Shown: one piece after another, positions 1 to 64,000 of the stretch
How the letters are laid out: the number at the start of each line of letters is the position of its first letter
Position numbering within the stretch: position 1 is the stretch's first letter
Source: Rhodanobacter sp. ANJX3
Lineage (GTDB): Bacteria > Pseudomonadota > Gammaproteobacteria > Xanthomonadales > Rhodanobacteraceae
NCBI RefSeq assembly: GCF_014200755.1
Contig: NZ_JACHCM010000010.1
Coordinates: 1-64,000 of the forward strand
Length of the DNA stretch: 64,000 bases
Reading direction: 5' to 3'
Notes under the pieces: model-generated
Told to the model about the DNA's origin: nothing
Seen by the model: only the letters and a program-made list of their open reading frames with translations
The model's database searches: none
Program-made: the position numbers and the translations under genes

Positions 1-155
<155 letters not shown>

Positions 156-203
156 AGTGACGCTATTCGACATGCTGGCTCCTTGCTGGCTCTTGTCTGG
201 AGA

Positions 204-893
204 TCAATCCGTGCAGTTGTCGTAGACGAAATCGATCAGACTTTTGTCGGAAACATCTTGTGGATTAGCCATTTGCAGCTTGAATCCCCCAAGCATATCG
301 TCGTTGCATATTTCAACGTCTTTGCGCTGTGCCCCATCTTGCAATGTGCAGACGCCACCAAAACTATGATTGGCGTGTGTCCTACCTATCGGCAGATCGA
401 TGAGCTTGCTGCATCCAATGATCTTGCCGCTATGCTTCTGATGTGCCAATGACTCATTGAACGAATCAATCCGATCGTTCGGATCACGGTAAGGCACCAC
501 ATAGACACCACATTCGTGCTCGCCCCCACCGCCACTTGGCATCACACAGTATGACTTGCCGTTAATGATGTCCTTCTCATTGCGCGCCAACACAGCTACG
601 CGCGCGGCATAGACTTGTCGCAGACAAGCCACGTCCTGGCAAATGGCGCGAGTGTATTGAATCCAGTTACGCTGTTCTTTAGCCAAAGCCTTTTTATCGA
701 CAGCTTCCGACACCGCCGCCTGTGCCGTCTTGTAGGCTTGCTGCAGCTTGCTATCCAGCGCAGACGTCTCAGTATCACTACAGATCAGCTTTTCCGTAGG
801 GGCTGTCGCCTTGCTGCAATCGAAGCTGGCGGCGAATGCACTAGGTACCAGACCCACCAAGCCAAGCATAAAAAGAAACTTCATTGCGAGCAT
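204..893 (-). CDS. Exported LprI-type lysozyme-inhibitor protein, copy 1 (candidate T4SS immunity protein)
   Basis: This 229-residue protein starts with a clear signal peptide ending in PSAFA, followed by FDCSKATAPTEKLICSD, the hallmark of the LprI/DUF1311 domain (about residues 22-110). Six or more cysteines suit an oxidising periplasm. The C-terminal half (NHSFGGVC, EICNDDM) is shared with the paralogue at 3781-4476 but is not a domain I can name. LprI proteins inhibit lysozyme, and several X-T4SS immunity proteins protect the periplasm against peptidoglycan hydrolases, so a role as antidote to the neighbouring effector is inferred. The first ATG is preferred because it gives a signal peptide of exactly the same length as in the paralogue. 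A virD4 remnant lies just upstream. Confidence 0.85.
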   Translation of the reverse strand: MLAMKFLFMLGLVGLVPSAFAASFDCSKATAPTEKLICSDTETSALDSKLQQAYKTAQAAVSEAVDKKALAKEQRNWIQYTRAICQDVACLRQVYAARVAVLARNEKDIINGKSYCVMPSGGGGEHECGVYVVPYRDPNDRIDSFNESLAHQKHSGKIIGCSKLIDLPIGRTHANHSFGGVCTLQDGAQRKDVEICNDDMLGGFKLQMANPQDVSDKSLIDFVYDNCTD

Positions 894-962
894 CGTTTAC
901 GCTCTTATGGTGAGGGCAAGTAAAATTTCAAATACACTTTTGTCATTAAAAATTCCTTGTTG

Positions 963-1058
963 TTAGCGACCCTTATACTGGCCACCCAGGATGCTATGCG
1001 GCGTACGTCCGCAGGCCTGTTTTTTCAGGTCAGACAGTTTGGAGAAGCTGACGTCGCC
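963..1058 (-). pseudogene. virD4 remnant (N-terminal segment)
   Basis: Read on the minus strand, these 31 codons give GDVSFSKLSDLKK, then a divergent QACG, then RTPHSIL and QYKGR followed by TAA. This matches residues 95-127 of the intact VirD4 at 4584-6398 (GDASFAKLSDLKK, RTPQSIL, KYQGHY), at roughly two thirds identity with one codon gap. Nothing on either side continues the match and no start codon is attached, so it is a relic. It sits between the effector gene and LprI copy 1, just as intact virD4 sits before LprI copy 2. This points to an old duplication of a virD4-lprI unit followed by loss of one coupling-protein gene. Confidence 0.82.
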
Positions 1059-1107
1059 AAGCCGACAAACGCATCGCCGAATGCTGTAAATCAAGGACGA
1101 GCGCCTC

Positions 1108-2736
1108 CTATCGACCTGGGCTGCCTGGCGCAGGCCCTTGTGACGCCTGTTGGTTGATCTGCGTGTTCTGCGCTTGAATCTGACCCATCATCTGCGCCTG
1201 TTGCTGGTCGTGTTGCTGAATCTGCTGAATTGATTGATTGGGTTGCGGCGGCGGAGTATTCAAATCGACGGTGGCCGGGATGGATAGAAAGCTCGATCCA
1301 TGAAAACCGATCTTCATATTCGTTTCGTCAAGATGAATAATCGTGAGATTTTCTCCAGTAATTTTGTTTGCATGGCAGGCAGCAGTGAACTGCAACAAGC
1401 GATTCTCAGAGGCGTCGGGAATACGCGTCTTCAATTCGTTGTATAGCGCGTTGTTGGGACTAAACGCACTGCGCGGATCGTCCAGGGCCAGCCCCTGGTT
1501 CGGAATTACTGACTTCGTCGAGGCCGGGTTGGGCTGCTGCAGCGCGGAAAGACCGAGCGCTTGCACCTGATGTTGATCGTGAATGGCTTTCAGGGTATTC
1601 GGGCCAGCGACTCCATCCTGCCCCAAGCCGTGGTCGAGCTGAAAGGCAAGCACCGCAGCTTTGGTGGCGGGGCCGTAATGTTCGTTGAGCTGGACTTGGG
1701 GATCGATATAGCCAAGTGCTTGTAGGTCGCCCTGTAGAGCTCGCACCGTTTCACTACGTGCGCCCTCTCGAAGCAAGCCTGAAGTATGCGCGGTTTGCTT
1801 TTGCTCTTGCACGCTCCCGTTAGCATGCAGAAATTGTTCCTTGACAGCGTTGTAATCAGAACCTAGCGTCGGCTTAGTAGAGTCAAGGCCAGCCTTCGTC
1901 GGATTAACCAGGGGATCGGCGATAACATTTTGCCATGACTGATGCAGATCGCTCTGAGGGTCTGCATTGCGAATTTTAAGAAATGCGTTTGCACCATTCA
2001 GAGCATGATCCATGCCTGCCTCGATATAACTTGGCTTGTTATCCTTGCTTCTTGGCAAGATACCGGCAACTTGATGCTTTACATCATCAACGTTTTTCAG
2101 CTCACCCTCATTAATGCTCTTGAGTATTTTCGGGTAATATGCATGCCCGCTCTGATTCTCAAGCTTGAGCATAATAGTCGCCAACTTAGCTTGATCATCG
2201 ACTGTAGCGCTCTTATACAGCGATGTAGCCTGTAACTGCTCGACTGCACTGCCGCGGTCTTTATAGCCATCTCCCTTTCGGGTGAGCTGGCCCACCTGCC
2301 TCACATCATGATCATGGACAAAACTAATGCCGTCGTCAGATTTCATGAAGGCGTCTAAATGCGCTTTGACGGTCGCATCCAGCGGGCGTCCATGTTCATC
2401 TTTTATGGTGTGGCCATCGCGACCAAGGTCATTGATCGTCTGCGCCTCTTGTGCACTAGTTAAAGTCCAGCCGGGCTGGTTCGCTGCAGCCCAAGCCTGA
2501 TAGGACGATACTAGCGCCGGCGCCATCTCTGGATGCTGGCCGAGATCGGTCTGTAATGTGCCGAAAGAATATCCGCTGTTTCCCACAGGATGCAGTTTGC
2601 CTTCATGCATGCTACCTGCAAAAGAAAGCTTATTCGAGACGTCGCGACCTCCGACGCTACCCTCGGATGAAACGCCTACGGCAAAGTATGCAAGTGCCTT
2701 TATTTCTGAATCGCTCAGATTGGAATCGATAGCCAT
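1108..2736 (-). CDS. X-T4SS effector: peptidoglycan-targeting protein with XVIPCD-like C-terminus
   Basis: This 542-residue protein has no signal peptide. Residues 1-270 look like a lysozyme-type catalytic domain: a candidate Glu25 in SSEGS and a GYSFGTLQTDLG segment at 55-66 that recalls the active-site strand of lysozymes. Residues 321-385 are a peptidoglycan-binding-1 domain (LLREGARSETVRALQ, YGPATKAAVLAFQ, DGVAGPNTL). From about 418 (DDPRSAFSPNNALY) to the end is a domain like XVIPCD, the VirD4-interacting signal of Xanthomonadales T4SS effectors, ending in the usual glutamine-rich tail. The inferred job is delivery into neighbouring bacteria to cut their wall. It lies 35 bases after the exported protein at 2772-3539, has the SD AAGGAA, and its locus is AT-richer than the rest of the window. 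Confidence 0.85.
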   Translation of the reverse strand: MAIDSNLSDSEIKALAYFAVGVSSEGSVGGRDVSNKLSFAGSMHEGKLHPVGNSGYSFGTLQTDLGQHPEMAPALVSSYQAWAAANQPGWTLTSAQEAQTINDLGRDGHTIKDEHGRPLDATVKAHLDAFMKSDDGISFVHDHDVRQVGQLTRKGDGYKDRGSAVEQLQATSLYKSATVDDQAKLATIMLKLENQSGHAYYPKILKSINEGELKNVDDVKHQVAGILPRSKDNKPSYIEAGMDHALNGANAFLKIRNADPQSDLHQSWQNVIADPLVNPTKAGLDSTKPTLGSDYNAVKEQFLHANGSVQEQKQTAHTSGLLREGARSETVRALQGDLQALGYIDPQVQLNEHYGPATKAAVLAFQLDHGLGQDGVAGPNTLKAIHDQHQVQALGLSALQQPNPASTKSVIPNQGLALDDPRSAFSPNNALYNELKTRIPDASENRLLQFTAACHANKITGENLTIIHLDETNMKIGFHGSSFLSIPATVDLNTPPPQPNQSIQQIQQHDQQQAQMMGQIQAQNTQINQQASQGPAPGSPGR

Positions 2737-2771
2737 TTTTTTGTTCCTTCAAAAATCAGACAATTTCGCCT

Positions 2772-3539
2772 TCACTTTGTGCAAAGTCGAATATTTGTTC
2801 GAGACGATTTGACGATTTTTAAATAATCCGCCGCTTGATTTGGCGGCCAGTCGTTCGTCACTTCGCTATCCTTTCGCCCGGCATCGACAACGTACGGATT
2901 TAGCGTATCAATGCATTCGCTATATAAGCCAACCTTGTACTGCGTGATTGCCACATCGTTGCGAATATCGCCCAGATCGATAAAGTTAAGAGTAGCGGTA
3001 CATTTTTTCAATAACGGCTGAAGCGTGACAAGTGCTGTTTTGTAATCTTTCCTGAGGTACAACTTTTTGAAATTACTTCGGGCCTTATCGACCTCATCCG
3101 AAGAACACCCTTCAGGAACAGTTAGATACTGTCCTTTAAAACCACCATTTGCTCCACAAAATCCACTGCATTCTTTGGGGGTATCCGCCAAGACATCGAT
3201 ACCTTTATCTGTCTTAGTGAATTTAACTTTGCAAACGGCGCCATTCTCACTGTCGGTCGCAGAACCTTCTCCATTGATAACCGCACCCTGGATATGGCAC
3301 ACATCTTCGCCGGTTGTTGACTGAAGTTCGAAGATCGTTGTTCCCGTTTTCGTTTTTGAGATGGACAGATTCCCCCATCCAGCCTCAGTCGTGTACTTGC
3401 CGGGCGGGACAGTATCTGAGGCCGCGGATTTTGGAGGATGGTCCTCAGGTTGCGCTCCAACTTCTGCCGCAAGAGAAAGAAAAAGCACCACGGCGCTTAA
3501 GCCCGAGACGACGTGGGTTACATATCGGCGTTTAGTCAC
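2772..3539 (-). CDS. Exported protein of unknown family, candidate immunity protein
   Basis: I do not recognise this family. A GTG start at 3539 is chosen because GAGGGT lies about six bases upstream and the protein then opens with a normal signal peptide (VTKRRYVTHVVSGLSAVVLF, cleavage near VGAQ). An ATG seven codons earlier lacks a ribosome site. The mature N-terminal part is beta-rich with paired cysteines (CHIQG, CKVKF, ECSGFCGANGGFKGQY). After about residue 140 it turns helical, with a TPR-like look (FKKLYLRKDYKTALVTLQPLL). It directly precedes the effector gene in the same direction with a 35-base gap, which is the usual immunity-effector layout in X-T4SS loci. Function is inferred from context only. 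Confidence 0.7.
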   Translation of the reverse strand: MTKRRYVTHVVSGLSAVVLFLSLAAEVGAQPEDHPPKSAASDTVPPGKYTTEAGWGNLSISKTKTGTTIFELQSTTGEDVCHIQGAVINGEGSATDSENGAVCKVKFTKTDKGIDVLADTPKECSGFCGANGGFKGQYLTVPEGCSSDEVDKARSNFKKLYLRKDYKTALVTLQPLLKKCTATLNFIDLGDIRNDVAITQYKVGLYSECIDTLNPYVVDAGRKDSEVTNDWPPNQAADYLKIVKSSRTNIRLCTK

Positions 3540-3780
3540 TGGTCTACCCTCACATAGCATTGATTTCTTTTAGAAACTGTCTCGCCGAGTCGCTGTTTCC
3601 GAACCGTATTGAAGCTGACCAAATGAATAAGTGCTTTTAGCAAGCCCTGCATAGGAAAAGTGATTCGAGTCAACCTCTTTTCCTCCTAGCTCAGTGGCAA
3701 CATAAATGTACGCAGCTGTTCGCGAGTAATAGTGACGCTATCGGACATGACAGACTACTTTCTGATTCGTGTGAGGGGCA

Positions 3781-4476
3781 TCAGCCCCCATAGCATTGGG
3801 CGTAGATGAAATCGATCAAATGCTTATCGGACGCATCCTGCGCACTGACCGTTTGCACATGGAAATGACCGAACATGTCATCGTTGCAGATCTCCACATT
3901 CTTGCGCTGCGAATCATCCTGCAAGACGCAGAAGCCGCCAAAACTATGGTTACTGCCGGCCGTGCCCACCGGCAGATCAATCAGCCGGTTGCAGCCGATG
4001 ATTCGGCCCTTCTGCTTTTGCTGCGTCAGCGATTGGTTGAACGAGTCAACTCGGTAGTTGGGATCTCGAATGGGCACCACATTTACGCATTCACGGCCAC
4101 TAGGGTTGCCATCATTTGGCGTTTCACAGTGTGAGTACACCTCGCCATCGAGGATATTTTTTTCATTACGCGCCAGCACGGCTATACGAGCGGTATAGAC
4201 CTGTCGCAAACAAGACGCCTCCTGGCAAATGCCACGAGTATATTGAATCCAGTTACGTTGCTCTTTAGCCAACTCCCTTTTTCCATACGCATCAGTTGCG
4301 GTCAATGCCGTCTTGTAGGCTTGCTGCAGTTTGCTATCCAGGGCAGACGTCTCAGCATCACTACAGATCAGCTTTTCCGTGGAGGATGCCGCTTTGCTGC
4401 AATCGAAGCTGGCGGCAAAAGCATGAGGCGCCAGCGCCATCAGGCATAGCGCAAAAACAAGCTTTGTCAAACGCAT
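3781..4476 (-). CDS. Exported LprI-type lysozyme-inhibitor protein, copy 2 (candidate T4SS immunity protein)
   Basis: This paralogue of the protein at 204-893 is nearly identical over FDCSK, TEKLICSD, ETSALDSKLQQAYKTA and KEQRNWIQYTR, with a signal peptide ending in PHAFA. The LprI/DUF1311 domain covers about residues 22-105 and the C-terminal half keeps NHSFGGFC and EICNDDM. The ATG at 4476 is chosen over the upstream ATGs at 4491 and 4509 because GAGGAA lies eight bases before it and the signal peptide then equals that of copy 1. It follows virD4 by 107 bases in the same direction. The two copies differ most between residues 40 and 60 and around residue 110-130. This may reflect protection against different hydrolases. 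Confidence 0.85.
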   Translation of the reverse strand: MRLTKLVFALCLMALAPHAFAASFDCSKAASSTEKLICSDAETSALDSKLQQAYKTALTATDAYGKRELAKEQRNWIQYTRGICQEASCLRQVYTARIAVLARNEKNILDGEVYSHCETPNDGNPSGRECVNVVPIRDPNYRVDSFNQSLTQQKQKGRIIGCNRLIDLPVGTAGSNHSFGGFCVLQDDSQRKNVEICNDDMFGHFHVQTVSAQDASDKHLIDFIYAQCYGG

Positions 4477-4583
4477 CGAGTAGTTCCTCATCGCTGGTCC
4501 AGGGGACATTTCAAATAGGATCCCGTCATGGACTCATCTCCTTTTATTGGCTCGGCTTATTGCCACTGAAAAAGGACTTTTAT

Positions 4584-6398
4584 TCATTGCCGCAACGCCG
4601 CGGCGGCTCGATCGCTCTTCGCATCGATGACGTCACTCGGCGCTTCCAACAAGGACGTTTGCCCCACCCGCCCGATCTTCACCGGCTCGATGCTCGCCCG
4701 CTTTTTGAAGTTGCTGTCCTTGAAAAACCAGTTCTTCTTGGCGCGGATGGGTTTGCAGCCTTCGTAGAAGATCAGTTCGTCATCGGCGGGGAGTTCCTTG
4801 ATTTCCTGGGGCAGGAACAGCGCGCGCTTTTCCTCGGTGTAGTTGACCGAGACAGTGGAGCGCTGCCCACCGCCACTGCTGCGACTCTGGTGGCGCTTGC
4901 GGATGGTCTTGTAGCCGAGCATTTCGCTGTATTCGGTGGCGTCGCTCTGCTCACGCGGCGCGAACACGATCTGCGCGCCGTGGTTGGTGATGAAGTTCTG
5001 CGCGTCGTTGTCCCCGTAGGCCGAACGCAGCTGCGCGCGGCTCTGCACGATGCACAAGTCGCGCACGCCGTAGCTGGCCGAGATCGAGATGCGCTTGGCC
5101 CATACGTCCACCCGGCCCATGGCCGTGAACTCGTCCATCAGCATCAGCATCTGGTATTTCAGGTCCGGCTCTTCGCCCAGCTGCTTGGTGAGATTGTTGC
5201 CGATCACGGTGCTGAAGAAGATGTTGAGCAGTTTGCTGCTCTCGTCCAGCTTGTTGGTCGGGATGATCACGTACAGCGTCGTCGGCCGCTTGCGCAGGCT
5301 GCCGATGTCGATGTCCGTGGCATTGGTGGCCGCCGCCAGCACCGGGCTGAGGAACTGCTGCAGCGGTGCCTGCATGGTGGCGATGACGGAGGAGAAGGTC
5401 TGCTCGGCCAGGCCGGCGAGGTTGCCGAATACCGTGCGCGTTTGCGGGCTGACGAACGCATAGCTGGGATCTTTCAGAATGTTTTGCAGCATCTCCTTGG
5501 TACTCTGGCCGTCCGTACCGCTGGAGAAACGCAGGATGCGCTCGAGGCTGGGAAATTTCGGCGAGGTATTGATATCCGGCATCACCAGCGGTGGCGCTCG
5601 GCCGGTCATCAACTGACGGAACTCCTCGTCCCACGCCTCGAACAGGTAAGAAGCAAAGGCGGTGAACGCCGCGCGACCCTGCGAGGTCCAGAACGGATCC
5701 TTGCCCTGCTCGTCCGGATAAAGAATGGCCGCGATGGTCTGGATTTCGCCGATGCGCTTGCCCGGGTCCATGCCGGCCAGGGTGCTCATAGGATTGAAGC
5801 GGTGGGTATTGCCCGCTTCGTCGTACGGCGCCCACACGCGTATGGCCTGCCCCTGCGACTCGCGCCAGCCGCTGGTGGCTTTGAACAGCTCGCCTTTCAA
5901 GTCCAGCACCACCATCGACTGCAGATACGACAGCAGCACCGGAATCGCGATGCTGGTGGTCTTACCCGAGCGGGTCGGGCTGATAGTGATGACGTGCTGC
6001 GCGCCGCCCAGCCACAGATAATGGCCCTGATACTTGCCGACCAGGATGCTTTGCGGCGTGCGCGTCAGCAGCCCGGCCTTTTTCAGGTCGGACAGTTTCG
6101 CGAAGCTCGCATCGCCGTGCAGGGATTCGGCCTTGCCCTTGAAGATCGGGATCAGCAGTATCGCCCACACCAGCAGTGGCAAGCCGAAGCCGACGGCGCC
6201 GGCCGCTTTTATCTTGCCGACGTACGGCGCGACCTGCGGCAGATCCAGCGCCTGAAAGTACTGCCACCAGGTGTTCCAGGCCACAGGCACGTTTTTCAGC
6301 CCAAGCATCCACAGCACCAGCCAGTCCGCGAAGTAGAGGCCGCCCACCAAGGCCGCCAACAGCAACGCCAATGCAAAAACCAGCTTGCCCGTACTCAT
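4584..6398 (-). CDS. virD4: Type IV secretion coupling protein VirD4
   Basis: This 604-residue inner-membrane ATPase recruits effectors to the T4SS channel. Two membrane segments lie at about 6-34 and 68-86. The P-loop SPTRSGKTT is at 140-148 and the Walker B segment MLMLMDEF at 417-424, with VVLDLKGE (163-170) also typical of the VirD4/TraG family. The SD GGAGAT precedes the ATG. In Xanthomonadales killing systems VirD4 binds the XVIPCD tail of effectors, and such an effector lies 1.8 kb downstream. The usual partners virB1-virB11 are absent here and may lie beyond base 1 or elsewhere in the genome. The base composition is closer to the chromosome than that of the small genes downstream. Confidence 0.95.
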   Translation of the reverse strand: MSTGKLVFALALLLAALVGGLYFADWLVLWMLGLKNVPVAWNTWWQYFQALDLPQVAPYVGKIKAAGAVGFGLPLLVWAILLIPIFKGKAESLHGDASFAKLSDLKKAGLLTRTPQSILVGKYQGHYLWLGGAQHVITISPTRSGKTTSIAIPVLLSYLQSMVVLDLKGELFKATSGWRESQGQAIRVWAPYDEAGNTHRFNPMSTLAGMDPGKRIGEIQTIAAILYPDEQGKDPFWTSQGRAAFTAFASYLFEAWDEEFRQLMTGRAPPLVMPDINTSPKFPSLERILRFSSGTDGQSTKEMLQNILKDPSYAFVSPQTRTVFGNLAGLAEQTFSSVIATMQAPLQQFLSPVLAAATNATDIDIGSLRKRPTTLYVIIPTNKLDESSKLLNIFFSTVIGNNLTKQLGEEPDLKYQMLMLMDEFTAMGRVDVWAKRISISASYGVRDLCIVQSRAQLRSAYGDNDAQNFITNHGAQIVFAPREQSDATEYSEMLGYKTIRKRHQSRSSGGGQRSTVSVNYTEEKRALFLPQEIKELPADDELIFYEGCKPIRAKKNWFFKDSNFKKRASIEPVKIGRVGQTSLLEAPSDVIDAKSDRAAAALRQ

Positions 6399-6574
6399 CG
6401 CTTATCTCCGTTCCGTGGGGAGTCCGATGCTGGTGCAAGCCTTGCTGCCGTGTCAATCCAGATGGATGTATTGCCTGTCCGTAAGCGGCCGCCCTGTGGG
6501 GTAATGAAAGCGGGCTCGGCCTCGCGTCCGATTTCCGGAAGATTTCAGACGCGTGGCAAATCGGCGGCAGGTCA

Positions 6575-7588
6575 TCACATGTCCGAAGCGATCTTCAACA
6601 GCAGCTTGCCGCGGTGGCTGCCGTCGAACAGGCGATTGATGACCTCGGGCGCGTTTTCCAGACCGTCGGCCACGGTTTCCTCGGCCTTGAGCTTGCCCTC
6701 GCGGATCCAGCCGGCCAATGCCTGCACGGCTTCCTTGGTCTTGGTGTAATCGAGTACCAGGAAGCCGCTGACGATAAGGCGCTTGATGATGATCACGCTG
6801 TAGTTGTCGCTGGCGCGACCATCGCTGTTGTAGCCGGAGATCAGCCCGCAGAGCGCGACGCGACCGCCGATGACCATGCGCGACATGACCGCCGCCATGA
6901 TTTCGCCACCGACGTTTTCGAAGTTGACGTGGATACCGTCAGGGGTGGCTTCCTTCAACGCCTGCTTCCAGTTCTCGGCCTTGTAGTCGACGGCGGCATC
7001 GAAGCCCAGTTCGTCGACAAGATATCGGCATTTGTCCGCGCCGCCGGCAATGCCGACCACGCGCGCGCCCATGATCTTGCCGATCTGCCCCGCAATCGAG
7101 CCGACCGAACCGGCCGCCGCGGATACCACCAGCGTTTCGCCGGCTTTGACCGGTGCGATATCGGTCATGCCGTAATACGCGGTGACGCCGCTCATGCCGC
7201 AGGCGCCCAGCAGGGTTGGCAGCGGAATGCCAGGGTCGGCCGGCAGACGCACGTAACCCTTGGCGCTGTCGTTGATAACCAGATAGTCCTGCCAGCCGAT
7301 CAGGCCCTGGACGAGGTCGCCTTCGCTATAACGCGAGGAGCGCGACTTCACCACACGGCCCAGGCCGAAGCCGCGCATCACCTCGCCAATGGCTACCGGC
7401 GGCATGTATTGCGGGATATCGCGCATCCACACGCGATTGGTCGGGTCCATCGAAATGTACAGCGTGCGCACCAGCACTTCGCCGTCTTGCAGCTCATCGA
7501 GCGGCTGCTCGACGAGATCGAAATTGGCGCGCTGCACGAGCCCTTCGGGACGGGTTTTCAGGCGCAGCTGGCGGTTGATCGTGGACAT
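6575..7588 (-). CDS. Zinc-independent NADP-dependent MDR oxidoreductase
   Basis: This 337-residue protein is a medium-chain reductase of the leukotriene B4 dehydrogenase/CurA type, which reduces alpha,beta-unsaturated carbonyls with NADPH. Visible marks are the N-terminal GroES-like part (MDPTNRVWM, VMRGFGLG), the nucleotide loop VSAAAGSVGSIAGQIGK at about residue 145, and NFENVGGE near 235. The alcohol-dehydrogenase zinc ligands are missing. The ATG at 7588 has AGGAAA upstream. It is the last gene of a six-gene minus-strand cluster, 46 bases after an SDR. Together with the acyl-CoA dehydrogenase and SDRs this suggests breakdown of an acyl or ketone substrate. Confidence 0.9.
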   Translation of the reverse strand: MSTINRQLRLKTRPEGLVQRANFDLVEQPLDELQDGEVLVRTLYISMDPTNRVWMRDIPQYMPPVAIGEVMRGFGLGRVVKSRSSRYSEGDLVQGLIGWQDYLVINDSAKGYVRLPADPGIPLPTLLGACGMSGVTAYYGMTDIAPVKAGETLVVSAAAGSVGSIAGQIGKIMGARVVGIAGGADKCRYLVDELGFDAAVDYKAENWKQALKEATPDGIHVNFENVGGEIMAAVMSRMVIGGRVALCGLISGYNSDGRASDNYSVIIIKRLIVSGFLVLDYTKTKEAVQALAGWIREGKLKAEETVADGLENAPEVINRLFDGSHRGKLLLKIASDM

Positions 7589-7634
7589 GATGATTTCCTG
7601 TAGGAACGAATGGAATCGGTGTCGGCCCGGCGCA

Positions 7635-8423
7635 TCAAACGGCCGAAGCGCCGCCGTCGATGCGGAACTCGGCCGCGGTGATGTAACGGCTCTCGTCGGA
7701 GGCGAGATAGAGCACAGCGTAAGCCACGTCGTCGACGTCGCCCAGCCGGCGCAGCGGCACACCGCGAGTGAGTTTCTTCAACGCCTCTTCTTCGCCGAGC
7801 TGCTCAAAGAACGGCTCGACGATGCCGGTGCGGATAAACGAAGGGTGGATCGAGTTGCAGCGCACGTCCATCTTCTGCCGCGCGCAGTCCAGCGCGACGG
7901 ATTTGCTCAGCGATGCCACCGCCGCCTTCGAGGCATTGTAGACGGTGTAGTCGGGATCGACCTTGAACGCGGCCATCGACGAGATATTGATGATCGAACC
8001 CGGCTGATGTTGACGCAGCAGCGGCAGCGCGTATTTGCAACCCAGATAGACCGCGTCGAGATTCACGCCCATCACCCGCTGCCATTCCTTTGGTTGCAGG
8101 CTTTCGACACCGCCAATCGCACCGATGCCCGCATTGTTCACCAGCACCGAGATGCCGCCGAGCACCCCGTTGGCCTCGGCCAGAGCGCTCTGCCAACGGT
8201 CTTCGTCGCGCACGTTCTGCGCCGCCGACCAGGCCACGGTGTCGCCATGTTCCGCGTTGATGGCTTTGGCCACCTCGTAAACGGCGGCTTCATCGATGTC
8301 CGTGAGAAACAACTTGGCGCCGTGACGCGCCAGCAGCCTGGCCATCGCGGCGCCGAGGCCGCCGGCGGCGCCGGTGATAAACGCTTTCTTGCCCGCGACG
8401 CGGTGTGCGGAAACGTGGGTCAT
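7635..8423 (-). CDS. SDR family oxidoreductase (hydroxyacyl/hydroxysteroid dehydrogenase-like)
   Basis: This is a classical short-chain dehydrogenase of 262 residues. It has the NAD(P) loop TGAAGGLG at about 18-25, NNAG at about 95, the catalytic serine in INISS near 147, and YNASK as the Tyr-Lys pair near 160. Asp in FLTDID after the second strand favours NAD over NADP. It most resembles 3-hydroxybutyrate, cyclopentanol or 3-beta/17-beta-hydroxysteroid dehydrogenases. The true substrate cannot be read from sequence. The gap to the next SDR upstream is 39 bases and the two are clearly different family members, so probably they act at separate steps. Confidence 0.88.
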   Translation of the reverse strand: MTHVSAHRVAGKKAFITGAAGGLGAAMARLLARHGAKLFLTDIDEAAVYEVAKAINAEHGDTVAWSAAQNVRDEDRWQSALAEANGVLGGISVLVNNAGIGAIGGVESLQPKEWQRVMGVNLDAVYLGCKYALPLLRQHQPGSIINISSMAAFKVDPDYTVYNASKAAVASLSKSVALDCARQKMDVRCNSIHPSFIRTGIVEPFFEQLGEEEALKKLTRGVPLRRLGDVDDVAYAVLYLASDESRYITAAEFRIDGGASAV

Positions 8424-8462
8424 GCGGAAACTCCAGAGTAAATAATGAGACGACCGAACCGA

Positions 8463-9233
8463 TCAGACCGACAGATAACCGCCGTCGACATTCAAGATGG
8501 CCCCCGTGGTGTAGGACGCTGCGGCCGACGAGAGATACAGCACCGTGCCAGCCATTTCCGACGGCTGCGCCACGCGTTTCATCGGCACGTGCGCCATCGC
8601 CTGTTTGAGGATCGCCGGCGTGTTCACCAACACCGAGGCGAACTTGGTGTCGGTCAGTCCGGGCAGCAATGCGTTGCAGCGCACGCCGCCTTCGGCGCAC
8701 TCCACCGCAAACGCCTTGGTCATCGAAATCACCGCCGCCTTGGTGATCGAGTAGATGCCCTGCAGATGGCCGGGCACGACGCCGTTGATCGAGGCGACGT
8801 TGACGATGGAGCCGCCGCCGTTTTTGATCATCAGCTTGGCGCCGTGGGTGCACATATAGAAATAGCCGCGGATATTGACGTCGACGGTCTTCTCGAAGAT
8901 CGACAGCTCGGTATCCAGGATGCTGCCGAAGTACGGATTGGTCGCGGCGTTGTTGACCAGAATATCCAGCCGGCCGTGCTTTTCCTCGATCGCCGCGAAC
9001 AGCGCAGCGATCTGATCCATCTCGCCGATGTGACAGGCTATGGCTTCGGCCGAGCCACCAGCCGCCACGATCTGATCCACCACCGTCTGGCAGTCGGCCT
9101 GACGACGACTGGAAACGATGGTGTGCGCACCCTGCGCCGCCAGCAGCTTGACGATTTCTTCGCCGATGCCGCGGCTGGCGCCGGTAACGAGGGCGATCTT
9201 GCCGGAGAGGTCGAACAGTTCGGTAGCGCTCAT
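8463..9233 (-). CDS. SDR family oxidoreductase
   Basis: This classical SDR has 256 residues: TGASRGIG at about 16-23, NNAATNP in place of the usual NNAG, NVASINGVVPG with the catalytic serine, and YSITK as the Tyr-x3-Lys motif. Arg in VSSRR after the second strand suggests NADP use. The ATG at 9233 matches the conserved SDR beginning (LFDLSGKIALVTG). The reading frame runs further upstream, but that extension has no family resemblance. The gene is 65 bases after the histidine phosphatase. Its role in the cluster could be a 3-hydroxyacyl-CoA dehydrogenase step or a ketone reduction. Confidence 0.88.
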   Translation of the reverse strand: MSATELFDLSGKIALVTGASRGIGEEIVKLLAAQGAHTIVSSRRQADCQTVVDQIVAAGGSAEAIACHIGEMDQIAALFAAIEEKHGRLDILVNNAATNPYFGSILDTELSIFEKTVDVNIRGYFYMCTHGAKLMIKNGGGSIVNVASINGVVPGHLQGIYSITKAAVISMTKAFAVECAEGGVRCNALLPGLTDTKFASVLVNTPAILKQAMAHVPMKRVAQPSEMAGTVLYLSSAAASYTTGAILNVDGGYLSV

Positions 9234-9298
9234 GAGTGATAGTCCTTGATGACGGATGAATCGTTTGAAGTTTGGCCGTCTATTTGGAAGTACGAAAA

Positions 9299-9988
9299 CT
9301 AGCGATAGGTGACCATTGCCTTCGTATCGGCACCTTCCAGATGCGGCCAGCCGTTGTAGCTGATCAGGCTGCGGCGCTGCGGGCCGATCGAGACGCGACT
9401 GGTCGAGGTGTTCACCAGCGGCCAACTCAGCGTGAACACCTCGGCGATCGGCGCACCGACCAGCGCATTGGCGATCACCGCAATCGGGCCGCCGGAAGTA
9501 AATGCCCAGATCGTGCGCGCCTGCTGCGCCGCCAGCGCCTGCATGCCGCCTATCACTGCGGCGCGAAACGCCGGCCAGCTGCGCGTGTATTCGTGATCGA
9601 ACTCGCCGCCGGTCCAGCGTGCCACGGCTTCGGAAAACATCTGCTGGAAGGCACGATGCGGGTGTTCTAGCTTCGCCAGCTCAGCTACCAGCGCCTCGTG
9701 CGAGGCGAGCTCGGGGCGATGGCGAGCCAGCACTTCTTCGTGATCGAATTCGTCGAGCCCGTCGATCGTGATACGCGGCGCCGATACGCCGGCCGCTTCC
9801 ACGCACAGATCGGCCGTATGCGCGTGCCGACGCAGCGGACCGACCACAATAAGATCGGGAACGTGGCCGGTTTGCTTGAACCAGCGACCGAGTCGGCGCG
9901 ACTGCTCCTGGCCGACGTCCGAAAGCCGATCGTAGTCGGCAGTGCCGAAGCTGGCCTGGCCGTGACGAATAAGCAGTACGCTCGCCAT
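9299..9988 (-). CDS. Histidine phosphatase family protein (phosphoglycerate-mutase fold)
   Basis: This 229-residue protein begins with the branch-1 histidine-phosphatase signature LLIRHGQASFG, whose His is the phospho-acceptor. The second conserved His is expected in the segment near FTSGGPIAV (about residue 165), where the usual SHG reads TSGG. That loss is worth noting because this His helps catalysis in many members. The gene lies between an APH-like kinase (3 bases upstream) and an SDR. Its partners may make a phosphorylated acyl intermediate, so an editing phosphatase is possible, but this is inference. Confidence 0.85.
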   Translation of the reverse strand: MASVLLIRHGQASFGTADYDRLSDVGQEQSRRLGRWFKQTGHVPDLIVVGPLRRHAHTADLCVEAAGVSAPRITIDGLDEFDHEEVLARHRPELASHEALVAELAKLEHPHRAFQQMFSEAVARWTGGEFDHEYTRSWPAFRAAVIGGMQALAAQQARTIWAFTSGGPIAVIANALVGAPIAEVFTLSWPLVNTSTSRVSIGPQRRSLISYNGWPHLEGADTKAMVTYR

Positions 9989-9991
9989 ACT

Positions 9992-11062
9992 TCAGAGGCT
10001 CGACGCGGCGATGAGCTTACGGCAGCGCTGGCTCATATAGGCCACCGCCTGACCGAAGCCGGCGAACTGCGGGTTGGTGGTTTGCCCCAGCACGAAGCGC
10101 CGGTAGATCTGCTGGATGATCACGGTGACGCGGAACAGCCCGAACACTTCGTAATACTCGAAGTTGTCCACGTTCCAGCCGGTGCGCTCGCCGTAGTACT
10201 CCACCAGCTCGCGCCGCGTCAGCATGCCCGGCGCGTTGGTCGGCTGACGTCGGAACGACTGGAATACCGGGTCGTCATCGGCCTGTATCCAGTAGCCCAG
10301 CGAGCCGCCCAAATCCATCAGCGGATCGCCCAGCGTGCTCAGCTCCCAGTCGAGCACGCCGACGATATCCAGCGGGTGCTCGGGATCGAGCACGACGTTA
10401 TCGAAGCGGTAATCGTTGTGGATGACGCAAATGGCGGTTTCGCGCGCGGGCTGTTTTTCGGCGAGCCAGGCGAGCACGTCGTCGCAGGCGTCGGTGTCGT
10501 CGTTCAAGGCCTTGCGCCAGCGATCGCTCCAGCCGCCGACCTGCCGTGCGATATAGCCCTCGCCCTTGCCCAGGCTGGCCAGCTCCGGCAGCGACGCATC
10601 GACCTGATGCAGTTCGACCAGGCGATCGATAAAGCCCTTGCACAGCCGGCGCACGCCGTCGGCATCCAGCCCGAGCTCCGGCGGCAGGTCGCGACGGAGG
10701 ATGATGCCGCGCAGGCGCTCCATCACGTAGAAGTCGTAGCCCAGCGTGGCCGGATCATCGCCGATCGCCAGGATGGTCGGCACGCGCGGATAATGGGGCT
10801 TCAGCGCGGCCATGACGCGCGCCTCGCGCAGCATGTCGTGCGCGGACTTGGCCTTCACGCCCGCCGGCGGGCGGCGCAGCACCAGTTCGCGTTCGCCGTA
10901 GCTGATCAGGTAGGTGAGGTTGGATGCGCCGCCGGGAAACTGCGAGATTGTCGGCTCGCCGTTCAGGCCGTCGATATGCTGCTTGAGAAACGCATCGACC
11001 TTGCCGATATCCAGCCGGTCTTCCTCGCGCACGCTGCGCGCCTGATCGACGGCCGCCGTCAT
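9992..11062 (-). CDS. APH-like phosphotransferase (ACAD10/11- and LvaA-type acyl kinase candidate)
   Basis: This 356-residue aminoglycoside-phosphotransferase-fold kinase has LVLRRPPAG with the ATP-binding lysine region near residue 60, the catalytic loop VIHNDYRFDNVVLD at about 200-213, and the metal-binding DWELSTLGDPLMDLG at about 224-238. This subgroup is found fused or adjacent to acyl-CoA dehydrogenases. LvaA of Pseudomonas putida phosphorylates 4-hydroxyacyl-CoA so that a dehydrogenase-like partner can eliminate the phosphate. Here the gene overlaps the acyl-CoA dehydrogenase by 4 bases (ATGA), so the same chemistry is plausible. It is not an antibiotic-resistance gene on this evidence. 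Confidence 0.88.
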   Translation of the reverse strand: MTAAVDQARSVREEDRLDIGKVDAFLKQHIDGLNGEPTISQFPGGASNLTYLISYGERELVLRRPPAGVKAKSAHDMLREARVMAALKPHYPRVPTILAIGDDPATLGYDFYVMERLRGIILRRDLPPELGLDADGVRRLCKGFIDRLVELHQVDASLPELASLGKGEGYIARQVGGWSDRWRKALNDDTDACDDVLAWLAEKQPARETAICVIHNDYRFDNVVLDPEHPLDIVGVLDWELSTLGDPLMDLGGSLGYWIQADDDPVFQSFRRQPTNAPGMLTRRELVEYYGERTGWNVDNFEYYEVFGLFRVTVIIQQIYRRFVLGQTTNPQFAGFGQAVAYMSQRCRKLIAASSL

Positions 11063-12297
11063 CGTGCTTTCCTCGCGGCGCTGGCCGCCCCCTGGGCGCG
11101 CATCTCCAGCTTGGCGATCAGGCCGCGATGCACTTCATCCGGGCCGTCGGCCAGGCGCAGGATGCGCGCGTTGGCAAACAGCGCGGTGATCGGAAAATCG
11201 TTCGACAAACCGGCTGCGCCGTGAATCTGGATGGCCGCATCGGCGGCCTTCTGCGCCAGGTTCGGCACGATGACCTTGATCTGCGATATCTCGCTCATCG
11301 CCGCCTTCACGCCCTGGGTGTCGATCAGCCACGCTGCCTTCAGCGTGAGCAGGCGCGCCTGTTCGATCGCCATGCGCAGGTCGGCCACGATGTCCTTGTT
11401 GCCGCCCAGCTCGATCAGCGGCTTGCCGAAGGCAACGCGCGCGCTGGCGCGCTCGCACAGCAACGACAGCGCCCGCTCGGAGGCGCCAATCGCGCGCATG
11501 CAGTGATGAATGCGGCCCGGCCCGAGGCGGCCCTGCGCGATCTCGAAACCGCGGCCGGTGCCGAGTATCACGTGATCCAGCGGCAGCCGCACATCGGTAA
11601 AGCTGACCTCGCCATGGCCGGACGGCTCGTCATAGGCATGAAACACCGGCAGCATGCGCTCGACCCTGACGCCCGGCGCATCGAGCGGGCACACCACCAT
11701 CGTGTGCCGCTGGTGCGGCGGCGCATCGGGATGGCTCAGGCCCATGAAAATCACCACGCGGCAGTGCGGATGACCGATACCGGTGGACCACCACTTGCGC
11801 CCGTTCAGCACGATGTGGTCGCCCTCGATCGTGGCGGTCGCCTGCATATTGGTGGCGTCGGACGAAGCCACATCCGGCTCGGTCATGCAGAAGGCGGAGC
11901 GAATCTCGCCGTCGAGCAAGGGCTTCAGCCAGCGCGACTTGTGCATGTCCGAACCGTAGCGCAGCAGCACTTCCATATTGCCGGTGTCCGGCGCGTTGCA
12001 GTTGAAGATTTCCGGCGCGATGAACGAGTGGCCCATGATCTCGGCCAGCGGCGCGTAGTCGACGTTGCTGAGGCCGGCGCCGTACTCGGGCTCGGACAAA
12101 AACAGATTCCATAGTCCAGCCGCCTTCGCCTTGGCCTTCAGCGTTTCCATCACCGCCGGCTGGTGCCAGGTGCGCCAATCACCGCTGCCGGTAAGCTCGT
12201 CGGCAACGATTTTTTCAGCCGGGTCTACTTCGTCGCGCATGAAGCGATTGAGCGTTTCTGCCAGCGCGCGCGAGCGTTCGGAATGAGCGAAATCCAT
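11059..12297 (-). CDS. Acyl-CoA dehydrogenase family protein
   Basis: This FAD enzyme of 412 residues has the acyl-CoA dehydrogenase pattern: an N-terminal helical part (GAGLSNVDYAPLAEIMG), the middle beta domain AFCMTEPDVASSDATN with INGRKWWSTG-like residues following, and a C-terminal QIHGAAGLSNDFP segment containing the family FAD-contact region. It resembles the ACAD10/11 group. It is the first gene of the minus-strand operon, with the divergent LysR gene starting 153 bases away, so transcription probably starts in that gap. The 4-base overlap with the kinase gene implies translational coupling and joint action on the same acyl-CoA. Confidence 0.92.
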   Translation of the reverse strand: MDFAHSERSRALAETLNRFMRDEVDPAEKIVADELTGSGDWRTWHQPAVMETLKAKAKAAGLWNLFLSEPEYGAGLSNVDYAPLAEIMGHSFIAPEIFNCNAPDTGNMEVLLRYGSDMHKSRWLKPLLDGEIRSAFCMTEPDVASSDATNMQATATIEGDHIVLNGRKWWSTGIGHPHCRVVIFMGLSHPDAPPHQRHTMVVCPLDAPGVRVERMLPVFHAYDEPSGHGEVSFTDVRLPLDHVILGTGRGFEIAQGRLGPGRIHHCMRAIGASERALSLLCERASARVAFGKPLIELGGNKDIVADLRMAIEQARLLTLKAAWLIDTQGVKAAMSEISQIKVIVPNLAQKAADAAIQIHGAAGLSNDFPITALFANARILRLADGPDEVHRGLIAKLEMRAQGAASAARKAR

Positions 12298-12397
12298 CGA
12301 GCTTCTCCTGCGGGTATGCCGTCGTTATTCCCCAAGCGTACGCCCGTCGGCATCAATCAGTGACATGAATATCTTTTATATCCACCCATCAGCTCAG

Positions 12398-12410
12398 TTA
12401 ATATGTTTAA
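12398..12410. promoter_or_regulatory. Candidate LysR-type binding site (T-N11-A)
   Basis: In the 152-base gap between the acyl-CoA dehydrogenase operon and the LysR gene, TTAATATGTTTAA has TTAA at each end and fits the T-N11-A motif of LysR boxes. The surrounding sequence is markedly AT-rich (AATATCTTTTATAT lies 20 bases to the left), as expected of a divergent promoter region. Assignment rests on position and symmetry only. Confidence 0.4.
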
Positions 12411-12449
12411 TCGTGCAGCGCAGCATGTCGAATACATCCGAGGCCCACC

Positions 12450-13376
12450 ATGAATCGCCCCGACCTGCGAATGGATCTGAATCTTTTTCGCGTGCTGGAC
12501 GCCATCCACACGCACGGCGGCATCAGCGCGGCGGCGCGTGCGCTGCACCTCACCCAGCCGGCGATCACCCATTCGCTCAATCGCCTGCGCGAGCTGTTCG
12601 GCGACCCGCTGTTCGTGCGCCAGGGCAACCGCGTGGTGCCGACGCACAAGGCGCGCAGCGTGATGGCCGAAGTGCAGCTGCACCTGCGCGGCCTGCAGGC
12701 CACCACGCAGATGCACGCGAGCTTTCGCGCCGACGAACTGGACATGACCTTCACCGTCGGTTTTCGCGACGTGCTGGAGTCCATCGTGTTTCCGCCGCTG
12801 CTGGCGAAGATGGCCGCACTCGCGCCGCATACGCATATCGTCAGCCGGCGCATTGCCGCCGCGGATGTCGATCGCGAACTGAGCGCCGGCACGACCGATC
12901 TGGTGGTGGACCGGCGGCTGCAGGCCGGGCCCCGACGGTGCAGCCAGCACCTGCTCGACGAGTCGCTGGTGGTCGGCATGCGCGCGAAGCATCCGCTGGC
13001 CGGCAGTGCGCTGCGCCGCAGCGACTACCTGAGCACACGCCATGTGGCGGTTTCCCAGCTCGGCGAGGCCGTGCCGCTGGACGTGCTGCTGGCGCAGGAC
13101 GGCCGCTCGCGCGATATCCAGCTGGTCTGCCAGCACTATTTTTCCGCCTGCCAGGTCGCCGCGTCCAGCGACCTGCTGCTGACCATGCCCCGCTCGTACG
13201 CCGACTGCTTTTCACAGCTGCTGCCGATCGTGGTGCAGCCGCTGCCGATCAAGCTGAAGCCGATTCCGATTCTTGCCTACTGGCACCCGTCGAAGAACGA
13301 TGACCGCGCCCACGAATGGTTCCGCCAGCGGGTGTTCGAGATCATCGGCACGGCGCCGGAATTCAACGATCGCTGA
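12450..13376 (+). CDS. LysR family transcriptional regulator
   Basis: This 308-residue regulator has the N-terminal winged helix-turn-helix typical of LysR proteins at about residues 8-66 (LNLFRVLDAIHTHGGISAAA, LHLTQPAITHSLNRLRELFG, DPLFVRQGN), followed by a ligand-binding substrate domain from about residue 90. It is divergent from the acyl-CoA dehydrogenase operon and is the obvious candidate regulator for it. The inducer, perhaps an acyl-CoA or a free acid from the pathway, is unknown. It converges with the exported protein gene at 13455-14246. Confidence 0.93.
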   Translation: MNRPDLRMDLNLFRVLDAIHTHGGISAAARALHLTQPAITHSLNRLRELFGDPLFVRQGNRVVPTHKARSVMAEVQLHLRGLQATTQMHASFRADELDMTFTVGFRDVLESIVFPPLLAKMAALAPHTHIVSRRIAAADVDRELSAGTTDLVVDRRLQAGPRRCSQHLLDESLVVGMRAKHPLAGSALRRSDYLSTRHVAVSQLGEAVPLDVLLAQDGRSRDIQLVCQHYFSACQVAASSDLLLTMPRSYADCFSQLLPIVVQPLPIKLKPIPILAYWHPSKNDDRAHEWFRQRVFEIIGTAPEFNDR

Positions 13377-13454
13377 GCCTTAGCGCTCGCCGACCATACC
13401 GATCCGAGCTCGCTAGCCAGCAGACGCGAGCGGCCCGGTGCGGCCGGATGGTGC

Positions 13455-14246
13455 TTACGAACCGCTGCCGTTTTTCGGCGGCAGTGGCTTGCCGTCCTTG
13501 GTTTCCACCGGCTGCAGCGGTTCGACCGTAACGTGGCCGTGCCAGTCCTCGAAAACATCGGCTGCTTTTTTGTCGATCTGTACGGCGAGCGTCGTCGTCT
13601 GCGGACAAGCCATAGCCTGGTCGGGCCCTATCGTGCTGCCCGCCAGCTGCGCCGCATCGAACATACCCTGCATGCAGTAACTCGATCCGATGCCCTTACT
13701 GCGCAGCATCTGCATGCCGTCGTGGTAGCGGGCCTCCGCACGCGTGGCGGCGGTCGCATCGGCGTAGGTCGGCTGTAAATCGTGCAGGAGTTTTTCGGAC
13801 TCGGCGCGCTCACGCGGCGACAGGTGCGCGCGCAGCTCGACATAAGCCTGATTGAAGCGCTCGGTGTGCCGCTCGGCTGCCAGCGCCAGCCACGCCAGGG
13901 CAAGTGGGCGATTCACCGGCTGGTGATCGCCGTTCAGCGCCATCACACCCAGCACATACTGCGCGGGCTTGCTGGCCCAGGATGCCGCCGTGTGGAAAAA
14001 CCTCTGCGCCTCGCCGTAGTTCTTCTCGCCGTAGCTTTGCGAAGCGAGGCAGTAGTAGTAATCGGCGGGCAGAAATTTTTCCAGGCCGATGATGCAGCGC
14101 GTGTCGGCCAACTGTTTGTCGGTCGTCGGCGGCTGGTCGACAGCCTGTGCGCGGGTCGCGCTTACCAGACCGAACGTCAGCAGCAGCCCGGTGACCAGAG
14201 TCGTGCAGACTAGCCCGACCGCTTTACTTCCATATCTGCGCAACAT
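13455..14246 (-). CDS. Exported Sel1/TPR-like protein of unknown function
   Basis: This protein of about 263 residues starts at the ATG at 14246, preceded by GGAG, with a signal peptide (LLLTFGLVSATRAQA). After it come helical repeat features: CLASQSYGEKNYGEAQRFFHTAASWASKPAQYVLGVMALNGDH resembles Sel1/TPR units (about 60-110). A region with TYADATAATRAEARYHDG follows, and the tail is rich in Lys, Pro and Gly. Four cysteines suggest periplasmic disulphides. It probably binds other proteins, but no specific role can be assigned. It is transcribed alone, divergent from the small exported protein at 14489. Confidence 0.75.
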   Translation of the reverse strand: MLRRYGSKAVGLVCTTLVTGLLLTFGLVSATRAQAVDQPPTTDKQLADTRCIIGLEKFLPADYYYCLASQSYGEKNYGEAQRFFHTAASWASKPAQYVLGVMALNGDHQPVNRPLALAWLALAAERHTERFNQAYVELRAHLSPRERAESEKLLHDLQPTYADATAATRAEARYHDGMQMLRSKGIGSSYCMQGMFDAAQLAGSTIGPDQAMACPQTTTLAVQIDKKAADVFEDWHGHVTVEPLQPVETKDGKPLPPKNGSGS

Positions 14247-14488
14247 CGCTTTACTCCATTCGTCGTTAGTTTTATCGAGCGCCGATGATATGGAAGCACG
14301 ATGACGCTTTGAAATTCCAGCATCCGGTAACCACGGCATTCGAAAAGCGCAAGACGTGCAGCGCAAGCTCTTGCCGTGCGTGATGGAAAGCGCTGCGCCG
14401 AGCCTGAAGCCGCGAGGCACTTTCGAAACTTGTTGCGTTCTGTGCGCTAATCTTCATGGACGCGAACTTCGGGAGGAGGAAATCTGCG

Positions 14489-14926
14489 ATGAAACTCGGT
14501 ACTGCCACGATGCTTGCCCTGGCCGCCTGGGCCATATGGCCGCCCGTTTCGACTGCGCAGTCGGCGCCGCATAGCGAGAATGCGGCGCTGTTCGTGGCCG
14601 AACATCTCGACGTGCTGTCCATCCCCAGTTCGATCTATGCACGCAGGAAACCCGGCGCGAATACATTGAAGGATTACGGTTTCGCCGATTTCGAAAAGAT
14701 CGATGGCGGCGTCCGATCGATCGATCATGAAAAGCAGTGGCTTTTTGGTATCCGGATCGTCGAGGACAACGGCGGCATCAAGGTACTTTGCATCCAGGAT
14801 GGCCCTCGGATTGGCGGGAGTTTTCCAAGTCAAACAACCGCCGAGGTCAAGCTTGGTCGGGACGGACTATTCCACGGCACCGGCCGGTTTCCGCAAAGCG
14901 ATCAGTGCCCGCCGTTTCAACGCTGA
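14489..14926 (+). CDS. Small exported protein of unknown family
   Basis: This is a 145-residue protein with a signal peptide (MKLGTATMLALAAWAIWPPV, cleavage after STAQS). The ATG at 14489 is chosen because GGAGGAGG lies eight bases ahead. An upstream in-frame ATG at 14456 lacks such a site. The mature part carries LDVLSIPSSIYARRKPGANTLKDYGF and a conserved-looking SIDHEKQWLFGIRIVEDN segment, with two cysteines near the end (CIQDGP, CPPFQ). I do not recognise the family. It stands alone between two minus-strand genes. Confidence 0.65.
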   Translation: MKLGTATMLALAAWAIWPPVSTAQSAPHSENAALFVAEHLDVLSIPSSIYARRKPGANTLKDYGFADFEKIDGGVRSIDHEKQWLFGIRIVEDNGGIKVLCIQDGPRIGGSFPSQTTAEVKLGRDGLFHGTGRFPQSDQCPPFQR

Positions 14927-14966
14927 ATAGGGTCAGACGCGCGAATGCGCACGCGCATCATTGGCG

Positions 14967-16106
14967 TCACACCAACAATCGTTCGCACACCGCCTGGTAG
15001 ATCGCCGGCAGCTGCTCCAGCTCATGCACCGCCACGCATTCGTCGACCTTGTGGATCGTCGCATTGACCGGGCCGATCTCCACCACTTCGGTACCCAGCA
15101 AGGCAATAAAGCGACCGTCGGAGGTGCCGCCGCCCGTGCTTTGCTCGGGATCGAGCTGGCACAGATCGCGGCATACGGCGACGACGGTTTCGCGCAGCCT
15201 GCCACCGGGCGGCGTGAGAAACGGCTGACCCGACAGCTGCCAGTCGATATGAAAATCCAGACCGTGCCGGCGCAGGATCGCCTCGCTGCGTGCTTGCAAA
15301 TCTTCGGCGCGACTGGCCGTGCTGTAGCGAAAGTTGAACAGCGCCGTGAGCATGCCGGGAATCACGTTGTTGGCACCGGTGCCCGCGTGGAGGTTGGATA
15401 CCTGCATGGAGGTCGGCGGAAAGTCAGCATTGCCTTCGTCCCAGCGCTCGGCCGCCAGCTCGGTGAGCGCCGGACCGAAGGCATGAATCGGATTGAGCGC
15501 CTTTTCCGGATAGGCGACATGACCCTGAATACCGCGTACGGTCAACGTCGCCGACAGCGAACCGCGTCGACCCACGCGAATCAGATCGCCCAGCCTTTCC
15601 TTGGCCGACGGTTCGCCCACCACGCAAAATTCGATGCGCTCGTCGGCGGCGCGAAAGTGCTCGATCACCTTGCGCACGCCGTCGATGGCCACGCCTTCTT
15701 CGTCGCTGGTGATCAGCAAGCCGACGCGGCCTGGGTGATCCGGGTAAGCACCGACGAACTGCTCCAGCGCCACCACCATGGCCGCCACCGAGCCCTTCAT
15801 ATCGGCCGCACCGCGGCCGTATAGACGGCCATTCGTTATCGTGGGTTCGAACGGTGGACTTTGCCAGGAAGCCTCCGGCCCGCTTGGCACGACATCGGTA
15901 TGCCCGAGAAACATCAGCGTCGGGCCTGACGCACCCGAGCCGCGATGGGTGGCCCAGAGATTGTCCACGTCGCCGTAGCGCAGGTTTTCCATCGTGAACC
16001 CGACGCGCGCCAGTCGCTCGGCAATCAGCGCCTGACAGCCGGCATCGTCCGGCGTGACCGAGCGGCGGCGGATCAGTTCGCAGGTGAGGTCGAGCACGTC
16101 GCTCAT
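14967..16106 (-). CDS. dapE: Succinyl-diaminopimelate desuccinylase DapE
   Basis: DapE (379 residues) removes succinate from N-succinyl-LL-diaminopimelate in the lysine/peptidoglycan pathway. The M20 metallopeptidase motifs are present: [12 protein letters not shown] (zinc His, about residue 68), [14 protein letters not shown] (bridging Asp, about 100), [11 protein letters not shown] (catalytic and zinc Glu, about 133) and the C-terminal IHKVDECV with the last zinc His. The ATG at 16106 starts the family-typical protein and an earlier ATG at 16127 adds only seven residues. It is the last gene of dapD-arsC-like-arsC-like-dapE, 24 bases after the preceding gene. Confidence 0.96.
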
Positions 16107-16130
16107 GGTTGATGGCTCATCTTGCACAGG

Positions 16131-16523
16131 TCAGTGTTTCGCTTTGCCCTTGCCGAGCAGGCGCTCGTAGGTGCCGCCGGTAAAACCGACCGCGACGCGC
16201 CCGTCGGGGGCTACCGTGATCGGCTGACGCAGAATTTCGGGGTGCTCGCGAATCAGCAGCGTCCACTCCGGATCGCTGCCCGGGTTGCGCCGCTGCGGCA
16301 GCAGGCCTTTCCAGCCGATTCCGCTGCGATCGACCAACGCATCCCAGCCGCCGAGCGACGCCGCCCACGCTTTGAGCACGTCCGGCTCGGGCCGCGTGCG
16401 CCGCAAATCGACGAAGCGATAATCCGGCCCGAAGCGATCGAGCCAATTGCGCGCCTTGCCGCAGATGTCGGTGCCGTCGAGCCCATAAACGGCGACCACG
16501 GCATCGGCGGTCGCTTCAGCCAC
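16131..16523 (-). CDS. ArsC-like thioredoxin-fold protein lacking one CXXC cysteine
   Basis: This 130-residue paralogue of the preceding gene product has the ArsC/Spx fold: an N-terminal strand with YGLDGTDICGKARNWLDRFG, then RRTRPEPDVLKAWAASLG, LVDRSGIGWKG, and a C-terminal VAVGFTGGTYERLLGKG. Family members of the YffB group carry CSTCDK at the first turn. Here the first Cys is replaced and only ICGK remains, so a classic two-Cys redox cycle is unlikely. It overlaps the upstream gene by 8 bases. A monothiol or purely structural role is possible. Function in the dap operon is unknown. Confidence 0.85.
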   Translation of the reverse strand: MAEATADAVVAVYGLDGTDICGKARNWLDRFGPDYRFVDLRRTRPEPDVLKAWAASLGGWDALVDRSGIGWKGLLPQRRNPGSDPEWTLLIREHPEILRQPITVAPDGRVAVGFTGGTYERLLGKGKAKH

Positions 16524-16866
16524 CGAACAGCTCCTTGAACTTTTTCTCGCTGAAGCCGGCGCTGACGCTGTCGCCCTTCACCACCACCGGGCGCCTGACC
16601 AGGGCAGGATAATCCTTGATCAGCTTCAGCCAGTCGGCGTCGGTACTGGCCGATTTCTGCGTGTCGGTGAGATCGCGCCAGGTGTAGCTGGCCCGGTTGA
16701 CCAGCTTTTCCCAAGTCAGCTCCTTCGCCCACTGCTTCAACGAAGCCGGCGCGATGGGATGCTCGCGGTAGTCGGTAAAGCTGTATTTGACCTTGTGCTG
16801 ATCCAGCCACGCGCGGGCCTTGTCGCAGGTGCTGCACTTTTCCAGGCCATAGAGTTCGACGCTCAT
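16516..16866 (-). CDS. YffB-type arsenate-reductase-like protein
   Basis: This 116-residue ArsC-family protein has the intact [11 protein letters not shown] motif at residues 11-21 and the family blocks [31 protein letters not shown], and [21 protein letters not shown]. YffB proteins are thioredoxin-like reductases whose link to dap genes is common in gammaproteobacteria. True arsenate reductase activity is unlikely in this context. It overlaps dapD by 4 bases (ATGA) upstream and the one-Cys paralogue by 8 downstream, so all four genes are translationally coupled. Confidence 0.9.
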
Positions 16867-17690
16867 TCGACGCTCCTCAAGAGTTCGTTGATACCGGTCT
16901 TGCTGCGGGTCTTTTCATCGACCTGCTTGACGATGATCGCGGCATACAGGCTGTGGCTGCCGTCTTTGGCGGGCAGGCTGCCGGCCACCACGACGCTGCC
17001 GGCGGGCACGCGGCCGTAGCTTACTTCGCCGGTGGCGCGATGGTAGATGCGGGTGGACTGGCCGAGAAACACGCCCATGCCGATCACACTACCCTTCTCC
17101 ACCACCACGCCTTCGACCACTTCGGAGCGCGCACCGATAAAGCAGTTGTCCTCGATGATGGTCGGATTGGCCTGCAGCGGCTCGAGCACGCCGCCGATAC
17201 CGACGCCGCCGGACAGGTGCACGTGCGCACCGATCTGTGCGCAGGAGCCGACCGTGGCCCAGGTATCGACCATGCTTCCGGCACCGACGTAGGCGCCGAT
17301 ATTGACGTAGCTGGGCATCAGCACCGCGTCTTTGGCGATATGTGCGCCACGACGCACCAGCGCCCCGGGCACCACGCGCGCGCCGAGATTTTGCAGCTCG
17401 CTGTCATTGCCCTGCATGAAACGCAACGGCACCTTGTCGAAAGCCATCGCCGCACCGCCGTCGACCACGACATTGTCGTTCAAACGAAAATACAGCAGCA
17501 CGGCTTTCTTGATCCACTGGTTGACGATCCAGCCGCCCTTGCCGTCCGGCTCGGCCACCCGACGCTCGCCGGATTCGAGCAAGTCGATCACCTGGCCGAC
17601 GGCCGGGCGCAGATGGGTTTCAATTTCGGTCGAGCCAAGCTCGTTGCGACGCTCGAACGCGTCGTTGATCAGTATTTCTATCGATTGCAT
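16863..17690 (-). CDS. dapD: Tetrahydrodipicolinate N-succinyltransferase DapD
   Basis: DapD (275 residues) transfers succinate from succinyl-CoA to tetrahydrodipicolinate, the step before aminotransfer and DapE. The left-handed beta-helix is visible as hexapeptide repeats from about residue 105 to 215 ([23 protein letters not shown] is an example start), with [41 protein letters not shown] as its conserved core around 130-170. It is the first gene of the operon. The 325 bases up to tRNA-Val contain a short hairpin at 17773-17794 and the tRNA terminator but no recognisable lysine riboswitch. Confidence 0.95.
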
Positions 17691-17973
17691 GGACTCAATT
17701 CACCCGCGACAGGAGGAGTGCCGACGAAGCACGCGGTCGTCATCGGCAGTCCCTCAAGAGTACACGCACCACCGGAGGCCTCGGCAAGCCTCCGCTCGCT
17801 CCCTGGATCGAGCCGACCGTCATGGCGCTGACGCTACGAAGCTGCACTCCTCGCAAAAGACCCTGCGCGGCGCCGGCTTGAAGAGCGATATACCGGGAGT
17901 AGGCAAGCAGGGGAATCGCCCCCGTCATTGGGGCACTTGATACGGCCCAGGCCGGAAGCCGTCAAACAAAAAA

Positions 17974-18005
17974 GGCGTCGACTCTGCCGAGCCGGCGCCG
18001 TTTTT
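17974..18005 (-). terminator. Rho-independent terminator of tRNA-Val
   Basis: Read on the minus strand, a GC-rich stem of 11 positions (GGCGCCGGCTC pairing with GAGTCGACGCC, one mismatch and one G-T pair) with a 4-base loop is followed by a run of six T residues at 17973-17968. It lies ten bases past the end of tRNA-Val. The opposite side has a T5 run, so it may work in both directions. Confidence 0.8.
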
Positions 18006-18015
18006 CTTTGCGAAT

Positions 18016-18090
18016 TGGTGGGCGGTACAAGGATCGAACTTGTGACCCCTTCCATGTCAAGGAAGTGCTCTACCGCTGAGCTAACCGCCC
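18016..18090 (-). tRNA. tRNA-Val (anticodon GAC)
   Basis: The minus strand reads GGGCGGT for the acceptor stem, GCTC...GAGC for the D arm, CTTCC-TTGACAT-GGAAG for the anticodon arm with anticodon GAC, the T arm with GTTCGATC, and ACCGCCC closing the acceptor. The discriminator A and CCA end are encoded. A promoter lies just upstream and a terminator just downstream, so it is a single-gene unit. Confidence 0.96.
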
Positions 18091-18123
18091 GTCATCACCG
18101 CGGCACGCGCGGGTGAGCTGCAT

Positions 18124-18152
18124 ATTGTACGGTAGTAGAGCACGCCCCACAA
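18124..18152 (-). promoter_or_regulatory. tRNA-Val promoter
   Basis: On the minus strand TTGTGG (18152-18147) and TACAAT (18129-18124) are separated by exactly 17 bases, and the -10 box ends about 33 bases before the tRNA 5' end. The stretch after the -10 is very GC-rich, like the discriminator regions of stable RNA promoters under stringent control. Confidence 0.6.
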
Positions 18153-18193
18153 TATGCTCCCCGCGCACCGGCAACCGGTATGGCGCCTCAAGC

Positions 18194-20215
<2,022 letters not shown>

Positions 20216-20258
20216 GGACTACACATAGGGGTTCAAAACGGCATTTTAAATTGGCTGT

Positions 20259-20277
20259 GCTGACACCGGCTGTCAGC
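20259..20277. repeat. Short palindrome between uvrB and the pseudopilin gene
   Basis: GCTGACA and TGTCAGC form a perfect 7-bp inverted repeat around CCGGC, 44 bases before the uvrB start and 91 before the pseudopilin start. It could be an operator for either gene or a weak hairpin. It does not match the Xanthomonas-type LexA consensus known to me. Confidence 0.4.
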
Positions 20278-20367
20278 AGACACTGACGGCGACAGCGTCC
20301 TATGGCCGCTTGGCGCCATTTGGCTCGCCGATAGCATGGCTGACTCCGGCAACGCAGGAGCAGTGCC

Positions 20368-20952
20368 ATGGCCAACCGCCATCATGTCGAAGCTCGAAAG
20401 CAACGGATTAAACCGGTCCGGCATCGACAAAACGGCGCCAGCCTGATCGAGCAGATCATGGTGCTTGTCATTATCGCGTCACTGGCCGGCATGGCCACGC
20501 CGCCGCTGCGCAAGATGTTGATGCATAGCCAGATTCAGACCGCCCAGTCCGACTTTATGTCGGCCCTGCGGCATGCGCGGGAGACCGCCGTTACCAGCGG
20601 CAAGCAGACGCTGTTCTGCCCCACTGTCGATCGTGCGCACTGCAGCGAAGCGGTGCACTGGGATACGGGCTGGCTGTTGGCGCATGACGCCGATCTGGAC
20701 AACCAGCCCGATGGTGCGCCGATCTACACAGGTTCTGGCTACGCCGGCAAACTAGCGATCGTGAGCAGTAATGGCAGGCGCTTCGTGCGCTTTCATCCCG
20801 ACGGTAGTGCCAGCGGAAGCAATCTCACCTTGCTATTCTGCAGCCCGTCGAATACCGACAATGTCTTGGCTGTGGTGATTGCCAATTCCGGCCGGGTACG
20901 CGGTGCGTCGGCAACATCCGATCAGGCTGCAGGCTGCGCGCAGGCACGCTGA
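20368..20952 (+). CDS. GspH/FimT-like type IV pseudopilin
   Basis: This 194-residue protein has a type III signal sequence: a basic leader of about 23 residues, then NG-ASLIEQIMVLVIIASLAGM with cleavage after Gly, Ala instead of Phe at +1 and Glu at +5. It is followed by the single hydrophobic helix and a globular GspH/FimT domain (QTAQSDFMSALRHARETAVTSGKQ). Cys residues near residues 75, 85, 155 and 190 may form disulphides. No other pilus or type II secretion gene is near, so it is an orphan that would rely on a prepilin peptidase and assembly machine encoded elsewhere. Confidence 0.88.
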   Translation: MANRHHVEARKQRIKPVRHRQNGASLIEQIMVLVIIASLAGMATPPLRKMLMHSQIQTAQSDFMSALRHARETAVTSGKQTLFCPTVDRAHCSEAVHWDTGWLLAHDADLDNQPDGAPIYTGSGYAGKLAIVSSNGRRFVRFHPDGSASGSNLTLLFCSPSNTDNVLAVVIANSGRVRGASATSDQAAGCAQAR

Positions 20953-20970
20953 TTTGCTGTCGCCAGGCGC

Positions 20971-21007
20971 AAACAAAAAGCCGGCAAGCGTGCCGGCTTT
21001 TTGTTTG
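20971..21007 (+). terminator. Bidirectional Rho-independent terminator
   Basis: The stem AAAAAGCCGGCA pairs with TGCCGGCTTTTT over a 4-base loop, with AAACA and TGTTT extending the pairing on each side. It lies 18 bases after the pseudopilin stop and 36 before the cytochrome c stop, between convergent genes, and can end both. Confidence 0.92.
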
Positions 21008-21043
21008 AAGAGACTTGGCTGCGCCTCTTGCGCAGTCACCGCG

Positions 21044-22348
21044 TCAAAGCTTGCGTCGATCGGCAACATCCTTCGGCGTCACCGTTCCCTTCTTGTCGCC
21101 GAAATGTGCCACCACGTAATTGGCAAGCGCCGCCACTTCGGTATCCGAATACGCGCTGCCGAACGCCGGCATGTACACATCGTTCTGTCCGATGCGCATC
21201 TTGACGCCCTGCAGAATCACCTGGGTCACGTTGGCGCCGCTGACGTCATTCACGCCGCGCGTCCCGAGCAACGACGCGTAAGGCGTCTGCTGGCCCTTAC
21301 CATTCCACTGATGGCAGCTGGCGCAGGCGCTTTCGAACAGGTTGAGGCCTTGCTGGTTGGCGGTGCCGGCATCAGCGAAAGGCGCTGCGTCGGACGACTT
21401 CACTGCGGGGGCCGCGTTGTGATCGATATCGATCGGATCCGTACCTTCACGGGCCGGCACGCTGCGCAGATAGGTCACCAGTGCCGCGGTGTCTTCCGGT
21501 TTCAGATACTGCAGGCTGTGCGCCACCGCCTCGCCCATCGGGCCGGCAGCTGAGCCGCGGCCGTCGGCATGCCCGGTCGACAGATAGCTGGCGATGTCGC
21601 CATCGCTCCACGCACCAACGCCGTGCGCTGTGTCCGAGGTGATGTTGTAGGCACGCCAGCCCTGCAGCGAATAGCCGGCCAATTCATTGCTATGTTCCAG
21701 GCCAAAACCGAGGTTGCGCGGCGTGTGGCATTCGGCGCAGTGGCCGAGCGCCGTGGCGAGATACGCGCCGCTATTCCACTGCGGCGACTTCGATGCATCG
21801 GCGACGAAACGATGGCTCTTGAAGAACGCCGCGTTCCAGAAGCCCATCGCCCAGCGCTGGTTGAACGGAAAGCCCAGATCGTTCGGCATTGCCGCCTGAG
21901 CTACTTTCGGCAGGCTGAAGAGGTAGGCCTTGATCGCCAACACGTCGCTGCGACTCAGCTGCGTGTACGAGGTGTACGGGAATGCCGGGTACAGCTTTTG
22001 CCCATCCTTGCGCACACCTTCACGTACCGCCCGGACAAACTCGTCATCGCTCCAGCTGCCGATACCGGTCGCCTCGTCGGCCGTGATATTGGTCGAGTAG
22101 ATCGTGCCGAACGGCAGCTTGAACGCCACGCCGCCGGCAAACGGTCGGCCGGTTTCAGGCACGGTGTGGCAGGCAATGCAGTCGGCCGCCTTGGTCAGAT
22201 ACTCACCGCGGGCGAGAACGGCAGCGCTGGCCGGCGCGCCGACGATGGCGGGCGCCTGCCCGTCCGAACTATCGGTGCGGTTGAGCGCCACATAAGCAAC
22301 GGCGCCGATAACCAGCAGCAACACTATGATGGAGAGAAAGCGCTTCAT
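21044..22348 (-). CDS. Tri-heme cytochrome c subunit of a membrane dehydrogenase
   Basis: This 434-residue protein has an N-terminal signal/anchor (LSIIVLLLVIGAVAYVA) and three c-heme sites: CIACH at about 57, CAECH at about 205, and CASCH at about 340. Each is followed by a distal Met region (for example MPAFGSAYSD near the end). This is the AdhB/IorC-like cytochrome that passes electrons from a periplasmic dehydrogenase to the quinone pool or oxidase. It overlaps the molybdenum large-subunit gene by 4 bases and is the third gene of the operon. Confidence 0.93.
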   Translation of the reverse strand: MKRFLSIIVLLLVIGAVAYVALNRTDSSDGQAPAIVGAPASAAVLARGEYLTKAADCIACHTVPETGRPFAGGVAFKLPFGTIYSTNITADEATGIGSWSDDEFVRAVREGVRKDGQKLYPAFPYTSYTQLSRSDVLAIKAYLFSLPKVAQAAMPNDLGFPFNQRWAMGFWNAAFFKSHRFVADASKSPQWNSGAYLATALGHCAECHTPRNLGFGLEHSNELAGYSLQGWRAYNITSDTAHGVGAWSDGDIASYLSTGHADGRGSAAGPMGEAVAHSLQYLKPEDTAALVTYLRSVPAREGTDPIDIDHNAAPAVKSSDAAPFADAGTANQQGLNLFESACASCHQWNGKGQQTPYASLLGTRGVNDVSGANVTQVILQGVKMRIGQNDVYMPAFGSAYSDTEVAALANYVVAHFGDKKGTVTPKDVADRRKL

Positions 22349-24618
22349 GCGACGCCCTCCGCGTTGGCGTTGTCGGCAGAAACCACCGACTTCAGCGCAT
22401 CGGCATCCTGCACCAGCAGCGAGCGATCCACCGGCAGCTGGTAAAGACGCACGCCGGTGGCGGCAAAGATCGCGTTGGCCAGCGCCGGCGCAGCAATCGC
22501 CGTACCGACCTCGCCCAGGCCGCCGGGCGACTCGAAGTTTTCGATGCGGTGCACCTCAACCGACGGCGCCTCATTGATGCGCATATTGCGATAGTCGTTG
22601 AAGTTGCCCTGTTCGACAGCGCCGTTCTTGATCGTGATGCTGCTCCACATCGCGGCGCTGAGACCAAACAGCAGGCCACCCTGCACCTGCGCCTCGATCG
22701 AGCTGGCGTTGATGCCGATGCCGCAGTCGAGCGCCACCACCGCGCGGCGCAGCCGAACCTCGCCCTGCGGCGTGACTTCGGCTTCAACCACGGCGCAGAC
22801 CCGGCTACCGAACGGCTCGCCCAGCGCAATGCCGCGCCCGACGCGTGCGGGCAGCGGCGTGCCCCAGCCGCTTTTTTCCGCCGCCAGGTTGAGCAAGGCC
22901 AGCGTGCGAGGGTTCTTCTGCAACATCGCGCGACGAAAAGCCACCGGATCCTTGCCCGCGCGATGGGCCAGTTCGTCCATGAAGCTTTCGACGGTAAACA
23001 GATTGTGCGTGGGGCCCACGCCGCGCCACCAGCCGACGATCAGACCCGGCGGCATGTCGTGACGGATCCACTCGACTTTCATGCCGGGGATTTCGTAAGG
23101 CATTTCGGCCAGCGACTCGACCGCGTCGCTGTCCAGCCCGTTCTTGCCCATCGCCATCGGTGCCCAGCGCCCCAGCACGGTGCCGCCGCTGGTGCGCGCG
23201 CCGAACCAGACAGGCAGACCGTCTGCATTGACGACGGCGGAAAAGCGATCGTGGTACATCGGCCGCACGCGATCGTGGCGAATATCCTCCTCGCGCGACC
23301 ACACCACCTTCAGCGGATAGCCGACCTGCTTGGCGAAGGCCACGGCCTGCTCGACCTGGTCGGTTTCCAGACGTCGACCAAAGCCGCCGCCGAGGTACTG
23401 GTTGTGCAGCAACACCTTGTCTTCGGACAGCCCGGTGATCTTCGCCGCCGCCGTTACGCAACGCGTCGGCACCTGCGTGCCGGTCCAGATCTCGCACTTG
23501 TCGGCCGTCACGGAAACCGTCGCGTTGAGCGGCTCCATCGTGGCGTGCGCCAGCATCGGCAGCTGATACACCGCGTCGATCGTGGTGTCTGTGGCCGGAC
23601 GCGTGCCGACCTCCTTCGCCACGATCGATGAGCCGTTGAGCGCGCTGTCGGCCAGCGCATCGCGCAGCTGCTGGGTGGTGAGATTGGCGTTGACGCCGCG
23701 ATCCCACTGGATATCCAGCGCCTCCAGCCCCTGCTTGGCGGCCCAATAGTGGTCGCCGACCACCGCCACCGCGTCGCCGATGCGAATGACGTCGACCACG
23801 CCCGGCATCGCGCGCGCCGCCTTGTCATCGACCGAGACGAGCTTGCCGGCAAAGGTGGGGCTAGTCTTCACCGCCGCGATTTTCATGCCCGGCACTTTCA
23901 CATCCAGGCCGAACTGCGTGGCGCCGGTGATCTTGTCGGGCGAGTCGACGCGTCGCAGCGGCTTGCCGATCAGCACGAAATCTTTGGGATCTTTCAGCGG
24001 CGGAACCTTGTCCGGCATCGGCAGCTTGCCTGCCGGCGTGGCCAGTGCGCCGAAACCGAGGCTGCGCCCGTTTGGCACGTGATGCACCACCGCGCGATCG
24101 ACCGTGCACGTCGACGGATCGACCTTCCACTGTGCCGCCGCCGCCGTCACCAGCTGCGCCCGCGCCACCGCGCCGGCTTCGCGCAGCACCTGCCACCCGC
24201 TGCGCGTGCTGGTGGAGCCGCCGGTGATCTGCCCGCCCAGCGCCGGCATGCCGTAAAGCTCCTCGCTGGCCGGCGAATGCTCGACCTTGATCTGGTCCAG
24301 GCCAACGCCGAGCTCTTCGGCGAGCAGCATGCTGAAGCCGGTGTAGATGCCCTGCCCCATTTCCACGCTGGGCATGACCAGGCGAATCGAGCCGTCGGTA
24401 TCGATACGCACGAAGGCGTTCGGCGCAAAAGGCGGGTTGCCGTCAGCGAGTGTGGCCGCAGCATCCCCAGGCTGGCGGCGGGCGCTGACCATGGCCGAGG
24501 CGGCACCCGTGCTACCCAGCCACAAAAAGGCGACCGCGAAGCCACCGGACTGGATCGCGCGGCGCCGGCCCAAATCGATCGCTTCGCTTGCCTCGGAGGG
24601 GCTGTTCTTGATCTTCAT
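22345..24618 (-). CDS. Molybdenum hydroxylase large subunit (IorB/aldehyde dehydrogenase type)
   Basis: This 757-residue member of the xanthine-oxidase family binds the molybdopterin cofactor. Visible marks are the Tat signal ([18 protein letters not shown], residues 16-33), [18 protein letters not shown] (about 72), [12 protein letters not shown] (about 400) and [16 protein letters not shown]. The ATG at 24618 overlaps the small subunit by 4 bases. The frame upstream of it is unrelated sequence. It resembles isoquinoline 1-oxidoreductase and the periplasmic aldehyde dehydrogenases of acetic-acid-type systems. The substrate is unknown, and with the iron-sulphur subunit and tri-heme cytochrome it would make a full electron path. 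Confidence 0.95.
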
Positions 24619-25130
24619 GGCGTAGCCTCCGCCGCCGGTGCGGCAGGCGAGGTGACTGTCGTCTGCAGAATCTCCAGCTTGCCCGTCGCCGCCTGCTTGA
24701 TCGCCGCGCGAATACGCACATAGGTTCCGCAGCGGCAGATGTTTCCCGACATGGCCGCATCGATATCGGCATCGGTGGGATTGGGCGTGCGGGCCAGTAG
24801 CGCCGTTGCCGACATGATCTGGCCGGACTGGCAATAGCCGCACTGCACGACATCTACGTCCAGCCAAGCCTGCTGAATTTTCTGACCGCTCGGCGTTTGT
24901 CCCACCGTCTCGATCGTCGTCACCGCCTTGTTGCCGATCGACCCGACCGGCAGCACGCACGACCGCACGGCCTGACCGTCCAGATGCACGGTGCACGCGC
25001 CGCACTGCGCAATACCGCAGCCGAACTTGGTGCCCATGAGGCCGATGACGTCGCGCAGCACCCACAGCAGCGGCATGTCGGGCGGAACATCGACGGAATG
25101 CGATTCACCATTCACTTGCAAGGAAAGCAT
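24615..25130 (-). CDS. Molybdenum hydroxylase [2Fe-2S] small subunit (IorA type)
   Basis: This 171-residue protein has the plant-type ferredoxin cysteines CGIAQCGAC and C at about 43-72 and the second [2Fe-2S] cluster cysteines CGYCQSG and CRCGTY (about 98-137). The ATG at 25130 gives the conserved start LSLQVNG. It is the first gene of a three-gene operon coupled by 4-base overlaps. A poorly conserved Ala/Pro tail follows the last cluster. It passes electrons from the molybdenum centre to the cytochrome c subunit. No maturation genes are nearby. Confidence 0.95.
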
Positions 25131-25857
25131 CGATGTCTCCCGGTTGACGATAAAGCGGAGAAATAACGCGCGACGACGAATCGTGCCGATAAGCAAAAGA
25201 TCGGGCTATTCGGCGTTATCCAAAGACAACCAACGTGGATTCGCCGGCGCCGAAACCATACTCAGCATACTAGCGATAATCGTGCGAAAAACCGCGCATG
25301 AGAAACGCTCGCAATAAACAAAATCGGCGCTACACGCATGCCGCCGAAAATGATCGACGGGAAGCTTTGACAGTGGGCTTTTCTATAAACAGCGCTTTAT
25401 TGAACAAGCCCTGATGCGAGACACTTCGACGACAGATACGCTCGCGCGATAGCGTCGTTTTGAGTTACGAACGTCTAGAAAAACTCGTGAAGCGCGACAA
25501 TGCGAAGCCGCCGATATCGCAGACGCACGGTAGGTTGCAAACTGTTTATTCGCGGACACTGACAACGGCACTCGGACGAATAAAAAACAGCCACGATTGG
25601 TGCATGCCGCATGCCGCACGATCCAGCCGGTGAGTAAGCAAACTGCGTGCTGAGTTTTATTCAAATCCTACATCGTTGAGCCGTGACCAGCAGGACTGGA
25701 AAAAGCCATCGACATGGACTTATCCGGTCAGACGGAATGCTCGGATCGAAAACTACGGCCGACGTCCACCGCCGACATGTTGCCGAGCCGGGCAATCTTG
25801 CATAGGCCCGTCGATCCGGCTGAACTTGCACGGACATTGCGTGCTACGCAACCAAAG
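25131..25857. other. Long intergenic region upstream of the iorAB-like operon
   Basis: Between the small-subunit gene and tRNA-Asn terminator about 730 bases hold no convincing gene. The longest frames (for example 25383-25664 on the minus strand) lack a ribosome site, codon bias and any family likeness. The left part presumably contains the promoter of the oxidoreductase operon. The sequence is AT-richer than the flanks. Confidence 0.6.
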
Positions 25858-25890
25858 AAAAAGGCCCTGCATTGCTGCAGAGCCTTGGTT
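25858..25890 (-). terminator. Rho-independent terminator of tRNA-Asn
   Basis: On the minus strand GGCTCTGCAGC pairs with GCAGGGCC around a short loop (25884-25863) and is followed by TTTTTC. It begins 11 bases past the end of tRNA-Asn. Confidence 0.78.
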
Positions 25891-25894
25891 TTCT

Positions 25895-25971
25895 TGGCGC
25901 CCGAAGCTGGACTCGAACCAGCGACCCCCTGATTAACAGTCAAGTGCTCTAACCAGCTGAGCTATTCGGGC
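25895..25971 (-). tRNA. tRNA-Asn (anticodon GTT)
   Basis: The minus strand gives GCCCGAA for the acceptor, GCTC...GAGC for the D arm with a long D loop, CTTGA-CTGTTAA-TCAGG for the anticodon arm with GTT, a T arm with GTTCGAGT, and TTCGGGC closing the acceptor. The discriminator G, typical of tRNA-Asn, and an encoded CCA follow. Confidence 0.95.
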
Positions 25972-25982
25972 GTGAGCTGCGT

Positions 25983-26011
25983 AGTTTGTAGATCGTGCGG
26001 CGAGCTGTCAA
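25983..26011 (-). promoter_or_regulatory. tRNA-Asn promoter
   Basis: On the minus strand a perfect TTGACA (26011-26006) is followed after 17 bases by CAAACT or after 15 by TACAAA, ending about 11 to 14 bases before the tRNA 5' end. The spacing to the gene is short but suits a tRNA promoter with little leader. Confidence 0.6.
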
Positions 26012-26039
26012 GCCGTGGCGACGGATTCGGCCCAGATTT

Positions 26040-27440
26040 TCAGGCCGTTCGTACCCGATAGCAGGGCACGTAAGCCGCGCCGCCGGGCAGCTTCATGCGG
26101 TGCTGCTCGACGAATGCCTGTAGCAGCTTGTCCAGCGCGCGCATGATGTCGGCGTCGCCGTCGATATCGAAGGGGCCAAAGCGCTCGATGGCCTTGACGC
26201 CTTCTTCCTTGACGTTGCCCGCAACAATGCCGGAAAACGCGCGGCGCAGGTCCGCCGCCAGCTCGTGCCGCGGGCGATCGCGATGGATCTGCAGCGCCCG
26301 CATGGCCTCATGAGTGGGTCGGAACGGCGTCTGGAACGCGAACGGAATCTGCAGCGCCCAGTTGAAGAAGAACGCGTCCTTGGTATCCAGCCGATGCTTG
26401 CGCACCTTGTCGATGCCCTTGACCATAGCGCGCGCCACAGCGGGCGGATCGTTCACGATGATCTGGTAGTGCTGCGCCACCTCGTCGCCCAGCGCCAGTC
26501 GCAGAAAACGATCGATCTGCTCGAAATAGGCGGCCGACTGGCTCGGGCCAGTGAAGATCAACGGGAACGGCACACCGGCGTTGTCCGGATGCAGCAGGAT
26601 GCCGAGCAGATAAAGAATCTCCTCTGCCGTGCCGACGCCACCGGGAAACACGATGATGCCGTGGCCCATGCGCACAAAGGCTTCGAGGCGCTTCTCGATA
26701 TCCGGCATGATCACCAGGTGATTGACGATCGGGTTCGGCGATTCGGCCGCGATGATGCCGGGCTCGGTGATGCCGATATAGCGATTCTGTCGGCGGCGCT
26801 GTTTGGCATGCCCGATCGTGGCGCCCTTCATCGGCCCCTTCATCGCACCGGGACCGCAGCCGGTGCAGATATCCAGGCTGCGCAGACCCAGTTGATAGCC
26901 TACCGACTTGGTGTAGTCGTACTCCTCGCGTGAAATCGAGTGGCCGCCCCAGCACACCACCAGGCTGGGATCGATGTGCGGCTTGAGAATCCGCGCGTTG
27001 CGCAGGATCTCGAACACGCCCTGAGTCAACCCGGCGGCGCTATTCAGATCGACGCCGGTCTGCTCCAGTTGGGTCGAGACGTAGACGATGTCGCGCACTA
27101 CCGCGACCAGCAGTTCGTTGATGCCGCGAATGATCTGACCGTCCACGAATGACTGCGCCGGCGCGTTGGTCAGCTCGATCTTGATGCCGCGGTCCTGCTG
27201 CAACACCTGGATATCGAAATCCGGATACTGCTCCAGAATCGCTCGCGGATCGTCGCTGATGCTGCCGGAGGTGAGCACCGCCAGCGCACACCGACGCAGC
27301 AGCGCATGCAGGCCTGAGTCGCTGGCACCGCGCAGGCGCGCCACTTCGTTACGGGAAAGAATATCCAGGCCACCCACGGGCGAAATGCGCGCGCTGACAG
27401 TGGCGCCTGCGCACGCGGCGCCGGGTTGAATCGTATTCAT
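26040..27440 (-). CDS. ppnN: Pyrimidine/purine nucleotide 5'-monophosphate nucleosidase PpnN
   Basis: This 466-residue LOG-family enzyme (formerly YgdH) hydrolyses nucleoside monophosphates to base and ribose 5-phosphate and is regulated by (p)ppGpp in E. coli. Key residues are in the Rossmann-type LOG domain: CTGCGPGAMKGPMKGA near 195, FVRMGHGIIVFPGGVGTAEEILYLLG near 255-280. N- and C-terminal extensions (VSARISPVGGLDILSRNEV and ERFGPFDIDGDADIMRALDK) match the long PpnN form rather than the short plant-type LOG. It is a single gene. Confidence 0.93.
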   Translation of the reverse strand: MNTIQPGAACAGATVSARISPVGGLDILSRNEVARLRGASDSGLHALLRRCALAVLTSGSISDDPRAILEQYPDFDIQVLQQDRGIKIELTNAPAQSFVDGQIIRGINELLVAVVRDIVYVSTQLEQTGVDLNSAAGLTQGVFEILRNARILKPHIDPSLVVCWGGHSISREEYDYTKSVGYQLGLRSLDICTGCGPGAMKGPMKGATIGHAKQRRRQNRYIGITEPGIIAAESPNPIVNHLVIMPDIEKRLEAFVRMGHGIIVFPGGVGTAEEILYLLGILLHPDNAGVPFPLIFTGPSQSAAYFEQIDRFLRLALGDEVAQHYQIIVNDPPAVARAMVKGIDKVRKHRLDTKDAFFFNWALQIPFAFQTPFRPTHEAMRALQIHRDRPRHELAADLRRAFSGIVAGNVKEEGVKAIERFGPFDIDGDADIMRALDKLLQAFVEQHRMKLPGGAAYVPCYRVRTA

Positions 27441-27761
27441 TAAATCACTCCTTTACGGCCGACAGTCTCAGCCTGACTCCCGAAGCGGAGCCGACCGCCT
27501 AGCATCTCGCGCGGCTTGTCGCTGGTCAAGAACGCCGCGGCGACGGTTCGCGGCATTCAACGTGCCGCCACGGCCGCGAACGTCGTCACAATCGTCCAGA
27601 CAAGATCATTGAAAGCCGATCAAACCGCCCAAACGACGATGCCCCCGCGTGAGCGAGGGCATCGTGCGATTACGTCACTGTGGGTAATGCGAACCCCCTT
27701 TATTGTTCGAGCGACGCCATCCAGGCCGCCGCCCTAACAACCGCTATCGCCAGCCAGACGC
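27441..27761. other. Intergenic region with a GC stem-loop
   Basis: The 321 bases between ppnN and the TonB receptor hold no gene. ACGATGCCC and GGGCATCGT (27636-27665) form a perfect 9-bp stem around a 12-base loop. With no T run it may be a Rho-independent-like stop lacking its tail, or an RNA-stabilising hairpin at the 3' end of the receptor mRNA. Confidence 0.55.
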
Positions 27762-30197
27762 TTAGAACGACGCGCCGAACGTGATCTGGAACGAACGATC
27801 CTCCAGCAGCGAGTAGTAAGGCGCGGAAGCAAACAGCGTCACGCCGTTGGCATCCTTGATCTTGCCCGGGTTCGACGCGAGAAATGCACCGATATTGTTG
27901 GCGTTGGTCAGGGCCTTGCGATCAAGCAGGTTGAACATGTTGAGCTTTATGTACGGCTTGGTGATGAACGACGAAATGTCGTTGAAGCGCCAGCCCGCGC
28001 TCAGATTGAGCGTTGCATAGCCGCCTGCGCGTTCCGTGTTGGACCAGTCGCCGTAGATGGAGCTTCGAACCTTCTCATCGAGGCTCGCCCAGAACGGACC
28101 CTGGTCGTAACTGACGCGCAGATAGCCGAGGTTGCGCGGCGTGTTGAGCAGGTCCTTGCCCTTGGTGTTGTAAATGCCGTCACCGAGCGAGTTGAGATCC
28201 GTTTCCAGCGTCGACTTCTGATATGCATAGGACGCATACACCGTCCAATTCGGCGTCACCTTGTAGCTGGCTTCCGTATTCACGCCGCGGTTGTGGACCT
28301 TCGGCAGCGACAGGTAAACCGTGGCGAACGTTGTTTCGTCAAAGCCGGAGATCTGCTTGTTGTTAAGGTTGGAAACGTACGCGTCAACGTTGGCGGAGAA
28401 CGTATCGTTGTAGAAGCGCCAGCCCAGATCAGCCGTCGTCGCCGTCTCGGGCTTGTTGAGGAAGCTGCTGGCCGGAACCGTCTGACCAGGGTAATTGGCC
28501 GCGGCGGCATTCTGCAGAAACGCACCGTTGATCGGAGCGCGGAACGTCTTGCCCATGCCGAAGTAGAACTGGTTCTGTTCGTTCAACTGATACTTGGCGC
28601 CGACCGTCGGGCTCCACTTGTGGTACGTCGCATCGACATCTTCCACGCCGTAGCCGATATAGCCGGAACGTACCGAGCCGGGATACTGAAAGTCGAAACC
28701 GCTGCGTTTTTCCGACAGGAACGATGCGCCAGCCGTGAAGGTCCAGAAGTCGTTCGGCGTCCACGTATCCGTGGCAAACGCCTTTTTCGTTTCAGTGGTG
28801 GTGTATTCGTTGAACGGACGCTGCACGGTGCCATCCGGATAACGAATCACTGAATCGCGGCCAAGGTAATCAGCCGGAATACCTGCAGCATTGATGGCCG
28901 TGTAGACGGTGGTCTGCTCCTGGCGCGGGCGCTCGTACCAGAAACCGTATTCCAGGCTGTTGTCCTGGCCGAAATCCTGGTTGAACTTGGCAATGATGCC
29001 CGGGCGCATGGTGTACGAACTGTTGTACGAGTAAACCAGCGCCTTGTTGTTCTTGCCGCCGATCACACCGTTGCCGTTCAGATCCTCGTTGGCGTACTGG
29101 TACAAGTTCTGCGTTGACGTCGATTCCGTGAACGTGGCGCCGCCGCCCGAGCCGCCGTTGCCATACTGGAAGTAAGGCACGACAGACAGACGCAGGCTGT
29201 CGCTGAGCTTGAACTCGCCATCCAGGCTGACCAGCCAGCTCTTGAACGGGTTCTTGTGGAACGCGTAGAAGTTGGCGTCGGTCGGCGTCAGGCGGGTGCG
29301 GTCGTAGCTCTGATCGTAACCACCGGAGGCCAACTGCGCCTTGGTCAGGCTCTGATACAGATAGCTGTCCTGGCGCACGTACTGGACCGAGCCGGAGATG
29401 GTGTTGTTGTCGTCGATGGTCCAGATCGTCTTGCCGTCGATCTTGTCGGCATCCTGGCTACCTGGACCACGCCACAGGTTGGCCTGGTTGTTGGAATACG
29501 ACAACCACGAGCGGAACGCACCCGTGTCGCCGGTATTGAGGCGGATAAACGAACGGCGCCAATCGTTGCTGCCGAAGGTCTGCGTCACGTCGATGCCCGC
29601 TTTGTGCGGTGGATCGATGGTGACCCACGCGATCGAGCCACCGGCGGCGCCGCTGATCGGCGTATCCACATCCGGATAACCCTGCAGCACGGTGATGTCG
29701 CCGATGTTTTCGGTATCGCCGTATTCGGTCGAGTAAACCTTGTAGTTGCCGCTGTCGTTGATCGGTGCACCGTTCACAGTGGTGCCGATTTCATCGCTGG
29801 TGAAGCCGCGGATGCTGTAGTTGCCGTTGGCCAGGCCGTTGTTGTCGTCGGTCGACGCGTTGACGCCAGGAATGCTGTCGATCAGCTGCACGAAGGTGGC
29901 GCCCGGCGCCGCATGAACGATCGCGTCGCGAGTGATGGTGGAAACCGCCTTCGGCGCCGTCTGCACGGCCATCAAGCCACTACCCAACGAGAGCGACTGC
30001 GCCTTGACCTGCACGGCGGAAAGCTCCTGCACGCGCTTGGTGTCGTTCGACGTAGTGGTGTTGGACGTGCTGGACACGCCAGCGCGCGGAGCGGCCTGCG
30101 TGCTGGCGGCCTGGTCGGTGGCCGTCTGCGCCATGACCATGCCCGATCCCATAACACAGGCAAGCGCAATCGCGGCGGATAGGTGGCTTCGCTTCAT
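27762..30197 (-). CDS. TonB-dependent outer-membrane receptor
   Basis: This 811-residue receptor has a signal peptide (IALACVMGSGMVMAQ), a TonB-box-like segment (ELSAVQVKAQSL) near 60, a plug domain (PGATFVQLIDSIPGVNAS, NYSIRGFTSDEIGTTVNGAPIND, GDITVLQGYPDVDTPISGA) and a long beta-barrel ending in aromatic ITFGASF, the outer-membrane insertion signal. The ATG at 30197 has AGGGA ten bases ahead. It is a single gene with a sigma-70-like promoter overlapped by a large palindrome about 250-300 bases upstream. The ligand is not readable. Siderophore, vitamin or sugar are all possible. Confidence 0.93.
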   Translation of the reverse strand: MKRSHLSAAIALACVMGSGMVMAQTATDQAASTQAAPRAGVSSTSNTTTSNDTKRVQELSAVQVKAQSLSLGSGLMAVQTAPKAVSTITRDAIVHAAPGATFVQLIDSIPGVNASTDDNNGLANGNYSIRGFTSDEIGTTVNGAPINDSGNYKVYSTEYGDTENIGDITVLQGYPDVDTPISGAAGGSIAWVTIDPPHKAGIDVTQTFGSNDWRRSFIRLNTGDTGAFRSWLSYSNNQANLWRGPGSQDADKIDGKTIWTIDDNNTISGSVQYVRQDSYLYQSLTKAQLASGGYDQSYDRTRLTPTDANFYAFHKNPFKSWLVSLDGEFKLSDSLRLSVVPYFQYGNGGSGGGATFTESTSTQNLYQYANEDLNGNGVIGGKNNKALVYSYNSSYTMRPGIIAKFNQDFGQDNSLEYGFWYERPRQEQTTVYTAINAAGIPADYLGRDSVIRYPDGTVQRPFNEYTTTETKKAFATDTWTPNDFWTFTAGASFLSEKRSGFDFQYPGSVRSGYIGYGVEDVDATYHKWSPTVGAKYQLNEQNQFYFGMGKTFRAPINGAFLQNAAAANYPGQTVPASSFLNKPETATTADLGWRFYNDTFSANVDAYVSNLNNKQISGFDETTFATVYLSLPKVHNRGVNTEASYKVTPNWTVYASYAYQKSTLETDLNSLGDGIYNTKGKDLLNTPRNLGYLRVSYDQGPFWASLDEKVRSSIYGDWSNTERAGGYATLNLSAGWRFNDISSFITKPYIKLNMFNLLDRKALTNANNIGAFLASNPGKIKDANGVTLFASAPYYSLLEDRSFQITFGASF

Positions 30198-30445
30198 TTG
30201 GATAGTTCCCTGTTGAGTCATGTAATGAGTTGCTGCGGGCCTGAGCTACGCATGGAGCCATGCAGGCACAGGCTGGTTCGCGAAAGCGCGTTTGAGTCTG
30301 CCAAACTGGATTCGCTTTGGCTGGCAAGCCGACGTTGTGGGGCGTCGCCAGCGATGAAGCGTTGCCCGAACAAAAAACCTGCGACCACATCCCCCGGAGT
30401 CGTCGATGCCAAAAACGCATGATTCCACGCGAATTTTACAGAGTC

Positions 30446-30473
30446 TTTACAAAAGTTTCATTCCAAGTGTCAA
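30446..30473 (-). promoter_or_regulatory. Predicted promoter of the TonB receptor
   Basis: On the minus strand TTGACA (30473-30468) and TGTAAA (30451-30446) are 16 bases apart. The -35 lies inside the 36-bp palindrome. Transcription would start near 30439, giving a leader of about 240 bases before the receptor start. Predicted from consensus match only. Confidence 0.5.
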
Positions 30474-30498
30474 CGCAATATATTGCGATCACACTTGG
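30463..30498. promoter_or_regulatory. 36-bp palindromic operator candidate
   Basis: Outer arms CCAAGTGT and ACACTTGG are perfect inverted repeats. The centre GCAATATATTGC is a perfect 12-bp palindrome. The two 4-base spacers (CAAC, GATC) are the only unpaired part. The symmetry is far greater than expected by chance and the site covers the predicted -35 of the TonB-receptor promoter, so a dimeric or tetrameric repressor site is likely. It does not resemble the Fur box at 47566-47598. Confidence 0.7.
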
Positions 30499-30705
30499 TG
30501 ATGCACGACTCCTCCAACAGGCGCCAAACCCTGAGAAAGGCTGGCTTTCCGATTCGAAAGGGCGCGAAAGCACTGGAAAGCCCGCGCGTATCGCATAAAA
30601 ATACGATGCGAAAATCGCTCCGGCACGATTACGCTGTCTTCGAATCGCAAGCGGGTGGTGGTAACCGCAGATGGCTACGACAGATTCGCGGCGTCGGCTT
30701 AGAGC

Positions 30706-30840
30706 ATCTCGCCGTGCCTCGCGCCGGGAGCGTTTTTTGCGCTCAGGCCAAGGAAGAACGAGGAGCGGACGTCGATCTACGACGGAGTGTGATGACGCCG
30801 GGATGCGGTCAAACCGCTCCCGGCGCGAGGCACGGCGAGA
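30706..30840. repeat. 135-bp palindromic element with 27-bp perfect inverted arms
   Basis: The left arm (30706-30732, starting ATCTCGCCGTG and ending GGGAGCG) and right arm (30814-30840) are exact inverted copies of 27 bases. The 81-base centre carries a nested hairpin (CGTCG-ATCTA-CGACG, 30770-30784). The element begins 14 bases beyond the stop codon of the acyltransferase gene. This layout is that of a small non-autonomous mobile element or a dispersed extragenic palindrome. No second copy was seen in this window. It could also end transcription of the upstream gene. Confidence 0.72.
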
Positions 30841-30854
30841 TCGAGAACAGGCTC

Positions 30855-32567
30855 TTAAGCAGCTTTGCCCAGATAACGCGCACGCTTGGCCGGCTTGAGC
30901 CGAGCCAGGTCCAGCATGACGAGACCGTCCACGCAGCCGGAAAAATCGGGATCTTCACCGAAGTCGAGAAACTGCACCCCGTCGGCATCGACCAGATCCA
31001 CGTACTGGCGATACAGCACGGGTAGGCTCACGCCCAGCGCGTCCAGATGGTGCTTGAGTTTGCCCAGCCCCGCCGATGCGTCGAGCCCCTGCAAGGCCTG
31101 CCGCACGCCGTCGCTGACGTCGCTGGAAATAACGAACGGCCGACGCGCTTCGGCCAGGCCCGGCGTGCCGAAATAATGCTGATGCGCGGCCACGATCCAT
31201 TCGCGCGCTTCGCGCGGCATGGACACCGACATGCTGACCGGACCGAACATGTAGCGCAGGTCCGGATGCCGCTGGAGATACAACCCGATGCCTTGCCACA
31301 GCTGGTCGAGCGCACGCGAGCGCCAGTACGCCGGCGCCACAAAGCTTCGGCCCAGTTCCAACCCTTGCGCCAGACGTGACTCGAGCGCCGGCGAGTAGCG
31401 AAACAGGCTGGCCGTATAAAGACCGGCCATGCCGCGCTCGGCGAGCAGCCTACCGCCGTGACCGAAACGGTAGGAACCGACAATACGCAGCGCCTTGGTA
31501 TCCCACAGCACCAGATGCTCGTAATGCGGGTCGTAGGCATCGAGATCACGCCGCGTGCCGGTGCCCTCACCCACCTTGCGGAAGGTAAGTTCACGCAGAC
31601 GACCGATCTCGCGCATCACCGGGCTGTCGAGCGCGCCCTTGAACAGCCATGCCTGCTTGCCATCGCCGAGATCGGCGAGTTTTTCCGACTGCATCAGCTC
31701 GGCCGCTACCTGATCGACCGGCTCCGGGTGCGCCAGAGGCACCTGGCCGCCGAAAATCAGCCCGCGATGCCGGCCCACGCGATACACGTGCCGACGCATC
31801 AGCTTGGCCGCCTGCTCGGGCGAGCCACCGCTGCGCTGGGCCAGTTCGTCGGCGCCGATCAGCGCGCCGATGCTGAAGCCGATCCGTCGGCTACCGACCG
31901 TCACCGCTTCGCGCGGCAGCATGGCGGTACTGAGCGGCTTGGCCAGCATCGACAAGCCGTAGAACATCGCCGAATTGCGTGCGGCGACGTGGACCGGCAG
32001 CACCGGCACTTTCCTGCGCATAGCCAGTCGCGCAAAGCCGTCCGACCAACGGCCGTCGCGCACGCCGTTGGCGCGCACGCGTGACACCTCGCCGGCAGGA
32101 AACACGATCAGCGCCTGACCTTCCTCCAGCGCGCGATAAATGCCGCGCAGTCGCGAAGCGCTGCCTTTGCCGAACACGTCCACCGGCAGCAGCAGTTTTT
32201 TCAACGGGGGCACCACGGCCAGCCAGTCATTGCCGAGAATCCGCACGTCGCTGCGCACCGAACCGATCAGCTGCAGCATGGCCAGTGCATCCTGCATGCC
32301 CAGCGGATGGTTCGCCACGACCAGCAGGCCGCCGTCGACCGGAATGTTTTCGCGCTCGCGCGGGCTGATTTGATAGCTGGTGCCGAGCAGGTCGAGCACA
32401 CGCTCGACGAAATCGAAGCCTTCGGCGTTGCCGACTTTATCCAGTACGCGGTTGAAACCGTCTTCGTCGGCCAGTCGCCCCAGCATGTCGGCGACGGGGC
32501 GACGGATTCTGGGATGCACTGCAAGCCAGGGCAACCGCTCGGTAAGGGTCTGTTCGATGGAGAGCAT
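30855..32567 (-). CDS. Two-domain acyltransferase: PlsC-like plus N-acyltransferase (OlsF-like candidate)
   Basis: This 570-residue protein has an N-terminal lysophospholipid-acyltransferase domain (about 1-270) with VVANHPLGMQDALAML as the HX4-5D-type motif and IVFPAGEVSR as the substrate block. The C-terminal half (about 300-560) resembles OlsB/GNAT-type hemolysin-related N-acyltransferases (REIGRLRELTFRKVGEGTG, YDPHYEHLVLWD, IVGSYRFG, LELGRSFV). Fusions of this type include OlsF of Serratia, which makes ornithine lipids. A role in making an aminolipid or modifying a lysolipid is inferred. A palindromic element sits just beyond its stop. Confidence 0.85.
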   Translation of the reverse strand: MLSIEQTLTERLPWLAVHPRIRRPVADMLGRLADEDGFNRVLDKVGNAEGFDFVERVLDLLGTSYQISPRERENIPVDGGLLVVANHPLGMQDALAMLQLIGSVRSDVRILGNDWLAVVPPLKKLLLPVDVFGKGSASRLRGIYRALEEGQALIVFPAGEVSRVRANGVRDGRWSDGFARLAMRRKVPVLPVHVAARNSAMFYGLSMLAKPLSTAMLPREAVTVGSRRIGFSIGALIGADELAQRSGGSPEQAAKLMRRHVYRVGRHRGLIFGGQVPLAHPEPVDQVAAELMQSEKLADLGDGKQAWLFKGALDSPVMREIGRLRELTFRKVGEGTGTRRDLDAYDPHYEHLVLWDTKALRIVGSYRFGHGGRLLAERGMAGLYTASLFRYSPALESRLAQGLELGRSFVAPAYWRSRALDQLWQGIGLYLQRHPDLRYMFGPVSMSVSMPREAREWIVAAHQHYFGTPGLAEARRPFVISSDVSDGVRQALQGLDASAGLGKLKHHLDALGVSLPVLYRQYVDLVDADGVQFLDFGEDPDFSGCVDGLVMLDLARLKPAKRARYLGKAA

Positions 32568-32660
32568 GACCGTGTCCTCAGGTTTTCGCTCATCCTGAAG
32601 ATCAATTGTTACAAGGACCTGTCACGCGGACGCCAAACAGAAATTACTGCGCTGTTTTGC

Positions 32661-33272
32661 TCACAAACTTACGTGCATGAACGAGGCGACGCCCGACATG
32701 AACATCTGCACCGATAGCGCAATCAGCAACATGCCCATCACCCGCTCCAGCGCAGTGAGCACACTCTCGCCCAACCAGCGGAACAGATAGGTGGCGCTGA
32801 GCAGAATCAGCGACGTGGCCAGCCACGCCAGCAACAGCGCAGTGACCCAGTCCGCCGTGCGGCCTGGTTGGGTGTTGGTCAGCAGCAGAAGGGCGGCCAT
32901 CGCCGAGGGGCCGGCCACCCCGGGAATCGCCATCGGCACGATAAAAGGCTCACCCTCGCCGGGCTTGCCGAAGATGCCGCCGCCGTCGGCCGGCGGAAAC
33001 ACCATGCGGATGCCGATCAAAAACAGCACGATGCCGCCGGCGATGCTGATCGAGTCGGGTTTGAGCTGCAGCAGCTTGAGAATGTGCTGACCGCCGAACA
33101 GAAACGCCAGCAGCACGCCGAGCGCGATCAGCAGCTCGCGCACCATCACCGCACGGCGGCGCTTGGGCGGTACATCCTTCAGCAGGCTCAGAAAAAACGG
33201 AATATTGCCCAGCGGGTCCATGATCAGAAACAACATGATCCCCGCCGACAGGGTGGTCATCTCCGTTTCCAT
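32661..33272 (-). CDS. MarC family inner-membrane protein
   Basis: This 203-residue protein has six predicted membrane segments, spaced as in the MarC/UPF0056 family. Conserved pieces are LFLIMDPLGNIPFFLSLL near 14, ISIAGGIVLFLIGIRMVF near 80, and PMAIPGVAGPSAMAALLLL near 115. It was once linked to antibiotic resistance but has no demonstrated transport substrate. The SD AGGGGAG precedes the first ATG. A second ATG four codons on is a less likely start. It is 93 bases from the acyltransferase gene. Confidence 0.9.
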   Translation of the reverse strand: METEMTTLSAGIMLFLIMDPLGNIPFFLSLLKDVPPKRRRAVMVRELLIALGVLLAFLFGGQHILKLLQLKPDSISIAGGIVLFLIGIRMVFPPADGGGIFGKPGEGEPFIVPMAIPGVAGPSAMAALLLLTNTQPGRTADWVTALLLAWLATSLILLSATYLFRWLGESVLTALERVMGMLLIALSVQMFMSGVASFMHVSL

Positions 33273-33339
33273 AATGAATCACTCCCCTTGAGGCCATCAC
33301 AGGATAGCCGTTGCCGCATCGGTCGCACCGACGGGTGTC

Positions 33340-34107
33340 TCAGTTGGCGCGAAGATCCAGCACCGCACCGCGCGCCTGCGCGGATTGCGCGCTCAGCAGA
33401 TAGACGGCTGCGGCTGCGGTGGCATCCGGCAGCGGGCGCTGCATGATGTCCTCGCCGAAGTACGCCTGCCGCCGCAGCGCGGTGCGCATCGGCGCGGGCA
33501 GCAGCGCGTTGACGCGCAGAGGGCCGGCATCGTTTTCCTGATGCAGAATCGCCACGAAGCGTTCCAGCGCGGCTTTCGATACGCCGTAGGCGCCCCAGTG
33601 CGCGCGTGCCAGCAGATCGGGGTTGTCGAGGACGAAAACCACGGCGCTGTCGACAGCTTGATTCAGTAGCGGCATGCACGCCTGGGTCAGCGCGAACGGC
33701 GCGGAAACATTGACGTGCAAGGCGCGCAGCCAATCGTCCGGCTTGTGCATGGCGATCGGGCTGAGCCCGGCGAAACTCGCCGCGGCGTGCACGATACCGT
33801 CGAGCCGGCCGAAGTCGCGCTCCAGTCCTTCGGCCAGATTTTCGTAGTCACGCGGCGTCGCCGTTTCCATATCCAGCGGGTGGATCACCGGCTCGCTCAA
33901 ACCCTCGGCGAGCATCGCGTCGTATAGCTGCTCGAGCTGACGTTTGCGTTTGCCCGTCATGACGACCGTGGCACCGGCGCGAGCGGCGGCCCGCGAAACC
34001 GCCGCGCCCAGTCCACCGTAGGCGCCCGTCACCAGCACCACGCGATCGCGCAAGGTGTCGGCGGCCGGCATCCAGTCGGCCGGCAATCGGGAAACCGGCA
34101 GCGACAT
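33340..34107 (-). CDS. YciK-like SDR with altered catalytic positions
   Basis: This 255-residue SDR most resembles the YciK group: TGAYGGLG at about 27-34 binds the cofactor and YGVSKAALERF at about 171 holds the Tyr-Lys pair. The catalytic serine that normally sits 12-14 residues before the Tyr (TSSSVG in YciK) reads VLDNPD here, and NNAG is replaced by HAAAS. It is therefore probably a weak enzyme, a binding protein or a specialised one. Its start overlaps the grxD stop (TAATG), so it is translationally coupled to a glutaredoxin. Confidence 0.82.
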   Translation of the reverse strand: MSLPVSRLPADWMPAADTLRDRVVLVTGAYGGLGAAVSRAAARAGATVVMTGKRKRQLEQLYDAMLAEGLSEPVIHPLDMETATPRDYENLAEGLERDFGRLDGIVHAAASFAGLSPIAMHKPDDWLRALHVNVSAPFALTQACMPLLNQAVDSAVVFVLDNPDLLARAHWGAYGVSKAALERFVAILHQENDAGPLRVNALLPAPMRTALRRQAYFGEDIMQRPLPDATAAAAVYLLSAQSAQARGAVLDLRAN

Positions 34108-34430
34108 TAATTCGCTATCCCGGCGACATCGTTCGCCATGCGCGCCAGCTCACCGGCGGCGTTCAGGTCTTCGACGATATCGCAGCCGCCGATCAGCTCG
34201 CCCTGTATGAACAACTGCGGGAACGTCGGCCAGTTGGCGAAGTGCGGCAGGCCGGAGCGCAGCTGAGGGTCGGCCAGGATATTCACCGCATGGAAATCGG
34301 CGCCTGCATCGGTTAGTGCTTTCGCCGCACGGCTGGAGAAGCCGCACATGGGAAACTGCGGCGTGCCTTTCATGAAAAGCACGATGGGATGCTCGGCGAG
34401 AATGGCGCGAATTCGCTCGTTGATATCCAT
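34107..34430 (-). CDS. grxD: Monothiol glutaredoxin Grx4 (GrxD)
   Basis: GrxD (107 residues) carries the CGFS active site (FPMCGFSSRAAKAL, about 30) and the usual blocks VLFMKGTPQ and WPTFPQLFIQGELIGGCDI that hold glutathione and a bridging [2Fe-2S] cluster. It is used in iron-sulphur trafficking. The ATG at 34430 starts the family-typical protein. The divergent gene is sodB, starting 113 bases away, which is a common pairing in this group. It is coupled to the SDR downstream by a TAATG overlap. Confidence 0.96.
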   Translation of the reverse strand: MDINERIRAILAEHPIVLFMKGTPQFPMCGFSSRAAKALTDAGADFHAVNILADPQLRSGLPHFANWPTFPQLFIQGELIGGCDIVEDLNAAGELARMANDVAGIAN

Positions 34431-34543
34431 AGGTGACGTTTCATCTTTACAATGCAGGCAGATCGGTATTGTATCAGTCACCCGATGGCCGCTGCCCGCT
34501 GGGCCGGCCAAACCTCCCCCAGCCACCGCTAAGGAGCCACACC

Positions 34544-35122
34544 ATGGCGATCGAATTGCCCCCGCTTCCGTACGAAAAGAACGCGCTGGAGCCGAATATC
34601 TCGGCCGAAACGCTGGAATACCACTACGGCAAGCACCACCAGGCGTACGTCACCAACCTCAACAAGCTGATCGAAGGCACCGAGTTCGCCGATGCGAAGC
34701 TCGAAGACATCATCAAGAAATCCTCCGGCGGCGTGTTCAACAATGCCGCCCAGATCTGGAACCACACGTTCTATTGGAACTCGATGAGCCCCAAGGGCGG
34801 CGGTGCGCCGACCGGCAAGCTTGCCGACGCGATCGACAAGGCGTTCGGCTCGTTCGACAAATTCAAGGAAGAGTTCAGCAAGTCTGCCGCCGGCAACTTC
34901 GGCTCCGGCTGGACCTGGCTGGTGCAGCGCCCTGACGGTTCGCTCGGCATCGTCAATACCTCGAACGCCGCCACGCCGATCACCGGCAGCGACAAGCCGC
35001 TGTTCACCACCGATGTGTGGGAGCACGCGTACTACATCGATTACCGCAATGCCCGCCCGAAGTATGTGGAAGCATTCTGGAATCTGGTGAACTGGGAATT
35101 TGCGGCCAGCAACCTGGCCTGA
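34544..35122 (+). CDS. sodB: Superoxide dismutase, iron type
   Basis: This 192-residue cytoplasmic enzyme converts superoxide to peroxide and oxygen. Metal ligands are in the helix [11 protein letters not shown] (His27), NHTFYWN (His74) and [13 protein letters not shown] (Asp and His near 157 and 161). The AAQIWN and GSGWTWL blocks favour iron over manganese. The SD AAGGAG lies eight bases before the ATG at 34544. It is transcribed alone and ends in a strong terminator. Confidence 0.97.
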
Positions 35123-35137
35123 TCACCCGCAGCAGCA

Positions 35138-35180
35138 CACAAGTAGAAACGGAGCCCATGCGGCTCCGTTTTTACTTGTG
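35138..35180 (+). terminator. Strong bidirectional terminator between sodB and purK
   Basis: Two arms of about 19 bases (CACAAGTA, a short mismatch, then AAACGGAGCC, facing GGCTCCGTTT and TACTTGTG) surround a 5-base loop, with a T5 run to the right and AAA to the left. It starts 15 bases after sodB and ends 20 before the purK stop. Confidence 0.9.
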
Positions 35181-35200
35181 TGCATTGTGAAGAACAGGGC

Positions 35201-36355
35201 TCAGCGAAGCGCTTTCACCACCGGACCCGCCTGCTCGCCGCGGTCGAGTGCATCGGCCAGTTCCGTCAATCGTGTAGCCAGCTCTTTTGCATCCGGCGCA
35301 CACAGTGTGGCGTGCCCGACCTTGCGTCCCGGCCGTGCCTGCTTGCCGTAGTCGTGCCAGTGCCCGTCGATGGCGCGCAAAACGGGCGCTGCATCAGGCA
35401 GATCGCCGATCCAATTGAACATCGTCGATACGCCACGCGCACCGGTATCGCCCAGCGGCAGACCGAGCACGGCGCGCACATGGTTCTCGAACTGGCTGGT
35501 ATGCGCGCCCTCGATGGTCCAGTGACCGGAGTTGTGCACCCGCGGCGCCATTTCGTTGCCGAGAAGCTCACCGTCTTTGACGAACAGCTCGAGCGCAAAC
35601 ACGCCGACGTAGTCGAGCCGCTCGGCCAGCGTTTTTGCCAGCGCCGTGGCGCGCTGCTGCAGCTCGCCGATCGTCGGGGCCGGCGCCAGACTCATCGACA
35701 GCACACCGTCGACATGCCAGTTCTGCGTGAGCGGCCAGGTGCGGAAATCGCCGTCGCGCCCGCGTACGGCAATCACCGACAGCTCGCGCTCGAACGGCAC
35801 AAACGCTTCCAGAATCAATCCAAGCGTAGCCGCCTGCTCACCCAGTGCAGCCCATGCCGCATCGGCGTCATCGACGGTTTTGAGTCGGAACTGACCCTTG
35901 CCGTCGTAGCCGAGCCGACGCGTCTTGAGGATGGCCGGCGCGCCGATGGTCATCAGCGCCCGAGCGAGATCCTCGCGGGTGTCGACGGCCATGAACTCGG
36001 GCGTCGGCAGGCCGCATTCGCGAAACAGGGTCTTCTCGGCCAGGCGATCCTGCGCGATCGCCAACGCCTGCGGTGAGGGATGCACGGCCACTCGCTCGAC
36101 CAGCCTGCGCGCGGTTTCGGCCGGCACGTTTTCGAAATCGAAAGTGACCGCGTCGACTTGACCCGCAAACGCCTCCAGCGCGGCGTAGTCGGTCCATTCG
36201 GCGACCACCAGCGGCGCGACCTGTCCCGCACAGGCATCGCTGGCGCCATCGACCGCCAACGTCTTGATGCCAAGCGGCGCCGCGGCGATAGCCAACATGC
36301 GCGCCAGCTGGCCGCCGCCCAGCACGCCGAGCACCGGTTGCTTACGATCGCTCAT
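35201..36355 (-). CDS. purK: 5-(carboxyamino)imidazole ribonucleotide synthase PurK
   Basis: PurK (384 residues) is the ATP-grasp enzyme that carboxylates AIR to N5-CAIR in purine synthesis. Marks are [20 protein letters not shown] at the N-terminus, [11 protein letters not shown] near 73, [13 protein letters not shown] (ATP-grasp) near 143, and [18 protein letters not shown] near 276. It overlaps purE by 4 bases (ATGA), so the two enzymes acting in series are translated together. It is a normal-length family member. Confidence 0.97.
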
Positions 36356-36855
36356 TGACGCGGGTCCGGCTGATCGAGCACGGCCTGCGTCTGCCTGGCG
36401 CGCCAGGCGTCGAGCGCCGTCGCGAGTTCGGCATCGTGCAGAGCCAGCATGGAAACGGCCAGCAGGCCCGCATTGACCGCACCAGCGCGGCCAATCGCCA
36501 GGGTCCCCACCGGAATGCCGGCCGGCATCTGCGCAATCGACAGCAGGGAGTCCATGCCGCTGAGCGCCTTTGACTGCACCGGCACGCCGAGCACCGGCAG
36601 CCGCGTCTTGGCCGCCAGCATGCCCGGCAGATGCGCCGCGCCGCCGGCACCGGCAATGATGACGTGCAGACCTCGGCCAACGGCTTCTTCGGCATAGCGA
36701 AACAACAGATCCGGCGTGCGATGCGCCGAGACCACGCGCACCTCGTGCGGCACGCCCAGTTCTTCCAGCACGCCTACCGCGTGCTGCATGGTTTCCCAGT
36801 CCGAGCGCGAGCCCATCACCACGCCGACGCGCAGCGGATTGGTTGTCGATGTCAT
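36352..36855 (-). CDS. purE: N5-CAIR mutase PurE
   Basis: PurE (167 residues, bacterial class I) rearranges N5-CAIR to CAIR. The family signatures are [12 protein letters not shown] (about 12), [11 protein letters not shown] near 42 and [12 protein letters not shown] near 70, with the catalytic Ser and His in the first two. The ATG at 36855 is chosen over a TTG five codons upstream. It is the first gene of the two-gene purEK operon, with a divergent Trm112-like gene starting 68 bases away. Confidence 0.96.
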
Positions 36856-36923
36856 GGCCGAGCCGTCCAAAAACGGTTATCGTACTTGCTTTCTCCAGCT
36901 ACGGCATACCCAGCGAACCCGCC

Positions 36924-37196
36924 ATGGACAAGCGTCTGCTCGACATTTTGTGCTGCCCGGTCAGCAAGACCCCGGTTCGACCGTTGAGCAAGCACGAACT
37001 CGATGCGCTCAACGGCGCCGTGGCCGCCAGCATGGTCAATACGGTTGCCGGCGCTCCGGTCCGCGAGAAGATCGCCGAAGCCCTGATCACCACCGATCGC
37101 AAGGTGATCTACCGCATCGAGGACGGCATTCCGGTCATGCTGCCCGAGGAAGGCATCGGCACCACCCAACTGACCGACTTTCCGGCGGCCGCCTGA
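36924..37196 (+). CDS. Trm112 family protein (UPF0434/YcaR)
   Basis: This small protein of 90 residues starts MDKRLLDILCCPVSKTPVRPL, the typical Trm112/YcaR opening with a zinc-type cysteine pair, and has GIPVMLPEEG near residue 70. Homologues bind methyltransferases, or are encoded near lpxK and kdsB. Here the longer insert DALNGAVAASMVNTVAGA and the loss of the second cysteine pair make metal binding doubtful. It lies between purE (divergent) and the DUF1631 gene. Confidence 0.9.
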   Translation: MDKRLLDILCCPVSKTPVRPLSKHELDALNGAVAASMVNTVAGAPVREKIAEALITTDRKVIYRIEDGIPVMLPEEGIGTTQLTDFPAAA

Positions 37197-37321
37197 ACCG
37201 TTCGTGTCGCAGTTCTCAGTTCCGATATAACTATGCATGACATGCCCCCCAGCCTCGCTTATTGTCAGGCTCGTGCGGGCCATTCGACTCTCACCGCGTG
37301 TCGCAATACCAAGGCGTGGCG

Positions 37322-39652
37322 ATGAAAGAAGTCAGTGACCTCTCGAAAGTAGTCGACCTCGGCCCGCGCCTGGACCCTACCAGCGAGCGAGTCGGCCAGC
37401 TGCTGAACGCGGTTCGCGGCATCGCCAACCGGCGTCTGCAACAGTGGGTGGGCAACGCGTTCGAGCATGTCGACGATGCGCTGTTCGACCTGGCCGAAAA
37501 AGCCGAAAACAACGCCGCCCAGATGCACTACTTCGATGGCATGCGCGACGTGCGCAAGCGCCGCCCGCTGGTGGAGCGCAACTTTCTGGCCGCGATTAAC
37601 CGCGAACTGGGCGAGCTGACCCATCCAAAGTCGCCGTCCCCGGCGACGACTTCAGTCGGTATCGGCGGCAACGCGGAACTGACGCTGGTAGCGGACAACG
37701 AGCTGGAAGAATCGCTGGCTATCACCAGCATGATCAGCAAAAACGATTCGCGCCTCGCGCGCGACCTGTTTGCGGTGAACCAACGGCTGTCGGTGATCTG
37801 CGGCGGCCATAAAATCGACGACGCCAGCAATCCGGTCGCGCCAGCCATCCTGTCCCAGGCGTTTCGCCAGGCGCTGCGTGAACTCACCGCGGACATGCGC
37901 GTCAAGCTGATCATCTACAAGCTCTTCGATCGGTATGTGCTGTCGTCGCTGGAAGAGCTCTACCAGGAGATCAACGACGAGTTGATCGAAGCCGGCGTGC
38001 TGCCGCAGCTTCACCACCAAGTGGTCCGTACGCCGGCCGCGAGTAGCGCCAGCTTGTCGAAATCGGTGGACGACGATGCGGTGGTGCGAGCGGTCGCGGG
38101 GGCGGAGTCCGGCGACATCCCCAACGACCTGCTGCAGACCTTGCACGCCCTGTTCAGCGCACGCCGTGCGCCGACATCGGCCGGTTCTGCATCTGGCTAC
38201 GCTGGCGCAGTCGGCGGCAGCATAGGCAGCGGCCGCGCCTTGTCCACCGGACCGCTGCCGTCGGCGCACGAACTGCTCGGCGCACTCAGCGTTTTGCAGA
38301 ATCAGATCGCCAGCGCCGGCCCGCTGCCGCAGGCCGCAACGGGCTCCGATCGCGATGCAGCCGATCTGAGCCGCGAAGTCCAGCAACTGAAATCGCAGCT
38401 GCTGAACCAGATCGGCGCGCTGCGCGGCGAACGGCCCAGCCATGTGGCCACCATCGATGAAGATACGATCGATCTGGTCGGCATGCTGTTCGAATTCATT
38501 CTGGAAGATCGCAACCTGCCGGTGCAGATGCAAGTGCTGCTGGCACGCCTGCAGATTCCCTACCTCAAGGCCGCGATTCTCGACCGCAAGATGTTCGCCC
38601 ATCGTCAGCATCCGGCGCGCCGCCTGCTCGACGGCTTGGCCGAACAGGCCAAGGGCTGGTCGGACGAGTCCGACCGCGATCGCCGGCTGTATGAAAAAGT
38701 AAAAGTCATCGTCGAAAAACTGCTGCACGAATTCGACGACGACCTGAGCATCTTCGAGCGGCTGCTGGTCGACCTGCAGCAGTTCCACGACATCAACAAG
38801 CGCCGCTCGGAGCTGGCCGAACAGCGCGTGGCCGAATCCACACGCGGGCGCGAAAAGCTCGAACTGGCACGTCGGCGCGCCGCGCGCGAAATCGTCGATC
38901 GCATAGGACAGCATCAACTGCCGCCGCTGGTGCACGGCATTCTTGCGCGCGCCTGGGCCAACCATTTGGTACTGACCTTGCTGCGCCACGGCGAGGCCTC
39001 GAACGAATTTCGCAGCGCGCTGCATTTTATCGACGATCTTATCGCCAGCACGCGTCCGATAAAGAGTGCCGAAGACCGGCATCTGCTGCGCCAGACGCTG
39101 CCTAATATCGAACGCGCCTTGCGCCTCGGTCTGGCCAACGTGGCTTTTCAGGAGCAGGACGTCGAGCGGTTGCTTGGCCAGCTGCATGCCTACTATCGCC
39201 AGCAACTCGGCGAGGCAGGCGACGACGACGACGCGGCTTCTGTCACGGAAGACGCCGCGATGCTGAGCATGCCCGACACGATTCAGCCGATGGCCAGGCA
39301 GGATGCGGGCCGCGAAAACAGCCGCGACCCGGAACCGGTAATGGTGCCGCTGGACAGTCCCGAGTGGCAACAGGTGCAGGCGTTGCAGCCGGGGACCTGG
39401 CTGGAATTCAGCCATATCGATCAGGCCATGGCGCGCGCCAAGCTGTCATGGATCAGTCCGATGACGGGCCGTTACCTGTTCGTCAATCGCCGCGGCCTGA
39501 AAGTGGCGGACTATGCGCCGGAAGAGCTGGCGGTGCTGCTGGCCGATGGCAAGGCCACCGTGCTGGCTGCCAACGCGCTGTTCGACCGGGCAATGAGCTC
39601 GATCGTCACTCGTCTGAGTCAGCCTGAAAATCCTATCGCTCCGGATGCCTGA
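37322..39652 (+). CDS. DUF1631 family protein
   Basis: This 776-residue protein matches the DUF1631 family of Xanthomonadales and Pseudomonadales. It is largely helical, with an N-terminal block (SERVGQLLNAVRGIANRRLQ), a Gly/Ser/Ala-rich linker near 285-320, a coiled-coil-like region near residues 490-540 (KRRSELAEQRVAESTRGREK) and a C-terminal part LEFSHIDQAMARAKLSWISP that looks PilZ-like. Members are sometimes mislabelled as thymidine phosphorylase. The function is unknown. A cyclic-di-GMP link through the PilZ-like tail is only a guess. It overlaps nadC by one base (TGATG). Confidence 0.87.
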   Translation: MKEVSDLSKVVDLGPRLDPTSERVGQLLNAVRGIANRRLQQWVGNAFEHVDDALFDLAEKAENNAAQMHYFDGMRDVRKRRPLVERNFLAAINRELGELTHPKSPSPATTSVGIGGNAELTLVADNELEESLAITSMISKNDSRLARDLFAVNQRLSVICGGHKIDDASNPVAPAILSQAFRQALRELTADMRVKLIIYKLFDRYVLSSLEELYQEINDELIEAGVLPQLHHQVVRTPAASSASLSKSVDDDAVVRAVAGAESGDIPNDLLQTLHALFSARRAPTSAGSASGYAGAVGGSIGSGRALSTGPLPSAHELLGALSVLQNQIASAGPLPQAATGSDRDAADLSREVQQLKSQLLNQIGALRGERPSHVATIDEDTIDLVGMLFEFILEDRNLPVQMQVLLARLQIPYLKAAILDRKMFAHRQHPARRLLDGLAEQAKGWSDESDRDRRLYEKVKVIVEKLLHEFDDDLSIFERLLVDLQQFHDINKRRSELAEQRVAESTRGREKLELARRRAAREIVDRIGQHQLPPLVHGILARAWANHLVLTLLRHGEASNEFRSALHFIDDLIASTRPIKSAEDRHLLRQTLPNIERALRLGLANVAFQEQDVERLLGQLHAYYRQQLGEAGDDDDAASVTEDAAMLSMPDTIQPMARQDAGRENSRDPEPVMVPLDSPEWQQVQALQPGTWLEFSHIDQAMARAKLSWISPMTGRYLFVNRRGLKVADYAPEELAVLLADGKATVLAANALFDRAMSSIVTRLSQPENPIAPDA

Positions 39653-40509
39653 TGAGTTTCGCACCCTTGTTTGACGCGCCCTCTGCCGCACAGATTTCCG
39701 ACGACATCGAACGCGCCTTCGCCGAAGATCTCGGCTCCGGCGATGCCACCGCCGAGCTGTTGCCGGCGCATGGCCGTGCGCAGGCCGAACTGACCTGTCG
39801 CGAAAGCGCCGTCGTTGCCGGCATTCCCTGGTTCGAGGCGTGCTTCCGCCGGATGGACCCCGACGTCAGCATCCACTGGCATACGGCCGACGGTCACCGT
39901 GTCGAACCCGGCACGGTGATCTGCCGACTGAGTGGACGCGCACGCGCGCTGGTCAGCGCCGAACGCACGGCGCTGAATTTTCTGCAGCTGCTGTCGGGTA
40001 CGGCGACTCAGACGGCCAGATACGTGGCCGCCGTGCAGGGCACCAACACCCGACTGCTGGATACTCGAAAAACCGTACCGGGCATGCGCCTGGCGCAGAA
40101 GTACGCGGTGCGCTGCGGCGGCGGCCACAACCAGCGGATGGGTTTGTACGATGCCATCCTTGTCAAAGAGAACCACATCATCGCGGCTGGCGGCATCGCG
40201 GCCGCAGTGGAGGCCGGACGTCGTCTGCATCCGACGCTGATGCTGGAAGTCGAAGTGGAAAATCTCGATGAGCTGGCGCAGGCCATCGACGCCGGCGTGG
40301 ATCGAATCATGCTGGACAACTTTTCGCTGCCGCTGATGACAGAAGCCGTCGCGCTCACCGCCGGCCGCGTACCGCTCGAAGTGTCCGGCAATGTCGATCT
40401 GGAAACGATTGCGGCGTTCGCCGGGACCGGCGTGGATTTCATTTCCGTCGGTGCCCTCACCAAACACGTTCGCGCGGTGGACCTGTCGCTGAGACTACGG
40501 CTGGACTGA
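39652..40509 (+). CDS. nadC: Nicotinate-nucleotide pyrophosphorylase (NadC)
   Basis: NadC (285 residues) converts quinolinate and PRPP to nicotinate mononucleotide in NAD synthesis. The family marks are DLGSGDATAELL near 24, TALNFLQLLSGTATQT near 106, TRKTVPGMRLAQKYAVRCGGGHNQRMGLYD near 139-168, DRIMLDNFSLP near 218 and VSGNVDLETI near 245. Its start overlaps the DUF1631 stop, so the two are translationally linked. It is followed by a 67-base gap and a DUF3301 gene on the same strand. Confidence 0.97.
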   Translation: MSFAPLFDAPSAAQISDDIERAFAEDLGSGDATAELLPAHGRAQAELTCRESAVVAGIPWFEACFRRMDPDVSIHWHTADGHRVEPGTVICRLSGRARALVSAERTALNFLQLLSGTATQTARYVAAVQGTNTRLLDTRKTVPGMRLAQKYAVRCGGGHNQRMGLYDAILVKENHIIAAGGIAAAVEAGRRLHPTLMLEVEVENLDELAQAIDAGVDRIMLDNFSLPLMTEAVALTAGRVPLEVSGNVDLETIAAFAGTGVDFISVGALTKHVRAVDLSLRLRLD

Positions 40510-40576
40510 CGCGCGGCTAGGTGGCGTAAAGACGTCGCACCTTGCGTGCAAGCAGGCATGCCCACACACTGCGGGC

Positions 40577-40993
40577 ATGAGCGACATCGAAGATATGCTG
40601 CTGTTGCTGGTGCTTTGCGCCGCAGTGGTGCTGTGGCTGAAACTCACCTCGGCGCGCGAGCGCGCCATGAGCGAGGCTCGGCGGCAATGCGAGCAGCACG
40701 GACTGCAGCTGCTCGATGAAAGCGTCGGTCTGCGCGCCATACGCATCTGCCGCATGGACGGTCTTCGCAGGATCGAACGCGGCTACTCGTTCGACGTCAG
40801 CATCGACGGCGACGATCGCGAACAGGGGCGACTGTGGATGATCGGCAGCACCGTGAGCGGGCTCAGCCTGCCGACAATCCAGCTGGCCTCGGCCGAATCG
40901 ATCGTGGCCGAAGCGTTGGTCAAGGCCAAGGCATCAAGCAACGTCGTGCAATTGCATCCGGGGCGTCGACCGCCGGACGCACCGCTTCACTAG
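40577..40993 (+). CDS. DUF3301 family membrane-anchored protein
   Basis: This 138-residue protein has one N-terminal membrane helix (MLLLLVLCAAVVLWL) and a small soluble domain with QCEQHGLQLLDESVGLRAI and RRIERGYSFDVSIDGDDREQGRL, as in the DUF3301 family of gammaproteobacteria. Its job is unknown. The conserved soluble part suggests an assembly or quality-control role at the inner face of the membrane. It is probably co-transcribed with nadC and converges with sspB. Confidence 0.85.
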   Translation: MSDIEDMLLLLVLCAAVVLWLKLTSARERAMSEARRQCEQHGLQLLDESVGLRAIRICRMDGLRRIERGYSFDVSIDGDDREQGRLWMIGSTVSGLSLPTIQLASAESIVAEALVKAKASSNVVQLHPGRRPPDAPLH

Positions 40994-41082
40994 CGTGGAT
41001 CGCAGCGGACTTCGCGGCGATCTCCTTTGCAACAACCGATCGCGTCGGCATCGCCCCTCACCGCGGCGATCCAGAAGAACGA

Positions 41083-41526
41083 TTATTTGACCACCCGCAG
41101 ATGCGGCGCGCCACGCTTGGGCTTGTCGCCCTGCTCCGCGCTGGGTGCGGGCGGTGCGTCATCGGGGACGTCCGGTGGCGGGTTGTCGCCACCTTCCTCG
41201 GCCGGAAACATCATGCCTTGCCCGTTTTCCTGGGCATACAGCGCCAGCACCGCCTGCACCGGGATATTGATCGTCTGACTGACACCGGAAAAACGGGCCG
41301 AGAAGCTGATCCACTCGTTGCCCAGATCCAGATTGGCCACCGCGCGCATAGCCAGGTTGAGCACGACCTGCCCATTCTTGATCACCTGCGGCGGCACGCG
41401 AACGCCCTCGATAGAGGCGTCGACCAGCACGTAGGGTGTGAGGTCGTTGTCGCTGATCCAGTCGTAGATCGCCCGCAAAAGATACGGCCGATTCGAACTC
41501 ATCGAGGTAGGTTCGTTCTTGCTCAT
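41083..41526 (-). CDS. sspB: ClpXP adaptor SspB
   Basis: SspB (147 residues) delivers ssrA-tagged proteins to ClpXP. The folded domain spans about 10-110 (RPYLLRAIYDWISDNDLTPYVLVDA, NGQVVLNLAMRAV, WISFSARFSGVSQTINIPVQAVLALYA). A long acidic/proline linker follows, then the ClpX-binding tail PHLRVVK at the very end. The start is chosen among two adjacent ATGs overlapping the sspA stop, since family members begin near MSKNE. It is the last gene after petABC and sspA. Confidence 0.94.
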   Translation of the reverse strand: MSKNEPTSMSSNRPYLLRAIYDWISDNDLTPYVLVDASIEGVRVPPQVIKNGQVVLNLAMRAVANLDLGNEWISFSARFSGVSQTINIPVQAVLALYAQENGQGMMFPAEEGGDNPPPDVPDDAPPAPSAEQGDKPKRGAPHLRVVK

Positions 41527-42164
41527 CATGCCTGCTCTGGGAGTGGGCGCATGGCTTTCTCCTGTTCGGTCATGCTGCGCGCAAAACCCTGACTGTGGAA
41601 CAAACGTTCGCCGTAATCGATGATCGGTTTGCCTTCGCGCCCCAGATCCACGTCCAGCCACGGCAGGCGCCAGATCACCGGCGCGACCAGGCAGTCGACC
41701 AGACTCATTTCCGGATTCAAGAAGAATTTGGCCGCCTTGAACAGCGGCAAGCTGGCCAGCAGATGTTCACGCAGGCGTTTGCGCGCGGCATCGGCCGGAC
41801 GACCGCCGGCACGGATCGAGTCCACTTCGGTAAGCCAGTCTTTTTCGATGCGCACGGCAGCCACGCGAATGCGCGCGCGCGACAATGGATCGATCGGCAT
41901 CAGCGGCGGATGCGGGTAGCGTTCGTCGAGGTACTCGCAAACGACCGACGTGTCGAACAGCGTAAGATCACGATCGACCAGCGTGGGCGTCGTGACATAG
42001 GGATTGAGATCGATCAGATCTTCCGGGGGATTGGCGTGATCCACGATCACACGTTCGTAGCTGACGCCCTTGGCGGCCAGCACGAGCCTTGCCCGATGAC
42101 ATTGAATGTCGTCGGCGGTGGTGTACAACGTCAATACGTTGCGCGAGCGAGCGCTCTGAACCAT
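41526..42164 (-). CDS. sspA: Stringent starvation protein A (SspA)
   Basis: SspA (212 residues) has a glutathione-S-transferase fold without enzymic activity and binds RNA polymerase in starvation. Marks are LTLYTTADDIQCHRARLVLAAKG at the N-terminus, NPYVTTPTLVDRDLTLFDTSVV near 55-75 and the helical C-domain. The ATG at 42164 fits the family length. It overlaps sspB (ATGA) and lies 82 bases past cytochrome c1. The petABC-sspAB order is widespread in gammaproteobacteria. Confidence 0.95.
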   Translation of the reverse strand: MVQSARSRNVLTLYTTADDIQCHRARLVLAAKGVSYERVIVDHANPPEDLIDLNPYVTTPTLVDRDLTLFDTSVVCEYLDERYPHPPLMPIDPLSRARIRVAAVRIEKDWLTEVDSIRAGGRPADAARKRLREHLLASLPLFKAAKFFLNPEMSLVDCLVAPVIWRLPWLDVDLGREGKPIIDYGERLFHSQGFARSMTEQEKAMRPLPEQA

Positions 42165-42246
42165 GCGCGTTTCCCTATCGGTGAGACGACGACGGCGGCC
42201 CGTGGCCGCCGCAATCGGATGATGCACATCCGGGTGTAATGGACGT

Positions 42247-42993
42247 TTAATGGACGTCTTTCCAGTATTCCTTGTTGAGCAAATAGGCCAGGAAGGTAAA
42301 GACAGCCAGGAACAGCAGGACCCAGATGCCGTAGTGCTCGCGCTGCAGCGCGGCAGGCTCGGAGGCGTACTGCAGAAAGCTGGTCAGATCGCGCATCGAC
42401 TGCTGGTACTGCGCCGGCGTCATCGTGCCCGGGTGTGAGATCTCCAGCTTTTCCACCACATCGGTGGTGCCCGGCTTCATCGTCGCCGTCTGCAGACCCT
42501 GCAACTCGGCCAGCGGAAACGGCATCGCAGCGTTGGGCAGCACGGTGTTGTTCCAGCCGATCGGGCTGTGCGGATCGAGGTAAAACGAATTGAGGTAGGT
42601 GTAGACCCAGTCCTCGCCCTTGGCGCTGACTTCCAGCGAGAGATCCGGCGGTGCCTTGCCGAACCACTTGGTCGCCATATCGGCCGGCATGTGCGAGATG
42701 ACCTGATCGTCGAACTTGCCGCCGGTGAAGTTGAGGTTCTGCATCACGTCCTGCTCGGACAGATTCAGATCCTGGGCGATGCGCGAGTAGCGCACGTATT
42801 TCAGCGAGTGGCAGCCGACGCAGTAGTTGAAGAACATCTTGGCGCCACGCTGCAGCGACGCCTGATCGCGCACGCTGGCACCGGACGACATCAGCTCCGG
42901 CTCTTCCGCCGCCTGCACCGCGCCGCCCGCCAGCAGCCCCAGCGCCAGGGCAAGCACGCACAGGAGCCGCTTGGTGAAATACCGCTGATTCAT
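42247..42993 (-). CDS. petC: Cytochrome c1 of the bc1 complex
   Basis: This 248-residue c1 has an N-terminal signal peptide (LLCVLALALGLLAGGAVQA), a single heme site CVGCH at about residue 51 with the distal Met expected in HMPADMATKWFG, and a C-terminal membrane helix (YGIWVLLFLAVFTFLAYLLN) anchoring it. The start at 42993 gives a normal signal peptide. A longer version from 43032 adds 13 residues. It passes electrons from the Rieske protein to soluble cytochrome c. Third gene of petABC. Confidence 0.96.
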   Translation of the reverse strand: MNQRYFTKRLLCVLALALGLLAGGAVQAAEEPELMSSGASVRDQASLQRGAKMFFNYCVGCHSLKYVRYSRIAQDLNLSEQDVMQNLNFTGGKFDDQVISHMPADMATKWFGKAPPDLSLEVSAKGEDWVYTYLNSFYLDPHSPIGWNNTVLPNAAMPFPLAELQGLQTATMKPGTTDVVEKLEISHPGTMTPAQYQQSMRDLTSFLQYASEPAALQREHYGIWVLLFLAVFTFLAYLLNKEYWKDVH

Positions 42994-43024
42994 CAGAGGC
43001 CGCCGTTTGATGAGAATCGTAGGA

Positions 43025-44326
43025 TTAGTCATGCCCGGTCACCCGCTCCGGCACCGGCTTGGTCTTTTCCCAGCCGAAGTGCGTATACGCCCACAGGAAC
43101 GGGAAGAAACCGAAGTAGATGATCGTCATCAGGCGACCGAACAGGTTTTCCCAGGTGGTCAGATCCACGTTGCCGAACCACTTCGGAATCACCTCCGCCG
43201 TGATGCCGGTACCCACCGCGCCCAGACCCAGAAACGCCACGACGAACAGGCCGAGCGCCACCTTGTATCCGGTGCCGCGGTAGCGGATCGAGCGCACCTG
43301 GCCACGATCGAACCAGGGCAGGAAGAACAGCACGGCGATGGCGCCGAACATCGCCAGCACGCCCCACACGGCGCTGCCGAAGAACGACGGCACCATCCGC
43401 ACGATCGCGTAGAACGGCGTGAAGTACCAGACGGGCTTGATCTCGGCCGGAGTGACCAGGTTGTTGGCCATGATCGAGTTGTCGTGCTCGAGGAACCAGC
43501 CACCGAAGGTCGGCGCAAAAAAGATGATGAAGGCGGCGATCAGCAGCAGGAAGCCGATGCCGACCAGATCGTGCACCGTGTAATACGGATGGAACGGCAC
43601 ACCGTCGGCCGGCTTGTTCGCATCCCAACGATTGCCTTTCGGTCCGTGCTTGATGTCGACGCCATCGGGATTGTTCGACCCGACTTCGTGCAGCGCAAAG
43701 ATGTGCAGCACCACCAGCAGCAGCAGCACGATCGGCAGCGCGATCACGTGCAGCGCAAAAAAGCGGTTGAGGGTGGAGTCGGCCGGCAGGAAGTCGCCCA
43801 TGATCCACTCGACCAGCGTGTTGCCGATAAAGGGAATCGTGCCGAACAGCGATATGATCACCTTGGCGCCCCAGAACGACATGTTGCCCCACGGCAGCAC
43901 GTAGCCCATGAAGGCCTCGGCCATCAGCACCAGAAAGATCAGCATACCGAGCAGCCAGACCATCTCGCGCGGCCGTTTGTACGAGCCGTACATCAGGCCG
44001 CGGAACATGTGCAGAAACACCACCACGAAGAACAGCGACGCGCCGGTGGAGTGCATGTAGCGGATCAGCCAGCCCCACTCCACATCGCGCATGATGTACT
44101 GCACCGAGTCGAACGCACCCGCCGCGCTCGGGTTGTAGTTCATCGTGAGGAAGATGCCGGTGAGGATCTGGTTGACCAGCACCACCATCGCCAGCACGCC
44201 GAAGTAGTACCAGAGATTGAAATTCTTCGGCGCGTAGTACTCGCTCATGTGCTTGCGGTAGAACGGTGCAAGCCCAGGCGCGCGCTCGCCGACCCAGTCG
44301 CCGATATTGCTCAATACGTTGGCCAT
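43025..44326 (-). CDS. petB: Cytochrome b of the bc1 complex
   Basis: This 433-residue quinol-oxidising subunit has eight or more membrane helices. Heme-ligand His pairs occur in MHSTGASLFFVVVFLHMFRGLMYG (near 94-116) and in LNRFFALHVIALPIVLLLLVVLHIFALH (near 190-217). The quinol-site marker PEW reads as KPVWYFTPFYAI here, as in other proteobacteria. The start at 44326 overlaps the Rieske stop (TAATG). Gap to cytochrome c1 is short. Complex III transfers electrons from quinol to cytochrome c and pumps protons. Confidence 0.96.
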   Translation of the reverse strand: MANVLSNIGDWVGERAPGLAPFYRKHMSEYYAPKNFNLWYYFGVLAMVVLVNQILTGIFLTMNYNPSAAGAFDSVQYIMRDVEWGWLIRYMHSTGASLFFVVVFLHMFRGLMYGSYKRPREMVWLLGMLIFLVLMAEAFMGYVLPWGNMSFWGAKVIISLFGTIPFIGNTLVEWIMGDFLPADSTLNRFFALHVIALPIVLLLLVVLHIFALHEVGSNNPDGVDIKHGPKGNRWDANKPADGVPFHPYYTVHDLVGIGFLLLIAAFIIFFAPTFGGWFLEHDNSIMANNLVTPAEIKPVWYFTPFYAIVRMVPSFFGSAVWGVLAMFGAIAVLFFLPWFDRGQVRSIRYRGTGYKVALGLFVVAFLGLGAVGTGITAEVIPKWFGNVDLTTWENLFGRLMTIIYFGFFPFLWAYTHFGWEKTKPVPERVTGHD

Positions 44327-44931
44327 TACGCGGCCCCCTTCGGGTCGACGCCAATCTGGATCGTCGTATCGTCGATGAAATGATACGGCGGAATCTGCAT
44401 GTTCTTCGGCGCGGGCACGCCCTGATAAACGCGGCCGGCCATGTCGTAACGCGAGTGATGGCAGGGGCAGTAGTAGCCGCCTTTCCAGTTCGGATCGAAC
44501 GGCTCGGGCTTCATTTCGCCGACGTAGCCGGGGACGCAGCCGAGGTGCGTGCAGATGCCGACCATGACCAGCCATTCCGGCTTGATCGAGCGGGCTTCGT
44601 TCTGCGCGTACTTGGGCTGCTGCTGCGCCGAGGCGCCGTCGGACTTGGGATCGACCAGGCGCGAGTCCTGCGTGGGCAGCGTGGCTAGCTGATCCTTGGT
44701 GCGATTGACAATGAAAACCGGCAAGCTGCGCCAGCCGACGATGAGCTGCTGACCACTCTCGATCTTGGCGAGCGACTGGGTGACTGGAGCACCTGCGGCC
44801 TTGGCTCGCGCGCTGGGCTCCCATGACTTGATGAAGGGCACGGCTACCGAAACCACCCCGACACCCCCGACCACCGCAGTGGCTGCTGTCAGGAAACGGC
44901 GGCGGCCGTGGTCCACAACTTCATTCGCCAT
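44326..44931 (-). CDS. petA: Rieske iron-sulphur subunit of the bc1 complex
   Basis: This 201-residue protein has a Tat-type signal (GRRRFLTAATAVVGG) that doubles as the membrane anchor, and the [2Fe-2S] motifs CTHLGC (near 132) and CPCHHS (near 160). The ATG at 44931 is selected because CGGAG lies eight bases upstream. A start 7 codons earlier lacks one. It is the first gene of the petABC operon, with a well-spaced promoter at 44986-45014. Confidence 0.96.
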   Translation of the reverse strand: MANEVVDHGRRRFLTAATAVVGGVGVVSVAVPFIKSWEPSARAKAAGAPVTQSLAKIESGQQLIVGWRSLPVFIVNRTKDQLATLPTQDSRLVDPKSDGASAQQQPKYAQNEARSIKPEWLVMVGICTHLGCVPGYVGEMKPEPFDPNWKGGYYCPCHHSRYDMAGRVYQGVPAPKNMQIPPYHFIDDTTIQIGVDPKGAA

Positions 44932-44985
44932 CAGGCTCTCCGGAGTGTTCAAGGTTGGGGTTTGGGACCCCTCAAAAATCGCGTT

Positions 44986-45014
44986 AGTGTAGCGTCAGGC
45001 CATCACCCATACAA
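44986..45014 (-). promoter_or_regulatory. petABC promoter
   Basis: On the minus strand TTGTAT (45014-45009) and TACACT (44991-44986) are exactly 17 bases apart. The start of transcription would be near 44979, about 48 bases before the petA start. The divergent DegS-like gene begins 73 bases to the right. Confidence 0.58.
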
Positions 45015-45086
45015 TAAAACCGCATACCCGGCGACGTCGATCCGCCGTGAACATTCGCCACGACCCGCCGGGAATCTCTTTTCGAC

Positions 45087-46274
45087 ATGAAACATGCCGC
45101 CGGCACGCTCGCCTTCATCGCCCGCTTTGTTGTCCTGGGGCTGGCCGTAGCGTTTGTGATCGGGCTGTTCTGGCCGGCCAGCGGCGAGCGTCTGCGCGCG
45201 CGCTTCGGCCTGCCTGCAGCCCATGTGACGGAACCGGCCAGCCTGGCCGCGCCTCCTAGCAGCGCACCGGTTTCCTACGCCGACGCGGTGGCGGCAGCCG
45301 CGCCCTCGGTGGTGAACATCTACGCCAACAAGATCGTTACCGAGCAGGCGCTGAAAATGTACAGCAATCCGGTGCTGCAGCAGCTGTTCGGCGGCATGCC
45401 CACCACGTATCAGCATCGCGAGCAGACGCTGGGTTCGGGCGTCATCGTCAGCGCGCAGGGCCAGGGCTACGTGCTGACCAACAACCATGTGATCGCCGAA
45501 GCGGCCGATATCCAGGTGCTGCTCTACGACGGCCGCATTGCCAAAGCGACCCTGGTCGGCGCGGACGAGGAAACCGATCTGGCCGTGCTGAAGATCGATG
45601 CCAGCAACCTGCCGGTGATCCAATTGGCCGATACGCAGCAGTTGCGTGCCGGCGACGTGGCGCTGGCGATCGGCAATCCGCTGGGCCTCAATCAGACGGT
45701 GACCATGGGCATCGTCAGCGCAGTCGGCCGCCAGCTCAACAGCTCCAGCGCCGAGGACTTCATCCAGACCGACGCGGCGATCAACCTGGGCAACTCCGGC
45801 GGCGCGCTGATCAATACCAAGGGCGAGCTGATCGGCATCAACACCTTGCTCATCGGCAAGGCCGCCGGTGCCGAGGGCATCGGCTTCGCCATCCCGGTCG
45901 CTACCGCGCAGAAGGTGTTGGATCAGATCATCGCCAGCGGCCACGTGGTACGCGGCTGGATGGGCGCCAACTACGCCTTCGTGCCGGTCGCTGCCGACAG
46001 CGGCCTGCCGTCGGCGGCACGCGGTGTACAGGTCACCGACGTCACACCCGGCGGTCCGGCTGCCCAGGCGGGCATCCAACCCCGCGACATCCTGCTGAAA
46101 ATCGGCAGCGATGACATTCTCGATCCGGCCGACCTGCGCCGGCGCGAGGCCGCCATCAAGCCCGGCAGCAAGGTCGAGGTGGCGGGCCTGCGCAACGGCA
46201 GCCCGTTCCATCTCGATGTGACCCTGACTCAGCGCCCAGCGATGACGAACGCCGCGCCGGTGGTGACCAACTGA
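45087..46274 (+). CDS. DegS/AlgW-type periplasmic serine protease
   Basis: This 395-residue HtrA-family protease has an N-terminal membrane anchor (FIARFVVLGLAVAFVIGLFW), the trypsin-like catalytic triad in LTNNHV (His), EETDLAVLK (Asp) and AINLGNSGGAL (Ser), and a single PDZ domain near residues 285-375 (VQVTDVTPGGPAAQAGIQPRDILL). One PDZ plus an anchor fits DegS, which senses misfolded outer-membrane proteins and cleaves the anti-sigma factor RseA. The gene converges with a lytic transglycosylase. Confidence 0.92.
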   Translation: MKHAAGTLAFIARFVVLGLAVAFVIGLFWPASGERLRARFGLPAAHVTEPASLAAPPSSAPVSYADAVAAAAPSVVNIYANKIVTEQALKMYSNPVLQQLFGGMPTTYQHREQTLGSGVIVSAQGQGYVLTNNHVIAEAADIQVLLYDGRIAKATLVGADEETDLAVLKIDASNLPVIQLADTQQLRAGDVALAIGNPLGLNQTVTMGIVSAVGRQLNSSSAEDFIQTDAAINLGNSGGALINTKGELIGINTLLIGKAAGAEGIGFAIPVATAQKVLDQIIASGHVVRGWMGANYAFVPVAADSGLPSAARGVQVTDVTPGGPAAQAGIQPRDILLKIGSDDILDPADLRRREAAIKPGSKVEVAGLRNGSPFHLDVTLTQRPAMTNAAPVVTN

Positions 46275-46317
46275 GCTTTCCTGCCGAAGCGCACAGAGCA
46301 CTCCAGTCGAGCATCGC

Positions 46318-47508
46318 TCAACCAGACCCGTTCGACGAGGTGAGCGGCGGATGGATCGCCGCACCGTAGCGTTTGCGCAACGTGCCCACACGTTCGACAT
46401 AGACCTGCGTTTCGGCATACGGCGGCACACCGCTGTAGCGCACCACGGCGCCGGGACCTGCGTTGTAAGCCGCCGCGGCCAGTTGCTCGTTGCCGTTGAA
46501 GTCGTGCAGCAGCAGGCCGAGATAGCGCGCGCCGCCGCGAATGTTCTGGCTGGTATCGAAGGCATCCAGCACGCCCATGTCGCTGGCGGTGGCCGGCATC
46601 AGCTGCATCAGCCCCTGCGCGCCCTTGATCGACAGCGCTCGCGGGTTGAACGCGCTTTCGGCATGGATGATGGCGCGCAGAAACGCTTCGTCCACGCCGT
46701 ATTCGATGCTCGCCGCGCGAATCACGTCGGCATAGGCGGTCAGGTTGAGTGCCGTGCTGCCCCAGTGAATCGGCGAATGCAGATTGCAGGCCATGCAGGT
46801 TTCAATTTCGGTATAGCTGAAGAGCATCGTGACCGCGTTGCCCTTCAGGTGCACCGGCGGCACATTGGTGTATTCCACCACGCCGTCGGCGCGCACGACG
46901 CGATACGTCGAACCGCGTCGAACCCGGTTTCCGTTTTTATCGATCTCAAGAAGCGGCGTCACGGCCTCTTTCGATTCGTGATAACCGGGCCGGATGGCAG
47001 CGACAGCGTCGACAACCGCGTTGGGTACGGGCGCCAGCAATAGCTTCGCCGTGGTTTGCACCGATCCCTGCATACCGTCGAGTGAGACGCGTTGTGCCGT
47101 GCTGTCGCCAGCGGCACCACCTGCGAATTCGACTCCAGCAACCACCCGATCGAGCGAAACGGCATCGGCGCCATTGGCCGCCATGCTCCGAGCCGATGTT
47201 GTGACGGAACCGCTGACCAGGTTCAGCGAGCTCGGCAGATTTCGTATTTTGGGCCGCGTGGCTGGAGGCGCCGATGCAAAAGTGGCGATCCTCTTGCAGC
47301 CGCGATAGCCCGCCGTGCTGCTGCTGAAAACAGTCTCTCCGTTGACACCGGTGCAGCGGTACAGCGAGCCCGCGTGCGCCAGCGAGAATGCCTGCCGAAA
47401 AAAACAGCCGCCCGTCCACAACAAAAAGCCGATCAAGGCGGCGGCAAACCAGCGATGGGAGCGGGATCGAGCGCCACAGCGCTCGTCTCGGTGGACGACA
47501 GCATTCAT
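46318..47508 (-). CDS. Lytic transglycosylase (SLT family)
   Basis: This 396-residue exported protein begins with a signal/anchor (FAALIGFLLW near 20-40) and a DUF4124-like segment SLYRCTGVNGETVFSSS. The SLT domain lies at about residues 265-375, with the catalytic Glu in IIHAESAFNP, GAQGLMQLMPATASDMG and AAAYNAGPGAV. It cleaves glycan strands to 1,6-anhydro muropeptides. The DUF4124-like start and CMACNLH segment are less usual and may bind other envelope parts. The start codon is uncertain: the ATG at 47508 lacks a clear ribosome site, and one at 47565 is also possible. Confidence 0.9.
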   Translation of the reverse strand: MNAVVHRDERCGARSRSHRWFAAALIGFLLWTGGCFFRQAFSLAHAGSLYRCTGVNGETVFSSSTAGYRGCKRIATFASAPPATRPKIRNLPSSLNLVSGSVTTSARSMAANGADAVSLDRVVAGVEFAGGAAGDSTAQRVSLDGMQGSVQTTAKLLLAPVPNAVVDAVAAIRPGYHESKEAVTPLLEIDKNGNRVRRGSTYRVVRADGVVEYTNVPPVHLKGNAVTMLFSYTEIETCMACNLHSPIHWGSTALNLTAYADVIRAASIEYGVDEAFLRAIIHAESAFNPRALSIKGAQGLMQLMPATASDMGVLDAFDTSQNIRGGARYLGLLLHDFNGNEQLAAAAYNAGPGAVVRYSGVPPYAETQVYVERVGTLRKRYGAAIHPPLTSSNGSG

Positions 47509-47565
47509 GGCAGCGAGTCTGACGAAAGGTCTCGGGCAAGCCAAGTCGCGACCGGCGCCATGCAA

Positions 47566-47598
47566 AATAGTTATTGCGAATCATTCGTAATAACTATT
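47566..47598. promoter_or_regulatory. Fur-type palindrome ahead of the iron-uptake operon
   Basis: AATAGTTATT and AATAACTATT are perfect inverted arms around GCGAATCATTCGT, whose core GAATCATTC is itself palindromic. TGCGAATCATTCG-like cores are typical of Fur boxes in beta- and gammaproteobacteria. The site lies about 210 bases before the first gene of the PepSY-TonB receptor operon and 58 bases from the transglycosylase start, so it could control either or both. Confidence 0.65.
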
Positions 47599-47807
47599 TA
47601 ATAGTCGACAGGCTTCCCAGGTAACGCCCGATGAGCCGCGCAGCAATGCGCTTGCGTTCGAATGTTCGCCGTAAGGAAACCCCATCGCAGCCGCGCCTAC
47701 GCCACGTCGTCCCTACCGCTTCCGTGTCAGGCCGGTTGCCGCGCGTCGCGCGCATAGCGCTTGCAAGACGCCAACCCAGAAAACCTTCTCTCCTGCCGAA
47801 TTGATGC

Positions 47808-48137
47808 ATGTCCGAAATACCTCATAGCCACCTGAAACGACGCCAGTCGACAACCGCACGCTTTCGATGGGCCGTGGCGTCGAGAACCGCCGCCGCCTTG
47901 TTCGGTGGCTATCTGGTTACGTACGCCAGCGCCGCCCTGCTGACCGTCGTGCTGCCGATGAGCCGAATCAACCGCGCGGTGACCGCCAGCCTGCTCAGTT
48001 TCGTGGTGTGGACCGCGGTGGCGATCTGGGTGTTCGCCGCGCGCAGCGCGTGGCGCGGCTGGTGGACGTTGCTCGTCGCAGGCGCCGTGATGCTGGTACT
48101 CGCCATGACCTGGCGCGACTACGGCATGCGTCCGTGA
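47808..48137 (+). CDS. Small membrane protein of the iron-uptake operon (DUF3649-like)
   Basis: This 109-residue protein has three predicted membrane helices (ALFGGYLVTYASAALLTVVL, AVTASLLSFVVWTAVAIWVF, WWTLLVAGAVMLVLAM). Its size, helices and position directly before a PepSY protein and a siderophore receptor match the DUF3649 group of iron-uptake operons. No precise role is known. The ribosome site is weak. The next gene starts 10 bases after its stop. Confidence 0.8.
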   Translation: MSEIPHSHLKRRQSTTARFRWAVASRTAAALFGGYLVTYASAALLTVVLPMSRINRAVTASLLSFVVWTAVAIWVFAARSAWRGWWTLLVAGAVMLVLAMTWRDYGMRP

Positions 48138-48147
48138 GCGCGCGTCG

Positions 48148-49716
48148 GTGAGGGGCAGCTTCGTACAATCGATGGCGTGGCTGCATACCTGGGCCGGGCT
48201 GATCGTGAGCTGGGTGCTGTTTGCGATTTTCCTCGGTGGCACGCTGGCCTGCTTCGACAAAGAGCTGGACTACTGGATGCGTCCGGCGCTGCACCAGCTC
48301 GCACCGGGACCGATCGCCATGGATGCCGCCGCGACCACCTTGCGCGAGATGGCACCGCATGCCGAGACGCTTTATCTCAGGCCCCCAAGCGCGCGCGATC
48401 CGTCGATTCACGGCTTCGTCTTCGAACCGGGCAAACCGACTATCGACGTCGCCCTCAATCCGCGCGACGGAACACGGATCCCGCCGACCGTCGGCGGTAA
48501 TTTCTTTTTCGTCCTGCATTACAACCTGCAGGCCGGCACGCCCGGCGTGTATCTGGTTGGACTGGCCGGCATGCTGATGCTGCTGGCGTTGGTCAGCGGC
48601 GTGATCATCCATCGCCGTGTGTTCAAGGATTTTTTTGTGTTTCGACCGCAGGCCGGCGGTCAGCGTGCGTGGTTGGACGGACACAACCTCACCGGCGTAC
48701 TGGGCCTGCCGTTTCATCTGATGATCGCCTACACCGGGGTGATCATCATGATGTCTACCTACATGACCGCCGGCGTACAGATCGGCTATCACGGTGACTT
48801 AGCTGCGTACTACGCAGCGCTGTCCAGCACACCGCATCCGGTCGAGCAACACCGACTGCCAAGCCGGGTGGCGTCGCTGAACAAGATTCTCCACGACGCT
48901 GTGCAACGCCTTGGTGGCCCGGCGCAGTATCTGGAGATCGAGCATGTCCACGATGCGTCTATCACGATCAGCGCGCTGGCAGCCGGCAACGATGAAGTCG
49001 CTGGCGGCCGCCGCAACCTGATCTACGATGGCACCGATGGCCACTTCCGCGGTGAAAGCGAGAGTCCACCGGCCGCCTATCGCACCTACCAATTCCTGAG
49101 CGGACTGCATCGCGTGCAGTTCGGCGGCGCGGCGATTCGCTGGCTGTACTTTCTGCTCGGCACCGCCGGCTGCGTGATGCTTGCCACTGCGACGCAGGTC
49201 TGGATCGAAAAGCGCCAGCGGAAAGCGGAGGCCGCCGGCCTGCGCTCAGGCTACGGGCTGGTGCGCGCACTCAACATCGCCGTGATCGCCGGCATGCCGC
49301 TGGCAAGCGTCGCCCTGCTATGGGCGAACCGCCTGCTCCCCGGCAATCTGGCCGTTCGGGCCAGCTGGGAAGCGCAGAGCTTTTACGCCGTGTGGCTGCT
49401 CGCCACGATATGGGCCGTGCTGCGCCTGCGTCGCGGCAAGCCGTGGCGCGAGCTGTTCGGCATGACGGCCGCCTTGCTGCTTGCACTGCCGCTGTTGAAT
49501 GCGCTGACCGAACCGCGCAGCAGCCTGCTTGCCAGCATCGTCGATCACGATTGGGTTCTCGCTGGCGTCGACGCCACCGCTCTAGCCCTGGGCCTCGGCT
49601 TTGCCTGGCTGGCCTGGCTCAACACGCGTCCACGCAAAAACGTCCGACGCGATGCACGCATCGGCGCTGCTTCAGCGTCCTCGCACGCCGCACGCCCGCG
49701 GGAAAAATCTGCATGA
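48148..49716 (+). CDS. PepSY-domain membrane protein (siderophore/iron reductase type)
   Basis: This 522-residue PepSY-TM protein starts from GTG at 48148, which gives the family-typical opening (SMAWLHTWAGLIVSWVLFAIFLGG). Four or more membrane segments frame periplasmic PepSY-like parts, and conserved helix residues such as HNLTGVLGLPFHLMIAYTG near 190 carry His residues expected to bind heme b. Members of this family, PiuB and FpvG-like proteins, reduce siderophore-bound ferric iron in the periplasm. Its stop overlaps the next start by 4 bases (ATGA). Confidence 0.88.
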   Translation: MRGSFVQSMAWLHTWAGLIVSWVLFAIFLGGTLACFDKELDYWMRPALHQLAPGPIAMDAAATTLREMAPHAETLYLRPPSARDPSIHGFVFEPGKPTIDVALNPRDGTRIPPTVGGNFFFVLHYNLQAGTPGVYLVGLAGMLMLLALVSGVIIHRRVFKDFFVFRPQAGGQRAWLDGHNLTGVLGLPFHLMIAYTGVIIMMSTYMTAGVQIGYHGDLAAYYAALSSTPHPVEQHRLPSRVASLNKILHDAVQRLGGPAQYLEIEHVHDASITISALAAGNDEVAGGRRNLIYDGTDGHFRGESESPPAAYRTYQFLSGLHRVQFGGAAIRWLYFLLGTAGCVMLATATQVWIEKRQRKAEAAGLRSGYGLVRALNIAVIAGMPLASVALLWANRLLPGNLAVRASWEAQSFYAVWLLATIWAVLRLRRGKPWRELFGMTAALLLALPLLNALTEPRSSLLASIVDHDWVLAGVDATALALGLGFAWLAWLNTRPRKNVRRDARIGAASASSHAARPREKSA

Positions 49717-50063
49717 CGCTATGGCTGATCTTGCTGGCGTTGAATTATTCGAGCTGGGCCCTGCTGTGCCTCGCCGTGGCGCGTCACCACCGCCAGCACT
49801 TCGGCGCCGAAGTATCCGTTCGCCGCAGCCGCCTTTTACGCCTCGGCGGCTGGCTCACGATGCTGGCTGCCTGGGTCATCAGCGTGCACTGGCGCGGCTG
49901 GGACATCGGCAGCGTCGACTGGTGTGCGAGCTGGATGCTGGCCGCCATCGCCTGGGTGCTGCTGCAACCGTATCGCCCCCGCTTCGCGCGCTGGCTGGCC
50001 TTCGTTGGCGGCGCGGCGAGCCTGTTCGCCCTGATCTCTTTTCTATCACCCACGCTGTTTTGA
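49713..50063 (+). CDS. DUF3325-like small membrane protein of the iron-uptake operon
   Basis: This 116-residue protein has four hydrophobic stretches (LWLILLALNYSSWALLCLAVA, LLRLGGWLTMLAAWVISVHW, SWMLAAIAWVLLQPY, WLAFVGGAASLFALISFL). It resembles DUF3325, which accompanies PepSY and DUF3649 proteins in siderophore operons. Specific function is unknown. The ATG overlaps the stop of the PepSY gene and the gap to the receptor gene is 8 bases. Confidence 0.82.
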   Translation: MTLWLILLALNYSSWALLCLAVARHHRQHFGAEVSVRRSRLLRLGGWLTMLAAWVISVHWRGWDIGSVDWCASWMLAAIAWVLLQPYRPRFARWLAFVGGAASLFALISFLSPTLF

Positions 50064-50071
50064 GGAACGTC

Positions 50072-52279
50072 ATGAACACTTCGACCAAGCGGCAGGCTGC
50101 AAGCCATCATTCTGTAGGCCTGCGCCGCGCCGCTCTGCCCTGCCTGCTGGCCGTGGCACTGGCCGGCAGCTTTGCCGCGCACGCGCAAACCCAGCCCGTC
50201 GATGGCAACGGCACCAGCGATACGAGCAGCGCCAAGGAGCCTCGCAAGACGCAAACGATGGACACGGTGAATGTGCAGGGCGTCGGCTTGCCGACCTTCG
50301 GCGGTGGCGACATCGCCCGCCGCGGCAATCTGGGCGTGCTGGGCGAACAGGATGTGATGAGTACGCCGTTCGCGATGACCAGCTATACCGAGAACTACAT
50401 CGCCAGCCATCAGGCGTACACCATTGCCGATGTGGTGGCCGACGATCCGGCGGTGCGCGTCGCCGACGGCTTCGGCAATTTCGCCGAGACCTTCGTGCTG
50501 CGCGGCTTTCCTCTCAACGGCGATGACATCACCTTTGGCGGCCTCTACGGCATCATCCCGCGACAGATGGTCGACGCCGACGCGATCGGCCGGCTCGACG
50601 TGCTGCGTGGCGCCAGCGCGTTTCTCTACGGCGTATCGCCCGGCGGCAGCGGCATCGGCGGCTCGATCAACGTGGAGCCGAAATGGGCGTTGGACGCGCC
50701 GCTGACGCGCGCCACGGTCGACTACGGCAGCGACAGCCAGGCCGGCGCCCAGTTCGATGTCAGCCGACGCTTCGGCACGAACGACGAGTACGGCATCCGC
50801 GTCAATCTGGGCGGGCGTGACGGCGATACCTCAATCGACCGCGAAAGCCGCAAGTCGAACGAGCAGTCCATCGCGTTCGATTACCGCGGCGACAAGTTCC
50901 GCATCAAGGCCGACGTCAGCCATCAGCTTCAGCGCATCGACGAGGGCCGCAGCGTGGTCTATCTCAGCGGCGACGGCGTGCCCAAGCCGCCGCCGGCGAG
51001 CGCGAATTACGCCCAGCCCTGGAGCTACTCCAGCCTGGAGGATACCTACGGCCTGGTGCGCGCCGAGTACGATTTCCTGCCCAACCTGACCGGCTATGTC
51101 GCCGTCGGCGCCGATCATTCCAACGAAAACGGCGAATACGCGTCGCCCACCGTGGACGGCAGCGGCAACGGTTCGATCTACCGACTGGGCGTGCCGTATC
51201 AAAACGACGCGCAGAGCGGCGAAGCCGGCCTCAACTGGACATTCGACACTGGCCCGGTCAGTCAGAAGATCAACCTGGGCGTCTCCGCGCTGAACCAGAA
51301 AAAGACCGTCAGCTATACGTTCTCCGCGTCCTCGCCGACCAACCTCTACGACTATGTGGCCATGCCGTACCCGCCCACCACGTTCAGCGGCGGCGATCCG
51401 GTGGTGACCGGCCGCACCAAGCTGCACAGCCTGGCGCTGTCCGACACGCTGGGCTTTGCCGACGATCAGGTACTGCTGACCCTCGGTGCGCGCCGGCAGA
51501 CCCTGCAAACCCTCGGCTATGCCTACACCACCGGCGTGCAGACCGCGGACTACCGCAAGACCGCCACATCGCCGGTGCTCGGCCTAGTGGTGAAGCTCAA
51601 CCCGAACTTCTCGCTGTTCGCCAACTCCATCCAGGGCTTGTCGCAGGGACCCGAAGCACCGATCGGCTCGGCCAATGTCGGCCAGGTGTTTGCGCCGTAC
51701 AAGTCGAAGCAGCTCGAAACCGGTATCAAGTACGACCAGGGCACGTTCGGCAGCACCTTCAGCCTGTTCCAGATCAAGCAGCCCAGCGGCATCACCGATG
51801 GCGTGACGCGCGTTTTCAGCATTGCCGGCGAACAGCGCAACCGCGGCGCGGAATGGAGCATCTACGGCGAGCCGACGAGTGGATTGAAACTGATCGGCGG
51901 CGCGAGCTATATCGACGCCAAGCTGACCGAAACCGCCGGTGGCCTCGACAACGGCAACACCGCGGTCGGCGTACCGAAGTGGCAGTACAACGCGGGCGTG
52001 GACTGGGCAGTCCCCGGCACCACGGGCCTGGGGCTGAACCTGGGCGTGACCCGCACCGGCGGTGAATACGTCGACCTGGCCAATACCTTGCGCATTCCCG
52101 CCTGGACGCGGGTCGACGCGGGCGCCAGCTATGTCACCGCCATCGACGGTCGTCAGGTGACGTTCCGCGCTGCAGTGCTGAATATCGGCAACAGCAACTA
52201 CTGGGCATCGGCCTTGGGCGGCTACCTGACCGAGGGTGCCTCGCGCACGATCAAGCTGTCGGCCAGCGTCGACTTCTGA
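50072..52279 (+). CDS. TonB-dependent siderophore receptor
   Basis: This 735-residue outer-membrane receptor has a signal peptide (PCLLAVALAGSFAAHAQ), TonB-box-like DTVNVQGVGL near 63-72, and a siderophore-type plug (SYTENYIASHQAYTIADVVADDPAVR, ETFVLRGFPLNGDDITFGGLYG, GRLDVLRGASAFLYGVSPGGSGIGGSINVEPK). The barrel ends in IKLSASVDF with a terminal Phe. The SD GAGGAA precedes the ATG at 50072. It ends the iron-uptake operon behind the Fur-type palindrome. Relatives handle hydroxamate or mixed siderophores such as ferrichrome and pyoverdine types. The real ligand is open. Confidence 0.93.
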   Translation: MNTSTKRQAASHHSVGLRRAALPCLLAVALAGSFAAHAQTQPVDGNGTSDTSSAKEPRKTQTMDTVNVQGVGLPTFGGGDIARRGNLGVLGEQDVMSTPFAMTSYTENYIASHQAYTIADVVADDPAVRVADGFGNFAETFVLRGFPLNGDDITFGGLYGIIPRQMVDADAIGRLDVLRGASAFLYGVSPGGSGIGGSINVEPKWALDAPLTRATVDYGSDSQAGAQFDVSRRFGTNDEYGIRVNLGGRDGDTSIDRESRKSNEQSIAFDYRGDKFRIKADVSHQLQRIDEGRSVVYLSGDGVPKPPPASANYAQPWSYSSLEDTYGLVRAEYDFLPNLTGYVAVGADHSNENGEYASPTVDGSGNGSIYRLGVPYQNDAQSGEAGLNWTFDTGPVSQKINLGVSALNQKKTVSYTFSASSPTNLYDYVAMPYPPTTFSGGDPVVTGRTKLHSLALSDTLGFADDQVLLTLGARRQTLQTLGYAYTTGVQTADYRKTATSPVLGLVVKLNPNFSLFANSIQGLSQGPEAPIGSANVGQVFAPYKSKQLETGIKYDQGTFGSTFSLFQIKQPSGITDGVTRVFSIAGEQRNRGAEWSIYGEPTSGLKLIGGASYIDAKLTETAGGLDNGNTAVGVPKWQYNAGVDWAVPGTTGLGLNLGVTRTGGEYVDLANTLRIPAWTRVDAGASYVTAIDGRQVTFRAAVLNIGNSNYWASALGGYLTEGASRTIKLSASVDF

Positions 52280-52455
52280 GTCGGCGCGTCAGCGACGAAC
52301 AGGTTGCGGTATAAGCCCCGCGGCCTGTTCACTGGCGAGCCCCGTCACGGCGGCGTAAACTGTGCGGTTCGACGCGGCACTGCGGCAGCGTCGCGCTGGC
52401 TGGCGTGTTTCGCCGCCATGCGCCTTCGATAGACGAACCACGGTAGTTCCCAGTC

Positions 52456-53820
52456 ATGAGCGGCAAGCTTTTCATCAAGACCCACGGTTGTCAGATGAAC
52501 GAGTACGACTCGGCCAAGATGGCCGACGTGCTCAAGGCGTCGCATGGCATGGAATTGACCCTGGACGAGTCCGAAGCGGACGTGATCCTGATCAACACCT
52601 GCTCGATCCGCGAGAAAGCGCAGGAAAAAGTCTTCAGCCAGCTCGGCCGCTGGAAGCAGCACAAGAAGGACGGCAAGCCGGTGCTGATCGGCGTGGGTGG
52701 CTGCGTGGCTTCGCAGGAGGGCGACGCCATCGTCAAGCGCGCGCCGTATGTCGATCTGGTCTTCGGTCCGCAGACCCTGCACCGCCTGCCCGAACTGATC
52801 GAGAAGCAGCGCGCCACCGGCCGGCCGCAGGTGGACATCAGCTTCCCCGAGATCGAAAAGTTCGACAATCTCCCGGAGCCGCGTGCCGATGGCCCGACTG
52901 CCTTCGTCTCGATCATGGAAGGCTGCTCGAAATACTGCAGCTACTGTGTCGTGCCCTACACCCGCGGCGAGGAAATCAGCCGTCCGTTCGACGACGTGCT
53001 GGTCGAGGTCGCCCAGCTCGCCGCTCAGGGCGTACGCGAAGTGAACCTGCTCGGCCAGAACGTCAACGCTTATCGCGGCCCGACCCACGACGGCAGCGTG
53101 GCCGACCTGTCCGTGCTGATCCACGCCATCGCGCAGATCGACGGCATCGGTCGCATCCGCTTCACCACCTCGCATCCGCTGGAGTTTTCCGACTCGCTGA
53201 TCGAGGCCTACGCCAACGTGCCGCAGCTGGCCAATTACCTGCATCTGCCGGTGCAGGCCGGGTCCGATCGCATTCTCAGCGCGATGAAGCGCGGCTACAC
53301 CGCGTTGGAGTTCAAGCAGAAGATCCGCAAGCTGCGCGCAGTGCGGCCGGATATCTGCGTGTCGTCCGATTTCATCGTCGGCTTTCCCGGCGAAACCGCC
53401 GAGGATTTCGACAAGACCATGAAGCTGATCGACGACATCGGCTTCGACCAGAGCTTCTCGTTTATCTTCTCCTCGCGCCCCGGCACGCCGGCGGCCAATC
53501 TCCCCGACGAAACGTCCGCGGCGGAGAAGCACGCGCGCCTGATGCGTCTGCAGGCCACGCTCAACGACAACGCCAAAAAGATCAGCGCCGCGATGATCGG
53601 CAGCGTGCAGCGCGTGCTGGTGGAAAAACCCAGCACGCGCGATCCGAGCGAGCTGACCGGCCGCACCGAGAACATGCGCTTCGTCAACTTTGCCGGCCAT
53701 CCGCGACTGATCGGCCAGTTCGTCGACGTGCTGATCACCGACGCGATGAGCAATTCGCTGCGCGGTCGGATTGTGCTGGATGAGCCCGCCATCGACGCGC
53801 CGGTCGCGCTGGCTTCGTGA
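52456..53820 (+). CDS. miaB: tRNA methylthiotransferase MiaB
   Basis: MiaB (454 residues) adds the methylthio group to i6A37 of tRNA. The N-terminal domain holds three cluster cysteines (Cys in [20 protein letters not shown] and GVGGCVASQ), the radical-SAM motif [15 protein letters not shown] is near residue 156, and the TRAM domain ends the protein (RPSTRDP-type and [16 protein letters not shown]). It is the first gene of the miaB-GNAT-phoH-ybeY cluster and overlaps the GNAT gene by 4 bases. Confidence 0.97.
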
Positions 53821-54311
53821 CGGAAAACCTCGTGCTGCGGGAAATCGGTGCCGACGAATTTGTGCGCGTCTGGCCGCTGTTTCAGCAGGTGATTGCGGGC
53901 GGCGATACGTACAGTTATCCGCCCGACATGCGGTTTGAAGAGGCCCGCGATGCGTGGACCTCGCCGCCCAGCCGTTGCTTTGTGGCCGAACGCAGCGACG
54001 ACGTGCTCGGCGCTTATCTGCTGAAACCGAATCAGCCTGGCCTTGGCAACCATGTGGCCAATGCCGGTTATATGGTGGCACCCAGCGTACGCGGCCAGGG
54101 CATCGCCAGCGCGATGTGCGAGCATTCGATGGCGCAGGCTCGCTGCGCCGGCTTCACGGCGATGCAGTTCAACTTCGTGGTTTCCACCAACACCACCGCC
54201 GTGCGCCTATGGCAGCGCCACGGTTTCCAGGTTGTCGGCCAGGTACCCGGAGCCTTTCGTCATGCAGGGCACGGACCTACCGACGTTTATGTGATGCACC
54301 GAGAACTATGA
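53817..54311 (+). CDS. GNAT family N-acetyltransferase
   Basis: This 164-residue GNAT enzyme starts with GTG overlapping the miaB stop. The acetyl-CoA loop is [20 protein letters not shown] near residues 80-100 (R/Q-x-x-G-x-G/A) and the C-terminal [20 protein letters not shown] is the typical GNAT end. The substrate is unknown. It is wedged between miaB and phoH by 4-base overlaps, so all three are translationally coupled. A ribosomal or tRNA-related target is possible but unproven. Confidence 0.88.
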
Positions 54312-55363
54312 CCAGCCCAAGCGCAAACCGCAGCATCGACCAGAACGATTTCGTCCTCGATCCCGAAGACAATGCGCGCCTTGCCAACCTGTGCGGGCCG
54401 TTCGACGAACACCTGCGGCAGATCGAGCTGCGCCTGGGCGTGGAGATCAACCATCGCGGCAATATTTTTCAGGTGCTGGGCGAAACGGCAGTGACGCGGG
54501 CCGCTGAAAAAGTACTTCGCGCGCTGTACGTGGTGACCGAAGACGAATCGTTGAACGGCGCCAAGGTGCATCTGCATCTGGCCGAATCCGGCATCGACGT
54601 CATCACCGATGCGGCGGCCGAGAGCGCGCAGGAAGTTGCCATCCGCGTGAAGCGCGGCCTCATCAAGGGGCGCGGCGCCAACCAGGCACGCTACCTGCAC
54701 GCCATTGCCACCCACGATATCAATTTCGGCATCGGCCCTGCCGGCACGGGCAAGACCTATCTGGCCGTGGCCAGCGCGGTCGAGGCGCTGGAGGCCAATC
54801 GCGTGCAGCGCCTGCTGCTGGTGCGTCCGGCGGTGGAAGCCGGCGAAAAGCTCGGCTTCCTGCCCGGCGATCTGTCGCAGAAAGTCGACCCGTATCTGCG
54901 CCCGCTGTACGACGCGCTGTACGAAATGCTCGGCTTCGAAAAGGTCGCCAAGCTGATCGAGCGCAACGTGATCGAGATCGCCCCGCTGGCGTATATGCGC
55001 GGCCGCACGCTCAACGATTCCTACGTGATTCTCGACGAAGCGCAGAACACCACCGTCGAGCAGATGAAGATGTTTCTGACCCGTATCGGCTTCGGCACCG
55101 TCGCCGTGATCACCGGCGACGTGACCCAGGTCGACCTGCCCCGCCACGTGCGTTCCGGCCTGCGTCAGGCCACCGAAGTGCTGCGCGACGTCAACGGCAT
55201 CAGCTTTACCTTTTTCACCTCGCGCGATGTGGTGCGTCATCCGCTGGTGGCGAAGATCGTGCGTGCCTATGAAGCGTTCGAAGAAGAGGCCGGGAGCACG
55301 GATCGGAATGCCGCCAAAGGCGATTCGATGTCGAACGGCGCCAAGCCGATCGGCGCCAGTTAA
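54308..55363 (+). CDS. phoH: PhoH family protein (PhoH-like ATPase)
   Basis: This 351-residue PhoH/YbeZ protein has a KH-like N-terminal part and an ATPase core: [22 protein letters not shown] (P-loop) near 140-160, [17 protein letters not shown] near 178-194, and [13 protein letters not shown] (Walker B) near 236-248. YbeZ partners YbeY in rRNA processing, and ybeY follows 20 bases later. The ATG overlaps the GNAT stop by 4 bases. Confidence 0.95.
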
Positions 55364-55383
55364 CGCGGCTGGCGGAAAACCGT

Positions 55384-55857
55384 ATGTCCAAGCCAACGAC
55401 GCCGCCCAACCGCATCACCGTCGGTTACGCCCTGCCGCGGTCGGGACTGCCTGCGGCCAACAGTTTTCGGCAGTGGGTCGAGGCCGCGCTGCGTGGCGCG
55501 AGATACCGCAAGTCTGCCGAAGTGGCGATCCGTCTGGTGGATGCCGACGAGGGTCGCGCGCTCAATCGCGACTATCGCGGCAAGGATTACGCGACCAACG
55601 TGCTGTCCTTCCCCGCCGAGCTACCGCCGCAACTCAAGCTGCCGCTGCTGGGCGACCTCGCCATTTGTGCACCCGTGGTGCTGCACGAAGCCCTTGAGCA
55701 GGGCAAGCGACCGCGCGATCACTGGGCGCATATGACCGTCCACGGCGTGCTGCATCTGCTCGGTTACGACCACATCAGGAACCGCGAGGCCGAGGCGATG
55801 GAAGCATTGGAGACGCGTATTCTCGCTGGCCTGGGCATCGCCGATCCTTACCAGTGA
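55384..55857 (+). CDS. ybeY: Endoribonuclease YbeY
   Basis: YbeY (157 residues) is a metalloenzyme needed for 16S rRNA maturation and quality control of 70S ribosomes. The zinc motif [11 protein letters not shown] is near 115-125 with three His ligands, and [19 protein letters not shown] near 55-73 is the usual conserved patch. It follows phoH. The corC gene starts 126 bases later. Confidence 0.96.
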
Positions 55858-55983
55858 GCGAATATGGCGACCGGCGACATCGACCGACGCCGAGCGCGCC
55901 TCGACGCCATTGCGCTGAATCGTCACGAATTTTCCGTTAAACTCGATTTACCGTCCCGCTTGCGGGCAGCACCCACGCGATAA

Positions 55984-56829
55984 ATGAACGACGACCCTGG
56001 CAGTACCAGCGGCCCGGCGCACCGTAGTTGGTGGGACCGACTGGGCCACATGTTTTCCGGCGAGCCACGCAACCGCGTCGAACTGATCGAGGAATTGCGC
56101 GCCGCCCAGACCAACGGGCTGCTTTCCGCCGACACCCTGACCATGGTCGAGGGTGCCATCAAGGTCACCGAGCTGAGCGTGGACGATGTGATGGTGCCGC
56201 GCGCCCAGATCGTGATGCTGTCGGCCGAATCGTCGCTGTCGGACATGCTGACCGTGGTCGTCGAGTCGGGCCATTCGCGCTTCCCCGTGCACGGCGAAGA
56301 CAAGGACGACATCCTCGGCATCCTGCTGGCCAAGGATCTGCTGAAATCCTTTGGCGACACCAGCCAGTTCGACATCATGGCCATCCTTCGCCCGGCCGTG
56401 CTCATTCCCGAGTCGATGCGGCTCAACGTGCTGCTGGCCGAGTTCCGCCTAACCCGCAACCATATGGCCGTGGTGATGGACGAATACGGCGGCGTGGCCG
56501 GACTCATCACCATCGAGGATGTGCTCGAACAAATCGTCGGCGAAATCGACGACGAGCACGACGACGACGAACCCGAGCTGATGCACGAACAGCCTGGCGG
56601 CGACTGGATCGTCAGCGCACTGACGCCGATCGCCGATTTCAACGAAAACACCGGCGCCGATTTCTCCGACGAGGAATACGACACCGTAGGCGGCATGGTC
56701 ACCTCCGAGTTCGGCCATTTGCCGGAAGTGGGCGAGGAAGTGGTGATCGGCGCGTACCTCTTCCATGTCACCGAAGCGGACGATCGCCGCGTGCAGGCCT
56801 TCCGCGTGGTGAAACAAGGCAAGGACTGA
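55984..56829 (+). CDS. corC: HlyC/CorC family CBS-domain protein (CorC)
   Basis: This 281-residue protein has two CBS domains (about 65-185, with VPRAQIVMLSAESSLSDML and GILLAKDLLKSF), a MADEYGG-like switch in VVMDEYGGVAGLITIEDVLEQIVG, and a C-terminal transporter-associated CorC_HlyC domain (WIVSALTPIADFNENTGADF). It has no membrane part and is linked to magnesium/cobalt efflux and to a phospholipid or lysophospholipid role. The usual neighbour lnt is replaced by a DUF4105 protein 271 bases downstream. Confidence 0.94.
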   Translation: MNDDPGSTSGPAHRSWWDRLGHMFSGEPRNRVELIEELRAAQTNGLLSADTLTMVEGAIKVTELSVDDVMVPRAQIVMLSAESSLSDMLTVVVESGHSRFPVHGEDKDDILGILLAKDLLKSFGDTSQFDIMAILRPAVLIPESMRLNVLLAEFRLTRNHMAVVMDEYGGVAGLITIEDVLEQIVGEIDDEHDDDEPELMHEQPGGDWIVSALTPIADFNENTGADFSDEEYDTVGGMVTSEFGHLPEVGEEVVIGAYLFHVTEADDRRVQAFRVVKQGKD

Positions 56830-57100
56830 AGCAAGGCGAGGCGCTGCGGGGCTATCCGTGCAGCACTTCGCTCTGCCAGTGCGACGTTGAAGGTGGCCGC
56901 GGCGTCTGAACTCGTCGACACTCAAGCATCGTCGTTCGCCCGAGGCGTAGCGAAGTCGCCGGGCAGCAGCGATACTTTCAGACAGCTGTCCGAGTCGATT
57001 CCATCCATCGAGCCGCTTCGCCGCATCGGTACAAAGTCACAAACCGTGTCCCGCCATTCGAGCGACACCGCCCGATCCATTCTGCACCGGCCTTCCCTAC

Positions 57101-58321
57101 ATGCACTCCATCCATCGCCTGCTGCTCGTCGTGCTTTTGCTGCTGATCGGCATATCCAGCGCCGGTGCCAGCGTGGCCAACGCACCGGGCGCCAATCTTG
57201 AGGTCTCGCTGATCACCTATGGCCCGGGCGAAACCTACTGGGAACGCTTCGGCCACGATGCCATCGAAGTGCGCGACAGCGTCTCCGGCGAGTCGGTCGA
57301 CTTCAACTACGGCGTATTCGATTTCAACGAATCGAACTTCTTCATCAACTTCGCCCGCGGCCGCATGCACTACTTGATGGACGCGGAATACAGCGCGCCC
57401 GAACAGGCCAGCTACATGCAGGACGGCCGTTCGGTGACACGCCAGCACCTGGCGCTGCCGCCACAGCAGGCCACCGCACTGCGGGATTATCTGCTGTGGA
57501 ACATGCGTCCGGAAAATGCCGGCTACGCCTACGACTACTATGCCGACAACTGCACCACGCGCGTGCGCGACGCGCTGGACAAAATTCTCGGCGGCGCCCT
57601 GAGAAAACAGCTGACCGCGCTGCCCGGCGGCATGACATATCGGCAGCAAACGGCGCGACTGATGAACGCGCAGCCGTGGCTGATGCTGGTGCTCGACCTG
57701 GGACTGGGCCCCTACGCCGACCAACCGCTCAACGCCTGGCAGGAAAGCTTTCTGCCGATGGTGCTGCAGCAACAGTTGAATCACGTACAAATCGACAATG
57801 GCTCGGGCGGACTCAAACCGCTGGTGCAAAGCGAACAGCTGGTCTCACCCAACCGATTGGACGTGCCGCCGGTGAACCCGCCCGACCTGCGACTGCCGCT
57901 CGCCGCGGCCGGGCTTATTCTTGCGGCATGCATGCTCGCCGCCCGGCGATGGTCGCCCATCGGCTACGCATTACTTACGTCAACCTACCTCGTCGCGGCC
58001 GGACTGGTCGGCCTGCTGCTGATCGGTCTGTGGACCCTCACCACCCATCACTCCGCATGGGCCAACGCCAACCTGCTTTTCTTCAATCCATTGGCGCTCA
58101 TCATGCTGCCCGCTATATGGCGCGCGCGCCGCGGCATCGCTCCGTCGCGTTTCATCGAAGCGCTATGGCTGCTGCAACTGCTGGCCATCCTTATCGCCCT
58201 CTCGCTACATCTGCTGCCCGGCGTCGTGCAGCAGAATCAGCCCTGGCTGCTGTTTGCCATGCCTTGCTGGCTGGCGATCGCCTGGAGTCTGCGCCGGGGA
58301 GCAAGGCCGCTATCGTCCTAA
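57101..58321 (+). CDS. DUF4105 (Lnb-like) membrane protein
   Basis: This 406-residue protein has a signal peptide (LLLVVLLLLIGISSAGA), a periplasmic DUF4105 domain with ETYWERFGHDAIEVRDS near 44 (His) and YADNCTTRVRDALDK near 147 (Cys), and five membrane helices in the C-terminal half. Lnb of Gram-positive bacteria, which makes lyso-form lipoproteins, belongs to this fold and needs a similar His and Cys. A lipoprotein- or envelope-modifying acyl transfer is therefore inferred, not shown. It sits between corC and corA. Confidence 0.85.
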   Translation: MHSIHRLLLVVLLLLIGISSAGASVANAPGANLEVSLITYGPGETYWERFGHDAIEVRDSVSGESVDFNYGVFDFNESNFFINFARGRMHYLMDAEYSAPEQASYMQDGRSVTRQHLALPPQQATALRDYLLWNMRPENAGYAYDYYADNCTTRVRDALDKILGGALRKQLTALPGGMTYRQQTARLMNAQPWLMLVLDLGLGPYADQPLNAWQESFLPMVLQQQLNHVQIDNGSGGLKPLVQSEQLVSPNRLDVPPVNPPDLRLPLAAAGLILAACMLAARRWSPIGYALLTSTYLVAAGLVGLLLIGLWTLTTHHSAWANANLLFFNPLALIMLPAIWRARRGIAPSRFIEALWLLQLLAILIALSLHLLPGVVQQNQPWLLFAMPCWLAIAWSLRRGARPLSS

Positions 58322-58360
58322 AGCCTGCTGCAATTGCCCTGACTTGATGCGCCGGGCATC

Positions 58361-59389
58361 ATGCGCAGCATGAACCTGATGAGTCCGGTCCCACCCGCGC
58401 CGCCGTCGGCTGAAAAGCAGATGGTGGTCAACTGCATCGCCTATCGGAAAGACGGCAGCCGGATCGGCGACGTCACGCTCGATGAAATCAGCGACGTGCT
58501 GGCCAAACCCGATACCTTTGTCTGGGTCGGACTGCATGAGCCCGACGAAGAACTTCTGCTGAAACTGCAGGAGGAATTCTGCCTGCACGATCTGGCCATC
58601 GAGGACGCGCACACCGCCCATCAGCGTACCAAGATCGAAACCTACGGCGACTCGCTGTTTTTGGTGGTGCAGACCGCGCAGCAGATCGACGGCAACCTCG
58701 CGTTCGGCGAGACCCATATTTTTCTCGGGCCCCGCTATCTGGTCAGCGTGCGCCACGGCGCATCGCTTTCCTACGCGCCAGCCAGGCGCGCCTGCGAACA
58801 CACGCCCGAACTGATGGCGCTCGGTCCGAGCTACGCGCTGTACAGTATTCTCGATTTCATCGTCGACAACCTGCTTCCGATCGTGCGTGCCTCGCGAGAG
58901 GAATTGCAGCAGCTCGAAAAGGACATTTTCGCTGAAGCCTTCAAACGCAGCACGGTGAGGCGGCTGTACAACATGCAGCGCGACCTGATGACGCTGCGCC
59001 TTGCCGTCGCGCCGATGCAGGACATCATCAGCCAGCTCACGCGACTGCATCCCAACCTGATTCCGAAAGAGCTGCGCGCGTATTTTCGCGACGTGTACGA
59101 CCACGTCTTCCGCGTCAACGAAGCCATCAGCGCTATGCGCGAAATGCTCGCCGCCGCCATCAACGTCAACCTCTCCCTCGTCACCTTCGGCCAGAACGAA
59201 GTGATGAAAAAGCTGGCCGGCTGGGCCGCCATGCTCGCCGCTCCCACCCTCATCACCAGCTGGTACGGCATGAACTTCACGCACATGCCCGAGCTCGCTC
59301 AACCATGGGCCTATCCCGCCGTCGTTGGCGTGGTAGCAGTCGTCGTCTGCGGACTTTTCATCGGCCTGAAACGAGCGAAGTGGCTATAA
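58361..59389 (+). CDS. corA: CorA family magnesium/cobalt transporter
   Basis: This 342-residue protein has the long acidic/helical cytoplasmic domain (VWVGLHEPDEELLLKLQEEF, ELQQLEKDIFAEAFKR) and two C-terminal membrane helices with the signature YGMNF near 304 and a short loop FTHMPELAQPW. CorA forms a pentameric magnesium channel. The first ATG at 58361 is used; a second three codons later is also possible. It ends in a strong terminator shared with the convergent S9 peptidase. Confidence 0.94.
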   Translation: MRSMNLMSPVPPAPPSAEKQMVVNCIAYRKDGSRIGDVTLDEISDVLAKPDTFVWVGLHEPDEELLLKLQEEFCLHDLAIEDAHTAHQRTKIETYGDSLFLVVQTAQQIDGNLAFGETHIFLGPRYLVSVRHGASLSYAPARRACEHTPELMALGPSYALYSILDFIVDNLLPIVRASREELQQLEKDIFAEAFKRSTVRRLYNMQRDLMTLRLAVAPMQDIISQLTRLHPNLIPKELRAYFRDVYDHVFRVNEAISAMREMLAAAINVNLSLVTFGQNEVMKKLAGWAAMLAAPTLITSWYGMNFTHMPELAQPWAYPAVVGVVAVVVCGLFIGLKRAKWL

Positions 59390-59420
59390 GGAATTCGCAA
59401 CTCGTTGCATATCCAGAATC

Positions 59421-59450
59421 AAAAAGGGCGACCCTCGGGCCGCCCTTTTT
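59421..59450 (+). terminator. Bidirectional terminator between corA and the S9 peptidase
   Basis: AAAAAGGGCG and CGCCCTTTTT are exact 10-base inverted arms around a 10-base loop, with T5 and A5 as the outer ends. It lies 31 bases past corA and 17 before the peptidase stop. Confidence 0.92.
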
Positions 59451-59467
59451 AGTCACCGACGCAGCAT

Positions 59468-61609
59468 CTAATTCGACGGTGCCTTCGGCGTGTCCTTGGC
59501 TGTCCATTGCTTCAGCCACGCATTGACCGTGTCATGCCACTGCACGCTGTTGTGAGGCTTGAGCACCCAGTGATTTTCATCCGGGAAGGTCAAAAGCTCG
59601 CTGGGGATACCTTGACGCTGCAGCGCGGTGAACGCGCCCAACCCCTGCGTAATCGGAATGCGAAAATCATCGCCGCTGTGAATCACCAGCATCGGCACAC
59701 GCCAGTCCTTGACGTGGTTGACCGGATTGAACTTCTCGTAGTTTTCCGGATGATCATAAGGCGTACCGCCGTTTTCCTTTTCTTCGAACCACAGCTCGTC
59801 GGTGTCGTAGTACATTGCCCGAGCGTCGAACACGCCGTCGTGGTCGACCAGGCACTTCCACGGCTGGTTCCACACGCCGGCAATCCAGTACGTCATGTAA
59901 CCGCCATAGCTGGCGCCCAGCGCGCAGGCGCGGTTGCCGTCGAGAAAGCTGTATTTGCTAAGCGCCACCTTCCAGCCCAGCTTCAGATCGTCCAGCGGCT
60001 TACCGCCCCAGTCGCCTGAGATCGCGTCTGTGAAGGCCTGCCCATATCCAGTCGAACCATGAAAGTTGATCGTCACGACCGCAAAGCCCTGACCCGCATA
60101 GGTCTGGGGATTCCAGCGGTAGCTCCACTCGTTGTTCATCGCCCCCTGCGGGCCACCATGAATAATGAAAGCCACGGGATAGGTCTTGCCGGGCCGATAG
60201 TCGACCGGCTTGACCACATAGCCCTGCACCGTTTCGTTGTTCCAGCCCGGAAACTTGAAGAACTCGACATCACCGACTTTGGCATTTTTCAGATCGTCTG
60301 CATTGAAATGCGTGACCTGCTTGGGATGCGAGCCTGCCGCGGAGGCCAGGTAAAGATCGGCCGGGTGCTTCAGATCGTCTCTGGCCATCAGCAGTTTGTC
60401 GCCAGCCAACGAATACCCCTCCACCGCGCCGTCCCCTGAGAGCCGGGTCACCTCGCCATTCGCCGTGCCGATAGCGAATAGCGGATGCTGCTCCTCGTCA
60501 TCCGCAGTGGCATAAAGCGTTTTGCTATCGGCGGAGATGGTCATGCTCCCCGGCGAGCGATCCCAGCGTGGATCGACCTCGCGTTTTGCACCCGTCCCCA
60601 AATCCAGCGCCATGATGGCGAAGCGGTCCGCCTCGAACCCGGGCTTTTTCATCGCCAGGTAGTAAAGCGTCTTGCCATCCGGCGACGGCACCGGATAAGC
60701 GTCCCATGCCTTGTTGTCGGCCGTGAGGTTTTTCGGAGCGGACGAAGCGTCCACCGGCACGCGATAGACGTCGAAGTTGGTCGACCACGGCTCGCTGGTC
60801 CCCGCAATGCGCACGTCGAAGTAGACACTCTGGCCATCCGGCGCGAAAGCGAATTCGCTCTCATCACCGAACGGCTTGCTGGGAACATCGCCATCGATGC
60901 CGCTGCTCAGCAAGGTCGGCTCGGCAGGGAGCTGCCCGTTACGATCGAAGCTCGCAACAAAGAGTTGATTGCGGCGGCCGTTGGCCCAGGTATCCCAGTG
61001 CCGCACGAACAGCTTGCTATAGAGCGTGCCGCTGGCCTTGTCCTTGTCGCGCGCATCCACACGACCCTTCGTGCACGCCAGGGTCGTGCAGTCGGTAAAG
61101 ACCGCATACGACAACAGCACGCGCCTGCCGTCCGGAGAAAGTTTGTAGTCGTCGATATCCAGTGGCGCGTGGCTGACCTGCACGCCACTGGCATGATTGA
61201 CCAGATCCAACGCGCCCTTGCCGCCCAAATCCAGTCGCCACAGCTGGGCGATGCCATCGGCCGGCGCCAGGTAATACAGACTGAGCCCATCTGCCGACCA
61301 ACACGCCGAGCTGGCCTTGTCCGCTACCTTTACGGGCTTACCAGCTGCCGTCGATCGATCGGCGAGGTCCAGCACGTAGATGGCGTTGACGCCCTTGTTG
61401 GCTGCGTAGTCCGTGCTGCGCACGGAGAAAGCCGCGTAGTGGCTATCCGGGGACAGCTGCGGATCGCTTATCCTGTCCATCATCACGAGGTCGCGGATGT
61501 TGAACGCGTGCGATACTTGCCTCCCAGCAAACGCAATATTTATCCTTTTATTGGCCATTGCAGATGTTGCAATCATCGCAAGGAGCAACGCTGCAATCAA
61601 AGGTTTCAT
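59468..61609 (-). CDS. S9 family prolyl-oligopeptidase-type peptidase
   Basis: This 713-residue exported serine peptidase has a signal peptide (LIAALLLAMIATSAMA), a seven-bladed beta-propeller (repeats such as LSPDSHYAAFSVRST and FAPDGQSVYFDVRIAG), and an alpha/beta-hydrolase domain. The catalytic Ser is in ALGASYGGYMTYW near 570, Asp is in HSGDDFRIP near 650, and His is in FPDENHWVLKP near 685. It resembles dipeptidyl aminopeptidases/acylaminoacyl peptidases and probably digests short peptides in the periplasm. It is alone on the minus strand. Confidence 0.93.
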   Translation of the reverse strand: MKPLIAALLLAMIATSAMANKRINIAFAGRQVSHAFNIRDLVMMDRISDPQLSPDSHYAAFSVRSTDYAANKGVNAIYVLDLADRSTAAGKPVKVADKASSACWSADGLSLYYLAPADGIAQLWRLDLGGKGALDLVNHASGVQVSHAPLDIDDYKLSPDGRRVLLSYAVFTDCTTLACTKGRVDARDKDKASGTLYSKLFVRHWDTWANGRRNQLFVASFDRNGQLPAEPTLLSSGIDGDVPSKPFGDESEFAFAPDGQSVYFDVRIAGTSEPWSTNFDVYRVPVDASSAPKNLTADNKAWDAYPVPSPDGKTLYYLAMKKPGFEADRFAIMALDLGTGAKREVDPRWDRSPGSMTISADSKTLYATADDEEQHPLFAIGTANGEVTRLSGDGAVEGYSLAGDKLLMARDDLKHPADLYLASAAGSHPKQVTHFNADDLKNAKVGDVEFFKFPGWNNETVQGYVVKPVDYRPGKTYPVAFIIHGGPQGAMNNEWSYRWNPQTYAGQGFAVVTINFHGSTGYGQAFTDAISGDWGGKPLDDLKLGWKVALSKYSFLDGNRACALGASYGGYMTYWIAGVWNQPWKCLVDHDGVFDARAMYYDTDELWFEEKENGGTPYDHPENYEKFNPVNHVKDWRVPMLVIHSGDDFRIPITQGLGAFTALQRQGIPSELLTFPDENHWVLKPHNSVQWHDTVNAWLKQWTAKDTPKAPSN

Positions 61610-62338
61610 GGATGTTTTCCTTGGCTGGGCGACGTCATGAAGGCAATTCTAGCTTGATGACAATGCAAGCTTCCGTCTTATTGCGCATAGCTTATTGAGA
61701 AAGGCATGCCATTGCATTGCAAATTCTTTCAGCTAGCGTAACGACTCTGTGAGGATCTCAAGCCAAATAGCGACACCACATCCGACAACATCACACAACA
61801 AGCAGGTGATATGTTTCTGAATGCAAAATTGAACACTGTCGAGAACAAGTCATAAGCCGGTGGAAAGCAGCCGTCATACACTTGTGTTATCAGCCTCATG
61901 CTTGCTGCCAGCATCATCACAGCGACCTACTTTGTGGTTTCCGCCACCCTATTTCAGCGCCGCTGGGGCCAACAGGCTACTCATTGTGCCCATGGGTTTC
62001 GATATCGGCATAGGGCCATTACAGACTTGCATAAACCAGCCCCAGTAAACCGAAAAAGCTTTTGTGATTGGATCTATACGTCGGCTAAAGGCTCAACAGT
62101 CAGATCTCGGAGCGATGGCGGCGCCACCATTGCAGCGTGGTGATAGCAACTACACAGGGATCATGTCCTCGAAGAGGAAGCGTCCGATTGCCATAATGGT
62201 CATTAACCCTTGGTGATCCGGCAGCTATCGTGTAGGAGTTATGTAGTTGGCCATTCTCTCTTGAATGTCATCCATCAAACTAACCCCACCTCTCGAACCC
62301 ATTCCGCGCTAAATGTTTTTAACACTCACGAGTTTCCG
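61610..62338. other. Intergenic region, AT-rich, no gene seen
   Basis: About 730 bases between the peptidase and the glycosyltransferase have no supported gene. Short frames (for example 61898-62143) lack a ribosome site and codon bias. The composition is AT-richer than the housekeeping parts, like the following gene, so it may belong to an acquired segment. The peptidase and glycosyltransferase promoters presumably lie here but are not clear. Confidence 0.55.
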
Positions 62339-63739
62339 ATGAATACCCTCGCAGATAAACATCGCAGAAGCTGGCGATGGCTGGCGGCACTCACTATTAT
62401 AACCTTGTTAGCTTTGGCAATGCGTTGGTATTACGCAGTCGCAACAATGGTTTCGCATCCTGTCATTCGAGGCGACGCAGCTCAATATTTTTCATACGCG
62501 TGGAACTTGGTACATCACAGTATATTTTCCAATGCAGAGCCATCCTCTGCTTCGGTGGTGCCAAACAACTACAGGGACCCAGGCTATCCCTTTTTTCTCG
62601 CTATATTGCTGAATTGGCTTGGGCCAAGTGAAAAATGGTACGAGTCTGTCTTGTTTTGCCAAGCGCTAATGGGAGCCTTGACAGTAGGCATGGCAACGCA
62701 GTTGGGCCGCTATTGGCTCTCCCCTAACGCGGCTATATGTGCAGGTCTGTTGATGGCGCTATGGCCACACAGCATCACGACAAACGGTGTTCTTTTAAGC
62801 GAGACGTTATTCGGCTTTCTGTGCACTCTTTCACTTCTGCTTTGCGCGCAAGCCTGCCGACAATCAAGTATGGCAGCCGCCGCTCTTACCGGTTTTATTT
62901 TAGGTGCTGCAGCTCTTACCAATGCCATACTTCTACCCTTCGGCGTTCTTTTAGGCGCTGTTTTTGCTTGGCGCAAGCTCGCGCCTTGGTCCATCTGTAT
63001 CGCACTGATGCTTGGGGCTGCAATACTTCCTGGTGTGTGGGCAATACGAAATGCGCAAATACCTGCACCTACCGCAGGCTCGTCGTCGATGGATCGAGCC
63101 TTAGAAAATTTTGTCATCGGCTCGGCGCCTAGCTATCAGCCTTTGTGGCGACAGCAGCAGTTTGCCTCGACTACTACCGAAAGCGCCGCTGCACATGCGT
63201 CACTAAGCGTTTTCAACAGCGAATACGAAGTGCTAAGTGCCAACCATGTGCAAGGCGCCCGCATCATCGCTGCCCGTTTCAGCGAACAACCCCTGCGTTA
63301 TGTCGCCTGGTATTTTTTTCAAAAACCCTGTTTACTTTGGGGCTGGGACATCCTGATCGGTGAGGGCGATATCTACGTCTACCGATCAGATAATTCGCCA
63401 TTTAAAAGTCAGCGTAGCTGGATCGCATTAGAAGCTATTTGTCACGCGCTCAACCCATTATTAATGCTTCTGGCCTTTGGTAGCTTACCCTTAGCTTTAT
63501 CGAAGAAACTTTGGATCACGACATTTCGCAACATGGAGGGCCGCTGCGCGAACATCGTGGTGGCCAGCATGGCATGCTTCGTCACGTTTATTTACTGTAC
63601 GCTGCAAGCTGAGCCACGTTATTCCATTCCGTTTAGGCCGCTAGAGGTGTTGCTTGCCGTTACTACAGTGACCGGGCTTGTTGCGCACTGGCAGGAATAT
63701 CGCCGATGCCTTCCGCATCCCGTTGCAGGCATCAGATAA
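62339..63739 (+). CDS. GT39-like (ArnT/PMT type) membrane glycosyltransferase
   Basis: This 466-residue integral membrane protein has ten or more helices and an early periplasmic loop VIRGDAAQYFSYAWNLV with the GDA-type acid pair expected of GT-C enzymes of the ArnT/PMT superfamily. A Tyr/Arg loop NNYRDPGYPFFLAILL follows, then a tail loop PRYSIPFRPLEV. GT-C enzymes use polyprenyl-phosphate sugars. The acceptor here is unknown and may be a lipid or protein. The gene is noticeably AT-richer than its neighbours, which suggests horizontal transfer. The ATG at 62339 lacks a strong ribosome site. Confidence 0.78.
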   Translation: MNTLADKHRRSWRWLAALTIITLLALAMRWYYAVATMVSHPVIRGDAAQYFSYAWNLVHHSIFSNAEPSSASVVPNNYRDPGYPFFLAILLNWLGPSEKWYESVLFCQALMGALTVGMATQLGRYWLSPNAAICAGLLMALWPHSITTNGVLLSETLFGFLCTLSLLLCAQACRQSSMAAAALTGFILGAAALTNAILLPFGVLLGAVFAWRKLAPWSICIALMLGAAILPGVWAIRNAQIPAPTAGSSSMDRALENFVIGSAPSYQPLWRQQQFASTTTESAAAHASLSVFNSEYEVLSANHVQGARIIAARFSEQPLRYVAWYFFQKPCLLWGWDILIGEGDIYVYRSDNSPFKSQRSWIALEAICHALNPLLMLLAFGSLPLALSKKLWITTFRNMEGRCANIVVASMACFVTFIYCTLQAEPRYSIPFRPLEVLLAVTTVTGLVAHWQEYRRCLPHPVAGIR

Positions 63740-64000
63740 GTCCCTGCCTGCCCTCCATCCATGCCCATACCTAGCGAAGAACACGCTCTGTGGCTGCTAC
63801 CGTGCAAAGCTTCACCTACTGCCTAGGCCTAGAGCGTTTCCGCGCAGTCGGCCAGCTATTTGGCCATCAATAACGCATACGCAGGCTACGTTTTATCGAT
63901 GCTGCAAGTGGACGCTGCAAACATAAAACTGACCACTAGCGTCACTATTTGCCCGACTAAGGCAAATGCCTTAGTCGATACCAATGCCATTCTTTTAGAT

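Follow-up and report, generated by a model that had tools for sequence, protein, structure and literature searches.

A 14-bp sequence, CGCAATATATTGCG, upstream of a TonB-dependent receptor gene of Rhodanobacter sp. ANJX3 is probably the operator of a putative regulator of TonB-receptor and peptide-use genes. It lies at positions 30474 to 30487 of the 64,000-nucleotide stretch of DNA analyzed here (the window), inside an imperfect 36-bp palindrome at 30463 to 30498, neither the palindrome nor its parts being assigned a strand. The proposal builds on the identity and spacing of this core in the closest ortholog and on its enrichment in the genus, and because the core recurs in relatives before receptors, peptide transporters, and proteases, it is read as belonging to a probably undescribed feeding-control circuit and not as a private switch. 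Bacteria of this order have many TonB receptors, the ligands and control of which are mostly uncharacterized.

The receptor gene (27762 to 30221, minus strand) codes for an 819-aa protein with Pfam Plug and TonB_dep_Rec_b-barrel matches; the best NCBIfam TonB-siderophore model scores below its cutoff, and a comparison with PDB sequences gave no match. The palindrome is upstream of the receptor, 241 bp from its ATG. The next gene upstream, transcribed from the same strand, is olsF (30855 to 32567, minus strand), coding for a bifunctional ornithine lipid synthase (NCBIfam NF052615, 741 bits with a cutoff of 620), and the palindrome is 356 bp past the olsF end. Between olsF and the palindrome there is also a 31-nt inverted repeat, 97% complementary and with its arms 74 nt apart (30706 to 30736 and 30811 to 30841), part of which is found again, at 81% over 58 nt, at another locus of the same genome (L098); it resembles a small repeat element.

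The palindrome, CCAAGTGTCAACGCAATATATTGCGATCACACTTGG, was recovered by an inverted-repeat search of the window as two 18-nt arms with zero gap and 89% complementarity (16 of 18 pairs), the failing pairs being the 9th (C/C, 30471 and 30490) and the 11th (A/A, 30473 and 30488). The initial annotation located it correctly and was right that it is a palindrome, although not in describing it as perfect, and its division into 8-bp arms, a central 12-bp palindrome, and two unpaired 4-base spacers needs revising, since each supposed spacer has two paired bases among its four and the inner palindrome is thus 14 bp, not 12. Inverted repeats with at least 16 of 18 pairs are expected 0.003 times per 64-kb window and were seen in none of 20 dinucleotide shuffles, and the 36-bp sequence is present in one copy in the 4.65-Mb genome with up to three mismatches allowed; the palindrome is real, and chance is excluded. 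The sole other 16/18 match in the window, at 20971, has an A-run and a T-run at its ends and by reading looks like an ordinary terminator.

The palindrome follows the end of olsF in the direction of transcription, and its minus strand folds at −18.1 kcal/mol, so that it might be taken for a 3′-terminal RNA hairpin of the olsF transcript, serving as a terminator or stabilizer. This is very unlikely, as no T-run follows the stem, a terminator scan reports none at the palindrome, and the counterpart in the closest ortholog folds at only −5.7 kcal/mol despite an identical DNA core. Rfam searches of seven loci gave no match.

The palindrome in its large form was found in this genome only. Searches of 45 congeners and of 233 family genomes for a 24-base form with up to three mismatches each found it in one genome, this one, and a 20-base form has no exact matches in a scan of GTDB contigs that may omit the window's own record. 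Since the large motif is in no other genome searched, the regions upstream of the receptor orthologs were compared (40 loci, 38 of them with upstream sequence, the exceptions being L046 and L048). Motif counts use all 38, and 31 were aligned on a tandem TGTAAA box described below, with L016, L017, L019, L020, L021, L024, and L027 left out. The closest ortholog (L039, a locus also numbered L083; 79% identity) has an identical core, and the distance from core to tandem repeat, TTGTAAA-N4-YTGTAAA, is 21 bp in both genomes. The outer arms CCAAGTGT (30463 to 30470) and ACACTTGG (30491 to 30498) are gone there, with 0 of 11 flanking pairs remaining. A 14-mer scan of the 38 orthologs finds the core ahead of the tandem box in just two, this genome's and L039. 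On this comparison, conservation is limited to the 14-bp core and does not extend to the 36-bp figure. Absence from orthologous loci had been named in the initial annotation as what would refute the motif; the 36-bp motif is indeed absent from them, but the core is kept in one ortholog.

Two other accounts of the large palindrome bear on these comparisons. In one, the whole 36 bp forms the operator for a regulator serving this receptor alone, bound by at least two dimers, which is in keeping with its single copy in the genome and its strong symmetry over 36 bp; it is improbable, however, given that the closest ortholog is without the outer arms, that the core recurs at other genes, and that no regulator gene adjoins the palindrome, the neighbors being olsF and PpnN. 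In the other, the core is real but unimportant and the large palindrome arose as a by-product of mutation, for example of template switching, by which imperfect palindromes can be extended. In its favor, the outer arms are unique to this genome, and three core sites elsewhere are flanked by long pairing stretches of unrelated sequence (L066:1490-1525, with 9 of 11 pairs, and L073:1493-1522 and L195:3016-3045, with 8 of 11 each). Against it are the fixed spacing of the core in an ortholog of 79% identity, the association of the core with receptors and peptidases elsewhere, and a mean flank pairing over 77 sites that is barely raised (3.2 versus 2.9 of 11), and we regard it as unlikely. Conservation of structure and not of letters was also considered, with palindromes of differing sequence near the tandem repeat in L004, L005, and L006 as the first hint, and was set aside: the box-aligned congeners show a shared block instead, which in several of them reads GGCCATT...AATGGCTGGAA.

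The preferred reading, in which the 14-bp core is the operator, draws on its recurrence in congeners. With at most one mismatch, the core has 62 occurrences, spread over 34 of the 45 congeners, compared with 3 for a reversed control, the dinucleotides of which differ from the core's. Thirty of the 62 places, those with a returned locus, were examined, and the facing genes were assigned with Pfam. Nine code for TonB-type receptors (L064, L066, L073, L075, L079, L081, L083, L087, and L092), including the receptor of the window (L081), its closest ortholog (L083), and an Oar-like protein (L092); four code for POT/PTR2 transporters (L069, L071, L076, and L078); and five code for peptidases of the M15 (L065), M28 (L070), S8 (L082), and pro-kumamolisin (L080 and L085) types. 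The remainder are one phhA/AsnC pair and 11 other or unassigned genes. The pro-kumamolisin gene at L080 is 597 bp from the core and another gene is on the site's other side; outside the window, ORFs and start codons were called with our own scripts, so that distances there are approximate. According to a crude ORF caller, 12 of the 30 core sites fall within an ORF, in most cases within a 5′ extension or on an antisense frame.

The exact 16-mer TCGCAATATATTGCGA has 50 matches in the GTDB collection, six of them in Lysobacterales (four Dyella, one Rhodanobacteraceae isolate, and one Lysobacterales bin), and 4 of these six are without a clear target. Eleven of the 50 matches were inspected, and of the six in Lysobacterales, one faces an M4 peptidase (L136), one a TonB receptor (L153), and one a DUF6662 protein (L129), with a sub-threshold Plug match at L154 and no assigned target at L124 and L148. 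The initial annotation had proposed a dedicated repressor or activator, perhaps responding to the receptor ligand. Recurrence of the core before further genes for TonB-type receptors, POT transporters, and peptidases makes it unlikely that its regulator serves this receptor and its ligand alone, and the suggested response to that ligand is unsupported.

A second test used a looser pattern, CGNAAWWWWTTNCG, in six genomes, where it is found at 39 places compared with 4 for its reversed control. All 39 were inspected, and 9 are inside called ORFs. Eleven of the places, at 10 promoters, face TonB-type receptors: L081, L083, L160 (the ortholog of the window's receptor in genome G006), L174, L177 (with two sites), L184, and L201, together with the Oar-like L187, L191, and L105. 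L105 is the one other core site of this genome at one mismatch, upstream of an Oar-like receptor whose fragment has no Pfam match and shares 64% identity with L191 across 335 aligned positions. Single places face a POT transporter (L194), a DPP-IV/S9 peptidase (L188), and, 660 bp away, a pro-kumamolisin (L200). The excess of receptors has a P value of 4e-12 to 1e-7 if 1 to 3% of genes are assumed to encode such receptors, figures that flatter the result because the pattern was shaped after the leaders had been viewed, 3 of the 10 promoters are those of this receptor or its orthologs, and the dinucleotides of the control differ. Against the operator reading, CGCAANATNTTGCG at one mismatch is without excess within this genome (15 places versus 14 for the control), and three of the five loose-pattern places are inside genes. 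In the closest relative, two loose-pattern sites are 53 bp apart before one TonB receptor (L177:2995-3070), hinting at putative multi-site binding.

Elements of the same general form are common in the receptor leaders. CG-N10-CG with at least eight A/T bases inside is present in 33 of the 38 ortholog upstream regions (shuffle mean, 5.9; maximum, 10), for a total of 63 (shuffle mean, 6.4; next best spacing, 19), and in 88,920 bases of receptor coding sequence there are four; the orthologs are related, so these occurrences are not independent events. Five orthologs (L009, L018, L022, L031, and L041) have no such element. A separate feature of the leaders is a terminator-like hairpin followed by a T-run, downstream of the tandem box and ahead of the receptor start, found in 26 of the 38 upstream regions (shuffle mean, 0.7; maximum, 4) and exemplified by L004:1177-1306 and L010:1254-1383; this genome is among the 26, but with its hairpin at another place. 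Both examples are in alignment A1, which consists of 22 of the 26 hairpin-bearing regions, selected for having the hairpin; across these leaders, six of the seven stem pairs are changed on both sides, and a nearly invariant CG(N8)TTNCG element comes after the hairpin. The hairpin could be an attenuator, or it could be the end of a separate small RNA.

The relation of the palindrome to the receptor promoter differs from that first described, in which it covered the predicted −35. A TTGACA is present inside the palindrome (30468 to 30473, minus strand), and the best −10 at the usual distance from it is, by reading, TAAAGA at 18 bp. The promoter scan reports a single hit, from 30461 to 30433, starting just outside the palindrome, and a conserved tandem repeat with an 11-bp period, TTGTAAA-N4-CTGTAAA, occupies the −35 region (30435 to 30452, minus strand), starting 10 bp beyond the palindrome edge. 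With both of these outside it, the palindrome is upstream of the probable promoter, and the case for its covering the −35 is weak. The strict tandem repeat is present in 21 of the 38 ortholog upstream regions and in none of the shuffles, with the same half-repeats at a 13-bp period in six and at two other spacings in one each. A weak −10-like hexamer, AATCAT (30419 to 30424, minus strand), is 10 nt after the second half-repeat, as in many of the box-aligned orthologs, a spacing obtained by reading.

The tandem repeat is probably an OmpR/PhoB-type response-regulator box in place of a −35. It has the adjacent TGTAAA repeat with an 11-bp period and the −10-like hexamer about 10 nt on that characterize a PhoB box, the latter distance again by reading. 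Its letters differ from those of the pst promoters of the same genomes, this genome's own reading TTGTCATCTCCTTGAAAC, and it agrees with the Pho box consensus at 13 of 18 positions, four of which are free positions (random maximum, 15). The box may belong to a response regulator other than PhoB.

No regulator of the core was found. The best match to the Fur box is 11 of 19 in its Xanthomonas form (random 101-nt stretches of the window: mean, 9.2; maximum, 14) and 9 of 19 in its Escherichia coli form (mean, 9.2; maximum, 13), which is background level and bears out the earlier remark that the sequence is not Fur-like. The TyrR consensus fits best on the tandem repeat, not on the core, with a score at the background maximum. 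It is quite improbable that a known regulator with a wider regulon, of the NrdR or the Lrp/AsnC type, has its box in the core, though each has something to recommend it. The core shares the central CAATATATTG and 13 of 16 letters with the NrdR consensus (random maximum, 10), but the mismatches include the CG caps, which are family-wide, and no ribonucleotide reductases are among the Pfam-assigned targets at the loci examined. For Lrp/AsnC, there is a locus, L091:1008-2532, at which phhA and an AsnC-family gene are divergent and a one-mismatch core is in the short gap between them; however, this is 1 of 30 loci and the only one with an AsnC-type gene next to a core site, and the core agrees with the E. 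coli Lrp consensus at only 11 of 15 positions, within the random range (mean, 9.6; maximum, 12). The AsnC-family gene at L091 is an unproven candidate for the family of the regulator, and neither its product nor PhhA has a match elsewhere among the loci examined.

Comparable regulatory systems are known. In Xanthomonas campestris, TonB-receptor operators include the Fur box and the palindrome of the xylose regulon, and palindromes upstream of several TonB receptor genes define a nutrient regulon (PMC1790865); the letters are different from those of the core, and here peptide transporters and peptidases make up a large part of the targets in addition to receptors. In other Gammaproteobacteria, HypR is described as one regulator over peptidases, a peptide permease, and a TonB transporter, and TyrR as one over peptidases and phhAB (PMC5343134), a resemblance of targets in that a single regulator spans peptidases and uptake or phh genes. 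In the full-text literature searched, which leaves out most subscription papers, there is no description of the core or its regulon, and the sole literal 14-mer match is in a malaria paper with no evident connection.

Of the proposals in the initial annotation, a protein-binding operator is the best-supported reading. A dimeric transcription regulator would bind the core, the operator having the general form of CG, ten mostly A/T bases, and CG, with half-sites CGNAA and TTNCG, and would, in this bacterial family, control TonB-type receptors together with peptide transporters and secreted peptidases. At the receptor of the window, it would be positioned 21 bp upstream of the tandem TGTAAA box, itself probably bound by an OmpR/PhoB-type response regulator, and could modulate the promoter, by activation or repression, in accordance with a nutrient signal, which may be amino acids or peptides. 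The outer arms, peculiar to this genome, may extend the binding or may be incidental. More tentatively, and with rather less confidence than we attach to the operator itself, the regulator may be a family-wide and undescribed one, often with several sites per promoter, that coordinates TonB and Oar-like receptors, POT transporters, and secreted peptidases and works at this receptor with the tandem box and, in most orthologs, a conserved leader terminator.

If this is so, a single circuit would serve these bacteria in scavenging proteins and peptides. An operator that some TonB receptors share with peptide transporters and peptidases would also provide a testable guess at the substrates that these receptors import, and DNA of the 14-bp core would serve as a handle for fishing out the regulator.
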